A stretch of DNA of 64,000 nt from Sneathiella sedimenti (GTDB taxonomy: Bacteria; Pseudomonadota; Alphaproteobacteria; Sneathiellales; Sneathiellaceae), in assembly GCF_017313765.1 (NCBI RefSeq), contig NZ_JAFLNC010000002.1, forward strand, positions 434,001 to 498,000, read 5' to 3'. Positions 1 to 64,000 of this stretch are shown one piece after another. The stretch's first letter is position 1. Each line of letters opens with the position of its first letter. The notes beneath the pieces were generated by a model, which worked only from the letters and a program-made list of their open reading frames with translations, was not told the origin of the DNA and did no database searches. The translations under genes were made by a program, and so were the position numbers.

Positions 1-554
1 AGGTCAAGTCGATCCTGTGCAGGCCCTATAAAGGGGCCGTCGCTGTAGGTGTCCATAAACTCCTGTATTGGCAGAGGGTCATTGCTGTTTTGCACGCGTT
101 TCCAGGCTTCCAACATTGTTTTATCGTCAGACGACAATTTTTCGTTCTTTGTGGTGTTTGCAAGAGTCAATAGCTTCACATTGATTGCCGCTTCAAGATC
201 ACGGATCCATTGATTGTAGTTGCGATGGATCCCGTATCCGTTAGCCAGTAAATTGACACTTGAAGCATAGGTAATGGAGTAGCTGATCAATGAATAATCA
301 ATTCGAACATCGGCCTGATGATTTCGAATTCTAAGCACGCCTTCGATCTTGCCGGGGCCGGTGTCTTTCATTTTCCAATTCTTGCTGGCACCGGCCTGTT
401 TGATTGCCTTGCCAACCTCTTCAAGTGACGTAAAGACAAGGCCTTGTGGAACTGGGACATTCTCAGAATTGTAGACCGGCTGTATCCGTTCCTGGCAGCC
501 GCTGGCGAGGAAGACAACAAAGACGAGAGTTAGGACGCGAAAGTATGGTTTCAA
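1..554 (-). CDS. Putative lipoprotein, C-terminus beyond window edge
   Basis: An uninterrupted reading frame of 184 codons runs from a TTG start at 554 to the window edge with no stop, so the C-terminus is missing. The N-terminus has basic residues (K2, R6), a hydrophobic stretch and a lipobox-like ASGC ending at Cys20, which predicts a lipoprotein signal peptide and export to the envelope. No ATG or GTG fits in frame upstream near the signal sequence, and a GGGA element lies a few bases before the TTG. The mature part is polar, with no family I recognise. It lies 82 bp downstream of the CadD-like gene on the same strand. The reading frame is well supported; function is unknown. Confidence 0.6.
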   Translation of the reverse strand, partial: MKPYFRVLTLVFVVFLASGCQERIQPVYNSENVPVPQGLVFTSLEEVGKAIKQAGASKNWKMKDTGPGKIEGVLRIRNHQADVRIDYSLISYSITYASSVNLLANGYGIHRNYNQWIRDLEAAINVKLLTLANTTKNEKLSSDDKTMLEAWKRVQNSNDPLPIQEFMDTYSDGPFIGPAQDRLD

Positions 555-636
555 TAGACTTATCCCGAAACAACTGAGGGTTAAGTCGTTAAAATAGCGA
601 ACTCCCGTAAATTGATAAAGTCCTAAGCGTCTATTA

Positions 637-1236
637 TTACGTGATGTCTGTCGGGGTGTTTGTCAGGATATAGAGGCCGACGCCGATCAGCAGGAAGGGC
701 AGGATTTTCGGCGCATAGCGTTCCAGCAGTGATCTAGCTCGCCGATGGCCAATGGCCTTCTGCGCGCCAAAGGTGAATGCGGTGGCGGCCAGCAGGACAC
801 TTGCGACCATCCAGCCGATCAAACCAGGGCGGGTATCTGAGAGGAGCGGGGCCAGCACGGCAATGGAATCCCAGCTATGAGCGATCATAATCAGCGTTAT
901 GGTAAGAAAGCTGCCGCCCGCCTTGGGGATGACATCAGACGAAGCGCGCGCCGTTGATTTATGAGGGCGGACGAGGTGCCACAGCTCGTAAAGGCCAACT
1001 CCCAGCGGGACAAACCCGATATAGGGAATGATTTCGGCGGGTAGTTTCTGGATGCCATGGGCGAAAATCAGGCAAATGCCGATCATGAGAAGGACAGCCA
1101 GAAGATACCCCTGCCGCACCTTGGCAACGCCGTACTTCGGATGCAGTGACAAGGTGACAAGCAGGAAAAGATTATCAAAACTGGTTGAGAGAAAGGCCAT
1201 GAAGCTGACGGCAACGGCAAGGAGAATATCATCCAT
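637..1236 (-). CDS. CadD/LysE-superfamily membrane transporter-like protein
   Basis: A 199-residue, strongly hydrophobic protein with about six membrane segments. It contains an internal duplication: SFDNLFLL at residues 19-26 is echoed by SWDSIAVL at 121-128, and LGVGLYEL at 78-85 by IGVGLYIL at 184-191. A short-repeat topology with an acidic residue in the first helix of each half is typical of the cadmium-resistance (CadD) and LysE-like exporter superfamily, so efflux of a cation or small solute is likely but the substrate is inferred only. It starts 34 bp after the DoeB-like gene on the same strand and may be co-transcribed with it. The family assignment is from pattern, not alignment. 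Confidence 0.6.
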   Translation of the reverse strand: MDDILLAVAVSFMAFLSTSFDNLFLLVTLSLHPKYGVAKVRQGYLLAVLLMIGICLIFAHGIQKLPAEIIPYIGFVPLGVGLYELWHLVRPHKSTARASSDVIPKAGGSFLTITLIMIAHSWDSIAVLAPLLSDTRPGLIGWMVASVLLAATAFTFGAQKAIGHRRARSLLERYAPKILPFLLIGVGLYILTNTPTDIT

Positions 1237-1270
1237 TATCGGTTTCCCAGCTCGACCCTAACAACGCTAC

Positions 1271-2263
1271 TCAGCTTTTTTCTTCGCCTTGCCCGATATG
1301 AAACAGGCAATCCCCGCGCACGACCCGTGCCGGCTGCCGCTTGGCGAGGATGACCCCGTCTGCCTCGAAAAACAGCTCAATCGGTTCCCGGCCGGGAGTC
1401 TCCGTGCGATGAATGAGTGCCGCCGGCTGTCCCTTCCTGACGTCTTCGCCGGGATCGGCAAGCGGTTCATAGACGCCGGGTTCCGTTGCGAAAATACTGC
1501 CTTCCTCATTGAAGATACGGCCCTTCTTGGGCGAGGATTCCGGTGCGGTGGTTATCACGCCAATTCGGTGGAGAGAGCGCAATAGACCGTCTCCGGCAAG
1601 TTTCGGAAGGCCCTTTGAGACAGTGCCACCGCCCGCCAGTTCGGTCAGGATGCTGCACACGCCTTTGCGAAACGCGGCCGCCGACGAGAAACTTCCGGCA
1701 TCGCTTCGTTGAAAATACAGCGTATGCGGCAGGCTGAAGGCGTCGGCGATTTCCCGCTTCAGTGATAAGTGAGGATCGTCCTCCGACACGGAAAACAGCA
1801 GAGTCGGTGTGTAAAATAGGGAACTGCCGCCGGAATGGAGGTCAAACAGGTAATCCGCGCGCTCGAGCAGGGTATGCTCGATATAATGGGCGATCTGTTG
1901 GGTCGGCGTCCCGGTATCGCTGCCGGGAAAGGAGCGGTTAAGGTTCCCCTGGTCGAGCGGGGAGGTGCGCAGGCCCGCCTCGGCCGCCGGGAAATTCGCC
2001 ATCGGCAGGATGATTAACTGCCCGCGTATCTGTTCGAGAGGCAGGGTCCGGATCAGGGTAGAGAGGATCACCTGGCCTTCATACTCGTCTCCGTGGTTTC
2101 CCGCCATCAGAAGGACGGTCGGGCCATCCCCGTTCTTCATGCTGGCAATAGGGATCGGGATATATCCATAGGCCGACCGGTGTACGGAATGCAGCAATTG
2201 CAGATATCCATGCTGAATACCGTCTTTATCGAAATCAACTTTGGTGGAGATAAGTGAGGACAT
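1271..2263 (-). CDS. Succinylglutamate desuccinylase/aspartoacylase family deacylase (DoeB-like)
   Basis: A 330-residue zinc-dependent amidohydrolase of the AstE/AspA group. The metal-binding motif GNHGDE places His57 and Glu60 as ligands, and DLHSGG supplies His143 as the third. The stretch with NGDGPT, GNLNRSFPG and the C-terminal region resembles DoeB, the enzyme that deacetylates N-acetyl-diaminobutyrate during ectoine breakdown. No doeA, doeC or doeD homologue is beside it, so the substrate may instead be another N-acyl amino acid. The gene is first in a minus-strand run with the CadD-like and lipoprotein genes. The family is secure; the DoeB role is an inference. Confidence 0.75.
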   Translation of the reverse strand: MSSLISTKVDFDKDGIQHGYLQLLHSVHRSAYGYIPIPIASMKNGDGPTVLLMAGNHGDEYEGQVILSTLIRTLPLEQIRGQLIILPMANFPAAEAGLRTSPLDQGNLNRSFPGSDTGTPTQQIAHYIEHTLLERADYLFDLHSGGSSLFYTPTLLFSVSEDDPHLSLKREIADAFSLPHTLYFQRSDAGSFSSAAAFRKGVCSILTELAGGGTVSKGLPKLAGDGLLRSLHRIGVITTAPESSPKKGRIFNEEGSIFATEPGVYEPLADPGEDVRKGQPAALIHRTETPGREPIELFFEADGVILAKRQPARVVRGDCLFHIGQGEEKS

Positions 2264-2352
2264 GGGCTGGGCACCTGAAACTATTAAAACTTTTTCCCAA
2301 TAATATATCTGTCCTTGTCGGTGGGCGCCATGAATGAATTGTCAAATTGCGC

Positions 2353-2386
2353 CGTAAGAATAATAGCCCGCCGGAGGGGCGGGCTA
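2353..2386 (-). terminator. Probable intrinsic terminator of the hsp20 gene
   Basis: A 9-bp perfect stem (TAGCCCGCC / GGCGGGCTA, 2364-2372 with 2378-2386) with a 5-base loop lies 24 bp past the hsp20 stop. Read on the minus strand the stem is followed by the T-rich TATTATTCTT, a modest U-tract. It separates hsp20 from the DoeB-like gene. Confidence 0.55.
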
Positions 2387-2409
2387 TCTCTGGTTGGTAA
2401 GTCGCCGGA

Positions 2410-2856
2410 TTAGGCGGCTTTGCTCTCGATGAGCTTACCTTTATTGATCTCGATTGTGCGGGGTTTCAGTTCCTCAGGAATTTCCCGGACGAGATCTATA
2501 TGGAGAAGGCCATTTTCCATAGACGCGCCGACCACCTTGATCGTTTCGGCAAGCTCGAAATTCTGCACAAAGGACCGGGCTGCAAGGCCGCGATGCAGAT
2601 ATTCGACTTCTTCCTTTTCTTCCAGGGATTTGCCGCTGATTTTCAGGCTGTTCTGGTTGGCGACCAGTTCGAGTTGATCCTCCGTAAAGCCGGCGACGGC
2701 CATTGTGATCCGGTAATGGTCAGCATCCGTTTTCACAATATTGTAAGGCGGGAAGCTGTTGTCCGCTGTCGCGCGTTCCAGGCCGCGGAAAAGTTGCTCT
2801 ATCCGGTCGAAACCGACGGTTGAACGCATCAGGGGTGAAAAATCATAAGTACGCAT
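2410..2856 (-). CDS. Hsp20/IbpA-type small heat-shock protein
   Basis: A 148-residue protein with the alpha-crystallin domain in the middle (about residues 35-130) and the short N-terminal arm FSPLMRSTVGFDRI typical of the class A rhizobial/IbpA group. The segment PPYNIVKT followed by YRITMAVAGF is a hallmark of IbpA homologues. It is an ATP-independent cytoplasmic chaperone that holds unfolding proteins during heat stress. The start ATG at 2856 is preceded by AGGAGG buried in a thermometer hairpin, with a heat-shock promoter about 90 bp upstream, so both transcription and translation look temperature-controlled. rcdA is divergent from it. Confidence 0.92.
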   Translation of the reverse strand: MRTYDFSPLMRSTVGFDRIEQLFRGLERATADNSFPPYNIVKTDADHYRITMAVAGFTEDQLELVANQNSLKISGKSLEEKEEVEYLHRGLAARSFVQNFELAETIKVVGASMENGLLHIDLVREIPEELKPRTIEINKGKLIESKAA

Positions 2857-2935
2857 GGTTATATCCTCCTGTGAAGCAATATATATGCGGGCCGCCCAAA
2901 GAGGGCCAAACCCTTGTTATCAGACCCAAAATTGG
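2857..2935 (-). promoter_or_regulatory. ROSE-like RNA thermometer in the hsp20 5' UTR
   Basis: On the minus strand the bases just before the hsp20 start read ATATTGCTTC, ACA, GGAGGATAT. They fold into a hairpin at about 2861-2884 in which TTGCTTC pairs with the AGGAGG ribosome site (2865-2870), leaving one G of TTGCT unpaired. This U(U/C)GCU-against-Shine-Dalgarno design with a bulged G is the defining feature of ROSE elements. Upstream lies a second GC-rich hairpin, GGCC...GGCC. The leader length of about 80 nt fits the family. Folding was done by eye. Confidence 0.72.
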
Positions 2936-2947
2936 CATCCGATGACC

Positions 2948-2978
2948 CTTATATGTGACGCTTTTCAGGAGTTTCAAG
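2948..2978 (-). promoter_or_regulatory. RpoH-type (heat-shock) promoter for hsp20
   Basis: Minus-strand CTTGAA (2973-2978) is followed after 17 bases by CATATAAG (2948-2955). This fits the alphaproteobacterial sigma-32 pattern of CTTG, about 17-18 bases, then a C-TAT-rich -10 element. Transcription would start near 2940, giving the ~80-nt leader that holds the thermometer. rpoH itself lies at 52861-53739. Confidence 0.6.
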
Positions 2979-3070
2979 AGCTGAAAATATGGAAAATTAA
3001 CTTTTGGGCGCTAGTTTTTTTCAGCAAATCCGGAGTAATTTCCGTTCATTTACACAGCAAAGGACAGCCG

Positions 3071-3517
3071 ATGGGCGTCAGCAATGATGATGGAGCGCAA
3101 TCAGGGGCGAATACCATCTTTTTTACCCGGACATATGATGAGGCGCTGGATCTGGTGAAGGAGGCGCGTGCCTATCTTGCGGGTCCGGGGCAGACGGCAG
3201 CTCGGGCCATGCCGGCGGAGGCCAGTTTCGTCTATGCGGCTGAATCATTGCGGCTGACGACAAGACTTACGGAAAGCATGTCCTGGCTTATGTTCCAGCG
3301 GGCATTGCAGGAAGGGGAGATCACGCTGGAAGAATCGCAGGAAGACGAATGCCATCTCCAGCATCTGGATATCTGCCTCGTCGACAAGCCATTGTCCGGC
3401 CGGGAACTATTGCCGGAGGGGTTGCTTTACCTGCTGGAACGGAGCGAACACCTGTATCAGAGGCTGGTCCGTCTGGATGAGCAGGGCAAGCACGCCTTTC
3501 AGCGTGCCAGGCAATAG
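3071..3517 (+). CDS. rcdA: DUF1465 family protein, RcdA-like proteolysis adaptor
   Basis: A 148-residue helical protein. The core, with YDEALDLVKEAR near the N-terminus, AESLRLTTRLTESMSWLMFQR in the middle and the EGEIT/LEESQ helix, matches the DUF1465 family whose studied member is Caulobacter RcdA, which helps ClpXP deliver CtrA and other substrates for degradation. The frame is open further upstream, but ATG 3071 is preferred because AAAGGA lies 7 bases before it and the upstream codons cover the hsp20 promoter region. It is divergent from hsp20. The family assignment is good; an adaptor role in this organism is inferred. Confidence 0.75.
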   Translation: MGVSNDDGAQSGANTIFFTRTYDEALDLVKEARAYLAGPGQTAARAMPAEASFVYAAESLRLTTRLTESMSWLMFQRALQEGEITLEESQEDECHLQHLDICLVDKPLSGRELLPEGLLYLLERSEHLYQRLVRLDEQGKHAFQRARQ

Positions 3518-3549
3518 CCTCATGGTCCGGATATTCAAAATCCGGCGAC

Positions 3550-3574
3550 AAAAAAGGCGCTCAAATTGAGCGCC
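3550..3574 (-). terminator. Intrinsic terminator of rpmE
   Basis: The inverted repeat GGCGCTC / GAGCGCC (3556-3562 with 3568-3574, 5-base loop) is followed on the minus strand by six T residues. It lies 34 bp after the rpmE stop and 30 bp beyond the end of rcdA, and only the minus orientation has a T-tract. Confidence 0.8.
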
Positions 3575-3607
3575 TGATCCGGGAACCCTTGCAGGTTCAG
3601 ATTTTCG

Positions 3608-3835
3608 TTAGCTGGCTTTGATGCCGAAGTTAGCGAAACGCTTGTTGAACTTCGCAACCTGGCCATCATCACGTAGATGCTGCTGACCACCGGTCCATGC
3701 CGGATGCGTTTTCACGTCGATGTCCAGTTTCAAAACATCGCCTTCTTTGCCGTAAGTCGAGCGGGTTTCAAAGGTAGTTCCATCGGTCATTTCGACAGTG
3801 ATCGTGTGGTAATCGGGATGTATATCTTTTTTCAT
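3608..3835 (-). CDS. rpmE: 50S ribosomal protein L31
   Basis: A 75-residue protein beginning [10 protein letters not shown] with HPAWTG and FNKRF near the C-terminus, the normal layout of bacterial L31. It lacks the CxxC pairs of the zinc-binding form, so it is the cysteine-free (C-minus) type usual in alphaproteobacteria. It binds the large ribosomal subunit at the intersubunit bridge. It is monocistronic, with its own promoter (3879-3907) and terminator (3550-3574). Confidence 0.95.
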
Positions 3836-3878
3836 GTCGGTTCACCCTTTGGGGGACGCTAAAATTCGTTCAGCGGGC

Positions 3879-3907
3879 CTTATATTAAAGCTTGGGCATT
3901 ATGGCAA
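3879..3907 (-). promoter_or_regulatory. Sigma-70-type promoter of rpmE
   Basis: Minus-strand TTGCCA (3902-3907), a 17-base spacer and TATAAG (3879-3884) form a near-consensus housekeeping promoter about 44 bp upstream of the rpmE start. Confidence 0.65.
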
Positions 3908-4006
3908 GCAAAGATATGTTTTTTGGCATTTTTTCTTGCATTCCTGGCTATGACCGTTACACCCAAGAGCTGGTTTTTATGACAGAACAATGGCAGGAAT
4001 TGCTGC

Positions 4007-5815
4007 GTGACTGATGTAAACGGAATCGCCACCGATGCGGATAAAAAGGAAAAGTCTAAACAGGTGGTGACTCGCCTTTGGCAGCTCTGGCGATTCGTCA
4101 AGCCCTATAAGCTGCAGGTTTTCGGTGCCCTGATCGCGCTTATTGTCGCGGCCGGCACCACCTTGTGGATCGGGCAGGCAATACGCGATCTTCTGGACAA
4201 GGGATTTACCGCCGGGGCGGGAAGCCTCGACCGTGTGTTTATCGAGCTGATGGGGGTGGTCGCCTTGCTCGCCGTCGCCACGTTCAGCCGTTATTTTCTG
4301 GTGTCCTGGATTGGCGAGCGGGTCATTTCCGATCTCCGTAAAGCGGTATTCAATCATGTCCTGACTCTGAACCCCGCATTTTTCGAAGTTACCCGGACGG
4401 GGGAAGTTCTGTCGCGCCTGACAACCGATACGACCCTGATCCAGACTGTCATCGGATCCTCGATTTCGGTGGCGCTCCGCAATTTCCTGCTTTTCATCGG
4501 GGGCCTTGCGTTCCTTATCTATACGAGCCCCGCCCTTTCGGGGATGGTGCTGCTGGTTGTGCCTCTCGTGCTGGTGCCGATCATTGTCTTTGGACGGATG
4601 GTACGCAAGCTCAGCCGGGCGAATCAGGACAGCATCGCCGCCGTCAGTTCCCGCGCCGATGAAACCTTGCGTGCCATACAAACATCCCAGGCCTATACCC
4701 ATGAGGATCATGACCGGGCGCAGTTCAGTGCGGATGTCGAGACCAGCTTTCGCATCGCCATCAGGCGCATCACCGCGCGCGCCTGGCTAACCGCCCTCGT
4801 CATCCTTCTAATTTTCGGCGCGATCGATTTTGTTCTCTGGAGCGGCGCGACCGCTGTTGTCGACGGCAGTATGTCCGCAGGCACATTGGGCGCCTTCGTC
4901 TTTTACGCGGTTATCGTCGCGGGTTCCATGGGTTCGCTCAGTGAAGTCTGGGGCGAGTTGCAGCGGGCAGCGGGTGCCTCGGAACGGTTGCTGGAACTGC
5001 TGGCGGAAGAGCCAACGGTCTCCATTCCGACAGCCCCCCTGCCAATTGGATCGTCAATAGAGAAAAATATCCATTTCGACAATGTCACCTTTCACTATCC
5101 TTCGCGGCCGGATCAGGCGGCGCTGAATGACTTCTCGCTCGAAATTCAAAAAGGCGAGACTGTCGCCCTTGTCGGGCCGAGCGGGGCGGGCAAGACGACA
5201 ATCTTCCAGCTTCTACTGCGCTTTTATGATCCGCAGTCGGGACGCGTTACCATCGATGGGATCAATATAGCTGAGGTGGATCCGGTCCGTCTTCGCGCGC
5301 TGATGGGTCTGGTGCCGCAGGATGCGGTGATCTTCGCCGATACCGCCATGGAAAATATCCGCTATGGCCGGCCGGAGGCGAGCGATGCCGAGGTGCGCGC
5401 CGCGGCCGAGGCCGCCGTCGCTACCGAGTTTATCGATGCCATGCCGGACGGGTTTCACACCGAGTTTGGTGAGCGGGGGATCAAACTGTCCGGTGGCCAG
5501 AAGCAGCGGATCGCTATCGCCCGCGCCATCCTGCGGGACCCAGAAATCCTATTGCTGGATGAGGCAACCTCCGCTCTTGACGCGGAAAGCGAACGGCAGG
5601 TGCAGATCGCCCTTGAGCATCTTATGCAAAACCGGACGACACTGGTCATCGCCCATCGGCTTGCGACCGTGCTAAATGCCGATCGGATTATCGTGCTGGA
5701 AAATGGGCGTATCGTTAATCAGGGCACCCATGTGGAACTGATGGCTGAAGGGGGACTTTACGCCAAGCTGGCCAAGCTCCAGTTCGACGTGGGCCGAAGC
5801 GCGTTATCCGCCTAG
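4007..5815 (+). CDS. ABC exporter, fused permease-ATPase (MsbA-related)
   Basis: A 602-residue half-transporter. The first ~320 residues hold six membrane helices of the type-I exporter fold, and the rest is the ATPase with Walker A GPSGAGKTT, signature LSGGQKQR, Walker B ILLLDEATSALD and the H-loop VIAHRLATV. The enzyme works as a homodimer in the inner membrane, exporting lipids, glycolipids or drugs. The sequence resembles the MsbA-related group common in alphaproteobacteria. The start is GTG 4007, with GCAGGAA upstream. The last 12 bases overlap the convergent glycosyltransferase gene. The neighbouring glycosyltransferases suggest, but do not prove, an envelope-lipid substrate. Confidence 0.9.
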   Translation: MTDVNGIATDADKKEKSKQVVTRLWQLWRFVKPYKLQVFGALIALIVAAGTTLWIGQAIRDLLDKGFTAGAGSLDRVFIELMGVVALLAVATFSRYFLVSWIGERVISDLRKAVFNHVLTLNPAFFEVTRTGEVLSRLTTDTTLIQTVIGSSISVALRNFLLFIGGLAFLIYTSPALSGMVLLVVPLVLVPIIVFGRMVRKLSRANQDSIAAVSSRADETLRAIQTSQAYTHEDHDRAQFSADVETSFRIAIRRITARAWLTALVILLIFGAIDFVLWSGATAVVDGSMSAGTLGAFVFYAVIVAGSMGSLSEVWGELQRAAGASERLLELLAEEPTVSIPTAPLPIGSSIEKNIHFDNVTFHYPSRPDQAALNDFSLEIQKGETVALVGPSGAGKTTIFQLLLRFYDPQSGRVTIDGINIAEVDPVRLRALMGLVPQDAVIFADTAMENIRYGRPEASDAEVRAAAEAAVATEFIDAMPDGFHTEFGERGIKLSGGQKQRIAIARAILRDPEILLLDEATSALDAESERQVQIALEHLMQNRTTLVIAHRLATVLNADRIIVLENGRIVNQGTHVELMAEGGLYAKLAKLQFDVGRSALSA

Positions 5816-6865
5816 AACGTCGTTGAGTACGCCTGCCAGCTGGCCATGAATGGTTTGCTGGCTGAAATGTTGCTCATAATAGGCCCGTGCGGCGGCGCCA
5901 GAGGACTCAAGCTCTGTCCGGGCCAGGGTGAGTTGCCGGACGCGATCGGCAAGCGCCTTGGGGTCTCCTGGCGGGATTTCGATAAGCCCTGTGTTCTTTG
6001 GTGCGGGATAGGCTGTCGATTCACGTGTTATCACTGTCCGGCCACAAGCTAGCGCCTGATAGACTTTGTTGGGGATCACCCGTGCCGCCTTGTCAGTTGT
6101 CCCAAAAACGCCAAGCAGGATTCCCGCCTCATGGATGCGTGCCGGCAATTTCTCATACGGCAGATAGTCTTCGAAGGTGATCGACGGATGACCGGCGGCT
6201 GCGGCCTCGCATACGGCCTTTCGCGGACCGTCCCCAAGTAAGGTCCAGCGGAGCGGGAGGTCGTCACACAGCTTCGCCGCCTCGACAATTATCTCCGGTG
6301 CCTGCAGACCGATAAAACTCCCATAGAAAAGGACTTCCAGCGGTTCCTCAGATGCTTTCTCAGCCAGTGGGGCGGGGGTAAACAGCTTTTCTTCCGCGCC
6401 GACCGCAATGACGTGGATTTTATCCGGCTCGAGTCCGAAAGTATCGGCAAAGAAGGCCGCATGGCCGGCGGTATCGGCAATGATCCGATCAGCTTTTGAG
6501 AAGATCCTACGTTCTTTTTCAAGAAGGTCTTTCGCTTTGCGGCTTTTCTCCGCAAACTTCCGCCGTTCGAACACCTGCTTGTCATAGGCAGATATCATCG
6601 GATCGAAGAGGAGCGGAACGCCGTGCCGACGGGCCCATTTCGCCGCGGCTGCCATATCCCGCTGACGAAAAGCGGGAAGCCAGAGGAGATCAGGTTTTTT
6701 AACGCCATTTATCGTCGCCTCTAATTTTCCAAGGGGACTGATATGGGGGCGAAAATCGTTAATCCGCCAGCCAAGGGCCCGAAATGCCTGCCGGAGGATT
6801 CTGTTGCGGGAATACTCCGGATCAAACCGGCCCCACCAGAGGACGGATTTTGCCGTTTCGCTCAT
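5804..6865 (-). CDS. Glycosyltransferase, GT-B fold (GT4-like)
   Basis: A 353-residue cytoplasmic glycosyltransferase. The C-terminal half has the GT4-type features: FYGSFIGLQAPEIIVEAAK, LLGDGP, the loop YEKLPARIHEAGILLGVFG and the acidic sugar-nucleotide site region ARVIPNKVYQALACGR. The N-terminal acceptor domain contains a Rossmann-like DLLWLPAFRQRD stretch. It overlaps the upstream GT9 gene by 4 bp (ATGA), indicating translational coupling, and its 3' end overlaps the ABC exporter gene by 12 bp. A role in lipopolysaccharide or other surface glycan assembly is inferred from the neighbours. Confidence 0.82.
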   Translation of the reverse strand: MSETAKSVLWWGRFDPEYSRNRILRQAFRALGWRINDFRPHISPLGKLEATINGVKKPDLLWLPAFRQRDMAAAAKWARRHGVPLLFDPMISAYDKQVFERRKFAEKSRKAKDLLEKERRIFSKADRIIADTAGHAAFFADTFGLEPDKIHVIAVGAEEKLFTPAPLAEKASEEPLEVLFYGSFIGLQAPEIIVEAAKLCDDLPLRWTLLGDGPRKAVCEAAAAGHPSITFEDYLPYEKLPARIHEAGILLGVFGTTDKAARVIPNKVYQALACGRTVITRESTAYPAPKNTGLIEIPPGDPKALADRVRQLTLARTELESSGAAARAYYEQHFSQQTIHGQLAGVLNDVLGG

Positions 6866-7797
6866 GTCCCGAGATCCAGCTCACCAATTACCTTCTCAAG
6901 CGAAAGGTCGGCGAGATCATCCTCGCGCAGAACCCGGACGTCCCGGCCGCGAGGGCGAGACATGTTGGGGTCGGACGCGCGAGAGAAGAGAACGACCGTC
7001 TTGCAGCCAACGGCGGAAATCAGGTGCAGGGGGCCGGTGTCATTTCCCACTGCCAGAACGGCGCCCGCGCCAAGAGAGGCAATATCACCAAAGTCCGTTT
7101 TTGAAGAAAGATCGAGGGCCGTGGGACAGGCGTCCTTGATTGTTGCAATTGCCTCGGCCTCCGCCTTGCCGCCGATCAGGGCGGGCGTAATACCCTGTTC
7201 ATGCAGATAGGTGGCGAGCTCGGCGAAGCGGATCGCAGGCCAGCGTTTCTCCGGCCGATGAGCGGAGCCGCCAGGGACTAATAAGGCATATTTCGCGGGC
7301 AGGCTGAACCTCGAGATATCGGTCATTGCCCAGGAAAAATCGACGGGCGGGATAGTGTCGATGCCGGCCACCTTCAACTGGTCAATATGCCGCTCGATCG
7401 TGTGTATCTTGGTGCGAAGCGGGCTGTCATGGGGGTGGGAACACCCTTTGGCGACACCGCACCATTCCGGCTTCCGCCGTTTTGGAAAGAAACTGAAGTA
7501 AGAATTCGTGCGGGTAGAGGTCTGAAGATCGTACACCCGGTCAAACTTCCCCCGGCGCAGTTTCCGGATTAGCGGTATGAGTTTGGACAACTGCCAGATT
7601 TTCGGACGCTCATCGATCCAGATTTCATCGAACAGGCCGGATTTCTCAAGAAAAGTGGCGAAGGGGCGGGTTGTCAGCAACACTATCCGCGCGTCGCCAT
7701 GATGGGCACGGATCGCCTGAAATGGCCCCTGCGCTAGGATTACGTCGCCAAGCGCGCCATGCTTGATGACAAGAATATTCCGACCCTTGCCCGCCAC
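6862..7797 (-). CDS. Glycosyltransferase family 9, heptosyltransferase-like
   Basis: A 311-residue protein with the heptosyltransferase layout: ILVIKHGALGDVILAQGPF at the N-terminus, ALLVPGGSAHRPEKRWP in the middle, and the conserved GNDTGPLHLISAVG near the C-terminus, which contacts the nucleotide sugar. Members add ADP-heptose or related sugars to the inner core of lipopolysaccharide on the cytoplasmic face of the membrane. It starts 3 bp after the stop of the MotB-like gene, so it is probably in one transcript with the motor-like set. The exact sugar transferred cannot be told from sequence. Confidence 0.85.
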   Translation of the reverse strand: MAGKGRNILVIKHGALGDVILAQGPFQAIRAHHGDARIVLLTTRPFATFLEKSGLFDEIWIDERPKIWQLSKLIPLIRKLRRGKFDRVYDLQTSTRTNSYFSFFPKRRKPEWCGVAKGCSHPHDSPLRTKIHTIERHIDQLKVAGIDTIPPVDFSWAMTDISRFSLPAKYALLVPGGSAHRPEKRWPAIRFAELATYLHEQGITPALIGGKAEAEAIATIKDACPTALDLSSKTDFGDIASLGAGAVLAVGNDTGPLHLISAVGCKTVVLFSRASDPNMSRPRGRDVRVLREDDLADLSLEKVIGELDLGT

Positions 7798-7800
7798 CGG

Positions 7801-9162
7801 CTAGCGTTCCGTCAGCTTGAGTTCGATCCGCCGGTTCCGAAGATAGCCGATCTCGTCATCGCGGGTATCGATTGGCTGGAACTCGCCAAAGCCGGTTGGG
7901 GCCAGCCGCTTTGGCGGGACACCCTGACTAATCAGGAATTTCGTTACGGAAAGGGCGCGGGCGACGGATAGTTCCCAGTTGGACGGGAAGCGCGCCGTGC
8001 TGATGGGCTGGCTGTCCGTATGGCCGTCAACCCGCAGGATCCAGTCAATTTCCTTCGGAATATCCTTGGCGATTTCCAGCAGCGTGGCCGCGAATTTCGC
8101 CATATCCTGTTTGCCTTCCGGTCCCAGTTCCGCCTGACCCGCATCAAAGAGGACTTCCGACTGGAAGACGAAGCGGTCGCCGACGATACTGATGCCCGGC
8201 CGGTTTTTCAGCACCTCCCGCAGTCTCCCGAAAAACTCGGACCGGTATTGCTGCAGTTCCTGCACCTTGGCCGCAAGCGCCTGATTAAGCCGTTTGCCGA
8301 GATCGGCGATTTGCGCGTTTTGCTCTACATCCTTCGCCTCACTTGCCTCAAGAGCCTGATTGAGCTTGGCGAGTTCATTTCGAAGGGTATTGATCTGGGC
8401 ATTGAGGGCCGCGACCTGCGATCGCGCGGCGGCGGAAAGGGCCTCTTCCTCGGTCAGCTTGTCCTGTGTCTGGAGATAGAGGGTCTGAAGCTCGGCAAGG
8501 CGGATTTCGCGTTCCTCGATATCCTTCTGGGCCAGAACAGTGCGTTCCTGTTCATCGGCGAGGTTGGTTTCCAGCTCCTTGCTGCGATCACGCAGATTAC
8601 CTATTACCGTATCTTTTTCCTCGATCGTGGCGGCGAGTTTGCCGACCTCCTCCTCAAGATTCTTGCGTGTTTCTTCCAGCGCGGCAATATCCCGCTTGAG
8701 GCTTTCAAGTTCGGCGAGATTGGCTTTCAGGCTTGCCTCGCTTACGTCCAGTTTTTCCTCCATCGCCGCGGTTTTGTCCTTTTCCTCGCGGAGCAGGACT
8801 GTCAGGCGATCCCGGTCTTCCTCGGCAGAAAGGGCGCGGCTGGTCAGGGTATCAAGCTGGATAATGACGTTGTCCCGTTCCTCCGCGAGTTTTGTCATAT
8901 CAATGTTGAGCTGGGTGATCTGGTTTTCAAGGTTTGCACTGGTTCGTCGCTCGATCGCCAGGAGGTCGGCCAGTTCATTGACCTGCTGGTTGAGCTTTTC
9001 AAGCGCCGCGTCGCGTCCCGACAGGGCCTGGGAGAGAAAAAATTGCGCCAGCACAAAGACCACCAGCAGGAAGATGATCACCAGCAGCAGGGTGGTCAAT
9101 GCATCAACAAAGCCTGGCCAAATCTCGTATGGGGCGCGTTGTCCGCGGCGTCTACGAGCCAT
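7801..9162 (-). CDS. MotB/OmpA-like motor stator protein with long coiled coil
   Basis: A 453-residue inner-membrane protein. Residues 1-13 are basic, followed by one transmembrane helix (about 17-45) starting PGFVDALTTLLLV, in which Asp20 sits where MotB and ZorB carry the ion-binding aspartate. Residues 50-305 are almost continuous heptad-rich coiled coil. The C-terminal ~130 residues are an OmpA-like peptidoglycan-binding domain with VDGHTDSQP and the NxxLSxxRAxxVxxxL signature at 395-410. It partners the MotA-like protein encoded 32 bp upstream. There are no flagellar genes nearby. It would anchor an ion-driven inner-membrane complex to peptidoglycan; its task is unknown. Confidence 0.85.
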   Translation of the reverse strand: MARRRRGQRAPYEIWPGFVDALTTLLLVIIFLLVVFVLAQFFLSQALSGRDAALEKLNQQVNELADLLAIERRTSANLENQITQLNIDMTKLAEERDNVIIQLDTLTSRALSAEEDRDRLTVLLREEKDKTAAMEEKLDVSEASLKANLAELESLKRDIAALEETRKNLEEEVGKLAATIEEKDTVIGNLRDRSKELETNLADEQERTVLAQKDIEEREIRLAELQTLYLQTQDKLTEEEALSAAARSQVAALNAQINTLRNELAKLNQALEASEAKDVEQNAQIADLGKRLNQALAAKVQELQQYRSEFFGRLREVLKNRPGISIVGDRFVFQSEVLFDAGQAELGPEGKQDMAKFAATLLEIAKDIPKEIDWILRVDGHTDSQPISTARFPSNWELSVARALSVTKFLISQGVPPKRLAPTGFGEFQPIDTRDDEIGYLRNRRIELKLTER

Positions 9163-9194
9163 AGCTCACTCCGTCTTTTACAGCGGGCATTGTC

Positions 9195-10394
9195 TCAACC
9201 ACGGCGGCTTTCTTCTGCGATAGCGGCGATTGTCCGGGTCAGCAGTTTGATGTCGCTGCGGATTTCCTGAACGACCTGTTCACGGCCATCCGCGCTTTCC
9301 TCCAACATTCTGACCATATGCACATCCAGATTGCGAAGATGATTGCGGCTTGACTGGTCAAGTCCGGCACTTTCTGCCGATTTGGCAAGCCGTTCAAAAA
9401 GGGGCTTCAGTTCCGTCTGCCCTTCGGCAAGCTTGACCAGCAGGTCCTGTTCCGTCCGCATCTGGTCGGTGAGCGCGGCCAGACGTTCGCTCAGGTTGAT
9501 GAGGGAGTTTTCCGCCGACCCGCGCTTGTCCTCATTGCGGGCGAGGGTGCGTTGAAGATTGTTCAGGCTTTCCGCCGTTTGTTCGAGAAGGGCCTGAACA
9601 TAAGCGGGAACACTCTGGTCGCTGTCGGCGATGACGGCAGAGCCGGAGCTGCTGAAACGGGTGATGGATGTCAGCCATTCCTCGAGGTCGCCGTAAAAAC
9701 GGTTCTGCGCCTGGCCGGCCTGCATATCGAGGAAACCCAGAACCAATGATCCTGACAGCCCGAAGAGGGAGGACGAAAAGGCAATCGACATGCCCGACAG
9801 TGGTTTTTCAAGTCCAAGCTTCAACTCATCGAAAATAGCGACGAAATCACCGCCGCCACCGACATTGAGCGTGGAAATGGCATCCCCCACAGACGCCACC
9901 GTCTCCAGCAACCCCCAGAAAGTGCCGAGCAGGCCCAAGAAAACCAGAACGTTGATCAGATAGCGTGAAATATCGCGCCCTTCATCAAGACGCGCGCTGA
10001 CACTGTCCAGCAACGTATTCATCGTCACGGCGCTTAACCGGATTGGCCCGTTGCTGTCACTGAAAATGGTATAGAGGGGTGCCAGCAGGCGCGGCGGCCG
10101 CACCGTGGGTTGCGACGATTCAAGACGGCGCAGACTGTGGGTCCAGTTAATCTCCCCGGTCAGCATCAAGACTTGGCGGAAAATGAACAGGATACCAAAC
10201 AGCAGGACCAGAATGATAAGGCCGTTCAGGAGAGGATTGGCGAAAAAAGCGGTCTGGAGTTGTGGATAGAGAAAGGCGGAGATCGCAACTGCAACGCCGA
10301 TAAAAATGGTCATTCGGATCAGATAGCGCCGGGGTTTCTTTATGTTCGGCGTACCAGCCAGGCTGTGGGTTTCGACATTGGAAATTGTTGACAT
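9195..10394 (-). CDS. MotA/TolQ/ExbB-family ion channel subunit
   Basis: A 399-residue membrane protein. Predicted helices lie at about 25-45, 54-78, 145-170 and 200-225; the last two, VFLGLLGTFWGLLETV and GMSIAFSSSLFGLSGSL, match the pore helices of MotA/TolQ/ExbB proteins. Residues 230-399 form a long cytoplasmic tail rich in charged heptads (LSERLAALTDQMRTEQ), unusual for MotA and reminiscent of ZorA. It would form the oligomeric ring around the MotB-like subunit and convert ion flow into rotation or force. The 2-bp gap to the upstream OmpA-like gene and 32-bp gap to the MotB-like gene indicate one operon. Confidence 0.85.
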   Translation of the reverse strand: MSTISNVETHSLAGTPNIKKPRRYLIRMTIFIGVAVAISAFLYPQLQTAFFANPLLNGLIILVLLFGILFIFRQVLMLTGEINWTHSLRRLESSQPTVRPPRLLAPLYTIFSDSNGPIRLSAVTMNTLLDSVSARLDEGRDISRYLINVLVFLGLLGTFWGLLETVASVGDAISTLNVGGGGDFVAIFDELKLGLEKPLSGMSIAFSSSLFGLSGSLVLGFLDMQAGQAQNRFYGDLEEWLTSITRFSSSGSAVIADSDQSVPAYVQALLEQTAESLNNLQRTLARNEDKRGSAENSLINLSERLAALTDQMRTEQDLLVKLAEGQTELKPLFERLAKSAESAGLDQSSRNHLRNLDVHMVRMLEESADGREQVVQEIRSDIKLLTRTIAAIAEESRRG

Positions 10395-10396
10395 GG

Positions 10397-11401
10397 TTAC
10401 CTTGTAATCATTAGGAGATCAACGCGGTCTGACGGTCCGTCGCCTTTCGGCTCACCAAGTGCCCGTACTTCAATCTGCCTGTTATTGACACCAAGTTCCA
10501 TCAGTTTGGAGCGAATTGCGAGCGCCCGGCCAAGCGAAAGACGGCGTGCGGCGCTGACGCTGTTTCCGCTACCATAGGCGAGGAGCTGGACATTGCGCCG
10601 GTCGCCATCCTTGAACTGGTCGGCGATGACCTGCAGGGTGGTTTGCGCCTCTGTCGGCAGGTCTGCAACGCCTTCGGCGAACAGGATTCGCGTGATATTG
10701 TCATTAACGCCTGATGATGTAGTTGACGCAGCTGTACCCGCGTCGGGCGCGATGGCAGCGAGCTTGACCTCCTCCTCCGCCAGTGTCTTGGTCTGCTTTT
10801 CCGCCGTGTCGGCCTGCGTTGCCGCCATAGTCTCCGTCGATGTCTGGGGAGCTTCTACTGGTTCCTCTTTTACTTGCACCGGCGCTGTATCGGCTGATTC
10901 TACAAGCTTATCCGTCGCTAATGTCGCGACATCGCTTTTTGTCTCTTCCGCAACGTCAGGGGTCGGGATCGGCGCTGTGTCCATCTTGACGACAGGGGTG
11001 GCGACATCCTCAAACTTCGCCTTTTCTGCCGGTTCTGGCAGCTTCGCGGGATTGAGCGGAGGGACAGGGACGGGAGGAGCGGCTGCGACAGTTGTTTCCG
11101 GAAGTGAAAGAGCCGGCTTTATGAGCGGTGTGACGATTTCTTGAGCCGGTGCAGAAGAGGTATTTTTCTTCATCGACGGCGGCGTCAGGATAATCACCGA
11201 CTCACCATCAATAATCCGGGTCGGGACATTCAGCAGCGGGTTTGAGTATTTTAGTGCTTGCAGGTTTACTTCTACCGCCGGCCGCGCAGAAGCGCCGGTA
11301 TCCGCATGCGCTGACACTGAAATGAAACCGGACAGGGGGATGGCAAGTGCCAGGGAAGAAAGCAGGGATATGGAGTATCTCGTCGCCGGCAATCTGGTCA
11401 T
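10397..11401 (-). CDS. Secreted OmpA-like domain protein with Ala/Thr/Pro-rich linker
   Basis: The frame is open back to 11473, but ATG 11401 is preferred: it follows GGGAG closely and gives a clean signal peptide (basic start, hydrophobic core, cleavage near SAHA/DTG). The 334-residue protein then has a low-complexity linker rich in Ala, Thr, Pro, Glu and Val (about residues 70-230). It ends with an OmpA-like domain containing ILFAEGVADLPTEAQ and the AARRLSLGRALAIRSKLMELGV helix. It lacks an obvious DGHTD motif, so peptidoglycan binding may be weaker or different. As the first gene of the motor-like set it is probably a periplasmic accessory to that complex. Confidence 0.7.
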   Translation of the reverse strand: MTRLPATRYSISLLSSLALAIPLSGFISVSAHADTGASARPAVEVNLQALKYSNPLLNVPTRIIDGESVIILTPPSMKKNTSSAPAQEIVTPLIKPALSLPETTVAAAPPVPVPPLNPAKLPEPAEKAKFEDVATPVVKMDTAPIPTPDVAEETKSDVATLATDKLVESADTAPVQVKEEPVEAPQTSTETMAATQADTAEKQTKTLAEEEVKLAAIAPDAGTAASTTSSGVNDNITRILFAEGVADLPTEAQTTLQVIADQFKDGDRRNVQLLAYGSGNSVSAARRLSLGRALAIRSKLMELGVNNRQIEVRALGEPKGDGPSDRVDLLMITR

Positions 11402-11697
11402 TGGCTCCCGTCCTTTCCCCTCAGAGGTCAACAAATACGCGCGAAATTCACTTTCAGCGTTCATATCTGCCAATTGAAAATGTCAACTTTGCGGCAGGTA
11501 GCTGAACCGTTTTTGCACCATAACTTAGGCGGCGCGTGCCCACAATCCCTTAGTTTACATCCAAAGCGGCCAGTCGACACTATTTGCGACGGTTTTTTGT
11601 CATTTAGTTTTGTGAAAGGATTTTATGCTATTCATGATTTACTCGGTGATCAATGTATACAATTTAACAGAGATTTTTGGATGAAGGGTCTGGTTTC

Positions 11698-11910
11698 ATG
11701 AAGCTTGATACGATAGCACTGATACTGGCTGTTTTTGGAGGTCTGGCGTACCTGTTGTTCTTAATATTTGCAGGTGCAACTTCCCCCTTTCCTATCGGGA
11801 CTGTCCTTTTTATCGTCCTGGCGATTTTCATATACCTGCTGGTTCGCGTGCTTTTACAGCGCTACGGTAACGCCGAAGACGATTTCTATGAGCAGAATAT
11901 CGACCAGTGA
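11698..11910 (+). CDS. Small two-helix membrane protein
   Basis: A 70-residue protein with two hydrophobic helices, about residues 5-26 and 32-55, and an acidic C-terminal tail (NAEDDFYEQN). ATG 11698 is chosen over the in-frame ATG 11677 because the helix begins immediately after it (MKLDTIALILAVFG) and GAAGGG lies upstream. The stop overlaps the start of the YbjQ gene (GTGA), so the two are translationally coupled. I do not recognise the family; the tight link suggests a membrane anchor or partner for YbjQ. A TATACAAT sequence near 11654-11661 may be part of its promoter. Confidence 0.6.
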   Translation: MKLDTIALILAVFGGLAYLLFLIFAGATSPFPIGTVLFIVLAIFIYLLVRVLLQRYGNAEDDFYEQNIDQ

Positions 11911-12263
11911 GAGTAAAAATGATTGTCACTACTACAGATGAGATCAGCGGCCAGGAAATTGCCGAAGTGATAGGGCTGGTGCGGGGCAACGTGATCCGTG
12001 CGAAACATATCGGGACGGACATCATCGCCGCGTTGCGTAATCTTGTCGGCGGCGAAGTTCGGGAATACACCAAGATGATGGCGGAAGCCCGTGAACAGGC
12101 AGCAGATCGGATGATTGCCGAAGCGAGGCTGAAAGGCGCGGATGCCATTGTCGGCATGCGCTTTACAACGTCCATGGTCCTGGCTGGGTCGGCGGAAATT
12201 CTCGCATATGGCACGGCGGTGCGGCTGATTCCGGGAAAACAACCTGCTACCGCCGTCGACTAA
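11907..12263 (+). CDS. YbjQ/UPF0145 (DUF74) family protein
   Basis: A 118-residue protein of the YbjQ family, a small pentameric fold of unknown function sometimes called a heavy-metal-binding domain. Signs are the N-terminal TTTDEISGQEI, the core LVRGNVIRAKHIGTDI, NLVGGEVREYTKMMAEARE and the C-terminal GADAIVGMRF. GTG 11907 overlaps the preceding stop; ATG 11919, four codons in, gives the more usual MIVTTTDE start and is an equally good candidate. The metal-binding claim for the family is weakly supported, so only the family is asserted. Confidence 0.85.
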   Translation: MRVKMIVTTTDEISGQEIAEVIGLVRGNVIRAKHIGTDIIAALRNLVGGEVREYTKMMAEAREQAADRMIAEARLKGADAIVGMRFTTSMVLAGSAEILAYGTAVRLIPGKQPATAVD

Positions 12264-12269
12264 AGCCGG

Positions 12270-13286
12270 TTAGTAGTCTTCTTCACTCATTTCGATGACG
12301 CATTTGCCGTCAACCTTCCGGTCGATCACGGCGTCCAGCGCGTCAACGAACTGCGAGAGCGGGAATCGGGCGCCGATCTCGGGGTTTATTTTCCCGTCCC
12401 TGTAGAGACCAAGCACGCCCGCAGCCATTTCGTCCAGCGCGTCGATATATTGCGCCCGGCTGCCGCCCGGTGACCAGCCGAAGAAATGCCCGAGGTTGAA
12501 ACCCAGCGCGGAGGCATTTTTTAAAAGCAGGGTATTGGCGGCAATCTTGGGGATCTCGCCGCAGGCATAACCAATTGTCAGCAGCCGCCCTTCCCACGCC
12601 AGCGAGCGGATAGACTGGATTGTCACGTCACCCCCGATGCTGTCATAGACAAGATCAACGCCGCGACCATTCGTGATATCCATGACGACATCGCGGAAAT
12701 TCGCCTGCCGATGGTCAATCACATGATCGGCCCCGTGACGGCGGGCCGTCTCGCAATGCTTTTCCCCGCCGGCGACAGCAATAACGGTCGCACCCAGGGC
12801 CTTGCCGATTTCGACAGCGGCCATTCCGACGGCGCCAGCCGCTCCGTGAACCAGCAGGGTCTCGCCGCTTTGCAGGTTGGCGCGGCGGGTCAGGGCGCCA
12901 TAGGAGGTGTTGTAGGAGGTGATCAAGGCGGATCCAACCGCGAAATCCATATCCTCAGGGATTTTATGGCAGGCAACATCCTCGATCTTGCAGAAACCGG
13001 CGGCGCCTCCATGATCGACGCTGCACATGACGTGGTCGCCCACGGCGACGCGGGTTACATTCTCGCCCACGGCATGAACGATGCCGGCTGATTCTGTTGC
13101 CGGAATATAGGGGAGGGGGGCCTTGCGCTGATATTTGCCGGCGATGTTGAGGGATGCGGCGAAGCTTACGCCCGCCGCTTTGTTGCGGACAACCACTTCC
13201 CCTGGTCCGGGTTCGGGTATGGGAAGGGTTTCGAGCTTGGCAACGTCTTGATAGTTACCGAATTTATGGACGACGATAGCACGCAT
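12270..13286 (-). CDS. Zinc-less NADPH:quinone oxidoreductase-like MDR enzyme
   Basis: A 338-residue medium-chain dehydrogenase/reductase. The N-terminal GroES-like domain contains PGPGEVVVRNKAAGVSF, and the Rossmann domain has the nucleotide-binding GAAGAVG motif (about residues 149-155) and DLVYDSIGG. The cysteine cluster of structural-zinc alcohol dehydrogenases is absent, which places it in the quinone oxidoreductase group (one-electron or two-electron quinone reduction with NADPH), though many members reduce enones. It is convergent with the YbjQ gene with only 6 bp between stops. Substrate unknown. Confidence 0.85.
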   Translation of the reverse strand: MRAIVVHKFGNYQDVAKLETLPIPEPGPGEVVVRNKAAGVSFAASLNIAGKYQRKAPLPYIPATESAGIVHAVGENVTRVAVGDHVMCSVDHGGAAGFCKIEDVACHKIPEDMDFAVGSALITSYNTSYGALTRRANLQSGETLLVHGAAGAVGMAAVEIGKALGATVIAVAGGEKHCETARRHGADHVIDHRQANFRDVVMDITNGRGVDLVYDSIGGDVTIQSIRSLAWEGRLLTIGYACGEIPKIAANTLLLKNASALGFNLGHFFGWSPGGSRAQYIDALDEMAAGVLGLYRDGKINPEIGARFPLSQFVDALDAVIDRKVDGKCVIEMSEEDY

Positions 13287-13376
13287 GTCACGTTGATCCT
13301 GACTTATTATTGGTTGAAAAACAGGGCTTTACTATAGCCGAGCCATTCGCGGGAACAAGCCGGGATCGTGTATTTT

Positions 13377-14180
13377 TTACTTTCCGAGACGGATTTTCCG
13401 AAACATTTCCAGCATGGAGCTGTTGATTCCGCTGTTGGTGGCGAGGATATCGCCTTTTTCCAGCATTTTCTCGCCGCCATCGAGCTGCGAGACGAGTGCT
13501 CCGGCTTCGCGGGCAATGATGATACCGGCGGCAATATCCCATTCAGCGAGATTTCGTTCCCAGTAACCGTCATATCGACCGGCGGCGACATAGGCTAGAT
13601 CAAGGGCCGCGGAGCCAAAACGGCGCACACCCGCGGAAATTGACATCACATGCTCAAGTTCCTTCAGGAACTTTCCGTGATCTGCCTTGCCTGTAAAGGG
13701 AATGCCGGTCGCCAGAATACAGTCGGTCATCTTGGTACGGCTGGACACCCGGAGGCGACGGTCATTCATATAGGCGCCGCCGCCTTTTTCCGCCCAGAAC
13801 AGCTCGTCCTTTACCGGATCGAGGATGATGCCGGCAATAATCTCCTTGCCCGCCTTGACGCCGATTGAAATGGCAAAATGCGGCAGGCCGTGAAGGAAAT
13901 TTGTTGTCCCGTCGAGGGGATCAACAACCCAGTTATGGATTCCGTCCTTCGACTCGATCACGCCGCCTTCTTCGAGAATAAAGCCGAATTCCGGACGCAG
14001 CCGGCCAAGTTCCTCCCGCAGGGTCGCCTCGCAGGTCAGGTCCGCCTGGGAGACAAAATCCGCCGGGCCCTTGCGCGATACCTGCAAATGCTCAACCTCG
14101 TTGAAGTCACGGAGGAGCTTGCGGGCAGCTTTTCGTGCAGAAAGCTCCATTGCGTTAATGATTGCGGATTTTCTCGCCAT
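13377..14180 (-). CDS. suhB: Inositol monophosphatase family protein
   Basis: A 267-residue Mg2+-dependent phosphatase. The metal-binding motifs are in place: EEGG (about 71-74), WVVDPLDGTTNFLHG (about 86-100) and EWDIAAGIIIAREAGA near the C-terminus. It hydrolyses inositol-1-phosphate or related sugar phosphates; the E. coli member also acts as a ribosomal RNA transcription factor, which cannot be inferred here. It is followed upstream by efp, thiE and fba in the same orientation, a conserved alphaproteobacterial grouping. Confidence 0.92.
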   Translation of the reverse strand: MARKSAIINAMELSARKAARKLLRDFNEVEHLQVSRKGPADFVSQADLTCEATLREELGRLRPEFGFILEEGGVIESKDGIHNWVVDPLDGTTNFLHGLPHFAISIGVKAGKEIIAGIILDPVKDELFWAEKGGGAYMNDRRLRVSSRTKMTDCILATGIPFTGKADHGKFLKELEHVMSISAGVRRFGSAALDLAYVAAGRYDGYWERNLAEWDIAAGIIIAREAGALVSQLDGGEKMLEKGDILATNSGINSSMLEMFRKIRLGK

Positions 14181-14227
14181 CGGCCTATGCCTTACTTTCA
14201 GTCAGGGTGCGGGGATTTATACGGCGC

Positions 14228-14791
14228 TTAGTCCGCCCGCTTGAGATACTCGGATGTTTCCGTGTTGACAACGATTTTCTCGCCCGTGCCGCAAAATGGG
14301 GGCACCATCACCCGCATCCCGTTCTCCAGGATTGCCGGTTTGTAGGAAGAGGCCGCTGTCTGTCCTTTCACGGTAGGCTCGGTTTCGGTGATCTCGAGGA
14401 TGACCTGCTCCGGCAGGATCACGGTGAGCGGGCTTTCCTCGTGAAACTCGATCTCGACATCCATGCCGTCCTGCAGGAAAGCGGCGCGCTCGCCGACCAT
14501 ATCCTTGGAAATCGACACCTGCTCATAGGTGCTTGTATCCATGAAGGTCAGCAACTCGCCATCCTCAAACAGGAACTGGTGCGGCTTTTGTTCCAGGCGA
14601 ACCCGTTCTACGGACTCGGAGGCGCGAAAGCGCTCGTTCAACTTGGTGCCATCGCGGAGGTTCTTGAGTTCCACCTGCAGATAGGCACCGCCTTTGCCGG
14701 GCTGAGTATGCTGAATTTTTACAGCGACCCACAGGCCCCCTTTATGCTCGATCACATTGCCCGGGCGGACAGCATTTCCGTTAATTTTCAT
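14228..14791 (-). CDS. efp: Translation elongation factor P
   Basis: A 187-residue, three-beta-barrel EF-P. The N-terminal KOW-like domain carries QPGKGGAY with the conserved lysine that receives beta-lysine in organisms with EpmA/EpmB, and the C-terminal OB domains end with the family motif around [17 protein letters not shown] enters stalled ribosomes and rescues synthesis at polyproline runs. That is relevant here because TolA in this window carries a very proline-rich linker. The ATG at 14791 lies 39 bp from the thiE stop. Confidence 0.95.
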
Positions 14792-14830
14792 GATTTTTCT
14801 ATGCTCTTGTCAAATAATTCTGGGCGGAAC

Positions 14831-15493
14831 CTACCAGTTTGCCACAACCTTATCAATCATCCGATTGAATGCGGCGACAGCCTCTTTCGGTCCCTCCTTA
14901 TATTCCCAGACGCCGGCGGCAACCGCGAGGAAATCCGCGCCGTTTTGCAGCAGGACTTCAGCATTGTCGATCGTAATGCCGCCGATGGCGACAGCCGGGA
15001 TCAGGGTTGTCTCAGACCACCAGGTGAGAATGTCCGGTTCGGTTTTTACGGTATCGGACTTGGTGGAGGAGGGGAAGAAGGCCCCGAAAGCTACATAATC
15101 CGCACCGGCTTCGCCGGCCTCCATGGCCAGGTGCCGGGAATTCTTGCAGGTCACGCCGATAATGGCGTCTGGCCCCAGGATTCTCCGCGCCTCTTCATAA
15201 GGCATGTCATCCTGGCCGACATGGACGCCGTCAACATCAAGGTCCCTGGCAAGTTCCGCATCGTCATTGAGCAGAAATGCGACACCGGCGTCTTGAGCGA
15301 TCGGCAGAAGACATTTCGTCGCCGCGATAATTTCTTCGGCCGGACGGTCTTTCAGGCGAAGCTGGAAACAGGCAACGTCGCCACCGGCAAGAGCATTCCG
15401 AAAGGCCATTTCGAAAGTATCAAGATCAATGACCGGCGGTGAAATCAGGTAGAGACGGGGACGTTCCCGTCCTTCTTCAGGCGCTGTCCCCAT
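14831..15493 (-). CDS. thiE: Thiamine-phosphate synthase
   Basis: A 220-residue TIM-barrel enzyme that joins hydroxymethylpyrimidine diphosphate to thiazole phosphate to make thiamine phosphate. Recognisable motifs are FQLRLKDRPAEEI, DVDGVHVGQDDMP, IGVTCKNSRHL, GADYVAFGAFFPSSTK and VAIGGIT. It lies 6 bp downstream of the fba stop and so is probably in the glycolytic transcript. thiD is about 23 kb away at 38158. Confidence 0.92.
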   Translation of the reverse strand: MGTAPEEGRERPRLYLISPPVIDLDTFEMAFRNALAGGDVACFQLRLKDRPAEEIIAATKCLLPIAQDAGVAFLLNDDAELARDLDVDGVHVGQDDMPYEEARRILGPDAIIGVTCKNSRHLAMEAGEAGADYVAFGAFFPSSTKSDTVKTEPDILTWWSETTLIPAVAIGGITIDNAEVLLQNGADFLAVAAGVWEYKEGPKEAVAAFNRMIDKVVANW

Positions 15494-15499
15494 AAAGTG

Positions 15500-16510
15500 C
15501 TATTCCATATCCGGGCTGTATTCGCCATCGCGGGCGGCGCTGGTCAGTTTGGCGCGGTGCAGGAAGGCGGCCTGTGCGGCCTCCTCATTTTCCTTCTTGC
15601 CCTGCCAGGCGGCAAGGGCAGAGGCCTGGAGCGCCCGACCGAAGGAATAGCTGATTTCCCAAGGATAGGTTCCCATCTGGTTCATGGCGTTGAGATGTTC
15701 TGTCGCCTTTTGCTCGCTCTGGCCGCCGGAAAGGAAGACTATTCCCGGTACAGCGGCAGGTACGGTCTGCTCGAAGCAATAAAGGGTCTTCGTTGCAACT
15801 TCCTCGACACCGGCCTGTTCCGGGCAGGACATCCCGGAGACCACCATATTGGGTTTCAACAGCATCTGTTCGAGAACCACGCGCTGTTTATAGAGTTCGT
15901 CAAAGACGGTTTTCAATGTGGTTTCCGTGACCGCATAGCATTCGTCAATATTGTGATCGCCATCCATCAGCACTTCCGGCTCCACGATCGGGACAATGCC
16001 GGCCTCCTGACAAAGTGCCGCATAGCGGGCGAGAGCATGGGCGTTGGTATCGATGCAATACTGGCTGGGCGCACTTTCCCCAATGGAAATCACGGCGCGC
16101 CATTTGGCGAACCGTGCGCCGAGTTTGTGATATTCCGCCAGACGATCGCGGAGGCCGTCCAGCCCTTCAGTTACCAGTTCCCCTTCGGAAAAGGCGAGGG
16201 GCTTTGCGCCGGTGTCGACCTTGATGCCGGGAATGATACCCTGACCGTTGATAAGGTCCGTGAGCTGGCGGCCGTCTTTCGCCTTCTGGCGGATGGTTTC
16301 ATCATAGAGGATCACGCCGCTGATATAATCGCCTGCGCCCTTGGTGGAGAGCAACAGTTCGCGGTAATCGCGGCGGGTTTCTTCCGTGCTTGGTGTATTG
16401 ATGGTATCGAGGCGTTTCTTGATGGTCCCGGTGCTTTCATCGGCTGCCAGGATGCCCTTGCTGGGGGCGACAAGTGCTTTTGCGATATCTTCTAGTTCCA
16501 TGTCATCCAT
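15500..16510 (-). CDS. Fructose-bisphosphate aldolase, class I
   Basis: A 336-residue Schiff-base aldolase that cleaves fructose-1,6-bisphosphate to DHAP and glyceraldehyde-3-phosphate. Family marks are GILAADESTGTIKKR near the start, KVDTGAKPL, KWRAVISIGE, VEPEVLMDGDH and the catalytic lysine region LLKPNMV. The frame is open upstream to 16681, but ATG 16510 is preferred because GGGAGGTGAAGAA precedes it and the product then has normal class-I length. Its position downstream of pgk, gap and tkt indicates one carbon-metabolism operon. Confidence 0.92.
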   Translation of the reverse strand: MDDMELEDIAKALVAPSKGILAADESTGTIKKRLDTINTPSTEETRRDYRELLLSTKGAGDYISGVILYDETIRQKAKDGRQLTDLINGQGIIPGIKVDTGAKPLAFSEGELVTEGLDGLRDRLAEYHKLGARFAKWRAVISIGESAPSQYCIDTNAHALARYAALCQEAGIVPIVEPEVLMDGDHNIDECYAVTETTLKTVFDELYKQRVVLEQMLLKPNMVVSGMSCPEQAGVEEVATKTLYCFEQTVPAAVPGIVFLSGGQSEQKATEHLNAMNQMGTYPWEISYSFGRALQASALAAWQGKKENEEAAQAAFLHRAKLTSAARDGEYSPDME

Positions 16511-16538
16511 TTCTTCACCTCCCGTAAATTCTACCTGA

Positions 16539-17732
16539 TCAGCGGCTGAGCGCGGCAACGCCCGGCAGTGTCTTGCCTTCCATCCATTCGAGGAAGGCGC
16601 CACCGGCAGTCGAGATATAGGTAAGGCCATCCGTGACACCGGCTTTTGCCAGCGCCGACACCGTGTCACCGCCACCGGCAACGGAAATCAGCTCGCCCGC
16701 TCTGGTCAGCTTCTCGACTTCCTTGGCGACGGCGACCGTGCCGGCGTCGAAAGGGTCAATCTCGAAGGCGCCAAACGGGCCGTTCCATATTAATGTTTTT
16801 ACCGTCGCGAGACGTTCTTTGAGCAGGGTAACAGATTCCGGTGCGACATCGAGAATCATTTCGTCCGCCTGCACGTCATCGACGCTTGCCGTCCGGTTTG
16901 TGGCACCCGCCTTGAATTCCTTGGCCAGCACAACATGCGCGGGAAGGAGGACGTCACAGCCGACCTTCTCTGCCTTGGCCAGAATCTCCGAAGCTGTCCC
17001 GGCGAGATCATGCTCGCACAGGGAGGCCCCGACATTCACGCCCTTGGCATTGAGGAAGGTGTTCGCCATGCCGCCGCCAATTACCAGGATATCCACCTTC
17101 TCGATCAGGTTGAAGAGAAGGTCGAGTTTGCTGGAGATCTTTGCTCCACCAACAACCGCCATGACCGGACGTGCCGGCTTTTCCAGCGCCTTGGAAAGGG
17201 CCGTCAGTTCGGCTTCCATATTCCGGCCGGCATAGGCGGGCAGAAGATGGGCCAGCGCCTCGGTCGAGGCATGGGCGCGATGGGAGCAGGAAAAGGCGTC
17301 ATTCACATAGGCATCGCCAACGGCGGCGAGTTCCTTTGCGAAACCGGTATCGTTCTTTTCTTCGCCTGCGTGAAAGCGGACATTTTCCGCCAGCAGGACA
17401 TCGCCCGCCGACGCAGAGGAAACGGCTTTCGCAACAGGTTCGCCAATGCAGTCCTCAATAAAAGTGACCGGCCGCTTAATATGCGCGGCCAGGCCCTCGG
17501 CAATGGGACGGAGGGACATGTCCGGGACGACCTTGCCTTTTGGCCGCCCGAAATGGCTGAGAAGAAGGACTTTCGCACCTTTATCGGCGAGTTCATTCAA
17601 CGTCGGCAGGATCCGGTCAATACGGGTGAAGTCGGCAATCTTGCCATCCTCCACCGGTACATTCAGGTCCACCCGCACCAGAACGGTCTTGCCGCTGACA
17701 TCAAGATCATCGAGAGTCTTGAATTCAACCAT
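16539..17732 (-). CDS. pgk: Phosphoglycerate kinase
   Basis: A 397-residue kinase that transfers phosphate between 1,3-bisphosphoglycerate and ADP. It has the substrate-binding [10 protein letters not shown] at the N-terminus, [10 protein letters not shown], the basic patch around CSHRAHAST, and the C-terminal nucleotide-binding region [10 protein letters not shown]. An upstream ATG at 17816 exists, but ATG 17732 is chosen because it begins [15 protein letters not shown] as in relatives and follows CGGAGTAAGAGT. It follows gap by 26 bp. Confidence 0.96.
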
Positions 17733-17758
17733 ACTCTTACTCCGTCCCCGATCGCACG

Positions 17759-18766
17759 TTATTTGGCGTTGGCCATGGCGAGCGCCGTGTCGCTCATCCG
17801 GTTGGAGAAGCCCCACTCATTGTCGTACCAGCTCAGGACACGAACGAAGGTGCCGTCGATCACCTGTGTCTGGGTCAGGTCAAAGGTGGAAGACGCCGGG
17901 TTGTGGTTGAAGTCGATGGAGACAACCGGATCGCTGTTGGCGTCGAGAACGCCTTTCAGGCGACCGTTTGCAGCCTCGGTAATGGCGGCGTTGATCTCTT
18001 CCTTGGACGTGGAACGACCGGCGACGAATGTCAGGTCGATCATGGAGACGTTTGGTGTCGGAACGCGAACTGATGTACCGTCGAGCTTGCCGGCAAGCTC
18101 CGGCAGAACCAATCCAACAGCCTTGGCGGCACCGGTAGAAGTCGGGATCATCGACATGGCCGCAGCACGGGCGCGACGAAGGTCGGAATGGAGCGTATCC
18201 AGAACCGGCTGGTCACCTGTAAAGGCATGAACCGTTGTCATGAAGCCGTGAACAAGTCCAACGGATTCGTTGAGCACCTGGGCGACCGGCGCGAGGCAGT
18301 TGGTCGTGCAGGAGGCGTTGGAGACAACCGTGTGGTCCTTCGTCAGCTTGTCATGGTTGACGCCGTAAACAACGGTCAGGTCAACGTCTGTACCAGGAGC
18401 GGAGATCAGGACTTTCTTGGCACCTGCTTCCAGATGCTTGGCGGCCGCGTCACGCTTGGTGAAGATACCGGTGCATTCAAAGGCGATATCGACGTTGAGG
18501 TCGCCCCAGGGCAGATCGGCCGGATTGCGTTCCGCGGTTACCTTGATCGGGCCGCGGCCGAGGTCAATGGTGTCTCCATCAACCGTTACCGTGCCGGGGT
18601 AGCGGCCATGAACGCTGTCATATTTCAGAAGATGAGCGTTGGCTTCAACAGATCCCAGGTCATTGATGCCGACAACTTCAATATCGGTACGGCCGGACTC
18701 ATAGATTGCCCGAAGGATATTCCGTCCAATCCGTCCAAAACCGTTAATTGCTACACGAACAGTCAT
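17759..18766 (-). CDS. gap: Glyceraldehyde-3-phosphate dehydrogenase, type I
   Basis: A 335-residue NAD(P)-dependent dehydrogenase. NAD-binding [10 protein letters not shown] opens the protein, the catalytic cysteine lies in [12 protein letters not shown], and [12 protein letters not shown] closes it. It oxidises glyceraldehyde-3-phosphate with phosphate to 1,3-bisphosphoglycerate. ATG 18766 follows GGAGTAGAAGAA. It lies between tkt and pgk in one orientation. Confidence 0.97.
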
Positions 18767-18820
18767 TTCTTCTACTCCTGATTGCCGGGTTCTTATTTCT
18801 GCCGGCCATTTTCTCTTAAG

Positions 18821-20824
18821 TTAAAGCCTGTCTTTTGCCGATGCGACGATTGCCTCGGCGGTGATGCCAAAATGTTTATAAAGATCGCCTGCCGGAGCGG
18901 AGGCGCCGAAACTGTCAATGCCGATAAAGCCGCCATCCGTGCCGGTGTATCTTTCCCAGCCCATGGAGCAGCCTGCCTCAACAGCAATTCTCACAGTATC
19001 CTCTTGAAGTGTTTCTTTTTTGTAAGCATCTTCCTGTTTTTCGAAGAGTTCCCAACAGGGCATGGAAACGACCCGCGTGCCGATGCCTTCGCTTTCCAGC
19101 ATCTTCTGCGCTTTCAGGGCAATGGATACTTCAGAGCCAGTTGCAATCAGGGTGACTTTCGCCTCCAGATTGGATGGGGCCAATTCGTAACCACCCTTGG
19201 CACAGAGGTTCTCAGTGGAATGGGTTTTCCGGGCCAAGTCCAGCCCCTGCCGGCTGAGTGACAGGATGGAGGGGGTCGATTTGGATTGCAGGGCAAGCTG
19301 CCAGCATTCCGCCGTTTCGACCGCGTCCGCCGGGCGGAAGACGTTGACGTTTGGCATTGCCCGCAGGGCAGCCAGATGCTCCACTGGTTGATGGGTCGGG
19401 CCGTCTTCACCAAGACCGATGGAATCATGGGTCATGACATAGATAACCCGCTGTTCCATCAGGGCGGAGAGGCGGATCGCCGGACGCGCATAATCGGTGA
19501 AGACCATGAAGGTACCGCCATAGGGAATAAAGCCCTTATGCAGCGCCATGCCGTTCATGATGGCAGCCATACCGAATTCGCGCACGCCGTAATAGATGTA
19601 CCGGCCGGAGAAATCTTCCGCGGTGACCGGTTTCATCTGGGGCGTCTGCGTCAGGTTCGATCCTGTCAGGTCGGCGGAGCCGCCGACAGTGTTGTCAACC
19701 TTGTCATTAATGACTTTCAGCACTTCCTGGCTTGATTTCCGTGTTGCCCAGGCCGGAGCATCCTCGCTGAGTTGCCGCTTATATTCCAGCAGCGCATCCT
19801 CAAGATCCGACGGGAGGTCTCCCCGCAGGCTGCTCTTGAACTCCGACCGTGTGTCTGCCGGAAGGGCTTTCAGGCTTTCTTCCCACGCTGCGGAGTGGCG
19901 GGCGCCCATAGTGCCGACACAGCGCCATTTATCAAGGATATCGTTGGGGATATCAAATGGTGCATGCGGCCAACCCAATTCCTTGCGGGCGAGGGCGATT
20001 TCATCCTCGCCAAGGGGCGCGCCATGAACACCGGACGTGCCCTGTTTATTCGGGGCGCCAAAACCGATGGTCGTGCGGCAGGCAATCATGGACGGCTTGT
20101 CCGAGAGTTTCGCCGCAGCGATTGCCTTTTCAATTTCCGCCGCATCATGGCCATTGACCGCCTGAACGTCCCAGCCGTGGGCTTCAAAGCGTTTCGCCTG
20201 GTCATCGGAAACCGCGAGGTCGGTCGAACCGTCGATGCTGATGGAGTTATCGTCCCACAGCACGATCAGCTTGTTCAGCTTGAGATGGCCGGCGAAGGAG
20301 ATCGCTTCGTGGCTGATCCCTTCCATCAGGCAACCGTCGCCGGCAATCACATAGGTATAGTGATCGACAATTTCCTTGAACCGTGCGGCCTGCATCTTTT
20401 CGGCAAGTGCCATGCCAACGGCCATGGCAAGGCCCTGTCCGAGCGGTCCGGTTGTCGTTTCGATGCCGTCTGCATGTCCGAATTCAGGGTGACCTGCGGT
20501 TTTCGACCCCAATTGGCGGAAATTCTTGATTTCCTCCAGGGTCATGTCCTTGTAGCCAGTCAGGTACAGCAGCGAATACAGCAGCATGGAACCATGGCCG
20601 GCCGACAATATAAAGCGATCACGGTCGGGCCAGTTCGGCTTCGCCGGATCAAACTTCAGGAATTTGGAAAAAAGGACGGTCGCAACATCGGCCATTCCCA
20701 TCGGCATGCCAGGGTGTCCAGAGTTTGCTGCCTGAACGGCATCCATGGACAGCGCCCGGATGGCGTTTGCCATGTCATCATGCTTGCTTGAGTTCGGTGA
20801 CGACTTAAGCCCGATCTTGTTCAT
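18821..20824 (-). CDS. tkt: Transketolase
   Basis: A 667-residue thiamine-diphosphate enzyme that moves two-carbon units between sugar phosphates. The ThDP motif starts GDGCLMEG and ends around [12 protein letters not shown]; the pyrimidine-domain signature is [14 protein letters not shown]. The frame opens at 20869, but ATG 20824 gives the standard length and follows GGAGATGAG. First gene of the tkt-gap-pgk-fba-thiE run, it links pentose phosphate and glycolysis. Confidence 0.96.
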
Positions 20825-21146
20825 ACTTGGCTCATCTCCATCCACCAGGCGTTCTTTATATCTCCTCACCCCATGCGTTATGCATGATTGAAAGGAGCAA
20901 GTGCACAGGGTGCGCTTTCAGATTGCTGGTGCCCGTCTTCGGGTTGGTTTCAAAATGTATCCGTTCGTCAGATCATTCCGGTATTATGCCGAACTTCGCG
21001 CAATGACGCGCCGGCGTCCGGAATGCAAAGCCAAAAGGGTTTCCTTTCGGAATCGGGGGGAAGATGCCGCCCAAACATCGGTACGTCAACCGCTTAGTTC
21101 AAGGAAATAGTGCGAATCCATTCAAAATGTGCCACAACCAATAAGG

Positions 21147-21176
21147 TTGACGAGTGTTACGGCATGATCGTATTGT
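21147..21176 (+). promoter_or_regulatory. Candidate sigma-70 promoter for DUF4164-zapA, in a 403-bp intergenic region
   Basis: TTGACG (21147-21152), an 18-base spacer and TATTGT (21171-21176) precede the DUF4164 start by about 50 bp. The rest of the gap between tkt and DUF4164 (20825-21227) shows no convincing gene: two short plus-strand frames near 20890-21110 lack family features and ribosome sites. It presumably also holds the tkt promoter. Confidence 0.5.
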
Positions 21177-21227
21177 CAAAGGTGAGAGATTTCCGGTAAC
21201 TGACCATAAACAGTGTGGAATAGTCTG

Positions 21228-21500
21228 ATGGGGAACGAGCAGGACAGCGAATCAAGGATGGAGGCGGCCATTGCCCGGCTGGAGAAAGCCGCCACTACCC
21301 TTGCGCGGGAGAAGCAGCAGGGGGAATTTGGCTCGGGCGGCGTTGCCGTCGGATCCGATCTTGCCGCTGAGAATGAAGCGCTGAAAAGCGAGCTTGAAGC
21401 ATTGCGCGGCAAGTATGAGGCACTGAAGAGGAAGACTCAGGCGGTCTCTGGCCGCCTTGATCAATCAATCGATCAGCTCAGCATGATATTGGAGCAGTAA
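21228..21500 (+). CDS. DUF4164 coiled-coil protein
   Basis: A 90-residue, strongly helical and charged protein (RMEAAIARLEKAATTLARE ... NEALKSELEALRGKYEALKRK) predicted to be mostly coiled coil. Members of DUF4164 are found immediately upstream of zapA in alphaproteobacteria, as here with one base between the genes, so a role alongside ZapA in Z-ring organisation is a reasonable inference. ATG 21228 is chosen over the in-frame ATG 21213. Function is not established. Confidence 0.75.
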   Translation: MGNEQDSESRMEAAIARLEKAATTLAREKQQGEFGSGGVAVGSDLAAENEALKSELEALRGKYEALKRKTQAVSGRLDQSIDQLSMILEQ

Positions 21501-21501
21501 C

Positions 21502-21813
21502 ATGGGATCTCTGACAGTCAACGTGAACGGACGGTCATACCCGATCATCTGCGGTGATGGGGAAGAACCGCATCTTGAATATCTGGCGGAATTTGTCGAT
21601 AAAAAGGTTCAGGACCTGATGGAGTCGGTTGGCAGCGCGAGCGAGGGCCAGCTGCTGTTGATGGCTAGCCTGCTGATTGCGGATGACTTGTCGCAGGCAT
21701 ATGAAACGATCGAGAAACTCCGGGAAGAGATTGAGGCCACCGGGAGCAGCTCCGCGGAGGATGCCTGGGCAGAAAAAATTGAGTCTATTGCACAAACGCT
21801 CGAAAATGCTTAA
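21502..21813 (+). CDS. zapA: Cell division protein ZapA
   Basis: A 103-residue protein. The N-terminal beta-rich dimer domain (LTVNVNGRSYPIICGDGEE, then YLAEFVDKKV) is followed by a helix with LMASLLIADDLSQAYE and a C-terminal coiled coil, the ZapA layout. ZapA cross-links FtsZ protofilaments at mid-cell. Its position one base after DUF4164 and just upstream of the 6S-like RNA and fau is the conserved bacterial arrangement. Confidence 0.9.
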   Translation: MGSLTVNVNGRSYPIICGDGEEPHLEYLAEFVDKKVQDLMESVGSASEGQLLLMASLLIADDLSQAYETIEKLREEIEATGSSSAEDAWAEKIESIAQTLENA

Positions 21814-21839
21814 ATGGACGGTGTTGCACTGACTTGTGC

Positions 21840-21995
21840 GTTAGACGAATGATTTCCTGGGGCCAATAACGAAATCCTGGGAGCTGATCCCTGACTGGAC
21901 CGTGGTCCTACTATATCGGCGCCCACCTGACTTGTCAGGCCACAGCGATTTCCACGCGTCGACGGCTATGCTGGTGCAACAGTGCCCTATTTCCG
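21840..21995 (+). ncRNA. ssrS: Candidate 6S RNA
   Basis: The 203-bp gap between zapA and the 5-formyl-THF cyclo-ligase gene is the site where 6S RNA is encoded in many proteobacteria. The stretch has the expected self-complementarity: outer TCC...GGGC pairs with GCCC...GGA across the region, and an internal CCTGAC-TT-GTCAGG hairpin lies near 21930. 6S RNA mimics an open promoter and sequesters sigma-70 RNA polymerase. Boundaries are approximate; the call rests on synteny and hand-drawn pairing. Confidence 0.55.
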
Positions 21996-22016
21996 GATCC
22001 TGCCGAAAAGCTGCCT

Positions 22017-22589
22017 GTGACACAAACTTGCAGAAACCAAAAACAGCAACAGCGTGATGCCGCTTTTGCGCGCCGGGCATCAATTGTCGCGGAAGATGCG
22101 GGTGCACGCGCCGCGCGCCGGTTTCTGGATGCATTTCCGGCGCTGGATGACAAGACAATCTCCCTTTACTGGCCGCTTGGCAGCGAGCTGGACACGAGAC
22201 CGCTTCTGCAGGCTCTCCATGACCTTGGTGTCGCCTGCGCCTTGCCGGTTGTGGAACGTAAGGACCACCCCTTGGCCTTTCGTCGCTGGACACCGGAAAC
22301 GGTGCTGGAGCCGGGCGCCTTCAACGTGCTGGTCCCGGCCAAGACCGCGGACTATGTCACCCCCGATTTTGTGATTACGCCGATGCTTGCCTTTGACGCG
22401 GCGGGCTATAGACTGGGCTATGGCGGCGGGTTTTACGACCGTACCCTGGAAAAACTTCGAGATGGTGTCGAGTGCTGTGCTATCGGTTTTGCCTACGCCG
22501 CGCAGGAAGTGGCGAGGGTGGTGACCGACAGTTATGATCAGCGCCTCGACTATATTGTGACAGAAAAAGAACTAAGGAAAATAACGTGA
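22017..22589 (+). CDS. 5-formyltetrahydrofolate cyclo-ligase
   Basis: A 190-residue enzyme of the YgfA/FAU1 family, which converts 5-formyl-THF to 5,10-methenyl-THF with ATP. Diagnostic features are SLYWPLGSELDTRPLL, the substrate loop LVPAKTADYVTPDFVITPMLAFD and the glycine-rich ATP site GYRLGYGGGFYDR. GTG 22017 is the start. Its end overlaps the next gene by 4 bp (GTGA). Position after the 6S-like RNA is conserved. Confidence 0.92.
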   Translation: MTQTCRNQKQQQRDAAFARRASIVAEDAGARAARRFLDAFPALDDKTISLYWPLGSELDTRPLLQALHDLGVACALPVVERKDHPLAFRRWTPETVLEPGAFNVLVPAKTADYVTPDFVITPMLAFDAAGYRLGYGGGFYDRTLEKLRDGVECCAIGFAYAAQEVARVVTDSYDQRLDYIVTEKELRKIT

Positions 22590-23404
22590 AAATTCTGTAT
22601 TTCGGGGATGTGGTGGGCCGTTCGGGTCGGGACGTGCTGGTCGCGCAACTGCCGAAAATTCGCGAGCGGCTGTCCCCCGATTTTATTGTCGTCAATGGCG
22701 AGAATGCAGCGGGCGGCTTTGGTATCACCGAGAAAATTGCCGAAGAATTCTATACTGCCGGTACGGACTGCATTGTCCTTGGCAATCACAGCTTCGACCA
22801 GAAGGAAATTATGCCCTTCCTTGAGAAGGACGCCCGGATGCTGCGTCCCATCAATTATCCGAAAGATACGCCGGGGCGCGGGGCAAGCGTGTTCAAGACC
22901 CGTCGCGGCAAGAGTATTCTGGTGGTGCAGGTGATGGCGCGTCTGTTCATGGATCCGCTCGATGATCCCTTTGCGGCTGTTGATAAAATGCTTGCCGGCA
23001 ATCCGCTTGGCCGGAAATATGACGCCATTCTGGTTGATATTCACGGGGAGATCACCTCCGAGAAAATGTCCATGGGACATTTTTGCGATGGCCGGGTTTC
23101 CATGGTGGTGGGCAGCCATACCCATGTCCCGACCGCGGACGCCCAGATTTTTCCGGGCGGAACCGCCTACCAGACGGATGCCGGCATGTGCGGCGACTAT
23201 AACTCCGTGATCGGCATGGACAAGGAAGAGCCGCTCCGTCGCTTCACCCGGAAAATTCCGGGCGGGCGCTTTACGCCGGCACTGGGCGAGGGGACAGCCT
23301 GCGGAGTTTTTGTCCAGACAGACGATAAAACGGGCCTTGCGAGCTATATTTCGCCCTTGCGCGTCGGTGGTCGCCTGATAGAGATATGGCCAGAGGGTTC
23401 CTGA
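22586..23404 (+). CDS. YmdB-like (TIGR00282) metallophosphoesterase
   Basis: A 272-residue calcineurin-like phosphoesterase. Metal ligands are seen in GDVVGRSGRD (residues 7-16), NGENAAGG, LGNHSFDQ, VDIHGE and VVGSHTHVPTADAQ. This set is that of the YmdB family, whose Bacillus member hydrolyses 2',3'-cyclic AMP and affects biofilm and sporulation decisions; the role in proteobacteria is not settled. Start GTG 22586 overlaps the preceding gene by 4 bp, so the two are coupled. Confidence 0.88.
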   Translation: MKILYFGDVVGRSGRDVLVAQLPKIRERLSPDFIVVNGENAAGGFGITEKIAEEFYTAGTDCIVLGNHSFDQKEIMPFLEKDARMLRPINYPKDTPGRGASVFKTRRGKSILVVQVMARLFMDPLDDPFAAVDKMLAGNPLGRKYDAILVDIHGEITSEKMSMGHFCDGRVSMVVGSHTHVPTADAQIFPGGTAYQTDAGMCGDYNSVIGMDKEEPLRRFTRKIPGGRFTPALGEGTACGVFVQTDDKTGLASYISPLRVGGRLIEIWPEGS

Positions 23405-23502
23405 AGCTCTTCGGAGATATAAAAAGGACGTGCCTCTTTTATGCGGATCGGGTACAAACGGCGAAACAGTAACCATTAACCATTGAGACCAAGAGACGAA
23501 CT

Positions 23503-24255
23503 ATGGCGGGACATTCACAATTTAAGAACATCATGCACCGCAAGGGCGCGCAGGATAAGAAGCGGGCGAAGATTTTCGCCAAGCATATCCGTGAATTGAC
23601 GGTGGCGGCGAAAACCGGCTTGCCGGACCCGGCCATGAATCCGCGCCTCAGGAGCGCGATATCCGCCGCCCGCAGCGATAATATGCCGAACGACAATATC
23701 GATCGTGCGATCAAGCGTGCCTCCGGCGAGGCCGGTGCCGATAATTACGAGGAAATGCGTTATGAGGGCTATGGTCCCGGGGGCGTTGCCATTATCGTCG
23801 AGACCTTGACGGATAACCGCAACCGCACCGCCGCTGACGTGCGCGCTGCCTTCGCCAAGGCCGGCGGCGCGATGGGCGAGACGGGCTCCGTTGCCTTCAT
23901 GTTCGACCGGATTGGGCAGGTTATCTATGCCGCTGATGCGATAGACGCCGATGAAATGTTTGAAGCGGCGCTGGAAGCAGGTGCGGAGAATGTCGAAAGC
24001 GATACCCAGATCCATGACATAACCTGCGCGATGGAGGATTTTAACGACGTGCGCGATGCGCTGGAAGAGAAATTCGGCACACCTCAGGAAGCGGGCATCG
24101 TCTGGAAGCCACAGAACTCGATCCCGGTGGAAACGGAGGATCTGGCCAACTCCCTCTTCAAGCTGGTGGATGTGCTCGAAGACAATGACGATGTGCAGAA
24201 GGTTTCGGCCAATTTTGATATTCCCGAAGAAATCATGGAGAAAATTGGCGGCTAA
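23503..24255 (+). CDS. yebC: YebC/PmpR family DNA-binding or translation factor
   Basis: A 250-residue protein beginning [21 protein letters not shown], the family signature, with the acidic surface and [20 protein letters not shown] in the second domain. Once named transcriptional regulators, YebC proteins have more recently been linked to relief of ribosome stalling at proline-rich motifs, which would fit the proline-rich TolA in this window. It is followed by ruvC 27 bp downstream, the common order. Confidence 0.93.
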
Positions 24256-24282
24256 CTCTTAAGTAAGGACAGTATTTTTATC

Positions 24283-24798
24283 ATGCGTTTATTAGGGCTG
24301 GATCCGGGACTTCGCCATACCGGCTGGGGGATCATAGAGGCAGAGGGCAATACCCTCCGGCATCTGGCCAATGGCGCAATATCCTCTGATGGCGATCTCA
24401 GCCTCTCTGAGCGCCTTGTTCAGCTCTATGACGGAATCAGCAAGGTTATTCTGGACTGGCAGCCCGCCGAGGCGGCGGTTGAGGAAACCTTCGTCAACAA
24501 GAACCCGGTCTCGACCCTGAAGCTCGGACAAGCGCGTGGAATTTCCCTGTTGGTTCCGTCGCTCAATGGTCTCCCGGTTGAGGAATATGCCCCCAACAAG
24601 ATCAAGAAGTCGGTGGTTGGCGCGGGCCATGCCGGAAAAGAGCAGATCCACGCCATGGTCGGCATGCTGCTGCCCGGATGCAATATTGCCAACGAACATG
24701 CCGCTGATGCGCTTGCCGTGGCCATTTGCCATGCCCATTATGCGAGCAGCAACCGCAACCTTCGAAAGGCCACGATGATGGCAGGGCGGGCACCATGA
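24283..24798 (+). CDS. ruvC: Holliday junction resolvase RuvC
   Basis: A 171-residue RNase-H-fold endonuclease that cuts Holliday junctions symmetrically. The catalytic acidic residues are visible in GLDPGLRHTGWG, VEETFVNKNP and HAADALAVAI. The last 4 bases overlap ruvA (ATGA), so RuvC, RuvA and RuvB are made from one coupled transcript. Confidence 0.95.
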   Translation: MRLLGLDPGLRHTGWGIIEAEGNTLRHLANGAISSDGDLSLSERLVQLYDGISKVILDWQPAEAAVEETFVNKNPVSTLKLGQARGISLLVPSLNGLPVEEYAPNKIKKSVVGAGHAGKEQIHAMVGMLLPGCNIANEHAADALAVAICHAHYASSNRNLRKATMMAGRAP

Positions 24799-25412
24799 TC
24801 GCGAAACTGACCGGCAAGCTGGACGAAATCGGCGACGACTGGGTTATCGTAGACGTGGGGGGCGTCGGTTATCTTGTGTTCTGTTCCGGACGGTCGCTCC
24901 GGAACCTGCCGGAGAAAGGCGGGATCGTCTCCCTGCACATCGAAACCCATGTGCGGGAAGATCATATCCATCTCTATGGCTTTGAAAGCGTCGCCGCGCG
25001 GTCCTGGTTCAACCTGCTGCAGACGGTGCAGGGGGTAGGGGCCAAGGTCGCCCTCGGTATTCTCTCTCTCTATTCCGGGGATGAACTGACGCAGATCGTC
25101 GCCGCCGGGGACAAGACGGCGCTGACCCGGGTGTCGGGGGTCGGACCGAAGGTCGCAGGCCGGATCACGGCTGAGCTGAAAGACAAGGTCGCGAAAATGG
25201 ATCTCGGACCCGTTGCCTTTAGTGCGGAAGTATCAGCGACGGCTTCGAAACCGGCGCAGACCGCCGCCGGGGATGCGGTGTCGGCGCTTGTCAACCTCGG
25301 CTATGGCCGGGCGGATGCCTTTGGCGCGGTCGCCGCTGCCGCCCGAACTCTCGGGCCCGAGGCCTCTGTTGAGGCCCTGATAACCACCGGGTTGAAGGAG
25401 CTTGCCGCATGA
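24795..25412 (+). CDS. ruvA: Holliday junction branch-migration protein RuvA
   Basis: A 205-residue protein. The N-terminal OB domain ([12 protein letters not shown] ... [10 protein letters not shown]) is followed by helix-hairpin-helix motifs ([17 protein letters not shown] and [15 protein letters not shown]) and a C-terminal RuvB-contact domain ([13 protein letters not shown]). An upstream in-frame ATG at 24726 lies inside ruvC; ATG 24795, overlapping the ruvC stop, begins as in all RuvA proteins. Its end overlaps ruvB by 4 bp. Confidence 0.95.
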
Positions 25413-26455
25413 GTGACGAGAGGCTTGTCAGCACTGCCGCAAATGATCAGGAGGAAATGGAGACCCAGTTCCGCCCGCAGGTCCTTGATGATTTTATCGG
25501 CCAGAAGCAGGTCCGTGAAAATTTAAGCGTCTTCATCCAGGCGGCGAAAGCACGCGGCGAAGCTCTTGATCATGTGATGTTTTTTGGACCTCCGGGTCTT
25601 GGAAAAACAACCCTCTCGCAGATCGTCGCCCGCGAACTTGGGGTGAATTTCCGGGCAACCGCCGGACCGGTGATCACCAAGGCAGGGGATCTCGCGGCCC
25701 TTCTCACCAACCTTGAAAAGAATGATGTGCTCTTTATCGATGAAATTCATCGCCTGAGCCCCGCGGTGGAGGAAATTCTCTATCCGGCGATGGAGGATTT
25801 CCATCTGGATCTCATCATCGGGGAGGGGCCGGCAGCGCGTTCCGTCCGCATTGATCTGCCGCCGTTTACGCTTGTCGGGGCAACGACCCGCTCGGGCCTG
25901 ATCACCACCCCGCTTCGGGAGCGGTTCGGTATTCCCCTCCGCATGAATTTCTATGAGCCGGATGAACTCAAGCTTATTGTGGCGCGCGGCGCACGGGTTC
26001 TGGGCCTCAATCTCAGTGAAGACGGCGCGATCGAGATCGCCAGACGCAGTCGCGGTACGCCGCGCGTTGCCGGCCGTCTTCTGCGCCGAGTACGGGATTT
26101 CGCCGCTGTTGCCGGGGCTGATCTTGTCGATGCAGTCAAGGCAGATGCCGCCCTCAACCGGCTGGAAGTCGATAAACGCGGGCTCGACAGCATGGACCGG
26201 CGTTATCTTGGCCGCATTGCCGAGGACTTCGGCGGCGGCCCGGTCGGTGTGGAGACCCTCTCCGCCGCCTTGTCAGAGCCGCGCGATGCCATCGAGGATA
26301 TTATCGAGCCGTACCTGATCCAGCAGGGTTTTCTGCAGCGGACTCCGCGCGGACGCATGCTGACAAAGGCGGCATTTGATCATCTGGGTTTGGCCTTTCC
26401 GAAGACCATGTCGGAACAGCTGTCCCTGATCGATGAAGAGAGACGGGATGAGTAA
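25409..26455 (+). CDS. ruvB: Holliday junction helicase RuvB
   Basis: A 348-residue AAA+ motor. Walker [10 protein letters not shown], Walker [11 protein letters not shown], sensor [19 protein letters not shown] and arginine finger region are followed by a winged-helix DNA-binding domain ending in [17 protein letters not shown]. It drives branch migration with RuvA. Start overlaps ruvA, and the end overlaps ybgC by 8 bp. Confidence 0.97.
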
Positions 26456-26936
26456 CGTCAAAATGCTCGGCCGGTTTGAGGCAGGGGATCAAGGGACGCG
26501 GCATGTATTTCCGCTTTCCGTCTATTGGGAGGATACGGACGCAGGCGGCATTGTCTATTACGCCAACTACCTCAAATTCACGGAGCGGGCGCGAACGGAC
26601 ATGCTGCGGGGCCTCGGCATCAATCAGCAGGCGATGATGGAGGAAGACGGCGCGAATTTTGTCGTCCGCGCCTGTGAAATCGAATATCTTAAGCCGGCAA
26701 GAATGGAAGACGAGCTTGAAATCGTGACCTCGGTGACCGATCTGCGAGGGGCGTCTCTCAGGATGGCGCAGAATATTTATCGCGGCGGAGAACTCCTCGT
26801 GGAGACGAAGGTACGGGTCGCCTGCCTTGACAGAGAAGGAAAACCGCAGCGTCTTTCTTCTGCCATAAATGACAAGTTTAATGCGATTTTGGGCGATTCG
26901 GCTTTACATGCGAAGACTTTAGCCAGGGAAGAGTAA
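26448..26936 (+). CDS. ybgC: Tol-Pal-associated acyl-CoA thioesterase
   Basis: A 162-residue hotdog-fold thioesterase. The active-site region [25 protein letters not shown] carries the catalytic aspartate. ATG 26448 is used because it overlaps the ruvB stop and is followed by the normal N-terminus; an upstream ATG at 26433 also exists. The gene opens the tol operon, as in most proteobacteria, and its stop is immediately followed by the tolQ ATG. Its substrate in vivo is unclear. Confidence 0.92.
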
Positions 26937-27656
26937 ATGGAAAATGATGCTATTGTCGTCACCCAGATGGGCGGCGGTGCTCACGATTTATCAATGGTCG
27001 GCCTGTTTGTTCAGGCAGATATTGTTGTTCAGATAGTGATGATCGTTCTGGTACTGGCCTCCTTCTGGAGTTGGGCGATCATTATTGACAAGATCCTGCG
27101 GTTTCGCCGGATCACGGCCGATGCGGACGAATTCGAGAATGAATTCTGGTCCGGCGGCAATCTGGAGGATCTGCAGCGTCGCGTCGGGTCGAGCCCGGAC
27201 AATCCGCTGGCCATGCTGTTCGCTGCCGCCATGAAGGAATGGTCCCGCTCGACCGAGAAGGGGATTGGCAAGCATTCGCATACGGGTCTGCAGGCACGTA
27301 TCCATCAGGTCATGCGGGTAACCATTGACCGTGAAGTGGAGCGGCTTGAAAAGTATCTCGGATTTCTCGCGACAGTCGGCTCGACAGCAACATTCCTTGG
27401 CCTTTTCGGCACGGTATGGGGGATCATGAACAGCTTTCAGTCCATCGCCGCCACCAAGGACACCAGCCTTGCGGTCGTCGCCCCAGGTATCGCAGAGGCG
27501 TTGTTTGCGACCGCGCTCGGCCTTGTCGCTGCCATCCCGGCGGTTGTCGCCTATAACAAATTCTCTAATGACCTGCAGCGGATCATTACCCGTCTGGAAG
27601 GTTTCGCCGGCGAGTTTTCCGCCATCCTGTCCCGCCAGCTTGATTTGAGCGACTGA
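26937..27656 (+). CDS. tolQ: TolQ, ion-channel subunit of Tol-Pal
   Basis: A 239-residue inner-membrane protein with three transmembrane helices: about residues 20-45, then FLATVGSTATFLGLFGTVWGIM and VVAPGIAEALFATALGLVAAIPAVVAYN. The motif GLFGTVWGIM and LFATALGLVAAIPA are diagnostic of TolQ/ExbB. With TolR it uses the proton gradient to energise TolA and pull the outer membrane in during division. It starts directly on the ybgC stop. Confidence 0.95.
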   Translation: MENDAIVVTQMGGGAHDLSMVGLFVQADIVVQIVMIVLVLASFWSWAIIIDKILRFRRITADADEFENEFWSGGNLEDLQRRVGSSPDNPLAMLFAAAMKEWSRSTEKGIGKHSHTGLQARIHQVMRVTIDREVERLEKYLGFLATVGSTATFLGLFGTVWGIMNSFQSIAATKDTSLAVVAPGIAEALFATALGLVAAIPAVVAYNKFSNDLQRIITRLEGFAGEFSAILSRQLDLSD

Positions 27657-27658
27657 TC

Positions 27659-28129
27659 ATGGACGCCAACCATTATAAAGCCTTTACCGGCAAAGGCAGA
27701 CGCCGCCGCCATACCCAGATGTCGGAGATTAACGTCACACCGTTCGTCGACGTTATGCTGGTGCTGCTAATCGTCTTCATGGTGACCGCACCATTGCTGA
27801 CCGTTGGCGTGCCGCTGGAACTGCCCAACAGCAAGGCGGCGACCGTACAGGGCAATGACGAACCGCTGGTGATCAGCGTCGACGGGGAAGGGCGACTCTA
27901 TCTCGAGGATGTCGAGATTGAACTTGAAAACCTGGTACCCAAGCTCCGCGCTGTGACCGGCGCGAAGCAGGATCAGCGTATTTTCGTGCGCGGCGACACC
28001 AATGTGAATTATGGGCGCGTCCTTTCGGTGATGGGGGAAATTCATAACGCGGGCTTCAACCGTGTCGCGATGGTCTCCGCCGGTCCCGGCAAGGCGACAA
28101 CCGGCGCGAACAAAGACAGTAACCAGTAA
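27659..28129 (+). CDS. tolR: TolR, proton-coupling subunit of Tol-Pal
   Basis: A 156-residue protein with one transmembrane helix. SEINVTPFVDVMLVLLIVFMV carries the proton-binding Asp31, and the periplasmic domain with VNYGRVLSVMGEIHNAGFNRVAMVS is typical. The C-terminal tail (KATTGANKDSNQ) is polar. It lies 2 bp after tolQ and 15 bp before tolA. Confidence 0.94.
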   Translation: MDANHYKAFTGKGRRRRHTQMSEINVTPFVDVMLVLLIVFMVTAPLLTVGVPLELPNSKAATVQGNDEPLVISVDGEGRLYLEDVEIELENLVPKLRAVTGAKQDQRIFVRGDTNVNYGRVLSVMGEIHNAGFNRVAMVSAGPGKATTGANKDSNQ

Positions 28130-28144
28130 GGGGTCCTCCGACCG

Positions 28145-29089
28145 ATGAGAGTGCCTGCCCTAGCTTCGGCCGTACTGCATTTGCTGATCCTCGTGATCAT
28201 GTACACCGGCTTGCCGTTGTTCACGGACCCGAAGCTGTTTGAGCCGCCGGTTGTCATCAATGTGGAAATTGTCGATGTCGCGGAGATCACCAATTTGCCG
28301 AAACCCGCACCGGAGCCGGAAAAAGTCGAGAAGCCGGAACCTGAACCCAAGCCGGAACCGAAGCCCGAGCCCGCGCCCAAGCCCGAGCCAAAACCGGAAC
28401 CCGAGCCCGAGCCCGAGCCGGTGAAGAAGCCGGACCCGGAACCCGCGCCTGAACCCAAACCGGAGCCTGAACCCAAGCCCGAACCTGAACCTGAACCAAA
28501 ACCGGAACCCAAGCCGGAGCCAAAGGTAGAGCCGAAGCCGGTTCCCAAGCCACCGGTCTTGCCGAAACCGAAGTCCACGCCCAAACCAAAACCGGAACCC
28601 AAGCCCGAGCCGAAAAAGCCCGAGCCCAAAAAGCCGGCCTTTGACATGAACCAGATGAAGGCGTTGCTTGATAAAAAGAAGAAGGAGCAGGCCGCGAAAT
28701 CGCAGGAAACAGCCGACATAAAAAAGCCCAATTCTGCTGAAAAGGTGCCGAACTCGTCAAGCAAGGCAATGGACAGCTCCCTCCCACTGACTCTGAGCGA
28801 AGAGGACGCCCTAAGGCAGCAGGTCCAGAAATGCTGGAACGTGCCGACAGGGGCGGTAGACGCGGAAGAAATGGTTGTTTCTATTGAGATGCAGTTTAAT
28901 CAGGACGGGACATTGAACGGCTATCCGAAAATTGTAAACGAAGGTAGTTTCAAGAATGACTATGAAAGAGCGGCAGCGGAAAGTGCGCGGCGCGCTGTTC
29001 TTCAGTGTCAGCCCTATAAGCTGCCGGTGGCAAAATATGAACGCTGGCGCGAGGTCACGATGAACTTCAACCCGAAGGACATGTTCTAG
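28145..29089 (+). CDS. tolA: TolA with proline-rich, TonB-like linker
   Basis: A 314-residue inner-membrane protein: one N-terminal transmembrane helix (about 4-25), then a Pro-Glu/Pro-Lys repeat linker (about 52-165), a short helix around 166-190 with many Lys, and the globular TolA C-terminal domain (about 215-314; [12 protein letters not shown] and [14 protein letters not shown]). Cys230 and Cys288 could form a disulfide. The long helical domain II of E. coli TolA is replaced by EPKP-type repeats, as in TonB. It spans the periplasm and contacts Pal and TolB. tolB follows immediately. Confidence 0.93.
28298..28639 (+). repeat. Low-complexity EPKP-coding repeat tract inside tolA
   Basis: About 340 bases coding for TolA residues 52-165 consist of imperfect 6- and 12-base units encoding Pro-Glu and Pro-Lys pairs (codons CCG/CCC, GAG/GAA, AAG/AAA). 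The repeats drive a spurious Gly/Ser-rich open frame on the opposite strand (28042-28764). The tract is prone to slippage in replication and to assembly collapse. Confidence 0.85.
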
Positions 29090-29104
29090 GTGATAGGAAG
29101 AATG

Positions 29105-30451
29105 ATGGTTGGTAGAGTACAGAAAATCTTTGCATTCATGACGGGCTTGATGCTGGTCATGTCGGTCATGAGCGCTGCTCGTGCAGAACTGGTTATTGAT
29201 ATCACGCAAGGCAATATCGAGCCGATGCCGATTGCAGTAACGGATTTCTATGCTGATAACGAGGCAACGGCGAAAATCGGCAAGCAGATGGCCGATGTCA
29301 TTCGCGCCGACCTCGAACGCTCCGGTCTGTTCACGCCCATTGATCCTCGCGCCTACCTACAACAACCGAAGGATCTGCAGGCGGTTCCGGTTTTCGCCAA
29401 CTGGCGCAAGATTGCTGCCCAGGCACTTTCAACGGGACTTGTTCAGGCTCTTGGTGACGGCCAGATCAATGTGCAATTCCGCCTTTGGGATGTCTTCGCG
29501 GAACAATATTTGACGGGTATCCAGTATACAACTCCGCCGTCAAACTGGCGTCTGACGGCGCATCTGATTGCCGATGAAATTTACAAACGCCTGACCGGGG
29601 AGGATGGATATTTCTCCACGCGCGTCGTTTATGTCTCGGAAAGCGGTCCGGCAGACCGGCGGGTCAAGCGCCTCGCGATCATGGATCAGGATGGGGAGAA
29701 CCACCAGTTCCTGACCAGCGGGAACGAGCTGGTGTTGACCCCCCGTTATTCGCCGACGCAGCAGGTGCTCACCTATCTGTCCTACTTCAACAGCAAGCCG
29801 CGGGTGTATCTCTACAACCTTGATACGGGGCAGCAGGAAATTCTCGGAGAGTTTCCGGGCATGACCTTCGCACCGCGCTTCTCGCCTTCGGGGAACCAGG
29901 TGGTGATGAGCATGGCACAGGATGGCAACTCTGAAATATATTTGATGGATTTGCGGACCCGCGAAATGAAGCGTCTGACCAATCATCCGGGGATCGATAC
30001 CGCGCCGTCCTTCTCGCCTGACGGCACGAAAATCACCTTTGAATCGGATCGCGGGGGACGCCAGCAGATCTATGTCATGGGCGCGGACGGGTCAGATGTG
30101 AAGCGGATCAGCTTCGGTAGTGGCAATTATGGCACACCGGTCTGGTCTCCGCGCGGCGACCTGATCGCCTTCACCAAGCTTACCGGCGGGCAGTTTTCCA
30201 TCGGCGTTATGCGCACTGATGGCTCGCAGGAACGGATTTTGACCGAAGGCTTTCATAATGAAGGGCCTACTTGGGCGCCTAACGGACGTGTTCTGATGTT
30301 TTTCCGCCAGATTCCGGGAAAAAATGATGGCACCGGTGATAAAGTTCGCTTGTGGTCAGTAGACCTTACAGGATATAACGAACGGGAGGTTATTACGCCT
30401 GGTGACGGGTCCGATCCGGCGTGGTCGCCACCGTATAACTTGAATAGGTGA
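29105..30451 (+). CDS. tolB: TolB, periplasmic Tol-Pal protein
   Basis: A 448-residue secreted beta-propeller protein. The N-terminus has a signal peptide cleaved near [10 protein letters not shown], then an N-terminal domain and repeated WD40-like PD40 blades ([39 protein letters not shown]). TolB binds Pal and is displaced by energised TolA. GTG 29090, ATG 29102 and ATG 29105 are all in frame; 29105 is preferred because AGGAAG ends four bases before it. The first start would begin directly after the tolA stop. Confidence 0.93.
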
Positions 30452-30588
30452 CATCAAACCACTATAGTTTGCGAGATTACAATTTTAGGGGGACCATCTT
30501 TACACGTTTCTCATAGATACATTTCGTATCCATGCTTGACGCGAGATACCCAAAGTTCAGAGATTTCCAGAGGATGGGAGTTAAGTAA

Positions 30589-31128
30589 ATGCGGCTCAAT
30601 CTAGGCCTTAAAACCTTAAGTATTTTCACAGCGTTGCTGCTGGTTGCAGCTTGTGAAACGGCACCTACGGAAACCGGTGACAGCTCAGGTGGGGGCGCGA
30701 CTACCCAGACGAGCGGAACCTCCGGTTCCTCAACCACCGTTGTTTCGGGAACAACGACGACTACGGTTAAACCCGGCAGCCAGGAAGACCTGGTTCTTAA
30801 TGTCGGCGACCGCGTCTTCTTCGGGTTCGATAAGTACGACCTGTCAAACGAAGCGCAGGCCACGTTGCAGCGGCAGGCTGCCTGGTTGAAGGCGAACCCA
30901 ACGGTTACGCTTGTAATCGAAGGCAACACCGACGAACGCGGTACACGTGAATACAACCTTGCCCTCGGCGAACGTCGGGCGACAGCGGTAAAGAATTACC
31001 TGGTAACTCTGGGTATTTCGGCTGACCGTCTGTCCACGATTTCCTATGGTAAGGAACGCCCGGTTGCTCTCGGCCATAACGAGGCTGCCTGGGCTCAGAA
31101 CAGACGTTCGGTTTCGGTTGTAAATTAA
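30589..31128 (+). CDS. pal: Pal, peptidoglycan-associated lipoprotein
   Basis: A 179-residue lipoprotein with lipobox LVAAC (Cys22), a Ser/Thr/Gly linker and an OmpA-like peptidoglycan-binding domain (VFFGFDKYDL, EGNTDERGTREYNLALGERRA, ISYGKERP). It anchors the outer membrane to the wall and is the target of TolA and TolB. A 137-bp gap separates it from tolB, with TTGACG near 30536 as a possible promoter element, so pal may also be transcribed on its own. A strong terminator follows. Confidence 0.96.
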   Translation: MRLNLGLKTLSIFTALLLVAACETAPTETGDSSGGGATTQTSGTSGSSTTVVSGTTTTTVKPGSQEDLVLNVGDRVFFGFDKYDLSNEAQATLQRQAAWLKANPTVTLVIEGNTDERGTREYNLALGERRATAVKNYLVTLGISADRLSTISYGKERPVALGHNEAAWAQNRRSVSVVN

Positions 31129-31145
31129 TCGCGACCAACATTTCG

Positions 31146-31196
31146 ACGCCCGTTGCCGTGCTAACATGTTTAGTGACGGGAACGGGCGTTTTTTTT
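31146..31196 (+). terminator. Strong intrinsic terminator after pal
   Basis: ACGCCCGTT (31146-31154) pairs with AACGGGCGT (31081+100 bases, 31181-31189), with an inner CCGT/ACGG stem, followed by eight T residues. It lies 18 bp after the pal stop and splits the tol-pal block from cpoB. Confidence 0.9.
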
Positions 31197-31317
31197 GAAT
31201 ATTGCAGTTCGCCCCGATACGGAGCGGTCGGACATTGACCATAAAATTGCCAATATTTCGAACAAGTTTGGTTTCTATGAGAAAAGACCCCACGGATCGA
31301 GGAAAGGGCGCGCCGCG

Positions 31318-32430
31318 ATGATTTGGACTGTATCAAAGACCGGGACTGGAAAGTCAGAGCTTTCTGGAAATGGGAAAATTTTGATTTCCTGCCTGATTTT
31401 GGCGATGGCAACGTTCCTTTTACCGGCTTTGGCGCAGGCCCAGAGCAGCGGCGAGATCCGCGCCCTGGTCGATCGGATCAATCGGCTGGAGCAAGATATC
31501 ACCGACATGCAACGCTCGGTCTACAGCGGCGGCGCCCCGGCGCCCCGGCCTGCCGCCCCAACCAGTTCCACACTTCCCGCGACAACTGGTGGCAGCGTCA
31601 GCCAGGACGGGCTTGCACTCCTGTTACAGCGTATCAGCGCCCTTGAAGATGAGCAACGCCGTTTGACCGGCGCGCAGGAAGAAGCCAGCTTCAAGATCAA
31701 TCAGATGACGACGCGGCTTGATAAGCTGGTGAAAGATGTCGATTTTCGCCTGACCGATATTGAACGCCGTCTTGGTGGCTCCGGTGCCGCGACCGGTGGC
31801 CTTGGGGCGAACGCTACTTCGGGCGCAACCGGGTCTCCCGCTCCGCTAGCCGGGGCAGGAACGTCTGCCTCGGGAACGAGTGGAAACACGGCGACCGGAC
31901 CTGTCGTCGTTGGCGGGGAAAGCCTGTCCGAAGGCAGCAAGGTTCTTGGGACGCTCCCGGCAAACAGCAACACCACGGCCGGGACTTCGGCCGCAGCGGG
32001 TACGGCTGTTGCCGCCACTACGACCGGCGGCGGTTTGCCAGCGGGTTCCGCGTCCGATCAGTATAACTATGCCATTTCCCTAATTCGGGAAGATCGCTAT
32101 GACGATGCCGAGGCGGCCTTTACCGAGTTTCTCAAGCTTCACAAGGACAGTGATCTCGCCGGGAACGCACAATACTGGCTGGGCGAAACCTTCTATGTTC
32201 GCGGCGATTTCCCAAATGCCGCCTCGGCTTTTTTTGAGGGCTACCAGAACTATCCTGACAGCACCAAGGCGGCGGACAACCTTTTGAAGCTTGCCATGAC
32301 CCTTGGTCGGATGGACCAGAAGGAGGAGGCCTGCGCCACCTTTGCCCAGATGAACAAGCAGTTCAATCAGATACCTGCCAGATTGCGGCAGACTGCGGAT
32401 CGCGAAAAGCAGAAATTCGGCTGCAAATGA
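31318..32430 (+). CDS. cpoB: CpoB/YbgF, Tol-Pal system coordinator
   Basis: A 370-residue periplasmic protein. An N-terminal signal-like segment (LISCLILAMATFLLPALAQAQ) is followed by a coiled-coil trimerisation region (IRALVDRINRLEQDITDMQ, then FKINQMTTRLDKLVKDVDFR), a long Gly/Ala/Ser/Thr linker and C-terminal tetratricopeptide repeats (YNYAISLIREDRYDDAEAAFTEFL, AQYWLGETFYVRGDF). The frame is open to 31195 inside the pal terminator, so ATG 31318 is preferred, though its ribosome site is weak and a start nearer the signal helix is possible. It coordinates outer-membrane constriction with wall synthesis. Confidence 0.88.
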   Translation: MIWTVSKTGTGKSELSGNGKILISCLILAMATFLLPALAQAQSSGEIRALVDRINRLEQDITDMQRSVYSGGAPAPRPAAPTSSTLPATTGGSVSQDGLALLLQRISALEDEQRRLTGAQEEASFKINQMTTRLDKLVKDVDFRLTDIERRLGGSGAATGGLGANATSGATGSPAPLAGAGTSASGTSGNTATGPVVVGGESLSEGSKVLGTLPANSNTTAGTSAAAGTAVAATTTGGGLPAGSASDQYNYAISLIREDRYDDAEAAFTEFLKLHKDSDLAGNAQYWLGETFYVRGDFPNAASAFFEGYQNYPDSTKAADNLLKLAMTLGRMDQKEEACATFAQMNKQFNQIPARLRQTADREKQKFGCK

Positions 32431-32439
32431 TGCGCCGCC

Positions 32440-33780
32440 GTGCCTGATCCGCTGACTGTTTCCCGGCTCCCCGACTATTTTAGTGAAACCATGCAGGCGC
32501 TGCTGCCAGAGGGCCCGCCGGGCCGGTTGGCATTGGCGGTTTCCGGCGGATCGGACAGCATGGCGCTGGCGCTGCTGACCAAAGACTGGGCGGAGCGGAA
32601 CGGGATCGCTCTGACCGCTCTGTCAGTCAACCACGGTCTGCGGGCATCGGCCGCCGATGAAGCAAAACAAGTCAAGCAATGGCTCGAGGGGCGAGGCCTG
32701 CCGACGCACATTCTTGACTGGGCGGGGCCTCACCCCAAAACTGGCATTCAGGAGGCCGCCCGAAATGCCCGCTATCACCTGATGGAGGAAGCCTGCGAAG
32801 AGGCAGGGATCGGGGACCTATTGCTCGGCCATCAACTGGAAGATCAGCTTGAAACATTATTGATGCGACTTTCGAAGGGAAGCGGACTGGACGGCCTTGC
32901 CGCCATGCAGGGCGTCGGGGATCTGGGGCGACTTCGGTTGCTTCGGCCGCTGCTCTCGGTTCGCCGGCAGTTATTGCGTGACTATCTTCAGGCGAAGGAT
33001 CAGGTCTGGATAGACGATCCGAGCAACGAAAACCCCCTCTATACCCGCACCCGCGTAGGCGCGGTGCTGACCGAGATGCAGCAATTGCCCGGAAGCAGCA
33101 TGGAGGCGATTGCCCTTTCCCTTGCCCGGTTGCAGCGCGCGTCCAATGGTCTTGATGACCTAGCACAACAAAAAATTCAGTCGCTTTGCGAGGTCAGCCT
33201 GTTTGGTTTTATCAGGATGCGTGAAGATGCGCTTGATGACTGCCCGGACGAACTTGCGCTCCGTATTCTGTCTGCGGCCCTGCGCGGCGCTGGTGGCGGA
33301 CAACGGATCAAGATGACCGCGCTGGAGCAGATTCTTCAGCGGCTTTTCAGGGAGCGGACGGGGAAAAGTGCCACGCTTTCCGGCGCACAAATTCAGAAAT
33401 CCGGGAAAAGCTGGTTGTTCTGCCGGGAGCCGGGGCGAGCGGGTCTTCCGATGCTTGCGCTTGCGCCAGTACAGCGGGAATGGATTTGGGATAACCGCTT
33501 TGTTGTGATCGATACAATGCCCGAAACGACCTTGCCTGGCGGATTGTCCGTTGGCGCGCTTGGTGTGGAAGGGGGACGGCAGCTGCGGAAATATGCTGAT
33601 TCCGAGATCATTTCGGCGCTCCCCGCCAAAGTTCGCCATTGCCTGCCAGCGATCTGGTCTGATGGGAAAATAGTCGCGGCCCCCCTTTTATTGACCGGTG
33701 AATCTGCGGATTTCAGCCTTAATCGGCGATTTGCTATGGAATTTCGGGCATTTTACTGGATGAAAGAGTCGAATTTGTGA
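32440..33780 (+). CDS. tilS: tRNA(Ile)-lysidine synthetase
   Basis: A 446-residue PP-loop ATPase with the ATP motif SGGSDSMAL (about residues 33-41), GHQLEDQLETLLMRL and RVGAVLTEM. It attaches lysine to C34 of the CAU-anticodon isoleucine tRNA, so that it reads AUA rather than AUG, and is essential. GTG 32440 is the start, 9 bp after the cpoB stop. The cpoB-tilS-ftsH order is conserved in many proteobacteria. Confidence 0.93.
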   Translation: MPDPLTVSRLPDYFSETMQALLPEGPPGRLALAVSGGSDSMALALLTKDWAERNGIALTALSVNHGLRASAADEAKQVKQWLEGRGLPTHILDWAGPHPKTGIQEAARNARYHLMEEACEEAGIGDLLLGHQLEDQLETLLMRLSKGSGLDGLAAMQGVGDLGRLRLLRPLLSVRRQLLRDYLQAKDQVWIDDPSNENPLYTRTRVGAVLTEMQQLPGSSMEAIALSLARLQRASNGLDDLAQQKIQSLCEVSLFGFIRMREDALDDCPDELALRILSAALRGAGGGQRIKMTALEQILQRLFRERTGKSATLSGAQIQKSGKSWLFCREPGRAGLPMLALAPVQREWIWDNRFVVIDTMPETTLPGGLSVGALGVEGGRQLRKYADSEIISALPAKVRHCLPAIWSDGKIVAAPLLLTGESADFSLNRRFAMEFRAFYWMKESNL

Positions 33781-33916
33781 TAATTATCGGCGATTGACTA
33801 AATGCCCTATTGGAACTTGATGTTAACAGATTATATCTAGAACTAATCCAAAGTAGCGGTTGCATCTTCAGACGGACGGATCGGACGCATGTCCGAAATG
33901 GGAAGGAAATTATTTC

Positions 33917-35842
33917 GTGAATCTTTTTGGCAAAAACATAGTGCTCTGGGTAATTATTGCATTACTCGTTGTGGCGCTTTTCAATATTTTCAATGATCCT
34001 TCCCCGCGCAATGCCGGACTGTCGATGCCTTATTCGACATTTCTCGATGAAGTTGAAAACGGTCGGGTGAAAAATGTCACCATTCAGGGCCCGAATATCA
34101 AGGGCGTTACGGATGATGGCCGCGCCTTCACCACATATGCGCCCGAAGACAGCACGCTGGTCAACAAGCTGAGTGAACATGGTGTTGTCATCAATGCCGC
34201 TCCGCAGGAAGAGGGCAGCATGCTGATGGCAACGCTGCTTTCCTGGTTCCCAATGCTGCTTCTGATCGGTGTCTGGATCTTCTTTATGCGCCAGATGCAA
34301 GGCGGTGGCGGCAAGGCCATGGGATTCGGCAAGTCAAAAGCCAAGCTCCTGACCGAGAAGCACGGCCGCGTCACCTTTGAAGACGTTGCCGGAATCGAGG
34401 AAGCAAAGGACGAGCTAGAAGAGGTCGTTGACTTCCTCAAAAGCCCGCAGAAATATCAGCGTCTGGGGGGCAAGATCCCGAAAGGTGTTCTGCTGATCGG
34501 CCCTCCGGGTACAGGTAAGACGCTGCTGGCCCGCTCCGTGGCCGGTGAGGCGAACGTTCCTTTCTTCACCATTTCAGGTTCCGATTTCGTTGAAATGTTC
34601 GTTGGCGTCGGCGCAAGCCGTGTCCGCGATATGTTTGAACAGGGCAAGAAGAACGCCCCCTGCATCATCTTCATTGACGAAATCGATGCGGTTGGCCGTC
34701 ATCGCGGCGCCGGACTTGGCGGCGGTAATGACGAGCGGGAACAGACCCTCAACCAGATGCTCGTGGAGATGGATGGTTTCGAGACCAACGAAGGCGTGAT
34801 CCTGCTGGCGGCCACCAACCGTCCGGACGTGCTTGATCCGGCACTTCTGCGTCCCGGTCGTTTCGACCGTCAGGTCGTGGTGCCGAACCCGGATATCGTC
34901 GGACGTGAGAAAATCCTGAAGGTGCATATGCGTAAAGTTCCGCTCGCGCAGGACGTAGACGCCCGCACCATCGCCCGTGGCACACCCGGTTTCTCCGGCG
35001 CGGACCTTGCCAACCTTGTGAACGAGGCGGCACTTCTCGCCGCGCGTAAGTCTCGCCGGTTGGTCACCCAGCAGGAGTTTGAGGAAGCGAAAGACAAGGT
35101 CATGATGGGGACCGAGCGCCGGTCCATGGTGATGTCTGAGGACGAGAAGAAACTCACCGCCTATCATGAAGGTGGCCATGCGCTTGTCGGCATGCATATG
35201 AAGGCATCCGACCCGGTGCATAAGGCGACGATTATTCCGCGTGGACGCGCCCTCGGCATGGTCATGCGCCTGCCCGAAAAGGACAGCTATTCCCTGCGCC
35301 GTGATCAATGCCTCGCGCATCTTGCCGTCGCTATGGGTGGCCGTGTCGCCGAGGAGATGATCTTCGGTCATGATGCGGTGACAACCGGTGCGTCGGGCGA
35401 TATCAAGATGGCAACCGACATGGCTCGCAAGATGGTTACTGAATGGGGCCTCTCTGACAAGCTCGGGCCGCTGCTTTACGGCGCAAACCAGGAAGAAGTC
35501 TTCCTTGGTCATTCCGTTTCACAGCAGAAAAACATGTCGGATTCGACCGCGCAGCTAATTGATCAGGAAGTGCGCCGTTTCGTCGAGGAAGGCGAGGCAA
35601 CAGCCCGCAAAATCCTAAACGAGCATGTAGATCAATTGCACCGGATTGCGAAGGGCCTGCTTGAATATGAAACGCTCAGCGGCGACGAGATCAAGATTCT
35701 GATGGATGGCGGTGATATTAACCGTCCGGATGATGTTGATGCGCCTGTCGACAAGGGACCGAGTTCTACCGTACCAGAGGCCGACGGTCACAAGAAACCC
35801 GGTGGACCGGGTCTGGAGCCGGAACCTCAACCCGGCTCCTGA
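33917..35842 (+). CDS. ftsH: ATP-dependent zinc metalloprotease FtsH
   Basis: A 641-residue inner-membrane AAA+ protease. Two transmembrane helices flank a periplasmic domain (helix 1 about 7-25, helix 2 about 99-120). The AAA module has Walker A GPPGTGKT, Walker [12 protein letters not shown] and the second region of homology [19 protein letters not shown]. The zinc site is HEGGH where most family members have HEAGH. GTG 33917 is chosen over an ORF start at 33860 because GGAAGGAAAT precedes it and the first helix then begins normally. It degrades membrane proteins and RpoH in E. coli; rpoH is also in this window. Confidence 0.96.
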
Positions 35843-35852
35843 GGACGGTTTC

Positions 35853-36728
35853 ATGAGCGAGACGATCAAGGGCTCCGCTTCATTGCGGGGCCTTTCTTCT
35901 ATGACAGGGGGCAGGATGTCAAACTGGGTGCGCCCCAGCATAATGGGGATTGTGAATGTCACGCCGGACAGTTTTTCTGACGGCGGGCGACATGACAATA
36001 CCAACACGGCGATTGCTCATGCCCGGCAGCTCGCGGCGGACGGGGCGGATATCCTCGATATCGGGGGGGAAAGCACCCGCCCGGGCGCGGACGCCATCAG
36101 TGTGGAAGAGGAATGCGCGCGCGTCGTTCCAGTGATTGAAGGCTGCCGTGATCTTGGCGTGACGATCTCCATTGATAGCCGGAAAAAGGCGGTGATGGCG
36201 GCGGCGGTAGCGGCCGGGGCGACCCTGATCAATGATGTCAGCGCCCTTGAATATGATCCTGCCAGTCTCGACTTCGTGGCCGAAAGCGGGCTGCCCGTCT
36301 GCCTGATGCATAGCCTCGCGGACCCGAAGGTCATGCAGGAAAATCCCGTCTATGAAAATGTGGTCACCGATGTGATGGCTTACCTGCGCGGGCGGATCGA
36401 CCTGTGTGAGGCGGCGGGGATATCACGCGACAGGATTATCGTCGATCCGGGTATCGGCTTTGGCAAGACCGTGGCGCATAATCTGGCGCTTATCAGGGGC
36501 CTTCCGGAGTTTCAGTCGTTTGGCTGTGATATTCTGCTCGGCGCCTCCCGGAAAGCCTTTATCGGCCAGGTTACCCACGAGCCGGAGGCGTCGAAACGTG
36601 TTGTGGGATCGGTTGCCGTGGCGCTTCACGGGGCCCGCTCTGGCGCCCGGATTCTGCGCGTTCATGACGTTAAGGAAACCCGCCAGGCCCTTGAAATGTG
36701 GCAGGCAATTGAAGCCGCCTCTTTTTAG
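35853..36728 (+). CDS. folP: Dihydropteroate synthase
   Basis: A 291-residue TIM-barrel enzyme that joins p-aminobenzoate to dihydropterin diphosphate in folate synthesis and is the sulfonamide target. Motifs in order: IMGIVNVTPDSFSDGG, DIGGESTRPGA, ISIDSRK, LINDVSAL, IIVDPGIGFGKT and LLGASRKAFIG. ATG 35853, preceded by GAGGA, is preferred over the upstream open frame that runs through ftsH. It begins 10 bp after the ftsH stop. Confidence 0.95.
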   Translation: MSETIKGSASLRGLSSMTGGRMSNWVRPSIMGIVNVTPDSFSDGGRHDNTNTAIAHARQLAADGADILDIGGESTRPGADAISVEEECARVVPVIEGCRDLGVTISIDSRKKAVMAAAVAAGATLINDVSALEYDPASLDFVAESGLPVCLMHSLADPKVMQENPVYENVVTDVMAYLRGRIDLCEAAGISRDRIIVDPGIGFGKTVAHNLALIRGLPEFQSFGCDILLGASRKAFIGQVTHEPEASKRVVGSVAVALHGARSGARILRVHDVKETRQALEMWQAIEAASF

Positions 36729-36786
36729 ACATGTTTTAAGGGTTTTCTGTTAGGGTGTTGTCAAATTTTTAGGCAGAGACAGAGCT

Positions 36787-38136
36787 ATGACACGGAAATA
36801 TTTTGGAACCGACGGTATTCGCGGCACGGCGAACAAGGAGCCGATGACGGCGGAAATCGCCTTGAAAGTAGGCAAATCCGCGGGCAAGAAATTTGCCGGG
36901 CGTGGCGATTTTCGCCATCGTGTCGTGATTGGTAAGGATACGCGCCTTTCTGGCTATATGGTCGAGCCCGCATTGACGGCCGGGTTCACCTCTGTCGGGA
37001 TGGATGTCATTCTGGTTGGGCCGATGCCGACACCGGCCATCGCCATGTTGACCCGCTCGCTCCGGGCCGATCTCGGGGTGATGATTTCCGCTTCTCATAA
37101 CTCTTTTGAGGACAATGGCATCAAGCTTTTCGGTCCCGACGGCTACAAGCTCTCCGACGAGGTGGAAAAAAGCATCGAGGCCGACCTGATTGACGACAGC
37201 AATATTGTACTGGCGGATCCGGCCAAGCTCGGTCGGGCACAGCGCCTGGATGACGCGCGCGGACGCTATATCGAGTTCGCCAAGAGCAGCTTCCCCCGCA
37301 ATCAGCTCCTGAAAGGGCTGAAAATTGTAGTCGATTGTGCGAATGGTGCGGCCTATAAGGTGGCGCCGACAGTGCTCTGGGAGTTGGAGGCCGAGGTCAT
37401 CTCCATGGGCGTCTCGCCGAACGGGTTTAATATCAACGATGGCTGCGGGTCCACATCGACAGGCGCCATGTGCGCCCGCGTTGTGGAGGAGGGGGCCGAT
37501 CTCGGGATTGCCCTCGATGGAGATGCGGACCGGTTGCTGATCTGTGATGAGAAAGGCCGCATGATCGACGGCGATCAGTTGATGGCGCTAATTGCCCGGA
37601 CCTGGCAGAGCCGCGAGAAACTGCGCGGTGGGGGCATCGTCTCGACGGTCATGTCGAACATGGGGCTCGAGAAATTTCTGGAAGGGCACGGCCTGACCCT
37701 CGCGCGAACCAATGTCGGCGACCGCTACGTGGTGGAGCATATGCGTGAGCATGGCTTTAACGTTGGCGGGGAACAGTCCGGCCATATCGTCCTGTCCGAT
37801 TACAGCACAACGGGGGACGGCCTGATCGCCGCGCTGCAGGTTCTGTCGGTGATTGTCGAAAGGGGCCGCCCGGTCAGTGAGGTGTGCCATAACTTCGATC
37901 CCTGGCCGCAGATCCTCAAGAATGTCCGTTTTGAGACAGGGGATCCACTTGCAGGCTCCGCCGTGCAGAAGGCCATCCGGGACGGCGAAATCCGCCTTGG
38001 CAAGGAAGGGCGCCTGTTGATCCGGAAATCCGGGACAGAACCGTTAATCCGCGTAATGGGCGAGGGAACGAACGACAGCCTGGTGAATGAGATTGTCGAT
38101 AACATCGTCAACGAGGTTACTGCCTCGGTTGGCTGA
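36787..38136 (+). CDS. glmM: Phosphoglucosamine mutase
   Basis: A 449-residue mutase that converts glucosamine-6-phosphate to glucosamine-1-phosphate for peptidoglycan and lipopolysaccharide. The start [16 protein letters not shown], the active-site [13 protein letters not shown] (phosphoserine about Ser103), the metal loop LDGDADRL and the C-terminal [12 protein letters not shown] are all present. The folP-glmM pair is conserved in proteobacteria. The start is 58 bp after folP, and thiD follows 21 bp later. Confidence 0.96.
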
Positions 38137-38157
38137 GTAGAAGTTTAAGGGGTAGTT

Positions 38158-38961
38158 ATGCAGGGGCGTGTATTGATTATCGCCGGGTCGGATTCCGGCG
38201 GTGGTGCAGGTATTCAGGCGGACATAAAGACAGTAACGGCACTTGGCGGCTATGCCGCCACCGCGATAACGGCGCTTACGGCGCAGAACACGCTTGGCGT
38301 AGAGGCGATCGAGGAAGTATCCGCGCCTTTTGTCGCGCAGCAAATTGACGTTGTTCTTAAAGATATCGGCGCCGACGCCATCAAGATTGGCATGCTCCAT
38401 CGCAAGGAAGTGATCGAAACCGTTGCCGAGCTGTTCGAACAGCTCGATAGATTGCCGCCGGTCGTTCTCGATCCGGTAATGATTGCCAAAGGCGGCGCTA
38501 GCCTGATCGCGGCGGAAGCGAGCGAGGCTATCAAGTCTCGATTGATCGCCCCTCATACACATGTGCTGACCCCGAATATCCCGGAGGCAGAACAGCTGAC
38601 CGGCATGAAAATCAATAGTCTTGCCGATATGGAGAAAGCAGGTCGCTTCCTGCTTGATATGGGACCAAAGGCCGTGCTGATGAAGGGCGGGCATAGCGAA
38701 GGCGCGGAAATCATCGACCTTCTTGTCACTGCGGAAGGCATACATACCTATTCGCACCCGCGAATTGATACCCCCCATACCCATGGTACAGGTTGTACGC
38801 TCTCCTCGGCAATCGCGACTGGCCTTGCGCAGGGACTAACCATCCCGGACGCGGTCGCGCGGGCCATTCGCTACGTGGAGAACGCGATCTTTGAGGCGCC
38901 CGGCCTCGGCGCCGGTCACGGCCCGCTCAATCACGGGCATACGGTGGGACCGTTTGTCTGA
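38158..38961 (+). CDS. thiD: Hydroxymethylpyrimidine (phosphate) kinase
   Basis: A 267-residue ribokinase-fold enzyme that phosphorylates HMP and HMP-phosphate in thiamine synthesis. Motifs are IIAGSDSGGGAGIQADIKT at the N-terminus, DPVMIAKGG, LTPNIPEAEQLTG and the catalytic HTHGTGCTLSSAIA. It is the last gene of the tilS-ftsH-folP-glmM run and is convergent with a class-V PLP gene 5 bp away. It supplies the partner substrate for ThiE. Confidence 0.94.
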   Translation: MQGRVLIIAGSDSGGGAGIQADIKTVTALGGYAATAITALTAQNTLGVEAIEEVSAPFVAQQIDVVLKDIGADAIKIGMLHRKEVIETVAELFEQLDRLPPVVLDPVMIAKGGASLIAAEASEAIKSRLIAPHTHVLTPNIPEAEQLTGMKINSLADMEKAGRFLLDMGPKAVLMKGGHSEGAEIIDLLVTAEGIHTYSHPRIDTPHTHGTGCTLSSAIATGLAQGLTIPDAVARAIRYVENAIFEAPGLGAGHGPLNHGHTVGPFV

Positions 38962-38966
38962 GCGTG

Positions 38967-40139
38967 CTATAGTTCGTTCAACATCTCAATAAGCCGGTCG
39001 ATTTCCTCTTCCGTATTATAATAATGAAAAGAGGCTCTTACCATGGCCTCTATGCCCCGTTTCTCAAGATCGAAGCGGGTGCTGGATAGGCCGGTGACAG
39101 ACACATTGATATTATGTGTCGCGAGGTGAGCCTTGATCTCTTCCGCGCTTTTTGAGGCGTGATCGAAGGTGACGATCCCACCCTTTCTTGCGCCAATATC
39201 CCGAACAGAAATACCCGGAACCTGTGCGAGCTTTTCCCGCGCGGTTGCGGCTAGTTCGCAAAGCCGGGCTGATGTTTCCTCAATCCCGAGATCCAGCAGG
39301 TAATCAACAGCGACACCAAGGCCAATGACGCCGGAAACATTGAATTCCCAATTCTCGAACCGGCGGGTGTCGGGGCGCATCTCATATCCGTCCATCGACG
39401 TCCATTCCGCGCCATGCATATCGAGAAACGGCGGCTCCAGCTTGTCCATGAAGTCGCTGCGGACAAAGAGAAAACCTGTCCCGCGGGGCCCGCGCAGGTA
39501 TTTCCGTCCCGTCACCGAGAGCATATCGCAGCCGATTTTCGCCACATCCACCGGGATTTGTCCGACCGACTGGCAAGCGTCCAGCAAATAGGGAATGTCA
39601 TGTTTCCGGGCGATCCTGCCGATTTCCACAGCCGGATTGATGAGGCCCCCATTCGTCGGGACATGGGTGACGGAGATCAACTTCACCCTGTCGTCGATCA
39701 TGCTGTCCAGCGCCGCCACATCCATCTGGCCACTCTCATCGCTCGGCACGAAGTCGATCTTGACCCCGGTCTGTTTCGCAACCTGTAGGTAGGCGATGAC
39801 ATTGGCGGCATATTCCGCTTCTGCCGTCAGGATGCGGTCGCCGGGTTCAAATTGCATCCCATGGAAAGCCATCTGCCAGCCCACGGTCGCATTCTCGACA
39901 AGGGCGATTTCGCGGCGGTCACAGTTGATCAACTCGGCAATAGCGTCATAGGTCCGCTCGAACGCGGCCCGCGCGCGGGCATGTGCCTCATAGCCACCGA
40001 TCGCCAGCTCCAGATCGAAATGATCCTTCACCGCCTCGTAAACTGGGGCTGGCATCAGGGCCGCACCCGCATTGTTTAGATGAATGCGATTCCGGGTCCC
40101 CGGTGTCTCTGCCCTGAGCCTGTCGATATCCAGTGTCAT
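38967..40139 (-). CDS. Class V aminotransferase (cysteine desulfurase-like fold)
   Basis: A 390-residue PLP enzyme. The N-terminal substrate site has LNNAGAALMPAPV, the PLP-pocket residues lie in VTHVPTNGGL and LLDACQSVGQIPVD, and the Schiff-base lysine is in SVTGRKYLRGPRGTGFLFV. This is the isopenicillin-epimerase/cysteine-desulfurase branch of class V. The active cysteine loop of SufS/IscS is not obvious, so epimerase, beta-elimination or transaminase activity is as likely as desulfuration. It ends a three-gene minus-strand run with 9-bp and 11-bp gaps. Confidence 0.82.
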   Translation of the reverse strand: MTLDIDRLRAETPGTRNRIHLNNAGAALMPAPVYEAVKDHFDLELAIGGYEAHARARAAFERTYDAIAELINCDRREIALVENATVGWQMAFHGMQFEPGDRILTAEAEYAANVIAYLQVAKQTGVKIDFVPSDESGQMDVAALDSMIDDRVKLISVTHVPTNGGLINPAVEIGRIARKHDIPYLLDACQSVGQIPVDVAKIGCDMLSVTGRKYLRGPRGTGFLFVRSDFMDKLEPPFLDMHGAEWTSMDGYEMRPDTRRFENWEFNVSGVIGLGVAVDYLLDLGIEETSARLCELAATAREKLAQVPGISVRDIGARKGGIVTFDHASKSAEEIKAHLATHNINVSVTGLSSTRFDLEKRGIEAMVRASFHYYNTEEEIDRLIEMLNEL

Positions 40140-40148
40140 ATTACAACC

Positions 40149-41132
40149 TCAGCGGTGGCCGGCGACGGCGTGGGGAATGTAGGCCTCGTTCAGCCGCGCG
40201 AGTTCCTCCACATCCAGAGAGATATCCAGCGCGGCAACCGCTTCCTCCAGCTGGTACATCTTGCTGGCCCCGATGATCGGGGCTGTGACAGCCGGGCTGT
40301 GATGCACCCAGGCAAGGGCGATCTGTGCCGGCGTGACCCCGCGTGCCTTGGCAATATCCTGTACAACGGCGAGGACATCGTAATCGGCATCCTGCCCGAT
40401 CCGCATGGAATTAATCATCGCATCGGAGCGGGACCGGGTTGTGTCGCCTTCCGCACCTTTCTTCTTGTTCCCGGCAAGAAAGCCGCGCGCCAGCGGTGAC
40501 CAGGGGATCACGCCAATGCCCTGATCCGCGCAGAGGGGGAGCATTTCGCGTTCCTCCTCCCGATAGACGAGGTTATAGACATTCTGCATAGAGACGAAAC
40601 GCGCCCAGCCGTTCTTCTCGGATATGGACAGCGCCTTCATGAATTGCCAGGCGAACATGGAGGAGGCACCGATATAACGGGCCTTGCCGGCGCGTACTAC
40701 ATCATTGAGGGCGTCCAGCGTTTCCTCGATAGGAGTGTCATAATCCCAGCGGTGAATCTGGTAGAGATCGACGTAATCAGTGCCGAGCCGTCGCAGGGAA
40801 TCATCAATGGAATGCATGATATGCTTGCGCGAGAGACCGCCGGTGAGCGGACTTTTCCCCATACGATTGAAGACCTTCGTCGCGATGACGACCTCCTCGC
40901 GCTTTGCGAAGTCCTTGAGCGCCCTGCCGACGATTTCTTCGGACACGCCAACGGAGTACATATCTGCGGTATCGAAGAAATTGATGCCAAGCTCGAGCGC
41001 GCGCTTGATAAAGGGGCGACTCTCGTCCTCGGGCAGCACCCAGTCCCGCCATTTCGGGTCGCCATAGGTCATGGTGCCGAGGCAAAGCTCGCTTACTTTT
41101 AGGCCGGTGTTGCCCAGTCGCTTGAGGTTCAT
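40149..41132 (-). CDS. Aldo/keto reductase
   Basis: A 327-residue NADPH-dependent TIM-barrel oxidoreductase. The catalytic tetrad can be placed: Asp and Tyr in NFFDTADMYSVGVSEE, Lys in VVIATKVF, His in LYQIHRWD. The C-terminal cofactor-binding SPLARGFLAGNK and IIGASKMYQLEEAV are typical. The relatives with this pattern include pyridoxal- and aldehyde-reducing AKRs. Sandwiched between two PLP-enzyme genes, it likely shares their pathway. Confidence 0.9.
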   Translation of the reverse strand: MNLKRLGNTGLKVSELCLGTMTYGDPKWRDWVLPEDESRPFIKRALELGINFFDTADMYSVGVSEEIVGRALKDFAKREEVVIATKVFNRMGKSPLTGGLSRKHIMHSIDDSLRRLGTDYVDLYQIHRWDYDTPIEETLDALNDVVRAGKARYIGASSMFAWQFMKALSISEKNGWARFVSMQNVYNLVYREEEREMLPLCADQGIGVIPWSPLARGFLAGNKKKGAEGDTTRSRSDAMINSMRIGQDADYDVLAVVQDIAKARGVTPAQIALAWVHHSPAVTAPIIGASKMYQLEEAVAALDISLDVEELARLNEAYIPHAVAGHR

Positions 41133-41143
41133 TTTTCTCTCCG

Positions 41144-42277
41144 TTACAGGATGTTTTCCAGCGCCGCGAGCAGTCTATCGCTATCCGCCTCATTATTGAA
41201 GAGGTGAGGGGTAATCCGCATGCTCGACCCCCGGACCGAGACCAGAATATTCTCGCTCCGCAGCCGGTCGAGCAGGTCTTTCGGCAGGCCGCCATCACGC
41301 CGGAGACCGAGAAAATGCCCGGCGCGCATGTCATCGGGCAGGGAAGTCAGGCCCAGTCCGGCGCACCTCGCGGCGATGTCGCGGGTTTTCTGCGTCAGCG
41401 TTTCCTGGATATCGGCGACACCCCAGTCCAGTATCTGTTCAAGCGCCGCCACCGCGACAGGCATCAGGGCAAAATTCGCCCGCTCCCCCATGTCGTAGCG
41501 GCGCGCGCCCTGCTGATATACATCCACATAGTCAACCAGCCCGGCGAAATCCTCCGAACCCTTGCGGTTGAGCCAGTTATATTCCAGCGGGTCGCCGTCC
41601 TGATGCGCCGGGGCGACATACAGGAACCCGACGCTATAGGGACCGAGCAGCCATTTATAGGCGGCGGCGATTAGGAAATCGGGCCTAACCTTCTCAAGAT
41701 CGAGGGGCAACGCACCGAGCGACTGCGTCACATCGAGGACAAGCTTCCCGCCATTGGACCGCAGTTTTGCGCCAATCGCCTCAAGATCGAGGCGCGCACC
41801 ATCTGTCCAGTGGATGTGGGGGAGGGCGGCAATCGCGACCCTCTCATCAAGGGCGTTCAGGACGGCGGATGTCCAGTCACGGTCGGCAGGGGTGGAAACC
41901 GTCACAATTTCGGCGCCGCATTCTTTCGCTCGTTCCTGCCAGCAATAAACGTTCGACGGGAACTGGTCCTCGATAAGGAGGATCTTCTCGCCTGCCTCGA
42001 GGGGGAGGTTCCGTGCGGCGATGGCTAGGCCGTAAGAGGCACTCGGGATAATCGCGATATTATCCGCCGCCGTGCCGACCAGCGTCGCAAACAAGCTGCG
42101 TGCCTGTTCCGATTCGGTGAAGAAATCAGACGGAGCAACCGTCCAGGGCAGGGATTTACGGTCAATACCCCCATGGCCGGCGGCCCGCGCTGTTTTTGTC
42201 AGCGGCCCCATATAGGCACAGTTGAAATAGGCGATGTCGTCTGGAATATCGAACAGGTGGCGTTGGCTGGGGATCAT
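41144..42277 (-). CDS. Class V aminotransferase (kynureninase-like fold)
   Basis: A 377-residue PLP-fold enzyme. The Schiff-base lysine is in LIAAAYKWLLGPYSVGFLYV, the acidic PLP contact in LVLDVTQSLGALPLDL, and IPSASYGLAIAARNL lies in the phosphate-binding region. It is distinct from the class-V gene two places downstream, with little local similarity outside the fold motifs. First gene of the operon 42277-38967. Substrate unknown. Confidence 0.82.
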   Translation of the reverse strand: MIPSQRHLFDIPDDIAYFNCAYMGPLTKTARAAGHGGIDRKSLPWTVAPSDFFTESEQARSLFATLVGTAADNIAIIPSASYGLAIAARNLPLEAGEKILLIEDQFPSNVYCWQERAKECGAEIVTVSTPADRDWTSAVLNALDERVAIAALPHIHWTDGARLDLEAIGAKLRSNGGKLVLDVTQSLGALPLDLEKVRPDFLIAAAYKWLLGPYSVGFLYVAPAHQDGDPLEYNWLNRKGSEDFAGLVDYVDVYQQGARRYDMGERANFALMPVAVAALEQILDWGVADIQETLTQKTRDIAARCAGLGLTSLPDDMRAGHFLGLRRDGGLPKDLLDRLRSENILVSVRGSSMRITPHLFNNEADSDRLLAALENIL

Positions 42278-42378
42278 GATTTAGGCCTCGGGAAGTTGTT
42301 TCCAGCCGTATTTTCGTGATCCCCGCCTCCTTTGACCAGCCCTTTATTGTCGCAAGGACAATATTGGACGCCGCCGGA

Positions 42379-42855
42379 TCAACGGGCAGCCTCGATCCGG
42401 AACTGATAACAGTTGTTTGTCGCCGAACGGGCATGCACATAGGCGACGTCTTTCGTCGCCAGTATGGCTGTTGCCGTGTCTACGAGCCTGTCCGGCGGAA
42501 CCGCCTGGCCTGTGCCATAGACAAGTCGATCGTCGCGGCTGTATCCGCGGAGCAGGACGGCGTTCCATTCCTTGACCATGGCGGGATAGCTGCCCTTTTC
42601 ATCAAAGGCCGGGCATTCCTTTGCATGGAGAAAAATCGGCCCTTGCTCCGCAAAGGGCTGTTCTGCCGGGAAGGGTCTATAGGACAGGAGCAGATATTCC
42701 TCACCCGCCGCGATATGTGACAGGCAATGGCGACAGGAAAGTCCCGAGCCGTCCGAAATAAATCTCTCGGGGGCATTCCCATGGGCATCCATCCCGCCGT
42801 TCTGTATAGCGCGGACCCTGTCCGTCGGTAGCGGAAAATAGGCAAGTTTCGTCAT
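42379..42855 (-). CDS. DUF1203 family protein
   Basis: A 158-residue soluble protein. The pattern GLSCRHCL (two cysteines, CxxC), SYRPFPAEQPFAEQGPIFLHA and YVHARSATNNCYQF matches DUF1203, a small family without assigned function. The CxxC pair at about residues 41-44 might bind metal. It starts 283 bp before serC, divergently, and is separated by 101 bp from the PLP operon. The interval 42856-43138 otherwise holds only the serC promoter and leader. Confidence 0.75.
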   Translation of the reverse strand: MTKLAYFPLPTDRVRAIQNGGMDAHGNAPERFISDGSGLSCRHCLSHIAAGEEYLLLSYRPFPAEQPFAEQGPIFLHAKECPAFDEKGSYPAMVKEWNAVLLRGYSRDDRLVYGTGQAVPPDRLVDTATAILATKDVAYVHARSATNNCYQFRIEAAR

Positions 42856-43053
42856 TTTTTAGTGTCTCCAAAATTGAATATGCGAGAACATTAGACTGAG
42901 GAATGCCTCCGAAATATCCAAACCCCGCGATCCAATTTCAGGCTTGATTCTGTCCTTTTCAGAAAAATCACTGTCGCTATCAAGATACTCTCGCGCAGAA
43001 CGGGCAAATCCAACATGGAAATCCGGCAAAATGTCGCAGTGCAAAAAATCCCG

Positions 43054-43082
43054 TTGACATCGCCCTCGAAATTTTGTCTATG
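43054..43082 (+). promoter_or_regulatory. Sigma-70 promoter of serC
   Basis: A consensus TTGACA (43054-43059), a 17-base spacer and TCTATG (43077-43082) place the transcript start near 43088, giving a 50-nt leader that begins with the hairpins below. Confidence 0.65.
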
Positions 43083-43087
43083 AACAG

Positions 43088-43134
43088 CGGGCCACATCCC
43101 CCCACCGGGATGCTCTAGACTGGAAGGTTTAGTT
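43088..43134 (+). promoter_or_regulatory. Candidate serC leader RNA motif
   Basis: Two hairpins occupy the short leader. The first is CATCCC / GGGATG (43095-43100 with 43107-43112, 6-base loop). The second is CTAGAC / GTTTAG (43115-43120 with 43127-43132), whose loop TGGAAG and following G hold the ribosome site GGAAGG for serC. A two-hairpin element directly before serC has been described as the serC motif in alphaproteobacteria. The match is by memory and hand folding. Sequestering the ribosome site would allow translational control. Confidence 0.5.
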
Positions 43135-43138
43135 TATT

Positions 43139-44308
43139 ATGACAGTACAAATGCGTCCGGAGAGACGCCCTAACTCTCCCCTGTTTTCATCCGGCCCTTG
43201 CGCAAAGCGCCCCGGATGGTCCCTCCAAAATCTTGAAAATGCGTTTCTGGGTCGGTCTCATCGTGCCGGTGAAGGCAAGGCCAGGCTTAAAGCCGTGATC
43301 GATCAGCATCGTGCGCTGCTTGGCATTCCCGATGACTACAAGGTCGGTATCGTGCCGGGCTCTGACACCGGTGCCGTGGAAATGGCGCTCTGGTCAATGC
43401 TGGGCGCGCGCCCGGTCACCATGTTGGCGTGGGAAAGCTTTGGTTCCGGCTGGGCCACCGATGTGGTCAAGCAGCTGAAGCTGAAAGACGCCGAAGTGAT
43501 CACCGCCGAATATGGCGAGATCCCGGACCTCGCCGCGACTGACTGGTCCCGCGACACGGTCTTTACCTGGAACGGCACAACCTCCGGCGTTCGTGTCCCG
43601 AATGGTGACTGGATCTCGGACGACCGCGAAGGTCTTGCCATTTGCGATGCGACCTCCGCCGTTTTCGCCATGGAACTCCCATGGGAAAAACTCGATGTCG
43701 TGACCTGGTCCTGGCAGAAAGTGCTGGGCGGGGAGGCGGCTCATGGCATGCTGGTCCTGAGCCCGCGCGCTGTTGAGCGGCTGGAAAGCTACACCCCCGC
43801 ATGGCCCCTCCCGAAGGTCTTCCGCATGACCAAGGGCGGCAAGCTCATTGACGGTATCTTCAAGGGGGAAACGATCAATACTCCCTCCATGCTGGCAGTC
43901 GAGGACGCGCTGGACGCGCTTAACTGGGCGAAAAGCATTGGCGGCGGCAAGGGCATGATCGCCCGCACGGATGCCAACGCAAAGGTCATCTCTGACTGGG
44001 TCGCGAAAACCGACTGGGTCGACTATCTAGCAAGCGATCCGGCCATCCGCTCCACCACATCGGTCTGTCTCAAGATCACCGATGACTGGTTTACCGCGCT
44101 CTCCGAAGAGGATCAGCCAAAGGCAGCGAAAGAACTTGTTGCCATCCTCGAGAAGGAAGGCGCGGCGCTGGATATCGGGCATTACCGGGACGCACCGGCG
44201 GGTCTTCGGATCTGGGCGGGGGCGACGGTGGAAACGGCCGATCTTGAAGCCCTGATGCCCTGGCTCGACTGGGGCTACGCGACGCTAAAAAACACATTCC
44301 AGAAATAA
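43139..44308 (+). CDS. serC: Phosphoserine aminotransferase
   Basis: A 389-residue PLP enzyme converting 3-phosphohydroxypyruvate to phosphoserine. The long alphaproteobacterial form begins with [17 protein letters not shown] and has the Schiff-base lysine in [16 protein letters not shown], with a phosphate site near [13 protein letters not shown]. It is followed by serA 21 bp downstream, completing the first two steps of serine synthesis, and is preceded by a structured leader. Confidence 0.94.
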
Positions 44309-44329
44309 TCCTTAAGAAGGATCGATAAA

Positions 44330-45907
44330 ATGGTCAAAGTCCTTATCTCTGACAAGATGAGCCCGCGCGCTGCTGAAATTTTTCGGGAACGTGGCGTAGA
44401 AGTAGACGAACTAACCGGCATGACGCCGGAGGAACTGAAAGCCTGCATTGGCGAATATGACGGCCTGGCTGTCCGCTCCGCCACCAAGGCAACCGCCGAG
44501 ATTATTGCGGCGGCAACCAACCTGAAAGTCATCGGCCGCGCCGGTATCGGTGTGGACAATGTCGATATCCCGGCGGCAACGGCAGCCGGTATCTGCGTGA
44601 TGAATACGCCCTTCGGCAATGCCATCACGACGGCCGAGCACGCCATCGCCATGATGTTCTCTCTCTCCCGGCATATCCCGGCGGCGAACGCCTCCACCCA
44701 GGCCGGTAAATGGGAGAAATCGAAATTCATGGGTGTCGAGTTGTATGGCAAGACGCTTGGTGTCATTGGCTGCGGCAATATCGGTTCGATCGTCGCCGAT
44801 CGCGCCGTTGGCCTTAAGATGAAGGTGGTTGCCTATGATCCGTTCCTGTCTCCCGAACGGGCGTTGGAACTTGGTGTTGAGAAGCTGGAGCTGGACGATC
44901 TGTTCGCCCGTGCCGATTATATCTCGCTTCATACCCCGATCACCGACAGCACCCGCAATATCATCAATGCGAAGAATATCGCCAAGATGAAGCCGGGTGT
45001 CCGGCTGATCAACTGCGCACGTGGCGGCCTGGTCGTCGAGCAAGACCTGAAGGAAGCGCTGGAATCCGGGCAGGTTGCCGGGGCGGCACTTGACGTTTTC
45101 GCCGAGGAACCGGCCAAGGAAAATATCCTCTTTGGTATGGAGAATGTGGTGACAACGCCGCATCTCGGGGCCTCAACAGATGAGGCACAGGTCAATGTTG
45201 CCATCCAGGTTGCCGAGCAGATGTCCGATTATCTATTGGTCGGGTCCGTTACCAACGCCCTCAACATGCCGTCGGTCACAGCGGAAGAGGCACCGAAGCT
45301 CAAACCCTATATGGAGTTGGCTTCCCAGCTTGGTGGCTTCGCCGGGCAGGTCACGGAAAGCGGCATCAAGTCCGTTCGCATCGACTATGAAGGCGCCGCA
45401 GCAGCCCTCAATACCAAACCGCTCACCTCGATCATCATCCAGAGCCTGCTGGCCCCGCTGATGGACAGCATCAACATGGTCAATGCTCCGGTGGTCGCGA
45501 AGGAACGCGGTATAGACGTGACCGAGAGCTATAATGACCGCGAGGAGGATTACCAGACATTGATCCGTCTCTCGATCACGACCGAGCACCAGACACGCGA
45601 TATCGCCGGCACACTGTTTGGAGATGACCGTCCGCGTATCGTCAATATCAAGGGCATCAATATGGAAGCTGAAATCGGGCCCCATATGCTCTATGTCACC
45701 AACAAGGACAAGCCTGGCTTTATCGGTGCCCTCGGTTCTGTTCTCGGGGATGCCAACGTCAATATCGCGACATTCCATCTTGGTCGCCACAAGGGGGCGG
45801 GTGAGGCGATCGCCCTGATCGAGATAGATTCGGAATTGTCGAAAGAGACGCTGGATACAGTGCGGAAACTTCCGCATGTGGATCAGGTCAAGCCGTTGAA
45901 TTTCTAG
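44330..45907 (+). CDS. serA: D-3-phosphoglycerate dehydrogenase
   Basis: A 525-residue enzyme of the long type: catalytic and NAD-binding domains (IGCGNIGSIVADRAVGLKM; INCARGGLVVEQDL; TPHLGASTDEAQ), an intervening ASB domain and a C-terminal ACT domain (YVTNKDKPGFIGALGSVLGDANVNIATFHLGR) that senses serine in relatives. It oxidises 3-phosphoglycerate. ATG 44330 follows AAGAAGGA. A terminator with six Ts follows it. Confidence 0.97.
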   Translation: MVKVLISDKMSPRAAEIFRERGVEVDELTGMTPEELKACIGEYDGLAVRSATKATAEIIAAATNLKVIGRAGIGVDNVDIPAATAAGICVMNTPFGNAITTAEHAIAMMFSLSRHIPAANASTQAGKWEKSKFMGVELYGKTLGVIGCGNIGSIVADRAVGLKMKVVAYDPFLSPERALELGVEKLELDDLFARADYISLHTPITDSTRNIINAKNIAKMKPGVRLINCARGGLVVEQDLKEALESGQVAGAALDVFAEEPAKENILFGMENVVTTPHLGASTDEAQVNVAIQVAEQMSDYLLVGSVTNALNMPSVTAEEAPKLKPYMELASQLGGFAGQVTESGIKSVRIDYEGAAAALNTKPLTSIIIQSLLAPLMDSINMVNAPVVAKERGIDVTESYNDREEDYQTLIRLSITTEHQTRDIAGTLFGDDRPRIVNIKGINMEAEIGPHMLYVTNKDKPGFIGALGSVLGDANVNIATFHLGRHKGAGEAIALIEIDSELSKETLDTVRKLPHVDQVKPLNF

Positions 45908-45950
45908 TCCCTTCATGTTAAAAAGTCGCACCTTCGGGTGCTTGCGGAAA

Positions 45951-45978
45951 AGCGGCGGTTAAAAACTGCCGCTTTTTT
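45951..45978 (+). terminator. Intrinsic terminator after serA
   Basis: AGCGGCGG (45951-45958) pairs with CTGCCGCT (45966-45973) with one G-T pair, followed by six T. Just upstream GCACC-TTCG-GGTGC (45928-45941) forms a second small hairpin. Confidence 0.85.
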
Positions 45979-46027
45979 GCTGTTCCTGTTGGCGACAGCG
46001 GGGAAATATGCTTTATAGGCCCACGTA

Positions 46028-47167
46028 ATGAATGACTATTCCGAAAAAGGCCTGCTGCCCGCCGGTTTGGCAGATATGCTCCCGCCCGCAGCTGCACGCG
46101 AAGCGCGGATCAACCGTACCCTGATGGATGTATTCGCAGGCAATGGTTACCTGCAGGTCAAGCCGCCGCTGATCGAGTTTGAGGAGCATCTTCTGGAAGG
46201 CTCCGGCGCCGCACTTGCCTCCAAGATGTTTCGCGTGATGGACCCGGTCTCGCACCGGATGATGGGCATTCGGACGGATATCACTTTGCAGATCGCCCGC
46301 GTTGCGACCACCCGCATGAAACAGGACCCGCGCCCCCTGCGGCTTTCCTATTCCGGGCAGGTTTTGCGGGTGCATGGGTCCCAGCTCCGCCCCGAACGGC
46401 AGTTTGCCCAGACCGGTGTCGAACTGATCGGCCCGTCGGAGACTTCTGCCGACGCGGAACTGATCCTGCTCGCGGCTGAAGCCCTTAATGCGCTAGAGGT
46501 TGAGAATTTCTCGATTGACCTGACGCTGCCGACGCTTGTCCCTACCATTTGCCGCGAACTGGGCATTGACGAGAAGACAGCGGTGTCGGCGCGGGAATCG
46601 CTAGATCACAAGGACGCGGCGGCGCTTGATGACTATGACGCCCCGCTGAGCCAGATTCTCATCACCCTTCTGAAGGCCGCAGGTCCCGCAAGCACCGCAA
46701 TAGAAGCGCTGGAAAAGATCAAGCTTCCGGACGCGGCGGCGGCACAGGTCGACGCGTTGAAAAAGGTGGTTGCGCAGCTGCGGCAATCCGCGCCGGACCT
46801 GAAACTGACCATCGATCCGGGTGAATACCGTGGGTTTGAATATCAGACCGGCCTCAGCTTTACGGTCTTTGGTCGTGGCGTGCGCGGGGAACTTGGCCGT
46901 GGCGGGCGTTATCGACTGATGGACGGGGAATCTGCGTCCGGTTTTACACTTTTTCTAGATAGCCTGATGCGCGCGGTGCCCCGGCGGCCCGCCGATGACC
47001 GGCTGTACCTTCCCTTTGGAACCGGCCTTGATCAAGGATATGCCTTGCGTCAGGAAGGCTGGAAAACAGTTGCAGGTCTTGCGCCTGAGGATAATGTCGA
47101 AGCGGAGGCAAAGCGCCTCCAATGCGGTCAGTTTCTCGGGCCGGATGGTATTACGAAACTCTCCTGA
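46028..47167 (+). CDS. hisZ: ATP phosphoribosyltransferase regulatory subunit HisZ
   Basis: A 379-residue HisRS-like protein without tRNA-synthetase activity. The class-II fold motifs are LIEFEEHLLEGSG, FRVMDPVSHRMMGIRTDITLQIARV (motif 2) and SYSGQVLRV, with motif 3 near GRGGRYRLM. HisZ pairs with a short HisG for the first step of histidine synthesis; hisG is not in the window. The start at 46028 is the first ATG of the frame. The gene precedes purA by 30 bp. Confidence 0.9.
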   Translation: MNDYSEKGLLPAGLADMLPPAAAREARINRTLMDVFAGNGYLQVKPPLIEFEEHLLEGSGAALASKMFRVMDPVSHRMMGIRTDITLQIARVATTRMKQDPRPLRLSYSGQVLRVHGSQLRPERQFAQTGVELIGPSETSADAELILLAAEALNALEVENFSIDLTLPTLVPTICRELGIDEKTAVSARESLDHKDAAALDDYDAPLSQILITLLKAAGPASTAIEALEKIKLPDAAAAQVDALKKVVAQLRQSAPDLKLTIDPGEYRGFEYQTGLSFTVFGRGVRGELGRGGRYRLMDGESASGFTLFLDSLMRAVPRRPADDRLYLPFGTGLDQGYALRQEGWKTVAGLAPEDNVEAEAKRLQCGQFLGPDGITKLS

Positions 47168-47197
47168 TCAAAATTTTACATTCAAGGACTGAGGATT

Positions 47198-48490
47198 ATG
47201 GCGAACGTAGCGGTGGTTGGCTCCCAATGGGGTGACGAGGGCAAAGGCAAGATTGTTGACTGGCTGTCCGAGCGTGCAGATGTCGTTGTGCGCTTCCAGG
47301 GCGGGCATAATGCCGGCCATACGCTCGTTGTGGATGGCAAGGTTTACAAGCTCAGCCTGCTTCCGTCCGGCATTGTCCGCGGCGGCAAGATATCGGTCAT
47401 TGGCAACGGTGTTGTTGTCGATCCCTGGGCGTTGGTCAAGGAGATCGACACCGTGCGTGAGCAGGGGGTTACCGTTGACCATAACAGCCTCAAGATTGCG
47501 GAAAATGCGACTCTGATTCTGCCCCTGCATGGCGAACTTGACGCGCTTCGGGAAGATGCCAGCTCGGCCGTGAAAATTGGCACGACACGCCGCGGCATTG
47601 GCCCGGCCTATGAAGACAAGATAGCCCGCCGCGCGATTCGCGTTTGCGACCTGACGGATGCGGACCTGCTGAAGCGGAAAATCGCGACCTTGCTCGATCA
47701 CCATAACGCCCTGCGCAAAGGTCTTGGCGCACCGCTTGTGGACGGGGACAAATTGCTTGCGCAACTCCTTGAAATTGCACCGAAAGTTTTGGAATTTTCC
47801 GATATCGTCTGGCGCCGGCTGGATGAGGCCAAGAAGGCTCGCAAGCGGGTCCTGTTCGAAGGGGCGCAAGGGGCCATGCTGGATAATGACCACGGCACCT
47901 ATCCGTTCGTGACCTCTTCCAACACACTTGCCGGACAGGCGGCGGTGGGGAGCGGCGTTGGACCCGGGTCCGTCAATTATGTTCTTGGCATTACCAAGGC
48001 CTACACAACCCGTGTCGGGGAAGGGCCGTTCCCGACGGAACTGTTTGATAAGGTTGGCGAGGGACTGGGCGAGCGAGGCCGGGAATTTGGCGTCGTCACC
48101 GGTCGCAAGCGCCGTTGTGGCTGGTTCGATGCGGTAATGGTGCGTCAGGCCGTGAAAACCGGCGGAATCACGGGTATCGCGCTGACGAAGCTTGATGTGC
48201 TGGACGGCATGGATGAGCTCAAAATCTGTGTCGGCTATGAACTGAACGGCAAGCAGATTGACTATTTCCCGTCGAACATGGCGGATCAGGCGGCGGTCAA
48301 ACCGGTCTATGAAACCATGGACGGCTGGAGCGAGAGCACCTTCGGCGCCCGCAGCTGGGCCGATCTTCCGGCGGCGGCGGTCAAATATATCCGCCATGTG
48401 GAGGAACTGATCGAGGCGCCGGTCGCTCTTCTGTCCACAAGCCCGGAACGTGAAGACACCATCCTCGTGCGGGACCCGTTCGAAGATTAA
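47198..48490 (+). CDS. purA: Adenylosuccinate synthetase
   Basis: A 430-residue GTP-dependent ligase joining IMP and aspartate in AMP synthesis. The P-loop-like N-terminus [38 protein letters not shown] and GKRRRCGWFD (written here as [10 protein letters not shown]) are present. It follows hisZ and completes the serine-histidine-purine block, though the terminator at 45951 separates it from serA. Confidence 0.97.
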
Positions 48491-48548
48491 TCCATAACGG
48501 ACGAAAAAGAGGCTCCCCGCCCGTTAATCTGCGTGCTAAGGTTTCGAC

Positions 48549-49733
48549 ATGACGAAATCTTCCGGACGCATGGGGCGGCTCGCTGTCGGAGGGCTGCTGG
48601 CCCTTGCCGTCGGCCTGGGTATTAGCCGCTTTGTCTATACCCCGATATTACCATTTATGGAAATTGGCCTAGGCGTCAGCAAGTCTGACGCAGGGCTGAT
48701 TGCCTCTGCAAACTATCTCGGATATCTGCTGGGAGCCCTGCTCGGGATCCGGCAAAGCCTGCCAGGTAGTACGCGGAGCCTGTTCCTGTTGTCGCTGATA
48801 GTCTGTGCCGTGACCACCATCGCCATGGGACTGACCGACAGTTTCGAGCTGTTCCTGCTGATCCGGCTCCTCAGCGGCGCGGCCTCTGCCTTTGTGATGG
48901 TGTTCGGGTCTGCACTGGTGTTGAGCCGACTGGCGGCGGAAGGCCGATCACGGCTATCTGCGCTTTATTTCGCGGGAGTCGGTGTAGGGATATCGGTGTC
49001 TTCCCTGCTGATCATCGCGCTGGAGAATATGGGTATCGGCTCGCAAGGCATGTGGATTGCTTCCGGTTTCCTCTCCCTTCTCTTTACGATTCCGGTGTTC
49101 CTGTTTGTCCCGGCCGCGCCCGAGCCAAGTGGCGGGGAGGCGGCCAGTTTGCCGCTGCAGTACAGCCAAACCCTGAAAGCCCTGATCCTGTCATACTTCC
49201 TGTTTGGCTTTGGATATATCATCACGGCAACCTTTATCTCCACCTTGGTGCGTCAGATACCGGAAGTGCAATGGATGCAATCCATTATCTGGCTGGTCGT
49301 CGGGCTTGGGGCCATACCCTCCGTGGCGCTCTGGAGTGGAATTGCCTCCCGTCTCGGCAACAGCCGGACCTATGCAATTGCAAATCTTATCTTGGCTATC
49401 GGCGTTACCGGTAGCGTGATGGGGGAGCATCCGCTTATCCTCATCTTGGCGGCAGTCCTGCTTGGTAACACGGTTATCGGTCTTACTGCCCTTGGCCTTG
49501 TTGAGGCGCGCGAAATGGCTCCCCATCATGGCCGGCAAATTCTGGCGGTAATGACCCTGGCCTTCGGCATCGGGCAAACGATTGGGCCGGGCTTCGCCGG
49601 GTTTCTCTACGACTATTTCGGCAATTTTATTGTGGCATCGCTCCTGGCCGCGGCAGGTCTCGTCATCGCCTGTCTGCTGACATGGGGGTTGGACGGGAAA
49701 AAGCAGGGTAACCTCGCGCCGCCATCTGATTGA
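48549..49733 (+). CDS. MFS transporter, YbfB type
   Basis: A 394-residue membrane protein with twelve predicted helices. The opening LAVGLGISRFVYTPILPFM and NYLGYLLGALLG motif are the signature of the YbfB branch (MFS_4). Members are putative exporters of small organic molecules or amino acids, without proven substrates. It stands alone between purA and the pseudokinase gene, 54 bp upstream of the latter. Confidence 0.88.
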   Translation: MTKSSGRMGRLAVGGLLALAVGLGISRFVYTPILPFMEIGLGVSKSDAGLIASANYLGYLLGALLGIRQSLPGSTRSLFLLSLIVCAVTTIAMGLTDSFELFLLIRLLSGAASAFVMVFGSALVLSRLAAEGRSRLSALYFAGVGVGISVSSLLIIALENMGIGSQGMWIASGFLSLLFTIPVFLFVPAAPEPSGGEAASLPLQYSQTLKALILSYFLFGFGYIITATFISTLVRQIPEVQWMQSIIWLVVGLGAIPSVALWSGIASRLGNSRTYAIANLILAIGVTGSVMGEHPLILILAAVLLGNTVIGLTALGLVEAREMAPHHGRQILAVMTLAFGIGQTIGPGFAGFLYDYFGNFIVASLLAAAGLVIACLLTWGLDGKKQGNLAPPSD

Positions 49734-49787
49734 ATTTAACGGCATATTAACGCTGGATTGCGATAATCCGAGCCAGAATTCGACCAG

Positions 49788-51854
49788 ATGGACAGTAATC
49801 GCGCGCAGATGACAGTTGCCGAAAAAATAGATATGCCTGAAGAAGCGACGGCGGGTCCCGCGGGTCCCGTCCTAGACGGGCGTTTCAGCATTCACCTGTC
49901 GCAGCGCCTCAGCGATTTTGAAAGTGGCGTTAATATGGTCGTCCAGGCGACGGACCTGCAGGATACCTCTGCTGAATATTTCGCCGTTGTTTCAAACCCT
50001 TACAGCGATTTTCGCTACCCTTACGCGCAGCTTTTGAAAGAGAACCGGCTTCCGGGCATGATTGAGCTGATGGCGCATGGGAAAGTGCGGTTTTCGGAGA
50101 CGGATATCTGTTATGTCTCCGTTTTCGACAAGCCGCGTGGTGGCCCCATTTATCGTGAAGGAGAGGCCCCACTTCAGGAAAGCCTGGTGCTGAACCTGGT
50201 TGTACCGACCGTGGCGGGTTGCCTTAAATTCTTGCATAAAAGTGGCATGGCCCATCGGGGTATACGCGCTGACAACATTTTCTTCTCCGACAAGAAACAA
50301 CGTAGTCTCGTGCTGGGTGAAGCCGTAACCACCGCACCGGGATCGGCCCAGCCGGCAGTCTATGAACCACTGGAAACGGCCATGGCGCATCCCATGGGGC
50401 GGGGGGATGGAAAACCGGCAGACGATATCTATGCCGTCGGCGTCCTGATATTGCATCTGTTGGGAGGCAAACTTCCGGCCTCAGACCTGAGCGCTGACGA
50501 GATATACAAGAAGAAGCTGGAAATGGGTAGCTTCGCGGCCCTTACCGAGGATCTGACCCTGTCGTCGCTGGTGATTGATGTGCTTGCCGGGCTTTTGCAT
50601 GATGATCCAACAAAACGCTGGGATGCCAAGACGCTCCTGAACTGGCGAGAGGAAATTACCTCTGCTCCCAGGCGTGGCCGGGGAGACAGCCTTGCTTTCG
50701 GCAAGATTCTGTTCCAGTCCGAGGAATACAGCTCACCCAGAATTCTCGCCCATGCGATGATGCGTAAGCCGAAGGCCGCGCTGGAAATAATAGAGAATGG
50801 CCGGCTGGTAAAATGGGTCAAAAGCGCGGTTCGGGACGAGGAAGCAGCGGCAAAAATTGCGCAAATTCAGGCATCCGTCAATTCATCTCGAAGTGACAAG
50901 AATGCGGGCACCGCTGCCGTTACACAGGCAATTCGCCTGCTCGATCCGGACGGGGTTTTCTGGTATCGCGATGTGTCCTTTTGTCGTGGGGCACTCGGCC
51001 CGATGTTGCAATGGGCGTTTCAGAAAGACGACACTGAAATGAAGAAAACCCTGGCGGAGCTGCTGTCGAGTAGCCTATTGCAAACCGTAACGGCCGAGGA
51101 AATGCGCGGCAGCGCGGAAAGGCGGGCGGAATGGGTTCCGGAAATTGTTCTCAATAGCTGTTATGATCATATGAAGAGCAAGCAGGATATCGGGTGCGGG
51201 CTGGAGCGTTGTCTGTACGAGTTGAACCCGAAGGCCCCCTGTCTCAGTCCTCTGGTGTTGGGGTCACATGTCAGCAACCTTTCCGAATATGTTGAAATTG
51301 CTGAGAAAAAGATGAGTTCGTCCAATGGTCAGGTAAATCCACTGGATAGGCATGCCGCAGCCTTTATCATGTGCAAATCCAAGGGGCTTAGAAAGTATCT
51401 CAAAACGCTTTCTTCGAATGCGCCGGGCACGGCGGACAATGCGCTGGCGCAGATAAAAATCTTCGCAAAGTTACAGGCCAGTGCTTATCCGAAACCGCTT
51501 CCTGGTTTTTGTCGATGGATGGAGGAAATGCAAAAGCCGATCCTGGCGAAAATCCGCTCCCGTCTGCGACAGGAGTTCGTCAGCAAGAAGTTCCAGGAGG
51601 CGAAGAAAACCGGCAGTTTGGGGACGATCCTCAAATTGACGGATATCGAACGGCAATTGGCTGTGGATTCCCGCGAGTATGACAATGCGCTTGCGACTGC
51701 CGAAGAGGCAGAGCGGATCGCTGCCTATCTTGAGGGGGCGAGCCAGCAACGCAAAGTTGATGCCGCCCGTTACGGCACCTGGATCACGTCGGTCCTCGCG
51801 ATTACGTCGCTTGTGACCAGCATGATTGTTTCTGCCCTTTATTTTGTGGGATAG
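49788..51854 (+). CDS. Membrane-anchored pseudokinase-like protein
   Basis: A 688-residue protein. Residues ~30-290 follow the protein-kinase fold: a catalytic-loop equivalent HRGIRADN (156-163) where active kinases have HRD, a LGE (176-178) instead of DFG, a YEPLE activation-segment end near 192-196, and the helix DDIYAVGVLILHLLGG (212-227). The VAIK lysine is missing in the strand EYFAVVSN. The central region (300-655) is helical, without a domain I recognise. The C-terminus is a single transmembrane helix (about 665-688) that would leave the bulk in the cytoplasm. It ends 4 bp before the multi-pass partner gene. A scaffolding role is inferred. Confidence 0.7.
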   Translation: MDSNRAQMTVAEKIDMPEEATAGPAGPVLDGRFSIHLSQRLSDFESGVNMVVQATDLQDTSAEYFAVVSNPYSDFRYPYAQLLKENRLPGMIELMAHGKVRFSETDICYVSVFDKPRGGPIYREGEAPLQESLVLNLVVPTVAGCLKFLHKSGMAHRGIRADNIFFSDKKQRSLVLGEAVTTAPGSAQPAVYEPLETAMAHPMGRGDGKPADDIYAVGVLILHLLGGKLPASDLSADEIYKKKLEMGSFAALTEDLTLSSLVIDVLAGLLHDDPTKRWDAKTLLNWREEITSAPRRGRGDSLAFGKILFQSEEYSSPRILAHAMMRKPKAALEIIENGRLVKWVKSAVRDEEAAAKIAQIQASVNSSRSDKNAGTAAVTQAIRLLDPDGVFWYRDVSFCRGALGPMLQWAFQKDDTEMKKTLAELLSSSLLQTVTAEEMRGSAERRAEWVPEIVLNSCYDHMKSKQDIGCGLERCLYELNPKAPCLSPLVLGSHVSNLSEYVEIAEKKMSSSNGQVNPLDRHAAAFIMCKSKGLRKYLKTLSSNAPGTADNALAQIKIFAKLQASAYPKPLPGFCRWMEEMQKPILAKIRSRLRQEFVSKKFQEAKKTGSLGTILKLTDIERQLAVDSREYDNALATAEEAERIAAYLEGASQQRKVDAARYGTWITSVLAITSLVTSMIVSALYFVG

Positions 51855-51858
51855 AGCA

Positions 51859-52344
51859 ATGGCAAAGAAATCTCAAAAAGGCGCAGACTCCAGCTCAAAC
51901 CAGAGTTTCGCAATGTTCTGGATACTTATTTTATCAGGTCTTGGCATTGTTTTCATACCACCGACCATGCTGGTTCTCATTGCGGGCATGATCCCGAGCT
52001 TTGTGGCGTTGCTCCTGAATACCGACCGGACCGCGGGACTGGCGGCGATGCTGGCCTTCAACCTGGCCGGGGTGATCCCAGTGATCGGTATCCTGTGGGA
52101 ACGTGGCCAGACATTTCATGAGGCCTTCAGGATTCTTTCGGACGTCTACATGTGGCTTGCCATGCTGGGCGGTGCCGGTATTGCCGTTTTCCTGGCCTGG
52201 GCAATCCCGATCGTCGTCTTTGCGGCCTATGACCTGCAGGCGAAGGCAACGTTGGTGCGGCTCCAGAAGCAGCGGTCCAAACTGATCGAGGAATGGGGCG
52301 GTCAATTCGTATCGGATGTTAAAGACCTGGACCAGAAGCAGTAG
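51859..52344 (+). CDS. Multi-pass membrane protein, partner of the pseudokinase
   Basis: A 161-residue protein with about four hydrophobic segments: roughly residues 17-38, 38-55, 60-78 and 105-128 (WLAMLGGAGIAVFLAWAIPIVV). A charged C-terminal tail has LRLQKQRSKLIEEWGGQF-like composition. ATG 51859 (MAKKSQ) is preferred over ATG 51826, which lies inside the upstream gene. It starts 4 bp after the pseudokinase stop, so the two are coupled. I do not recognise the family; no catalytic motif is visible. Confidence 0.7.
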   Translation: MAKKSQKGADSSSNQSFAMFWILILSGLGIVFIPPTMLVLIAGMIPSFVALLLNTDRTAGLAAMLAFNLAGVIPVIGILWERGQTFHEAFRILSDVYMWLAMLGGAGIAVFLAWAIPIVVFAAYDLQAKATLVRLQKQRSKLIEEWGGQFVSDVKDLDQKQ

Positions 52345-52443
52345 TAAACCGATCTCCTGAAATCACCGCATAATTACTGGAAATAAAACGGTGTCTTGGG
52401 CATAGTGCCATCCTCACAGAAACAGAAATAAGGAAGAATAAGA

Positions 52444-52803
52444 ATGACAGGGCATGTCTACTGGATGTTTGATCTTGAGATCAAAGACGGTGAGTATGAG
52501 ACGTTTGAGGCGCTGATGAAAGAGATGGTCGCGGCGACGGAGGCCAATGAGCCGGGTGCGCTTGACTATGAATGGTCGGTAAGCGAAGACAAGAAAACCT
52601 GCCATATCCTTGAACGCTATGCGGATTCCGCCGCGACGATGGTTCATATGGGCAATTTCGGCAAGAATTTCGGTCGCCGCTTTATGGCGGTTCTCAAGCC
52701 CCGCTCCGTGACCCTGTATGGCAACCCCTCCGAGGAGGTTGTAAAGGCGCTCGGCGCGATGAGCCCTGTCGTCATGACCCCGGTCGGCGGCTTTTCCCGC
52801 TGA
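52444..52803 (+). CDS. ABM-superfamily monooxygenase-like protein
   Basis: A 119-residue dimeric alpha-beta barrel protein of the antibiotic-biosynthesis-monooxygenase (YgiN-like) superfamily. The pattern FDLEIKDGEYETFEALMKEMV, GALDYEWSVSEDKKTCHILERYAD and MVHMGNF is typical, with the helix-strand repeat of the fold. Members act as small quinol or aromatic monooxygenases or have no known activity. It has its own ~100-bp upstream region, an A/G-rich ribosome site (GGAAGAATAAG) and a shared terminator with rpoH. Confidence 0.82.
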   Translation: MTGHVYWMFDLEIKDGEYETFEALMKEMVAATEANEPGALDYEWSVSEDKKTCHILERYADSAATMVHMGNFGKNFGRRFMAVLKPRSVTLYGNPSEEVVKALGAMSPVVMTPVGGFSR

Positions 52804-52804
52804 C

Positions 52805-52837
52805 AAAAAAGGCGCTGTTTTCAAACAGCGCCTTTTT
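52805..52837. terminator. Bidirectional intrinsic terminator between ABM gene and rpoH
   Basis: GGCGCTGTTT (52811-52820) and AAACAGCGCC (52823-52832) form a 10-bp perfect stem flanked by six A on one side and five T on the other, so it can stop transcription in both directions. It begins 2 bp after the ABM stop and ends 24 bp before the rpoH stop. Confidence 0.9.
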
Positions 52838-52860
52838 AACCTGCTAATCGCAAGGGTACG

Positions 52861-53739
52861 TTAGTTGAGGCGTTCTTCCATGACTTTCGCCTTCATCGCC
52901 CGTTGCAGCTTCTCGAATGCCCGCACTTCAATCTGCCGCACGCGTTCGCGGCTGATGTCGTAATGCTGGCTCAGTTCCTCCAACGTTTTCGGTTCCTCAC
53001 TCAGGCGGCGCTCGGTCAGGATATGGCGTTCCCGTTCATTGAGAACCTCCATCGCCTTTGTGAGCATCGCACGGCGGCTTTTCAGCTCCTCACTCTCCGC
53101 GTAGACGGTTTCCTGGTTCGGTGTCTCATCTTCCAGCCAGTCCATCCACTCGCCTTCGCTTTCGGCGCGCATCGGAGCGTTGAGGCTGTGATCCGGTGCC
53201 GTCAGGCGACGGTTCATGTTGATGACCTCGTCTTCGGAGACGCCAAGCTTCTTGGAGATCGTCTTGACCTGGTCCGACGTCATGTCGCCCTCGTCAATGG
53301 CCTCGATCTGACCTTTTATCTTGCGAAGATTGAAGAACAGCTTTTTCTGTGCGGCGGTCGTCCCCATTTTCACGAGGGACCAGGTCCGCAGGATATATTC
53401 CTGAATGGCCGCGCGGATCCACCACATGGCGTAGGTGGACAAGCGGAAGCCTTTCTCAGGCTCGAATCTTTTCACCGCCTGCATCATCCCGACATTACCT
53501 TCCGAGATCAATTCGGCGATCGGCAGGCCGTAGCCGCGATAGCCCATGGCGATTTTCGCGACCAGCCGGAGATGGCTCGTCACCATTTTGTGGGCCGCCT
53601 CGGTGTCGCCGTGATCCTTCCAGGCTTTCGCCAGCATATATTCCTCATCTGGCTCCAGCATGGGGAATTTGCGGATTTCCTGCAAATACCGGGACAGGCC
53701 GCCTTCCGGCGTCAATACGGGTAAAGTAGATGTACTCAT
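52861..53739 (-). CDS. rpoH: RNA polymerase sigma-32 factor
   Basis: A 292-residue heat-shock sigma factor. Region 2 has LRLVAKIAMGYRGYGLPIAELISEGNVGMMQAV and FRLSTYAMWWIRAAIQEYILR, the RpoH box is QKKLFFNLRK, and region 4 ends with SRERVRQIEVRAFEKLQ. An upstream open frame extends to 53838, but ATG 53739 with GAGAGGG before it gives the standard start (MSTSTLPVL). It would recognise the promoter at 2948-2978. The 116-bp gap to rluD holds TATAAT at 53780-53785 as a likely -10. Confidence 0.96.
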   Translation of the reverse strand: MSTSTLPVLTPEGGLSRYLQEIRKFPMLEPDEEYMLAKAWKDHGDTEAAHKMVTSHLRLVAKIAMGYRGYGLPIAELISEGNVGMMQAVKRFEPEKGFRLSTYAMWWIRAAIQEYILRTWSLVKMGTTAAQKKLFFNLRKIKGQIEAIDEGDMTSDQVKTISKKLGVSEDEVINMNRRLTAPDHSLNAPMRAESEGEWMDWLEDETPNQETVYAESEELKSRRAMLTKAMEVLNERERHILTERRLSEEPKTLEELSQHYDISRERVRQIEVRAFEKLQRAMKAKVMEERLN

Positions 53740-53779
53740 TTCAGGACCCTCTCTATTCATGGCACCCGGATTTTGTCGC

Positions 53780-53785
53780 ATTATA
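53780..53785 (-). promoter_or_regulatory. Likely -10 element of an rpoH promoter
   Basis: A perfect TATAAT on the minus strand lies 41 bp before the rpoH start in the only sizeable gap upstream. The -35 region 17 bp further is poor, so this is a single-element call. Confidence 0.4.
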
Positions 53786-53855
53786 CGCCCAAAAAACGGG
53801 CCCGGATTACATTCCTGTCTACTAAAGAACCGTGGCAATTCTATGATGTTGGGCG

Positions 53856-54827
53856 TTATCCCCTGAATGCCTTGGTCAGTTCCCTTAAGTCAGATGGGAA
53901 ATCTACCTCAAATTTCAAGAGTTTGTCTGTGACGGGGTGCACAAAACCGAGGGTTTCGGCGTGGAGCGCCTGACGATTGAACGAGAGGATGGTTTTTTGC
54001 CGTTCTTCGGGTAAGGCGCTCACGCGGCTGCGCTTCGCCCGGCTGTAGAGCGGGTCACCGACCAGGGGGTGGCCGATATGGGTCATATGCACCCTGATCT
54101 GGTGCGTGCGCCCCGTTTCAAGCTCACAGGACACGAGCCCGGCGATATCGCTGAAATTTTCCACCAGCTGATAGCGGGTGAGGGCGGTCTTGCCCCCTTT
54201 CGTCACCATTGCCATGCGCTTGCGGTTGTGGGGATCGCGGCCAACGCTCCCTTCGATTTCGCCACTTGCTGGATAGATCCGGCCCCAGACGATGGCCTTG
54301 TAGCGCCGTTCGATATCATGGGCGGCGAAGAGGGCGGCAAGCCCCTGATGCGCGGCGTCGCTTTTCGCCACAACCATCAGGCCGCTGGTATCCTTGTCGA
54401 TGCGGTGGACGATGCCGGGGCGCTTGACCCCACCGATCCCGGACAGGCTGTCCCGGCAATGATGGAGAAGCGCATTCACGAGCGTTCCTGACCAGTTGCC
54501 GGCCGCCGGATGCACCACCATACCGGCTGGCTTGTTGATGACGATCAGATGCTCATCCTCAAATTCGATGCTGAGCGGGATGTTTTCGGGTTCCGGCTCG
54601 CTCTCCACCGCCTCTGGTACGGTAATCTCATAGACCTCTCCTGCGCGCACCTTTTGGGACGGGTTGAGCGCCGGTGCTCCGTTCAGCAGAACAAGACCCT
54701 CCTTGATCAGGGGCTTGATGCGGTTGCGCGACAAGTCGTCGAGCGATGCCGCCAGCAACCGGTCGAGCCGAGTGCCGTCGTCTGCAACTGAAACTTCAAC
54801 TTGAAGTGAACCCTCATTGGATGGCAT
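53856..54827 (-). CDS. rluD: RluD-type 23S rRNA pseudouridine synthase
   Basis: A 323-residue enzyme: an S4 RNA-binding domain at the N-terminus (LDRLLAASLDDLSRNRIKPLIKEG) and a pseudouridine-synthase domain with catalytic aspartate in HRIDKDTSGLMVVAK. RTHQIRVHMTHIGHPLVGD is the conserved C-terminal motif. RluD modifies helix 69 of 23S rRNA. It is upstream of rpoH and divergent, by 40 bp, from the single-pass protein gene at 54868, so they share a promoter region. Confidence 0.93.
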   Translation of the reverse strand: MPSNEGSLQVEVSVADDGTRLDRLLAASLDDLSRNRIKPLIKEGLVLLNGAPALNPSQKVRAGEVYEITVPEAVESEPEPENIPLSIEFEDEHLIVINKPAGMVVHPAAGNWSGTLVNALLHHCRDSLSGIGGVKRPGIVHRIDKDTSGLMVVAKSDAAHQGLAALFAAHDIERRYKAIVWGRIYPASGEIEGSVGRDPHNRKRMAMVTKGGKTALTRYQLVENFSDIAGLVSCELETGRTHQIRVHMTHIGHPLVGDPLYSRAKRSRVSALPEERQKTILSFNRQALHAETLGFVHPVTDKLLKFEVDFPSDLRELTKAFRG

Positions 54828-54867
54828 ACAAATGAACCAGAACCGTTTGTTAAAAGAGGGCGATCAT

Positions 54868-55254
54868 ATGTCGGAAAAGCCATCCGAAAATTCCGGACCC
54901 AATCTCACCTTGCTGAAATGGATCGTTGGTGTCCTCGGTGCGCTGATCATCCTGTTCGCCACTGTCATAGCGGTTACCATATATAAGCGCATGACGGCAA
55001 TGGAAACAAAGTCCGAACCGGCACAGCAGGAAAAGACGATTTCGGTATCCGGCAAGATGTCGCTTGCCAAATTCGGGGACATCCGCCTGCCAATCCCCGA
55101 TGATATGGATGTGATCAGCCTGACACCGTCGAGCGAGCGGCTGTTCGTCACCGTCGGCACCGAGGGGGCTGCGCGCCTGATCCTCGTGGTCAGCCTGGAG
55201 GACGGGAGCGTTCTGGGCAGCTTCAACCTGGAAAAAGATGGCATACAACAATGA
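54868..55254 (+). CDS. Single-pass membrane protein (DUF6476-like)
   Basis: A 128-residue protein: a polar N-terminus, one transmembrane helix (about LLKWIVGVLGALIILFATVIAV) and a small beta-rich domain predicted to be periplasmic (FGDIRLPIPDDMDVISLTPSSERLFVTVGTEG). ATG 54868 is preferred over 54817 and 54832 because GAGGG lies 7 bases upstream. It resembles small alphaproteobacterial proteins found beside rluD. No function is known. Confidence 0.7.
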   Translation: MSEKPSENSGPNLTLLKWIVGVLGALIILFATVIAVTIYKRMTAMETKSEPAQQEKTISVSGKMSLAKFGDIRLPIPDDMDVISLTPSSERLFVTVGTEGAARLILVVSLEDGSVLGSFNLEKDGIQQ

Positions 55255-55309
55255 AGGGGTTTTCCCGTTCCGGACCAGACCGGACGGCGCGGGATAAGCT
55301 GGGGGACTG

Positions 55310-56353
55310 ATGGTGAAGAACGGAACACTCGTCAATTTTGCAAGTGACAACTCGGCGCCGGTCGCGCCAAAAATTCTCACCGCCCTGCACAAGGCCAACG
55401 CCGGCCCGATGCCAAGCTACGGTAACGACCCCTTCACCAGGAGGGTGGAGGAAAGGCTGAAGGAGATATTTGAATGCGATCTCCGGGCGTATCCCGTCGC
55501 CACGGGAACGGCTGCCAATGTCCTCGGCCTGAGTGTGATGACCCCGCCTTTTGGGGCCATCTACTGTCACCGCCTTGCCCATATCGAACAGGATGAATGC
55601 GGCGCACCGGAATTTTATACCCATGGGGCGAAACTGGTTAAGCTTGATGGCGCGGGCGGAAAGCTGCAGGCGACAGAGTTGGAGGTCGCCTTGAAGCGGT
55701 CAGGCGCCGGCAATGTCCATCATGTGCAACCCGCGGTCGTCGACATTACTCAGGCATCCGAGAACGGGACCACCTACCGGCCCGAGGAAATTGCCGAGAT
55801 CGGTTTGGTCGCGCAGAAATATGGCCTTGGCGTTCATATGGACGGGGCCCGCTTCGCCAATGCGGTGTCCTTCCTGGGATGCGCGCCGGCAGACATCACC
55901 TGGCGTGCCGGGGTGGATATCCTGTCGTTCGGGGCGACGAAAAACGGCGCGATGGGCACGGAGGCAGTTGTTTTCTTCAACCTGGAAAAGGCGCGCGAGT
56001 TTGAATACCGACGCAAGCGCGGGGCGCATCTCTTTTCGAAAATGCGCTATCTGTCGGCGCAGCTCGACGCGTATCTCACGGACAATCTCTGGCTTGATCT
56101 GGCAGGCCATGCCAACCGGATGGCGCGGGACGCGGCAGAGAGGATCTCCGCTATTCCGGGCGCGGAGGTTCTTTATCCGGTGGAGGCCAACATGATTTTT
56201 GCGCGCCTGCCGGAGGTTTCCCTGGAGTGCCTGGCCGTGTCCGATATCCTGTATTACCGGAACGGGGAGGAATCTGCCGGTGAAGTGCGGCTCGTCACCT
56301 CCTGGAATACGAGTGAGCAGGACGTTAACCACCTGCTCAAGGTCATTGCCTGA
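55310..56353 (+). CDS. Low-specificity L-threonine aldolase
   Basis: A 347-residue PLP enzyme that splits threonine (or allo-threonine) to glycine and acetaldehyde. NFASDNSAPVAPKI opens the fold, and the Schiff-base lysine is in SFGATKNGAMGTEAVVFF; MDGARFANAVSFL contains the PLP-contacting aspartate. Part of glycine/one-carbon metabolism. It starts 55 bp after the single-pass protein gene. Confidence 0.9.
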   Translation: MVKNGTLVNFASDNSAPVAPKILTALHKANAGPMPSYGNDPFTRRVEERLKEIFECDLRAYPVATGTAANVLGLSVMTPPFGAIYCHRLAHIEQDECGAPEFYTHGAKLVKLDGAGGKLQATELEVALKRSGAGNVHHVQPAVVDITQASENGTTYRPEEIAEIGLVAQKYGLGVHMDGARFANAVSFLGCAPADITWRAGVDILSFGATKNGAMGTEAVVFFNLEKAREFEYRRKRGAHLFSKMRYLSAQLDAYLTDNLWLDLAGHANRMARDAAERISAIPGAEVLYPVEANMIFARLPEVSLECLAVSDILYYRNGEESAGEVRLVTSWNTSEQDVNHLLKVIA

Positions 56354-56459
56354 ACTTGGCTGATCCGATGATTTTTTCCCGCATGGTTTGATTTCAGGGT
56401 CGTCACCCGCTATTCAAGGCAACAAAACAGTGTAACGCGACGAATGGGATAGGCAGATA

Positions 56460-57641
56460 GTGCAGAATTTCTGGGATTTTTGGGAAATTGTCAAAGAAGT
56501 CTGGCGCGAGGGATATGCCGGCATTGATTTCAGCTCTCTGATAATCGCCCTCGGTATCCTGCTGGCAGCCTTGCTGATCCGCGGTGTATTCACCAAATTC
56601 GTGATCAATCGCCTGATCCGGTTCGCTGAGAGGTCGGAGAGCAAGATCGATGATCACCTCATTACCGCCCTTCGGGGGCCGATTCGCTTTATCCCGGTCG
56701 TAATCGGCATTTACTTGGCCCTTGAAATTCCCGGGTTCGGCGGGGAAGAGGGATTTTCCGCGGCGGCGGGAAAAATTGTTCGTTCCCTCATCGTCTTCAA
56801 TCTTTTCTGGGCCATCTACTGCGCCATCAGCCCACTGACCTTCCTGCTTGGTAAGCTGGAGGAGCTGTTCTCGGCGGAGATGGTCGAGTTTCTCGTCAAG
56901 ATCATGAAAGGGCTGGTTGTCGGCCTCGGCGCGGCAACAGTGCTGCAACTCTGGGGGATACAGGTGGGGCCGGTTATCGCCGGTTTCGGTATTGTCGGTG
57001 TCGCCGTCGCCCTCGGTGCGCAGGACCTGTTCAAGAACCTGATCAGCGGCTTTCTGATCCTCGCCGAGAAACGCTTCAAGGCAGGGGACTGGGTGCTTGT
57101 CGATACAGTGGTTGAGGGAACGGTTGAGAAAATCGGATTTCGCTCCACGGTGATCCGCCGCTTTGACAAGGCGATCACCATTGTGCCCAACGCGGTCTTT
57201 GCGGATCGGGCGGTGACCAACTTCTCCGAAATGACGTATCGTCGCATCTATTGGAAAATAGGTCTGGAATATTCAACAACTGTCGAGCAGCTTCAGCAGA
57301 TTACGGAGAAAATTCAGGACTATCTGGTCGGGAACGAGGATTTTGCACAGCCCGGTGAAGCGCTGACCTTTGTCGTGACGGACAGTTTCAATGACAGCAG
57401 CATCGATATCATGATCTATTGCTTTACCAGGACGACTGTGTGGGGTGAATGGCTCGATATCAAGCAGGATTTCGCCTATGCAATCAAGGGGATAGTCGAG
57501 CAGACGGGCACCGGCTTTGCCTTCCCGTCCGTGTCAGTCTACCGCGGTATTGGTGCGGCGGAGCCTGATCCGTTCGTACCGCCATCCGGATACAAGGACG
57601 GACATGGAAAAGGGGTCAGCGTTGACCGGCCAAAGCAATAA
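56460..57641 (+). CDS. MscS-family mechanosensitive ion channel
   Basis: A 393-residue protein with several N-terminal helices, the pore helix GVAVALGAQDLFKNLISGF and the beta domain (FKAGDWVLVDTVVEGTVEKIGFRSTVIRRFDKAITIVPNAVF) characteristic of MscS. The channel relieves turgor upon osmotic downshift. GTG 56460 is used, with AGGCAGATA just upstream. The last part is convergent with tusA, 6 bp between stops. Confidence 0.92.
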   Translation: MQNFWDFWEIVKEVWREGYAGIDFSSLIIALGILLAALLIRGVFTKFVINRLIRFAERSESKIDDHLITALRGPIRFIPVVIGIYLALEIPGFGGEEGFSAAAGKIVRSLIVFNLFWAIYCAISPLTFLLGKLEELFSAEMVEFLVKIMKGLVVGLGAATVLQLWGIQVGPVIAGFGIVGVAVALGAQDLFKNLISGFLILAEKRFKAGDWVLVDTVVEGTVEKIGFRSTVIRRFDKAITIVPNAVFADRAVTNFSEMTYRRIYWKIGLEYSTTVEQLQQITEKIQDYLVGNEDFAQPGEALTFVVTDSFNDSSIDIMIYCFTRTTVWGEWLDIKQDFAYAIKGIVEQTGTGFAFPSVSVYRGIGAAEPDPFVPPSGYKDGHGKGVSVDRPKQ

Positions 57642-57647
57642 GGGCTG

Positions 57648-57887
57648 CTAAGGCGTTGGTGTCTTGACGATGATATACTCGAACAGGCCATCCGTTTCGC
57701 GCATGGTTTCAAGAAGATAGCCGCTAACCGCGCAATAATGCCGAAAATCGATGGTCGAGGCCGGGTCGGTCGCATGCACTTTCAGCCGCTCGCCATCCTT
57801 GAGCGTCTTCATCGCCTTTTTTGCCTTCAGGACGGGCAGCGGACAATTAAGGCCCGTGGTATCGAGGAAATGCGGTTCGTCTGCCAT
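57648..57887 (-). CDS. tusA: TusA-family sulfurtransferase-like protein
   Basis: A 79-residue protein. LDTTGLNCPLPVLKAKKAM has the active-site cysteine, followed by a beta-alpha TusA fold ending YCAVSGYLLETMRETDG. ATG 57887 (MADEPHF) is preferred over the longer frame to 57986, whose extra residues do not match the family. TusA proteins carry sulfur for tRNA thiolation or molybdenum cofactor assembly; which route applies here is not shown. Confidence 0.85.
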   Translation of the reverse strand: MADEPHFLDTTGLNCPLPVLKAKKAMKTLKDGERLKVHATDPASTIDFRHYCAVSGYLLETMRETDGLFEYIIVKTPTP

Positions 57888-58071
57888 TAAATCTTCATTT
57901 CTGCGGTTCTTGATCCTGAATTCCGTCGCAAAATAGCGCTCCTGCGGACCGGGTGCAACTGATGAATTTCTGCGGGGTACGGGCATCTATCCGGCCATCG
58001 GATTAACCTTTTCTACACTCTATTCTGACAAAATCCGCTGTTAGGGTTCGCCCTTTAAAATTAGAAAACTG

Positions 58072-59388
58072 GTGGTTGCTGTTGAAGATATGGTGAAGAT
58101 GCGGAACCAAATTGGACATCGGTCGGAAATTAGTCCCGACTATTTTGACCAAGGCAGACTTGTGGGAGAACAAAAACTAGGTTCTGCCGCCGGTGAAGTG
58201 AAGCATTATGAAATCGGTGAGGCGACCAGCTTTTTGAGGCCGTTCGGCAAGACCTATCAGGAAGCCCTTGAAAATCTGATTACCGGCAGCATCCAGATTA
58301 TCGGCCTCGATGAAGTGAAGGCGCAGTATGCCGAGCAGTGGGGCAGCATCAAGAAAAACGTGATGGAAATTGCGGATGCCTATATCAGTCGCAAGCTGGA
58401 CCGCCACGACATATTTGTCCCTCTGGATGACGGGCACTTTGCCCTTCTGTTCGCGGAAGCCACGCGGGAGGAGGCGCTGGAACGCTCCCGGGTTATTGCC
58501 CATGATCTGGTCAACAAGCTGTTCGGGGAACTTCCGGGCGCAGAGTTGATTTCGGTTGAGGCCGCGATGTTACGGATCGAGGACTTTGATGGGCTGGACA
58601 GAATCCGTTCCCTCGACGGGCTCGTCAAATGTTTCCGCGCTGCTATCGTCAAGGCGCAGGACCGGGAAACACGCGATTTCCAGGAGCGTGAAACCGAGCT
58701 CAACGTCCGGTTCCGCCCGCTGATCAACCGGCGCAAGGGTTTCGTCGGCATGTATGAAACTGTCAGCATGACCAATGCCGATGGCGAGCTGGCGGACGTG
58801 ACGGCAAATGATCCGCTCTTTAACGAATCGCCGCGCCTGCGCGCCGAGATGGATTGTGTGATTTTGCGCGAGGCGGGAATTGTATGCAAGAAACTCGGGG
58901 GGGCAGGGAACAAGCCTGTTATTTTCCTGTCCGTCCATTTCGAGACCCTGGCGAACAGCTATTTCAGGAGCAAATACGCCCGCACGCTCGCCTCTCTCCC
59001 TGATTATACGGAACGGCATCTTGTCCTGAATGTGCAGGATATTGCATCAGGCGTGCCGAACAGCCGATATCGCCAGATTTTTACGTCGCTGCGCCAGCTG
59101 GTGCTGGGGTTCACGTTTGAAGTGGGGCCGCATTGGAATGATTTTAACGCCATTCGGGACCTTCCCATCCTCGCCATGACGCTCGCGGGGCACGAAAGCC
59201 TGGAGCTGTCGCAGATCGAGGCGTTCTTCAAGCGGTCCAAGCAGAACAAGAAGAAATGTATCTGGCGGTCTGTCGACAACGACGCACTGGCCCGCGCTGC
59301 CTTCAAGATGAAGGTGGATTATGTGAGCGGGCCGATATTTGGCGCCCTGCAGAAAGCGCCGGCGACGCCCTTTTCCCTGCCGAAGTAA
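58072..59388 (+). CDS. Degenerate GGDEF/EAL-like protein
   Basis: A 438-residue protein that I assign tentatively. A GGDEF-like segment, with RHDIFVPLDDGHFALLFAEAT at about 111-131, has DDGHF where active cyclases have GGDEF. A C-terminal EAL-like domain begins FRPLINRRKGFVGMYETV (214-231), with YETV for the usual FEAL, and ends around KVDYVSGPIFG. Metal-binding residues of active phosphodiesterases are not evident, so enzymatic activity is unlikely and a c-di-GMP-independent or effector role is possible. GTG 58072 is the start; ATG 58090 is an alternative. It is convergent with rumA. Confidence 0.55.
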   Translation: MVAVEDMVKMRNQIGHRSEISPDYFDQGRLVGEQKLGSAAGEVKHYEIGEATSFLRPFGKTYQEALENLITGSIQIIGLDEVKAQYAEQWGSIKKNVMEIADAYISRKLDRHDIFVPLDDGHFALLFAEATREEALERSRVIAHDLVNKLFGELPGAELISVEAAMLRIEDFDGLDRIRSLDGLVKCFRAAIVKAQDRETRDFQERETELNVRFRPLINRRKGFVGMYETVSMTNADGELADVTANDPLFNESPRLRAEMDCVILREAGIVCKKLGGAGNKPVIFLSVHFETLANSYFRSKYARTLASLPDYTERHLVLNVQDIASGVPNSRYRQIFTSLRQLVLGFTFEVGPHWNDFNAIRDLPILAMTLAGHESLELSQIEAFFKRSKQNKKKCIWRSVDNDALARAAFKMKVDYVSGPIFGALQKAPATPFSLPK

Positions 59389-59392
59389 TCCG

Positions 59393-60652
59393 TTAGTCCC
59401 GTTTCAGCACTGCCGCCATTTCAACATGTGGCGAGAAGAGAAACTGATCCACCGGCAGCACGTCACCCAGCTGATAGCCGCCATCAATCAGTGTCCTGAC
59501 ATCCCGCGCAAAAGTGACCGGATTGCAGGAGATCGCCACAACGACAGGAATGTCGCATTTCGCGATTTCCTCGGCTTGCGCTTTCGCACCGGCGCGGGGC
59601 GGATCAAAAACTAGGCCGTCGTAGGCATTCAGTTCATCCGTCAGCAGCGGGCGGTGATAAAGATCGCGGGTTTCGGAGGTGACGGGCAGGATCGCGCGGT
59701 TTGCGGCCGCCTGCAGGCCGGCGACAAGCTCTGTATCTCCTTCCACCGCATGGACACGGGCCCCAGCCGCCAGCGGGAAAGTGAAGCTGCCGACCCCGGC
59801 AAAGAGATCCGTGATCGTTTTTGCGTCGCCGAGAGCGCTCTTTGCAAACTCCGCGAGCGATGTCTCACCCGCTTTGCTCGCCTGCAGGAAACTCCCGGGC
59901 GGAAGGGTAACCGGGACATCATTCAGCCTCACAACGGCGGGCAGGCGGGCGGCGATAGCTTCCGGGATTTCCTTCGCACTTTGCTGCCAGGCGATCCGGG
60001 CGAGCTGCTGTTCCTCGGTAAAGGCGGCCAGTGCCTCGCGGGTTTCCAGGTCAAGCTCCTTCTTCGCCGTAATCAGCAGGTCAGGACCGTTTTCCGAGAC
60101 AGTTGCCATAATCTTTGCTTCGCTGTTGCGTTTCAACAGGGAAGGCAGCAGGGCGCGCAGCGGCTTTACCAGGGCGAGGAGCGTCGCATCGATCACCGGG
60201 CAGTCGCCAACATCGAATATCTGGTGACTGCGGCGCAGGTGAAAGCCGACCATCACGCCTTTCTTGCGCTTGGCGGCTATAAACTCGACCCGACGGCGGC
60301 TTCCCAGGGGGCTTGTCAGCGTTTCCAGAACGTTCGCCCCGTCGATGCCCGCCATGGACAGGCAATCGATAATGCGCTGTCGTTTCCAGTCGGCGGTAAA
60401 GGCCGGCGTGAGATGTTGGAGTGAACAGCCGCCGCATGTACCGAAATGACGGCAGGTCGGGTCGATGCGATCCGGTCCGGGGGTAAAAATCTCATCAATC
60501 GCGGCAACACTGCCGTTGCCCCGCTCTTCCAGTACAGAGGCACGCAGCCAGTCACCCGGGGCGGTGAAGGGGACATAGTAGCTTTTGCCGTCCTTCTCCG
60601 CGACGCCGTCCCCGGCCGAGCCGATATGATCAATAGCAAGTTCAACCGTCAT
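59393..60652 (-). CDS. RumA/TrmA-family RNA (uracil-5-)-methyltransferase
   Basis: A 419-residue SAM-dependent enzyme. The N-terminal TRAM-like domain (DHIGSAGDGVA) leads to an iron-sulfur motif with cysteines in CRHFGTCGGC and GDCPVID. The Rossmann SAM site is DLFAGVGSFTFPLA and the catalytic cysteine is in AISCNPVTF. It makes 5-methyluridine in rRNA or tRNA; the substrate is not determined. Its start overlaps tlyA by 11 bp. Confidence 0.9.
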   Translation of the reverse strand: MTVELAIDHIGSAGDGVAEKDGKSYYVPFTAPGDWLRASVLEERGNGSVAAIDEIFTPGPDRIDPTCRHFGTCGGCSLQHLTPAFTADWKRQRIIDCLSMAGIDGANVLETLTSPLGSRRRVEFIAAKRKKGVMVGFHLRRSHQIFDVGDCPVIDATLLALVKPLRALLPSLLKRNSEAKIMATVSENGPDLLITAKKELDLETREALAAFTEEQQLARIAWQQSAKEIPEAIAARLPAVVRLNDVPVTLPPGSFLQASKAGETSLAEFAKSALGDAKTITDLFAGVGSFTFPLAAGARVHAVEGDTELVAGLQAAANRAILPVTSETRDLYHRPLLTDELNAYDGLVFDPPRAGAKAQAEEIAKCDIPVVVAISCNPVTFARDVRTLIDGGYQLGDVLPVDQFLFSPHVEMAAVLKRD

Positions 60653-61388
60653 AACGGGCTCCCATTAGAAATTCGCGATTGCCGTCACTGCCATGGATGG
60701 GGCTGTCGACCGTGCCAAGAGAAGTCCAGCCGGGCAGGCCACTGATCCAGTCTTCCATCTCCAGCGGGACGGCGGCGGCAAGCGCCTCATCACGGACAAT
60801 GCCGCCCTTGCCGACATTTCCCTTGCCCACCTCGAACTGCGGCTTGACGAGCGCAATCAGGTGCGCGCCGGAGGCTGCGAGCGCGAGCGCGGCGGGCAGC
60901 GCCTTTTTCAGCGAGATAAAACTCACATCCGCAACAATAAGGTCCAGCGGCATCGGTATAAGTGCCTTGTCGAGGTCGCGGGCGTTAGTCTTTTCGAGAT
61001 TGATCAGGCGACTATCCTCCGCGACAACCGGGTCAAGCTGGCCATGTCCCACATCCACGGCATAAATGCGGACCACCCCACGTTCCAGCAGGACCTGGCT
61101 GAAACCGCCCGTGGAGGCACCGATATCGGCGGCGGTTCTCCCCGCAACATCAACGGCGAAATGATCGAGCGCGTGAAGGAGCTTTTTCGCGCCGCGTCCG
61201 ACCCAGTCAATCTCCGGCGTGGTGACAGTGATTTCCATCTCGGCCGTGATTTTTCGGGTTGGCTTTGTCGTAACAATACCATCGACGGAAACCCGTCCCT
61301 CCGCAATTAGGCTCTGCGCTTTTGCGCGGCTCTTCACGAGATCACGGGCGACGAGCGCGAGATCAAGCCGTTGCGGGGACTCTGTCAT
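60642..61388 (-). CDS. tlyA: TlyA-family rRNA 2'-O-methyltransferase
   Basis: A 248-residue protein: an S4 domain at the N-terminus (RLDLALVARDLVKSRAKAQSLIAEGRVSV) and an FtsJ-like methyltransferase with DIGASTGGFSQVLLERGV as the SAM site, DVGHGQLDP and LIVADVSFISLKKALPA. TlyA methylates ribosomal RNA and affects sensitivity to capreomycin in some bacteria. It sits between dxs and the rumA gene in one orientation, 9 bp after dxs. Confidence 0.92.
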   Translation of the reverse strand: MTESPQRLDLALVARDLVKSRAKAQSLIAEGRVSVDGIVTTKPTRKITAEMEITVTTPEIDWVGRGAKKLLHALDHFAVDVAGRTAADIGASTGGFSQVLLERGVVRIYAVDVGHGQLDPVVAEDSRLINLEKTNARDLDKALIPMPLDLIVADVSFISLKKALPAALALAASGAHLIALVKPQFEVGKGNVGKGGIVRDEALAAAVPLEMEDWISGLPGWTSLGTVDSPIHGSDGNREFLMGARYDG

Positions 61389-61397
61389 GTTAAATGC

Positions 61398-63332
61398 CTA
61401 GATGGCGGAAATATTCCGCTGTTTCGCTTTTCCTGTGCCGAGGGCGGAGAGGGCCGCCTCAACAATCTGTCCGTGATTGATACCGGCCTCTTCATACATG
61501 TCCTCAATTTTCTGCTGATCGATGTAGATATCTTTCATGCACAGCGGCCGGACCTTGAGCCCGTCATCGAGCAGGCCGTTCATGGCGAGGAACTGCATCA
61601 CATGGCTGCCGAAGCCGCCGATCGCGCCTTCCTCGACGGTAATCAGCGCCTCATGGTGCGCAGCGAGATCGCGGATCATCTCTTCATCCAGCGGCTTGCA
61701 GAATCGCGCATCTGCGACCGTGGTGGAAATGCCCTTGGCCTCCAGCTCCTCTGCCGCGATTAGCGCTTCCTTCAGCCGCGTGCCGAAGGACAGGATGGCG
61801 ACCTTGTCGCCCTGCTTGATCATCCGGCCCTTGCCAATTTCCAGTACCTCACCTTTTTCCGGCATATCGACGCCGATGCCTTCACCGCGGGGATAGCGAA
61901 ACGCGCAGGGCCCGTCATCATAGGCGGCGGCGGTCGCGACCATATGTTTGAGTTCCGCCTCATCCGCCGGGGCCATCACCATCATGTTGGGCAGCGTGGC
62001 AAGATAGGTAATATCGAAGGAGCCCGCATGGGTCGCGCCGTCTGCGCCGACCAGGCCGGCCCGGTCCATGGCGAACCGCACCGGCAGGTTCTGGATCGAC
62101 ACGTCATGCACCACCTGGTCATAGGCGCGCTGCAGGAAGGTCGAGTAGATTGCGACGAACGGCTTCAACCCCTCCGTCGCCATCCCGGCGGCGAAGGTGA
62201 CTGCATGCTGCTCGGCAATCCCGACATCGAAGCAGCGGTCGGCAAATTCCTTGGCGAACTGGTCAAGGCCCGTACCATCCGGCATCGCGGCGGTCACAGC
62301 GACGATCTTGTCATCCTGTCTGGCTTCCTCGATCAGGCTCTGGGCGAAAACCTTGGTGTAGGAGGGCGCGTTCGGTTTAGCTTTCGCCTGCGCGCCGGTA
62401 ACAACATCGAATTTCGAGACGCCGTGATATTTGTCTGGCGCGGCCTCGGCCGGCGGGTAGCCCTTGCCCTTTTGCGTGACGCAATGGATCAGGATCGGCC
62501 CGTGCTTTGATTCCCGCGCGTTCTTCAGGACCGGGATCAGATGTTCGAGGTTATGGCCATTAATCGGACCGACATAGTAAAAGCCGAGTTCCTCAAACAG
62601 TGTACCTCCGGTGACCATGCCACGGGCGAATTCCTCTGCGCGCCGTGCCGTGCGTTCCAGCGGATCGGGGAGGAGGGAGGCGACCTGTTTCGCCAGTTCG
62701 CGCAGGCTGCGATAAGGCTTGCCGGAAAGCAGGCGCGAAAGATAAGCGCTCATCGCACCAACCGGAGGAGCGATGGACATGTCATTATCATTAAGAATAA
62801 CGATCTGGCGCGCATCCATGGCGCCGGCATTATTCATCGCCTCATAAGCCATTCCGGCGCTCAAGGCGCCGTCGCCGATAACGGACACAACATTATTGTG
62901 CCGCCCCTGCAGATCGCGCCCGACAGCCATGCCGAGACCGGCAGAAATCGAGGTCGAGGAATGGGCCGCGCCGAAGGGATCATACTCGCTCTCGGCCCGC
63001 TTGGTGAAACCGGAAAGGCCACCCGGCTGGCGCAGGGTGCGGATGCGATCGCGCCGCCCGGTCAGGATCTTGTGGGGATAGCATTGATGACCGACATCCC
63101 AGATCAGTCGGTCTGTCGGGGTGTTAAAGACATGATGAAGCGCCACCGTCAACTCGACAACACCCAGACCTGCGCCCAGATGACCGCCGGTCACCGAGAC
63201 GGCACTGATTGTCTCCTGGCGCAACTCATCGGCCAGCTGCAACAGCTGGGGCAGCGTCAGGTCGCGCATATCCCTCGGATAGGCAATGGTGTCCAGTAAT
63301 GGCGTTTCCGGTCTCGTCGTCAAAATATTCAC
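61398..63332 (-). CDS. dxs: 1-deoxy-D-xylulose-5-phosphate synthase
   Basis: A 644-residue ThDP enzyme. [19 protein letters not shown] begins the pyrophosphate-binding region, ThDP motif [19 protein letters not shown] precedes NDNDMSI, and [18 protein letters not shown] is the pyrimidine domain. It makes DXP, the first step of the MEP isoprenoid pathway and precursor to thiamine and pyridoxal. It lies 6 bp after ispA. Confidence 0.97.
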
Positions 63333-63338
63333 CCGTCT

Positions 63339-64000
63339 TCAGTTGCGGCGTTTAATCGCGAAGCGCGCCGCATGTCTTAACAGATCGGCCTTGGGTCCGA
63401 AAGGCTCAAGATGCTCAATCGCCTGATCAACCAGCATGGCGGCATGAATCTTTGCCTCCTCCAGCCCCATGAGCGAAACAAATGTCGCCTTGCCCGCGGC
63501 TTCGTCCTTACCGGTTGCCTTGCCCATTTCTTCCGGGCTGCCCTCAGTATCCAATATGTCATCCGCAATCTGAAAGGCCAGTCCTAAATCATGTGCGTAG
63601 GCCCTGAGCGCCTGCACCTGTGGCGGAGATGCATGCCCGAGGATGGCGCCCGCCTCACAGGCATAGGTGATAAGCGCGCCGGTCTTGAGCTGTTGCAGCC
63701 GGGTAATGGTGACAATATCGATATCATTGTTGCCGGCATAGATATCCATTGTCTGACCGCCGACCATGCCGCGCACCCCGACGGCGCGGGCCAGTGTCGA
63801 CACCAGCTTTATGCGCACTTCGGCGGAGGAATGGGTTAGGGGGTCACCGATAATCTCGAAGGCGAGAGACTGCAGCGCATCGCCCGCAAGCACAGCCGTC
63901 GCCTCGTCAAACTCCTTATGCACGGTCGGCATGCCACGGCGCATGTCATCGTCATCCATGCAGGGAAGATCGTCATGAATGAGGGAATAGCTATGAATAA
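63339..64000 (-). CDS. ispA: Farnesyl diphosphate synthase, N-terminus beyond window edge
   Basis: The frame is open to the window edge: codons upstream of the first ATG at 63959 read HSYSLIHDDLPC, continuing into MDDDDMRRG, which is the first aspartate-rich motif (DDLPCMDDDD). The second motif, DDILD, follows QIADDILDTEG. The enzyme builds farnesyl diphosphate from isopentenyl and dimethylallyl units. The N-terminal part (roughly 80 residues) lies past the window. Adjacent dxs supports the isoprenoid role. Confidence 0.94.
   Translation of the reverse strand, partial: IHSYSLIHDDLPCMDDDDMRRGMPTVHKEFDEATAVLAGDALQSLAFEIIGDPLTHSSAEVRIKLVSTLARAVGVRGMVGGQTMDIYAGNNDIDIVTITRLQQLKTGALITYACEAGAILGHASPPQVQALRAYAHDLGLAFQIADDILDTEGSPEEMGKATGKDEAAGKATFVSLMGLEEAKIHAAMLVDQAIEHLEPFGPKADLLRHAARFAIKRRN

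Follow-up and report, generated by a model that had tools for sequence, protein, structure and literature searches.

In the window, the 64,000-nucleotide stretch of Sneathiella sedimenti DNA that was analysed, three adjacent genes on the minus strand encode a MotA-like channel protein, a MotB-like protein and a secreted OmpA-like protein. The trio and its surroundings are as follows.

5804-6865, minus strand: GT4 glycosyltransferase (Pfam/NCBIfam), not a motor part
6862-7797, minus strand: GT9 glycosyltransferase (Pfam/NCBIfam), not a motor part
7801-9162, minus strand: MotB-like B subunit, 453 aa (NCBIfam NF006543, alignment)
9195-10394, minus strand: MotA/ZorA-like A subunit, 399 aa (PADLOC, Pfam, alignments, AlphaFold model)
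10397-11401, minus strand: OmpA-like third component, 334 aa (start ATG at 11401, signal peptide)
11907-13286: ybjQ-like gene (plus strand) and quinone-oxidoreductase-like gene (minus strand), both outside the motor, lying between the OmpA-like gene and suhB
13377-14180, minus strand: suhB-like inositol monophosphatase, upstream syntenic anchor, not a motor part
14228-14791, minus strand: efp (elongation factor P), upstream syntenic anchor
26937-31128, plus strand: separate, ordinary tolQ-tolR-(tolA)-tolB-pal operon

The intergenic gaps are 2 bp between the OmpA-like gene and motA and 32 bp between motA and motB; GT9 lies 3 bp from motB and overlaps GT4 by 4 bp. The adjacency and spacing given in a preliminary description of this DNA are thus all present in the window.

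The A subunit has four membrane helices and a predicted cytoplasmic helical tail at about residues 231-399 (bases 9198-9704). The earlier proposal of a channel with a tail of about 170 residues agrees with the AlphaFold model, in which four hydrophobic helices are followed by long helices. The GLLGTFxGL core with Thr158 (codon 9921-9923) is invariant in alignments of the A subunit. Most family members have a helical tail after the channel; in some lineages it is much shorter, so it cannot be required throughout. Taken alone, the A subunit scored 19.4 bits against Pfam MotA_ExbB, under the cut-off of 22.9, and the A profile found no match when searched against the sequences of solved structures. 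In a fold search the closest solved structure to the model was ZorA (8VVN), followed by TolQ/ExbB.

The B subunit carries a WPGFVD motif with Asp20 (codon 9103-9105), then a long predicted coiled-coil stalk, and an OmpA domain at residues 338-438 (bases 7849-8151) with an intact GHTD (Asp383) and Arg402. Asp20, Asp383 and Arg402 are invariant across the alignment. Against NCBIfam NF006543, 'peptidoglycan -binding protein', it scored 459.5 bits (cut-off 305) and is therefore a clear member of this class-wide family (NF006543/PRK09039). The MotB-like subunit with Asp20 and an OmpA domain described earlier is thus present. The family is a name without a role or a described system, and the A subunit, the OmpA-like partner and the conserved gene order lie outside it. 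The A-subunit fold and channel core, with the Asp helix of the B subunit, place the pair in the 5:2 ion motor superfamily (MotAB/TolQR/ExbBD/ZorAB).

The third component consists of a signal peptide, a short conserved segment (PAVEVNLQAL here, approximately VxVDLxVL in the family), a long Pro/Ala-rich linker and a C-terminal OmpA fold at about residues 235-334 (bases 10400-10699) with a conserved Arg292. The signal peptide and a Pfam OmpA score of 40.1 bits bear out its description as a secreted OmpA-like protein. In its model the OmpA domain has pLDDT values mostly of 88-98, the remainder is disordered, and OmpA/Pal folds are matched at E about 1e-6 in the fold search. With NCBIfam models it was not recognised as Pal (12.9 bits, cut-off 125) and reached only 13.3 bits against MotY. 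The diaminopimelate-binding Asp of GHTD is lost in all 92 copies of the third component, while the Arg pattern is kept in 81 of the 92; a single hit of the GHTD regular expression, in L125, arose by chance within the C-terminal tail and was not counted. From these residues, diaminopimelate binding appears to have been lost in this protein. Whether matched lengths point to a shared span was also considered; among homologues the lengths of the B stalk, the third-component linker and the A tail do not correlate, and this idea is unsupported.

Distribution of the genes was surveyed in 290 alphaproteobacterial genomes, with neighbourhoods taken from 120 loci. The MotA-like family is present in 198 of the 290 genomes and NF006543 is above its cut-off in 183. 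The order OmpA-motA-motB recurs across the class, with the OmpA-like gene upstream of motA in most loci and median gaps of 47 bp (OmpA-motA) and 11 bp (motA-motB) over the 120 loci; because the identical order recurs, chance falls far short of explaining the arrangement. Close to motA and on its strand were found motB (111 of 120 loci), the OmpA-like gene (92), suhB (87) and efp (79), so that the three genes do co-occur in a conserved manner; in roughly one locus in four the third subunit is either missing or not recognised. Outside the trio, the genes conserved nearby are suhB, efp, thiE and central-carbon genes. Five genomes of 0.7-0.9 Mb (G096, G120, G194, G227 and G299) yielded no MotA_ExbB proteins besides one TolQ and the A subunit. 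The trio is an old module. The family is missing from about one third of the class and is thus not universally essential.

In the Sneathiella window the neighbours of the trio are glycosyltransferases, ybjQ, qor, suhB and efp. The qor-like gene occupies an identical site in L056 and L057 and is missing from it in L058 (S. glossodoripedis). The preliminary description had linked the motor to surface glycan genes, and the 3 bp between motB and GT9, which overlaps GT4, does make co-transcription probable in this genome. However, the GT9/GT4 pair adjoins the motor in only 2 of 80 named loci, both in Sneathiella, and S. glossodoripedis L058 lacks it at the site after motB. The pair is an insertion in part of Sneathiella and not a motor part; the proposed link therefore fails, and coupling of the motor to synthesis or export of surface glycan is extremely unlikely.

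An additional flagellar stator would explain the MotA/MotB-like pair, since MotAB/PomAB stators likewise have an Asp-bearing helix and a peptidoglycan-binding OmpA domain in B, and both are intact here. MotY, which works with such stators, is an OmpA-domain helper protein; the third component differs from it as scored above. The trio is nevertheless independent of flagella: FliF is absent in 78 of the 198 motor genomes, 45 genomes with FliF lack the motor, and genes for two other flagellar stator A subunits are present in the Sneathiella genome itself, one of them close to fliF. Rejected on genome distribution, the flagellar reading has next to no probability. Tol-Pal resembles the trio as an envelope ion motor with an OmpA-domain protein outside the motor, and both are retained in very small genomes. 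It is, however, encoded by a separate operon in the same genome, whereas the trio is without a TolA or TolB relative, and its partner, unlike Pal, lacks the diaminopimelate-binding Asp. The genuine tol operon noted earlier at 26.9 kb was corroborated, with tolQ (26937-27656), tolR, tolB and pal all above NCBIfam cut-offs and tolA assigned by position in the operon. With NCBIfam the A subunit had no match to TolQ, and TolR was not among the listed matches of the B subunit. The trio as a substitute for Tol is ruled out, TolQ being present in 276 of the 290 genomes and the window having its own tol operon.

Zorya ZorAB (types I-III; PMC11890865) comes nearest in design, with a MotA-like channel bearing a tail and a MotB with the Asp and an OmpA domain, and is the closest solved fold and tree neighbour of the A subunit. 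The best PADLOC matches were to ZorA1 (39.9 bits) for the A subunit and to ZorB3 (94.2 bits) for the B subunit. Across ZorA models, however, the A subunit scored 33-40 bits, against 546-1113 bits for true ZorA3. In the tree the family stands next to ZorA3 but is set apart by a branch roughly 3.8 changes per site long; this was a quick tree with long branches, several wrong ZorA1 fragments were left out, and gross placement alone was used. The Zorya tail is about 280-460 aa as compared with about 170 aa in the trio, and Zorya has effectors and lies in defence loci, while the trio has none, keeps core synteny and has the extra secreted partner. Neither ZorC/D/E nor DUF3348/DUF2894 was seen beside the motor in the neighbourhood survey; the DUF pair was found only with true ZorA3, and the two genes after motB had no PADLOC match. 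The earlier view of a ZorA/ZorB-like layout without the ZorC/ZorD effectors was thus correct. Conserved chromosomal order and occurrence in genomes of 0.7-0.9 Mb do not resemble what defence islands show, and genome G356 holds both the trio motor and a separate ZorA1. Low scores and missing effectors rule out Zorya membership, and an anti-phage system of this type, or a Zorya core with an effector encoded elsewhere, is very unlikely.

The motor could instead power a secretion system or a transporter of the outer membrane in the manner of ExbBD, SiiAB or GldLM, whose fold class it shares, and its secreted third component would be able to extend to the outer membrane. Among the conserved neighbours, though, neither a receptor nor a secretin nor a secreted substrate was seen, and the motor replaces none of the genome's other motor families; this makes such a task improbable. 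Somewhat less improbable, though still unlikely, is a mechanosensor, in which the peptidoglycan-bound motor would sense wall or turgor strain and signal to the cytoplasm through the A-subunit tail. The tail of most members would suit this role, and Zorya uses such a tail; the Zorya system depends on it as well as on ion flow and on binding to peptidoglycan (PMC11890865). Against it stand the lineages with a much shorter tail, and no conserved cytoplasmic partner gene adjoins the trio, whose neighbours are metabolic and translation genes.

With an evenly balanced degree of confidence, the trio is read as a housekeeping, ion-driven alphaproteobacterial envelope motor of the 5:2 type with its own periplasmic third subunit. 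We infer the stoichiometry, the rotation and the ion type: a ring of five MotA-like subunits would enclose two MotB helices, and ions passing Asp20 and the Thr158 ring would rotate the A-subunit ring against MotB, which would hold peptidoglycan with its OmpA domains. The secreted OmpA-like protein would serve for coupling or anchoring: its OmpA-like domain would dock onto the motor or onto some other protein of the envelope, while the Pro/Ala-rich arm would reach a partner, by analogy with MotY for the Vibrio stator and Pal for Tol. The job would most likely be envelope upkeep (peptidoglycan/outer-membrane tension or connection) alongside Tol-Pal. No description of a role for the trio was found in the open-licence literature that was searched, and it seems to be unnamed and its task undescribed. 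The earlier suggestion of an uncharacterised envelope motor, non-flagellar, non-Tol and non-Exb, accords with this, as no described system of known role was matched.

Ion-driven 5:2 motors with known tasks are few: flagella, Tol, Ton, gliding/secretion and phage defence. Most Alphaproteobacteria probably carry a further ion-powered envelope motor; its presence in roughly two of every three genomes sampled, its conserved partner and its retention under 1 Mb suggest a basic envelope task that was probably overlooked. Members occur in cultured, tractable genera (Azospirillum, Magnetospirillum), so the question is open to direct testing. Tentatively, the trio may represent an unrecognised core envelope machine of Alphaproteobacteria, of the rank of Tol-Pal, in which a peptidoglycan-anchored 5:2 ion motor would work a dedicated secreted subunit with a long flexible arm and an OmpA domain no longer binding peptidoglycan, and beside which some of the smallest genomes would keep no ion motor other than Tol.

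The three adjacent genes lie on the minus strand of a Sneathiella genome and are followed by glycosyltransferase-type genes.

10397-11401, minus strand: OmpA-like gene, encoding a secreted protein (third component)
9195-10394, minus strand: MotA-like gene, encoding the A subunit
7801-9162, minus strand: MotB-like gene, encoding the B subunit
starting 3 bp past the MotB-like gene: GT9 gene, overlapping a GT4 gene

Gene order, gaps (2 bp between the OmpA-like and MotA-like genes, 32 bp between the MotA-like and MotB-like genes) and domains were rechecked, and all the features observed in the preliminary description were borne out. In the MotB-like protein Asp20 lies within WPGFVD, and a long stretch of predicted coiled coil and an OmpA domain are also present; the protein is a clear member of the NCBIfam peptidoglycan-binding family NF006543 (459.5 bits against a cut-off of 305). 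General models detect the MotA-like protein only weakly (Pfam MotA_ExbB, 19.4 bits, under the cut-off of 22.9); the protein's nearest named relatives are in S. litorea (94% identity) and S. chungangensis (92%). In the secreted protein the OmpA domain scored 40.1 bits. Between suhB and the OmpA-like gene, at window positions 11907-13286, are ybjQ-like and quinone-oxidoreductase-like genes; the latter is at the same site in S. litorea and S. chungangensis and is not in S. glossodoripedis.

A search of the organism's own genome with the MotA_ExbB model gave five places.

TolQ, in the window, followed by TolR, TolB and Pal
PomA-like flagellar protein, on the same contig, a few kilobases from fliF
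ExbB-like protein, with an ExbD-like neighbour, judged by sequence
MotA1, with its own MotB
the MotA-like gene of the trio

From the other four places, the trio is an additional motor rather than a replacement for one that is lacking.

Matches to the MotA-like profile were found in 198 of 290 alphaproteobacterial genomes (completeness at least 95%), four of them weak (E 1e-22 to 1e-31; genomes G085, G090, G172, G197) and possibly of other families, and within this set of 290 NF006543 was above cut-off in 183 genomes. The order OmpA-like, motA, motB recurs in loci from many families. In a survey of 120 loci, comprising 80 named loci picked by A-subunit likeness and biased towards Rhodospirillales and relatives, and 40 picked for breadth, some for small genomes, motA shared its strand with motB in 111, with an OmpA-like gene in 92, with suhB in 87 and with efp in 79; the median spacing was 11 bp for motA/motB and 47 bp for OmpA-like/motA. 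The extended order tkt-gap-pgk-fba-thiE-efp-suhB-trio is often retained. From this conserved occurrence, order and neighbourhood, the trio is therefore a chromosomal module passed on by inheritance. L224 (genome G485) holds a rearranged version, in which a MotB-like gene comes first, the MotA-like gene after it is exceptionally long (564 aa), and efp follows. Not all lineages need the cytoplasmic tail of the A subunit, because it is much shorter in some of them (loci L179, L180, L181; rows L046, L048, L050 of the A-subunit alignment A1).

A search of 249 genomes across the phylum gave two groups of matches outside the class, five strong (E 1e-99 to 1e-142) and others weak. At the four strong loci inspected (L208-L211, in G493, G419, G413 and G365) a matching motB accompanies motA, and efp, suhB and a recognised OmpA-like gene were not found there; the strong matches are probably horizontal transfers. 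In some of these four the A subunit is short, at about 244-268 aa. Most of the weak matches pair a long A subunit with a short B subunit after it, and the two loci examined further are of the DUF3348-DUF802-OmpA-DUF2894 operon type, Zorya III by PADLOC. Such operons, in the form DUF3348-DUF802(ZorA3)-OmpA/MotB(ZorB3)-DUF2894, are at L216:1578-5684 and L218:2871-5665, in genomes belonging to other classes within the phylum; A-B pairs are also seen in L212-L221.

Among other motor lineages, the Zorya III type is the closest to the trio motor. The A-subunit AlphaFold model (pLDDT 78 on average, over 90 in much of the core and about 60-75 in the tail) matched best to ZorA (8VVN), then to TolQ and ExbB, with the ZorA match alone passing E 0.001. 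Although this subunit folds most like ZorA, its sequence is far off: it scored at most 33-40 bits with the best ZorA models (39.9 with ZorA1), whereas true ZorA3 proteins score 546-1113 bits. A quick tree is consistent with a single clade for the motor family: holding it together improved the log-likelihood by 16 (p-AU 0.85). The family stands beside ZorA3, at a distance of about 3.8 changes per site. The defining Zorya effectors are absent at the trio locus. On these scores and this absence a Zorya identity was rejected; the motor may nevertheless work like the ZorAB core. One alphaproteobacterial genome, G356, carries both the trio motor (L233) and a separate ZorA1 gene (G356:C5:26394-27341).

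Coupling to surface glycan genes, suggested earlier from the adjoining GT9 gene, was rejected. GT9/GT4 relatives adjoin the motor in 2 of the 80 named loci, both from Sneathiella, and S. glossodoripedis has an intact trio with neither gene at that site; GT9/GT4 is a local insertion. A flagellar role was likewise rejected on genome distribution: motor and FliF occur together in 120 genomes, motor alone in 78, FliF alone in 45 and neither in 47 (Fisher p = 0.07).

The motor is also present in genomes of 0.7-1.1 Mb. Ten genomes were searched for every MotA_ExbB protein. Five of 0.7-0.9 Mb (G096, G120, G194, G227, G299) have exactly two, one also matching the TolQ model and the other being the MotA-like A subunit. 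Three of about 0.9 Mb (G160, G071, G286; loci L241-L243) keep the motor, and their only TolQ-type protein is an unusually short open frame of 172-185 aa that does not reach the threshold of the TolQ search; for G286 the general model detected the short protein only, and the specific profile recovers the motor. In several of the smallest genomes no motB or OmpA-like gene was recognised beside motA, though a strongly diverged partner could escape detection there.

The third component was compared in an alignment of 30 copies. A signal peptide is followed by a short conserved segment, a Pro/Ala-rich linker and an OmpA-like end. The segment is a tendency and not a rule, since a loose pattern found it in 42 of 75 full-length copies. 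The C-terminal end was modelled as an OmpA fold (pLDDT mostly 88-98) matching OmpA and Pal structures, and the remainder as largely disordered. OmpA domains hold diaminopimelate through the Asp of GHTD and the Arg of LSxxRA, as in the A. baumannii OmpA structure. Both residues (Asp383, Arg402) are invariant in the MotB-like alignment. Of 92 copies of the third protein, 81 retain the Arg pattern and none has the GHTD Asp; a lone regex match in a C-terminal tail is due to chance.

Solved 5:2 motors (PMC12505986, PMC11890865) suggest, by analogy, that five A subunits would encircle two B helices. Ions would pass Asp20 and the ring of A-subunit Thr158 residues, and peptidoglycan would keep B in place while the ring turned; the third protein would be a coupling or anchoring subunit. 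No account of the motor or its role was found in open-licence papers, and two recent motor surveys do not have the word alphaproteobacteria in their text. The parts of the trio are of known families and the machine is of a known kind. The main rival to a role in envelope upkeep is that the motor serves as a sensor. Envelope upkeep is the most probable task, because the motor is chromosomally inherited, is kept without flagella and is retained beside Tol in very small genomes.
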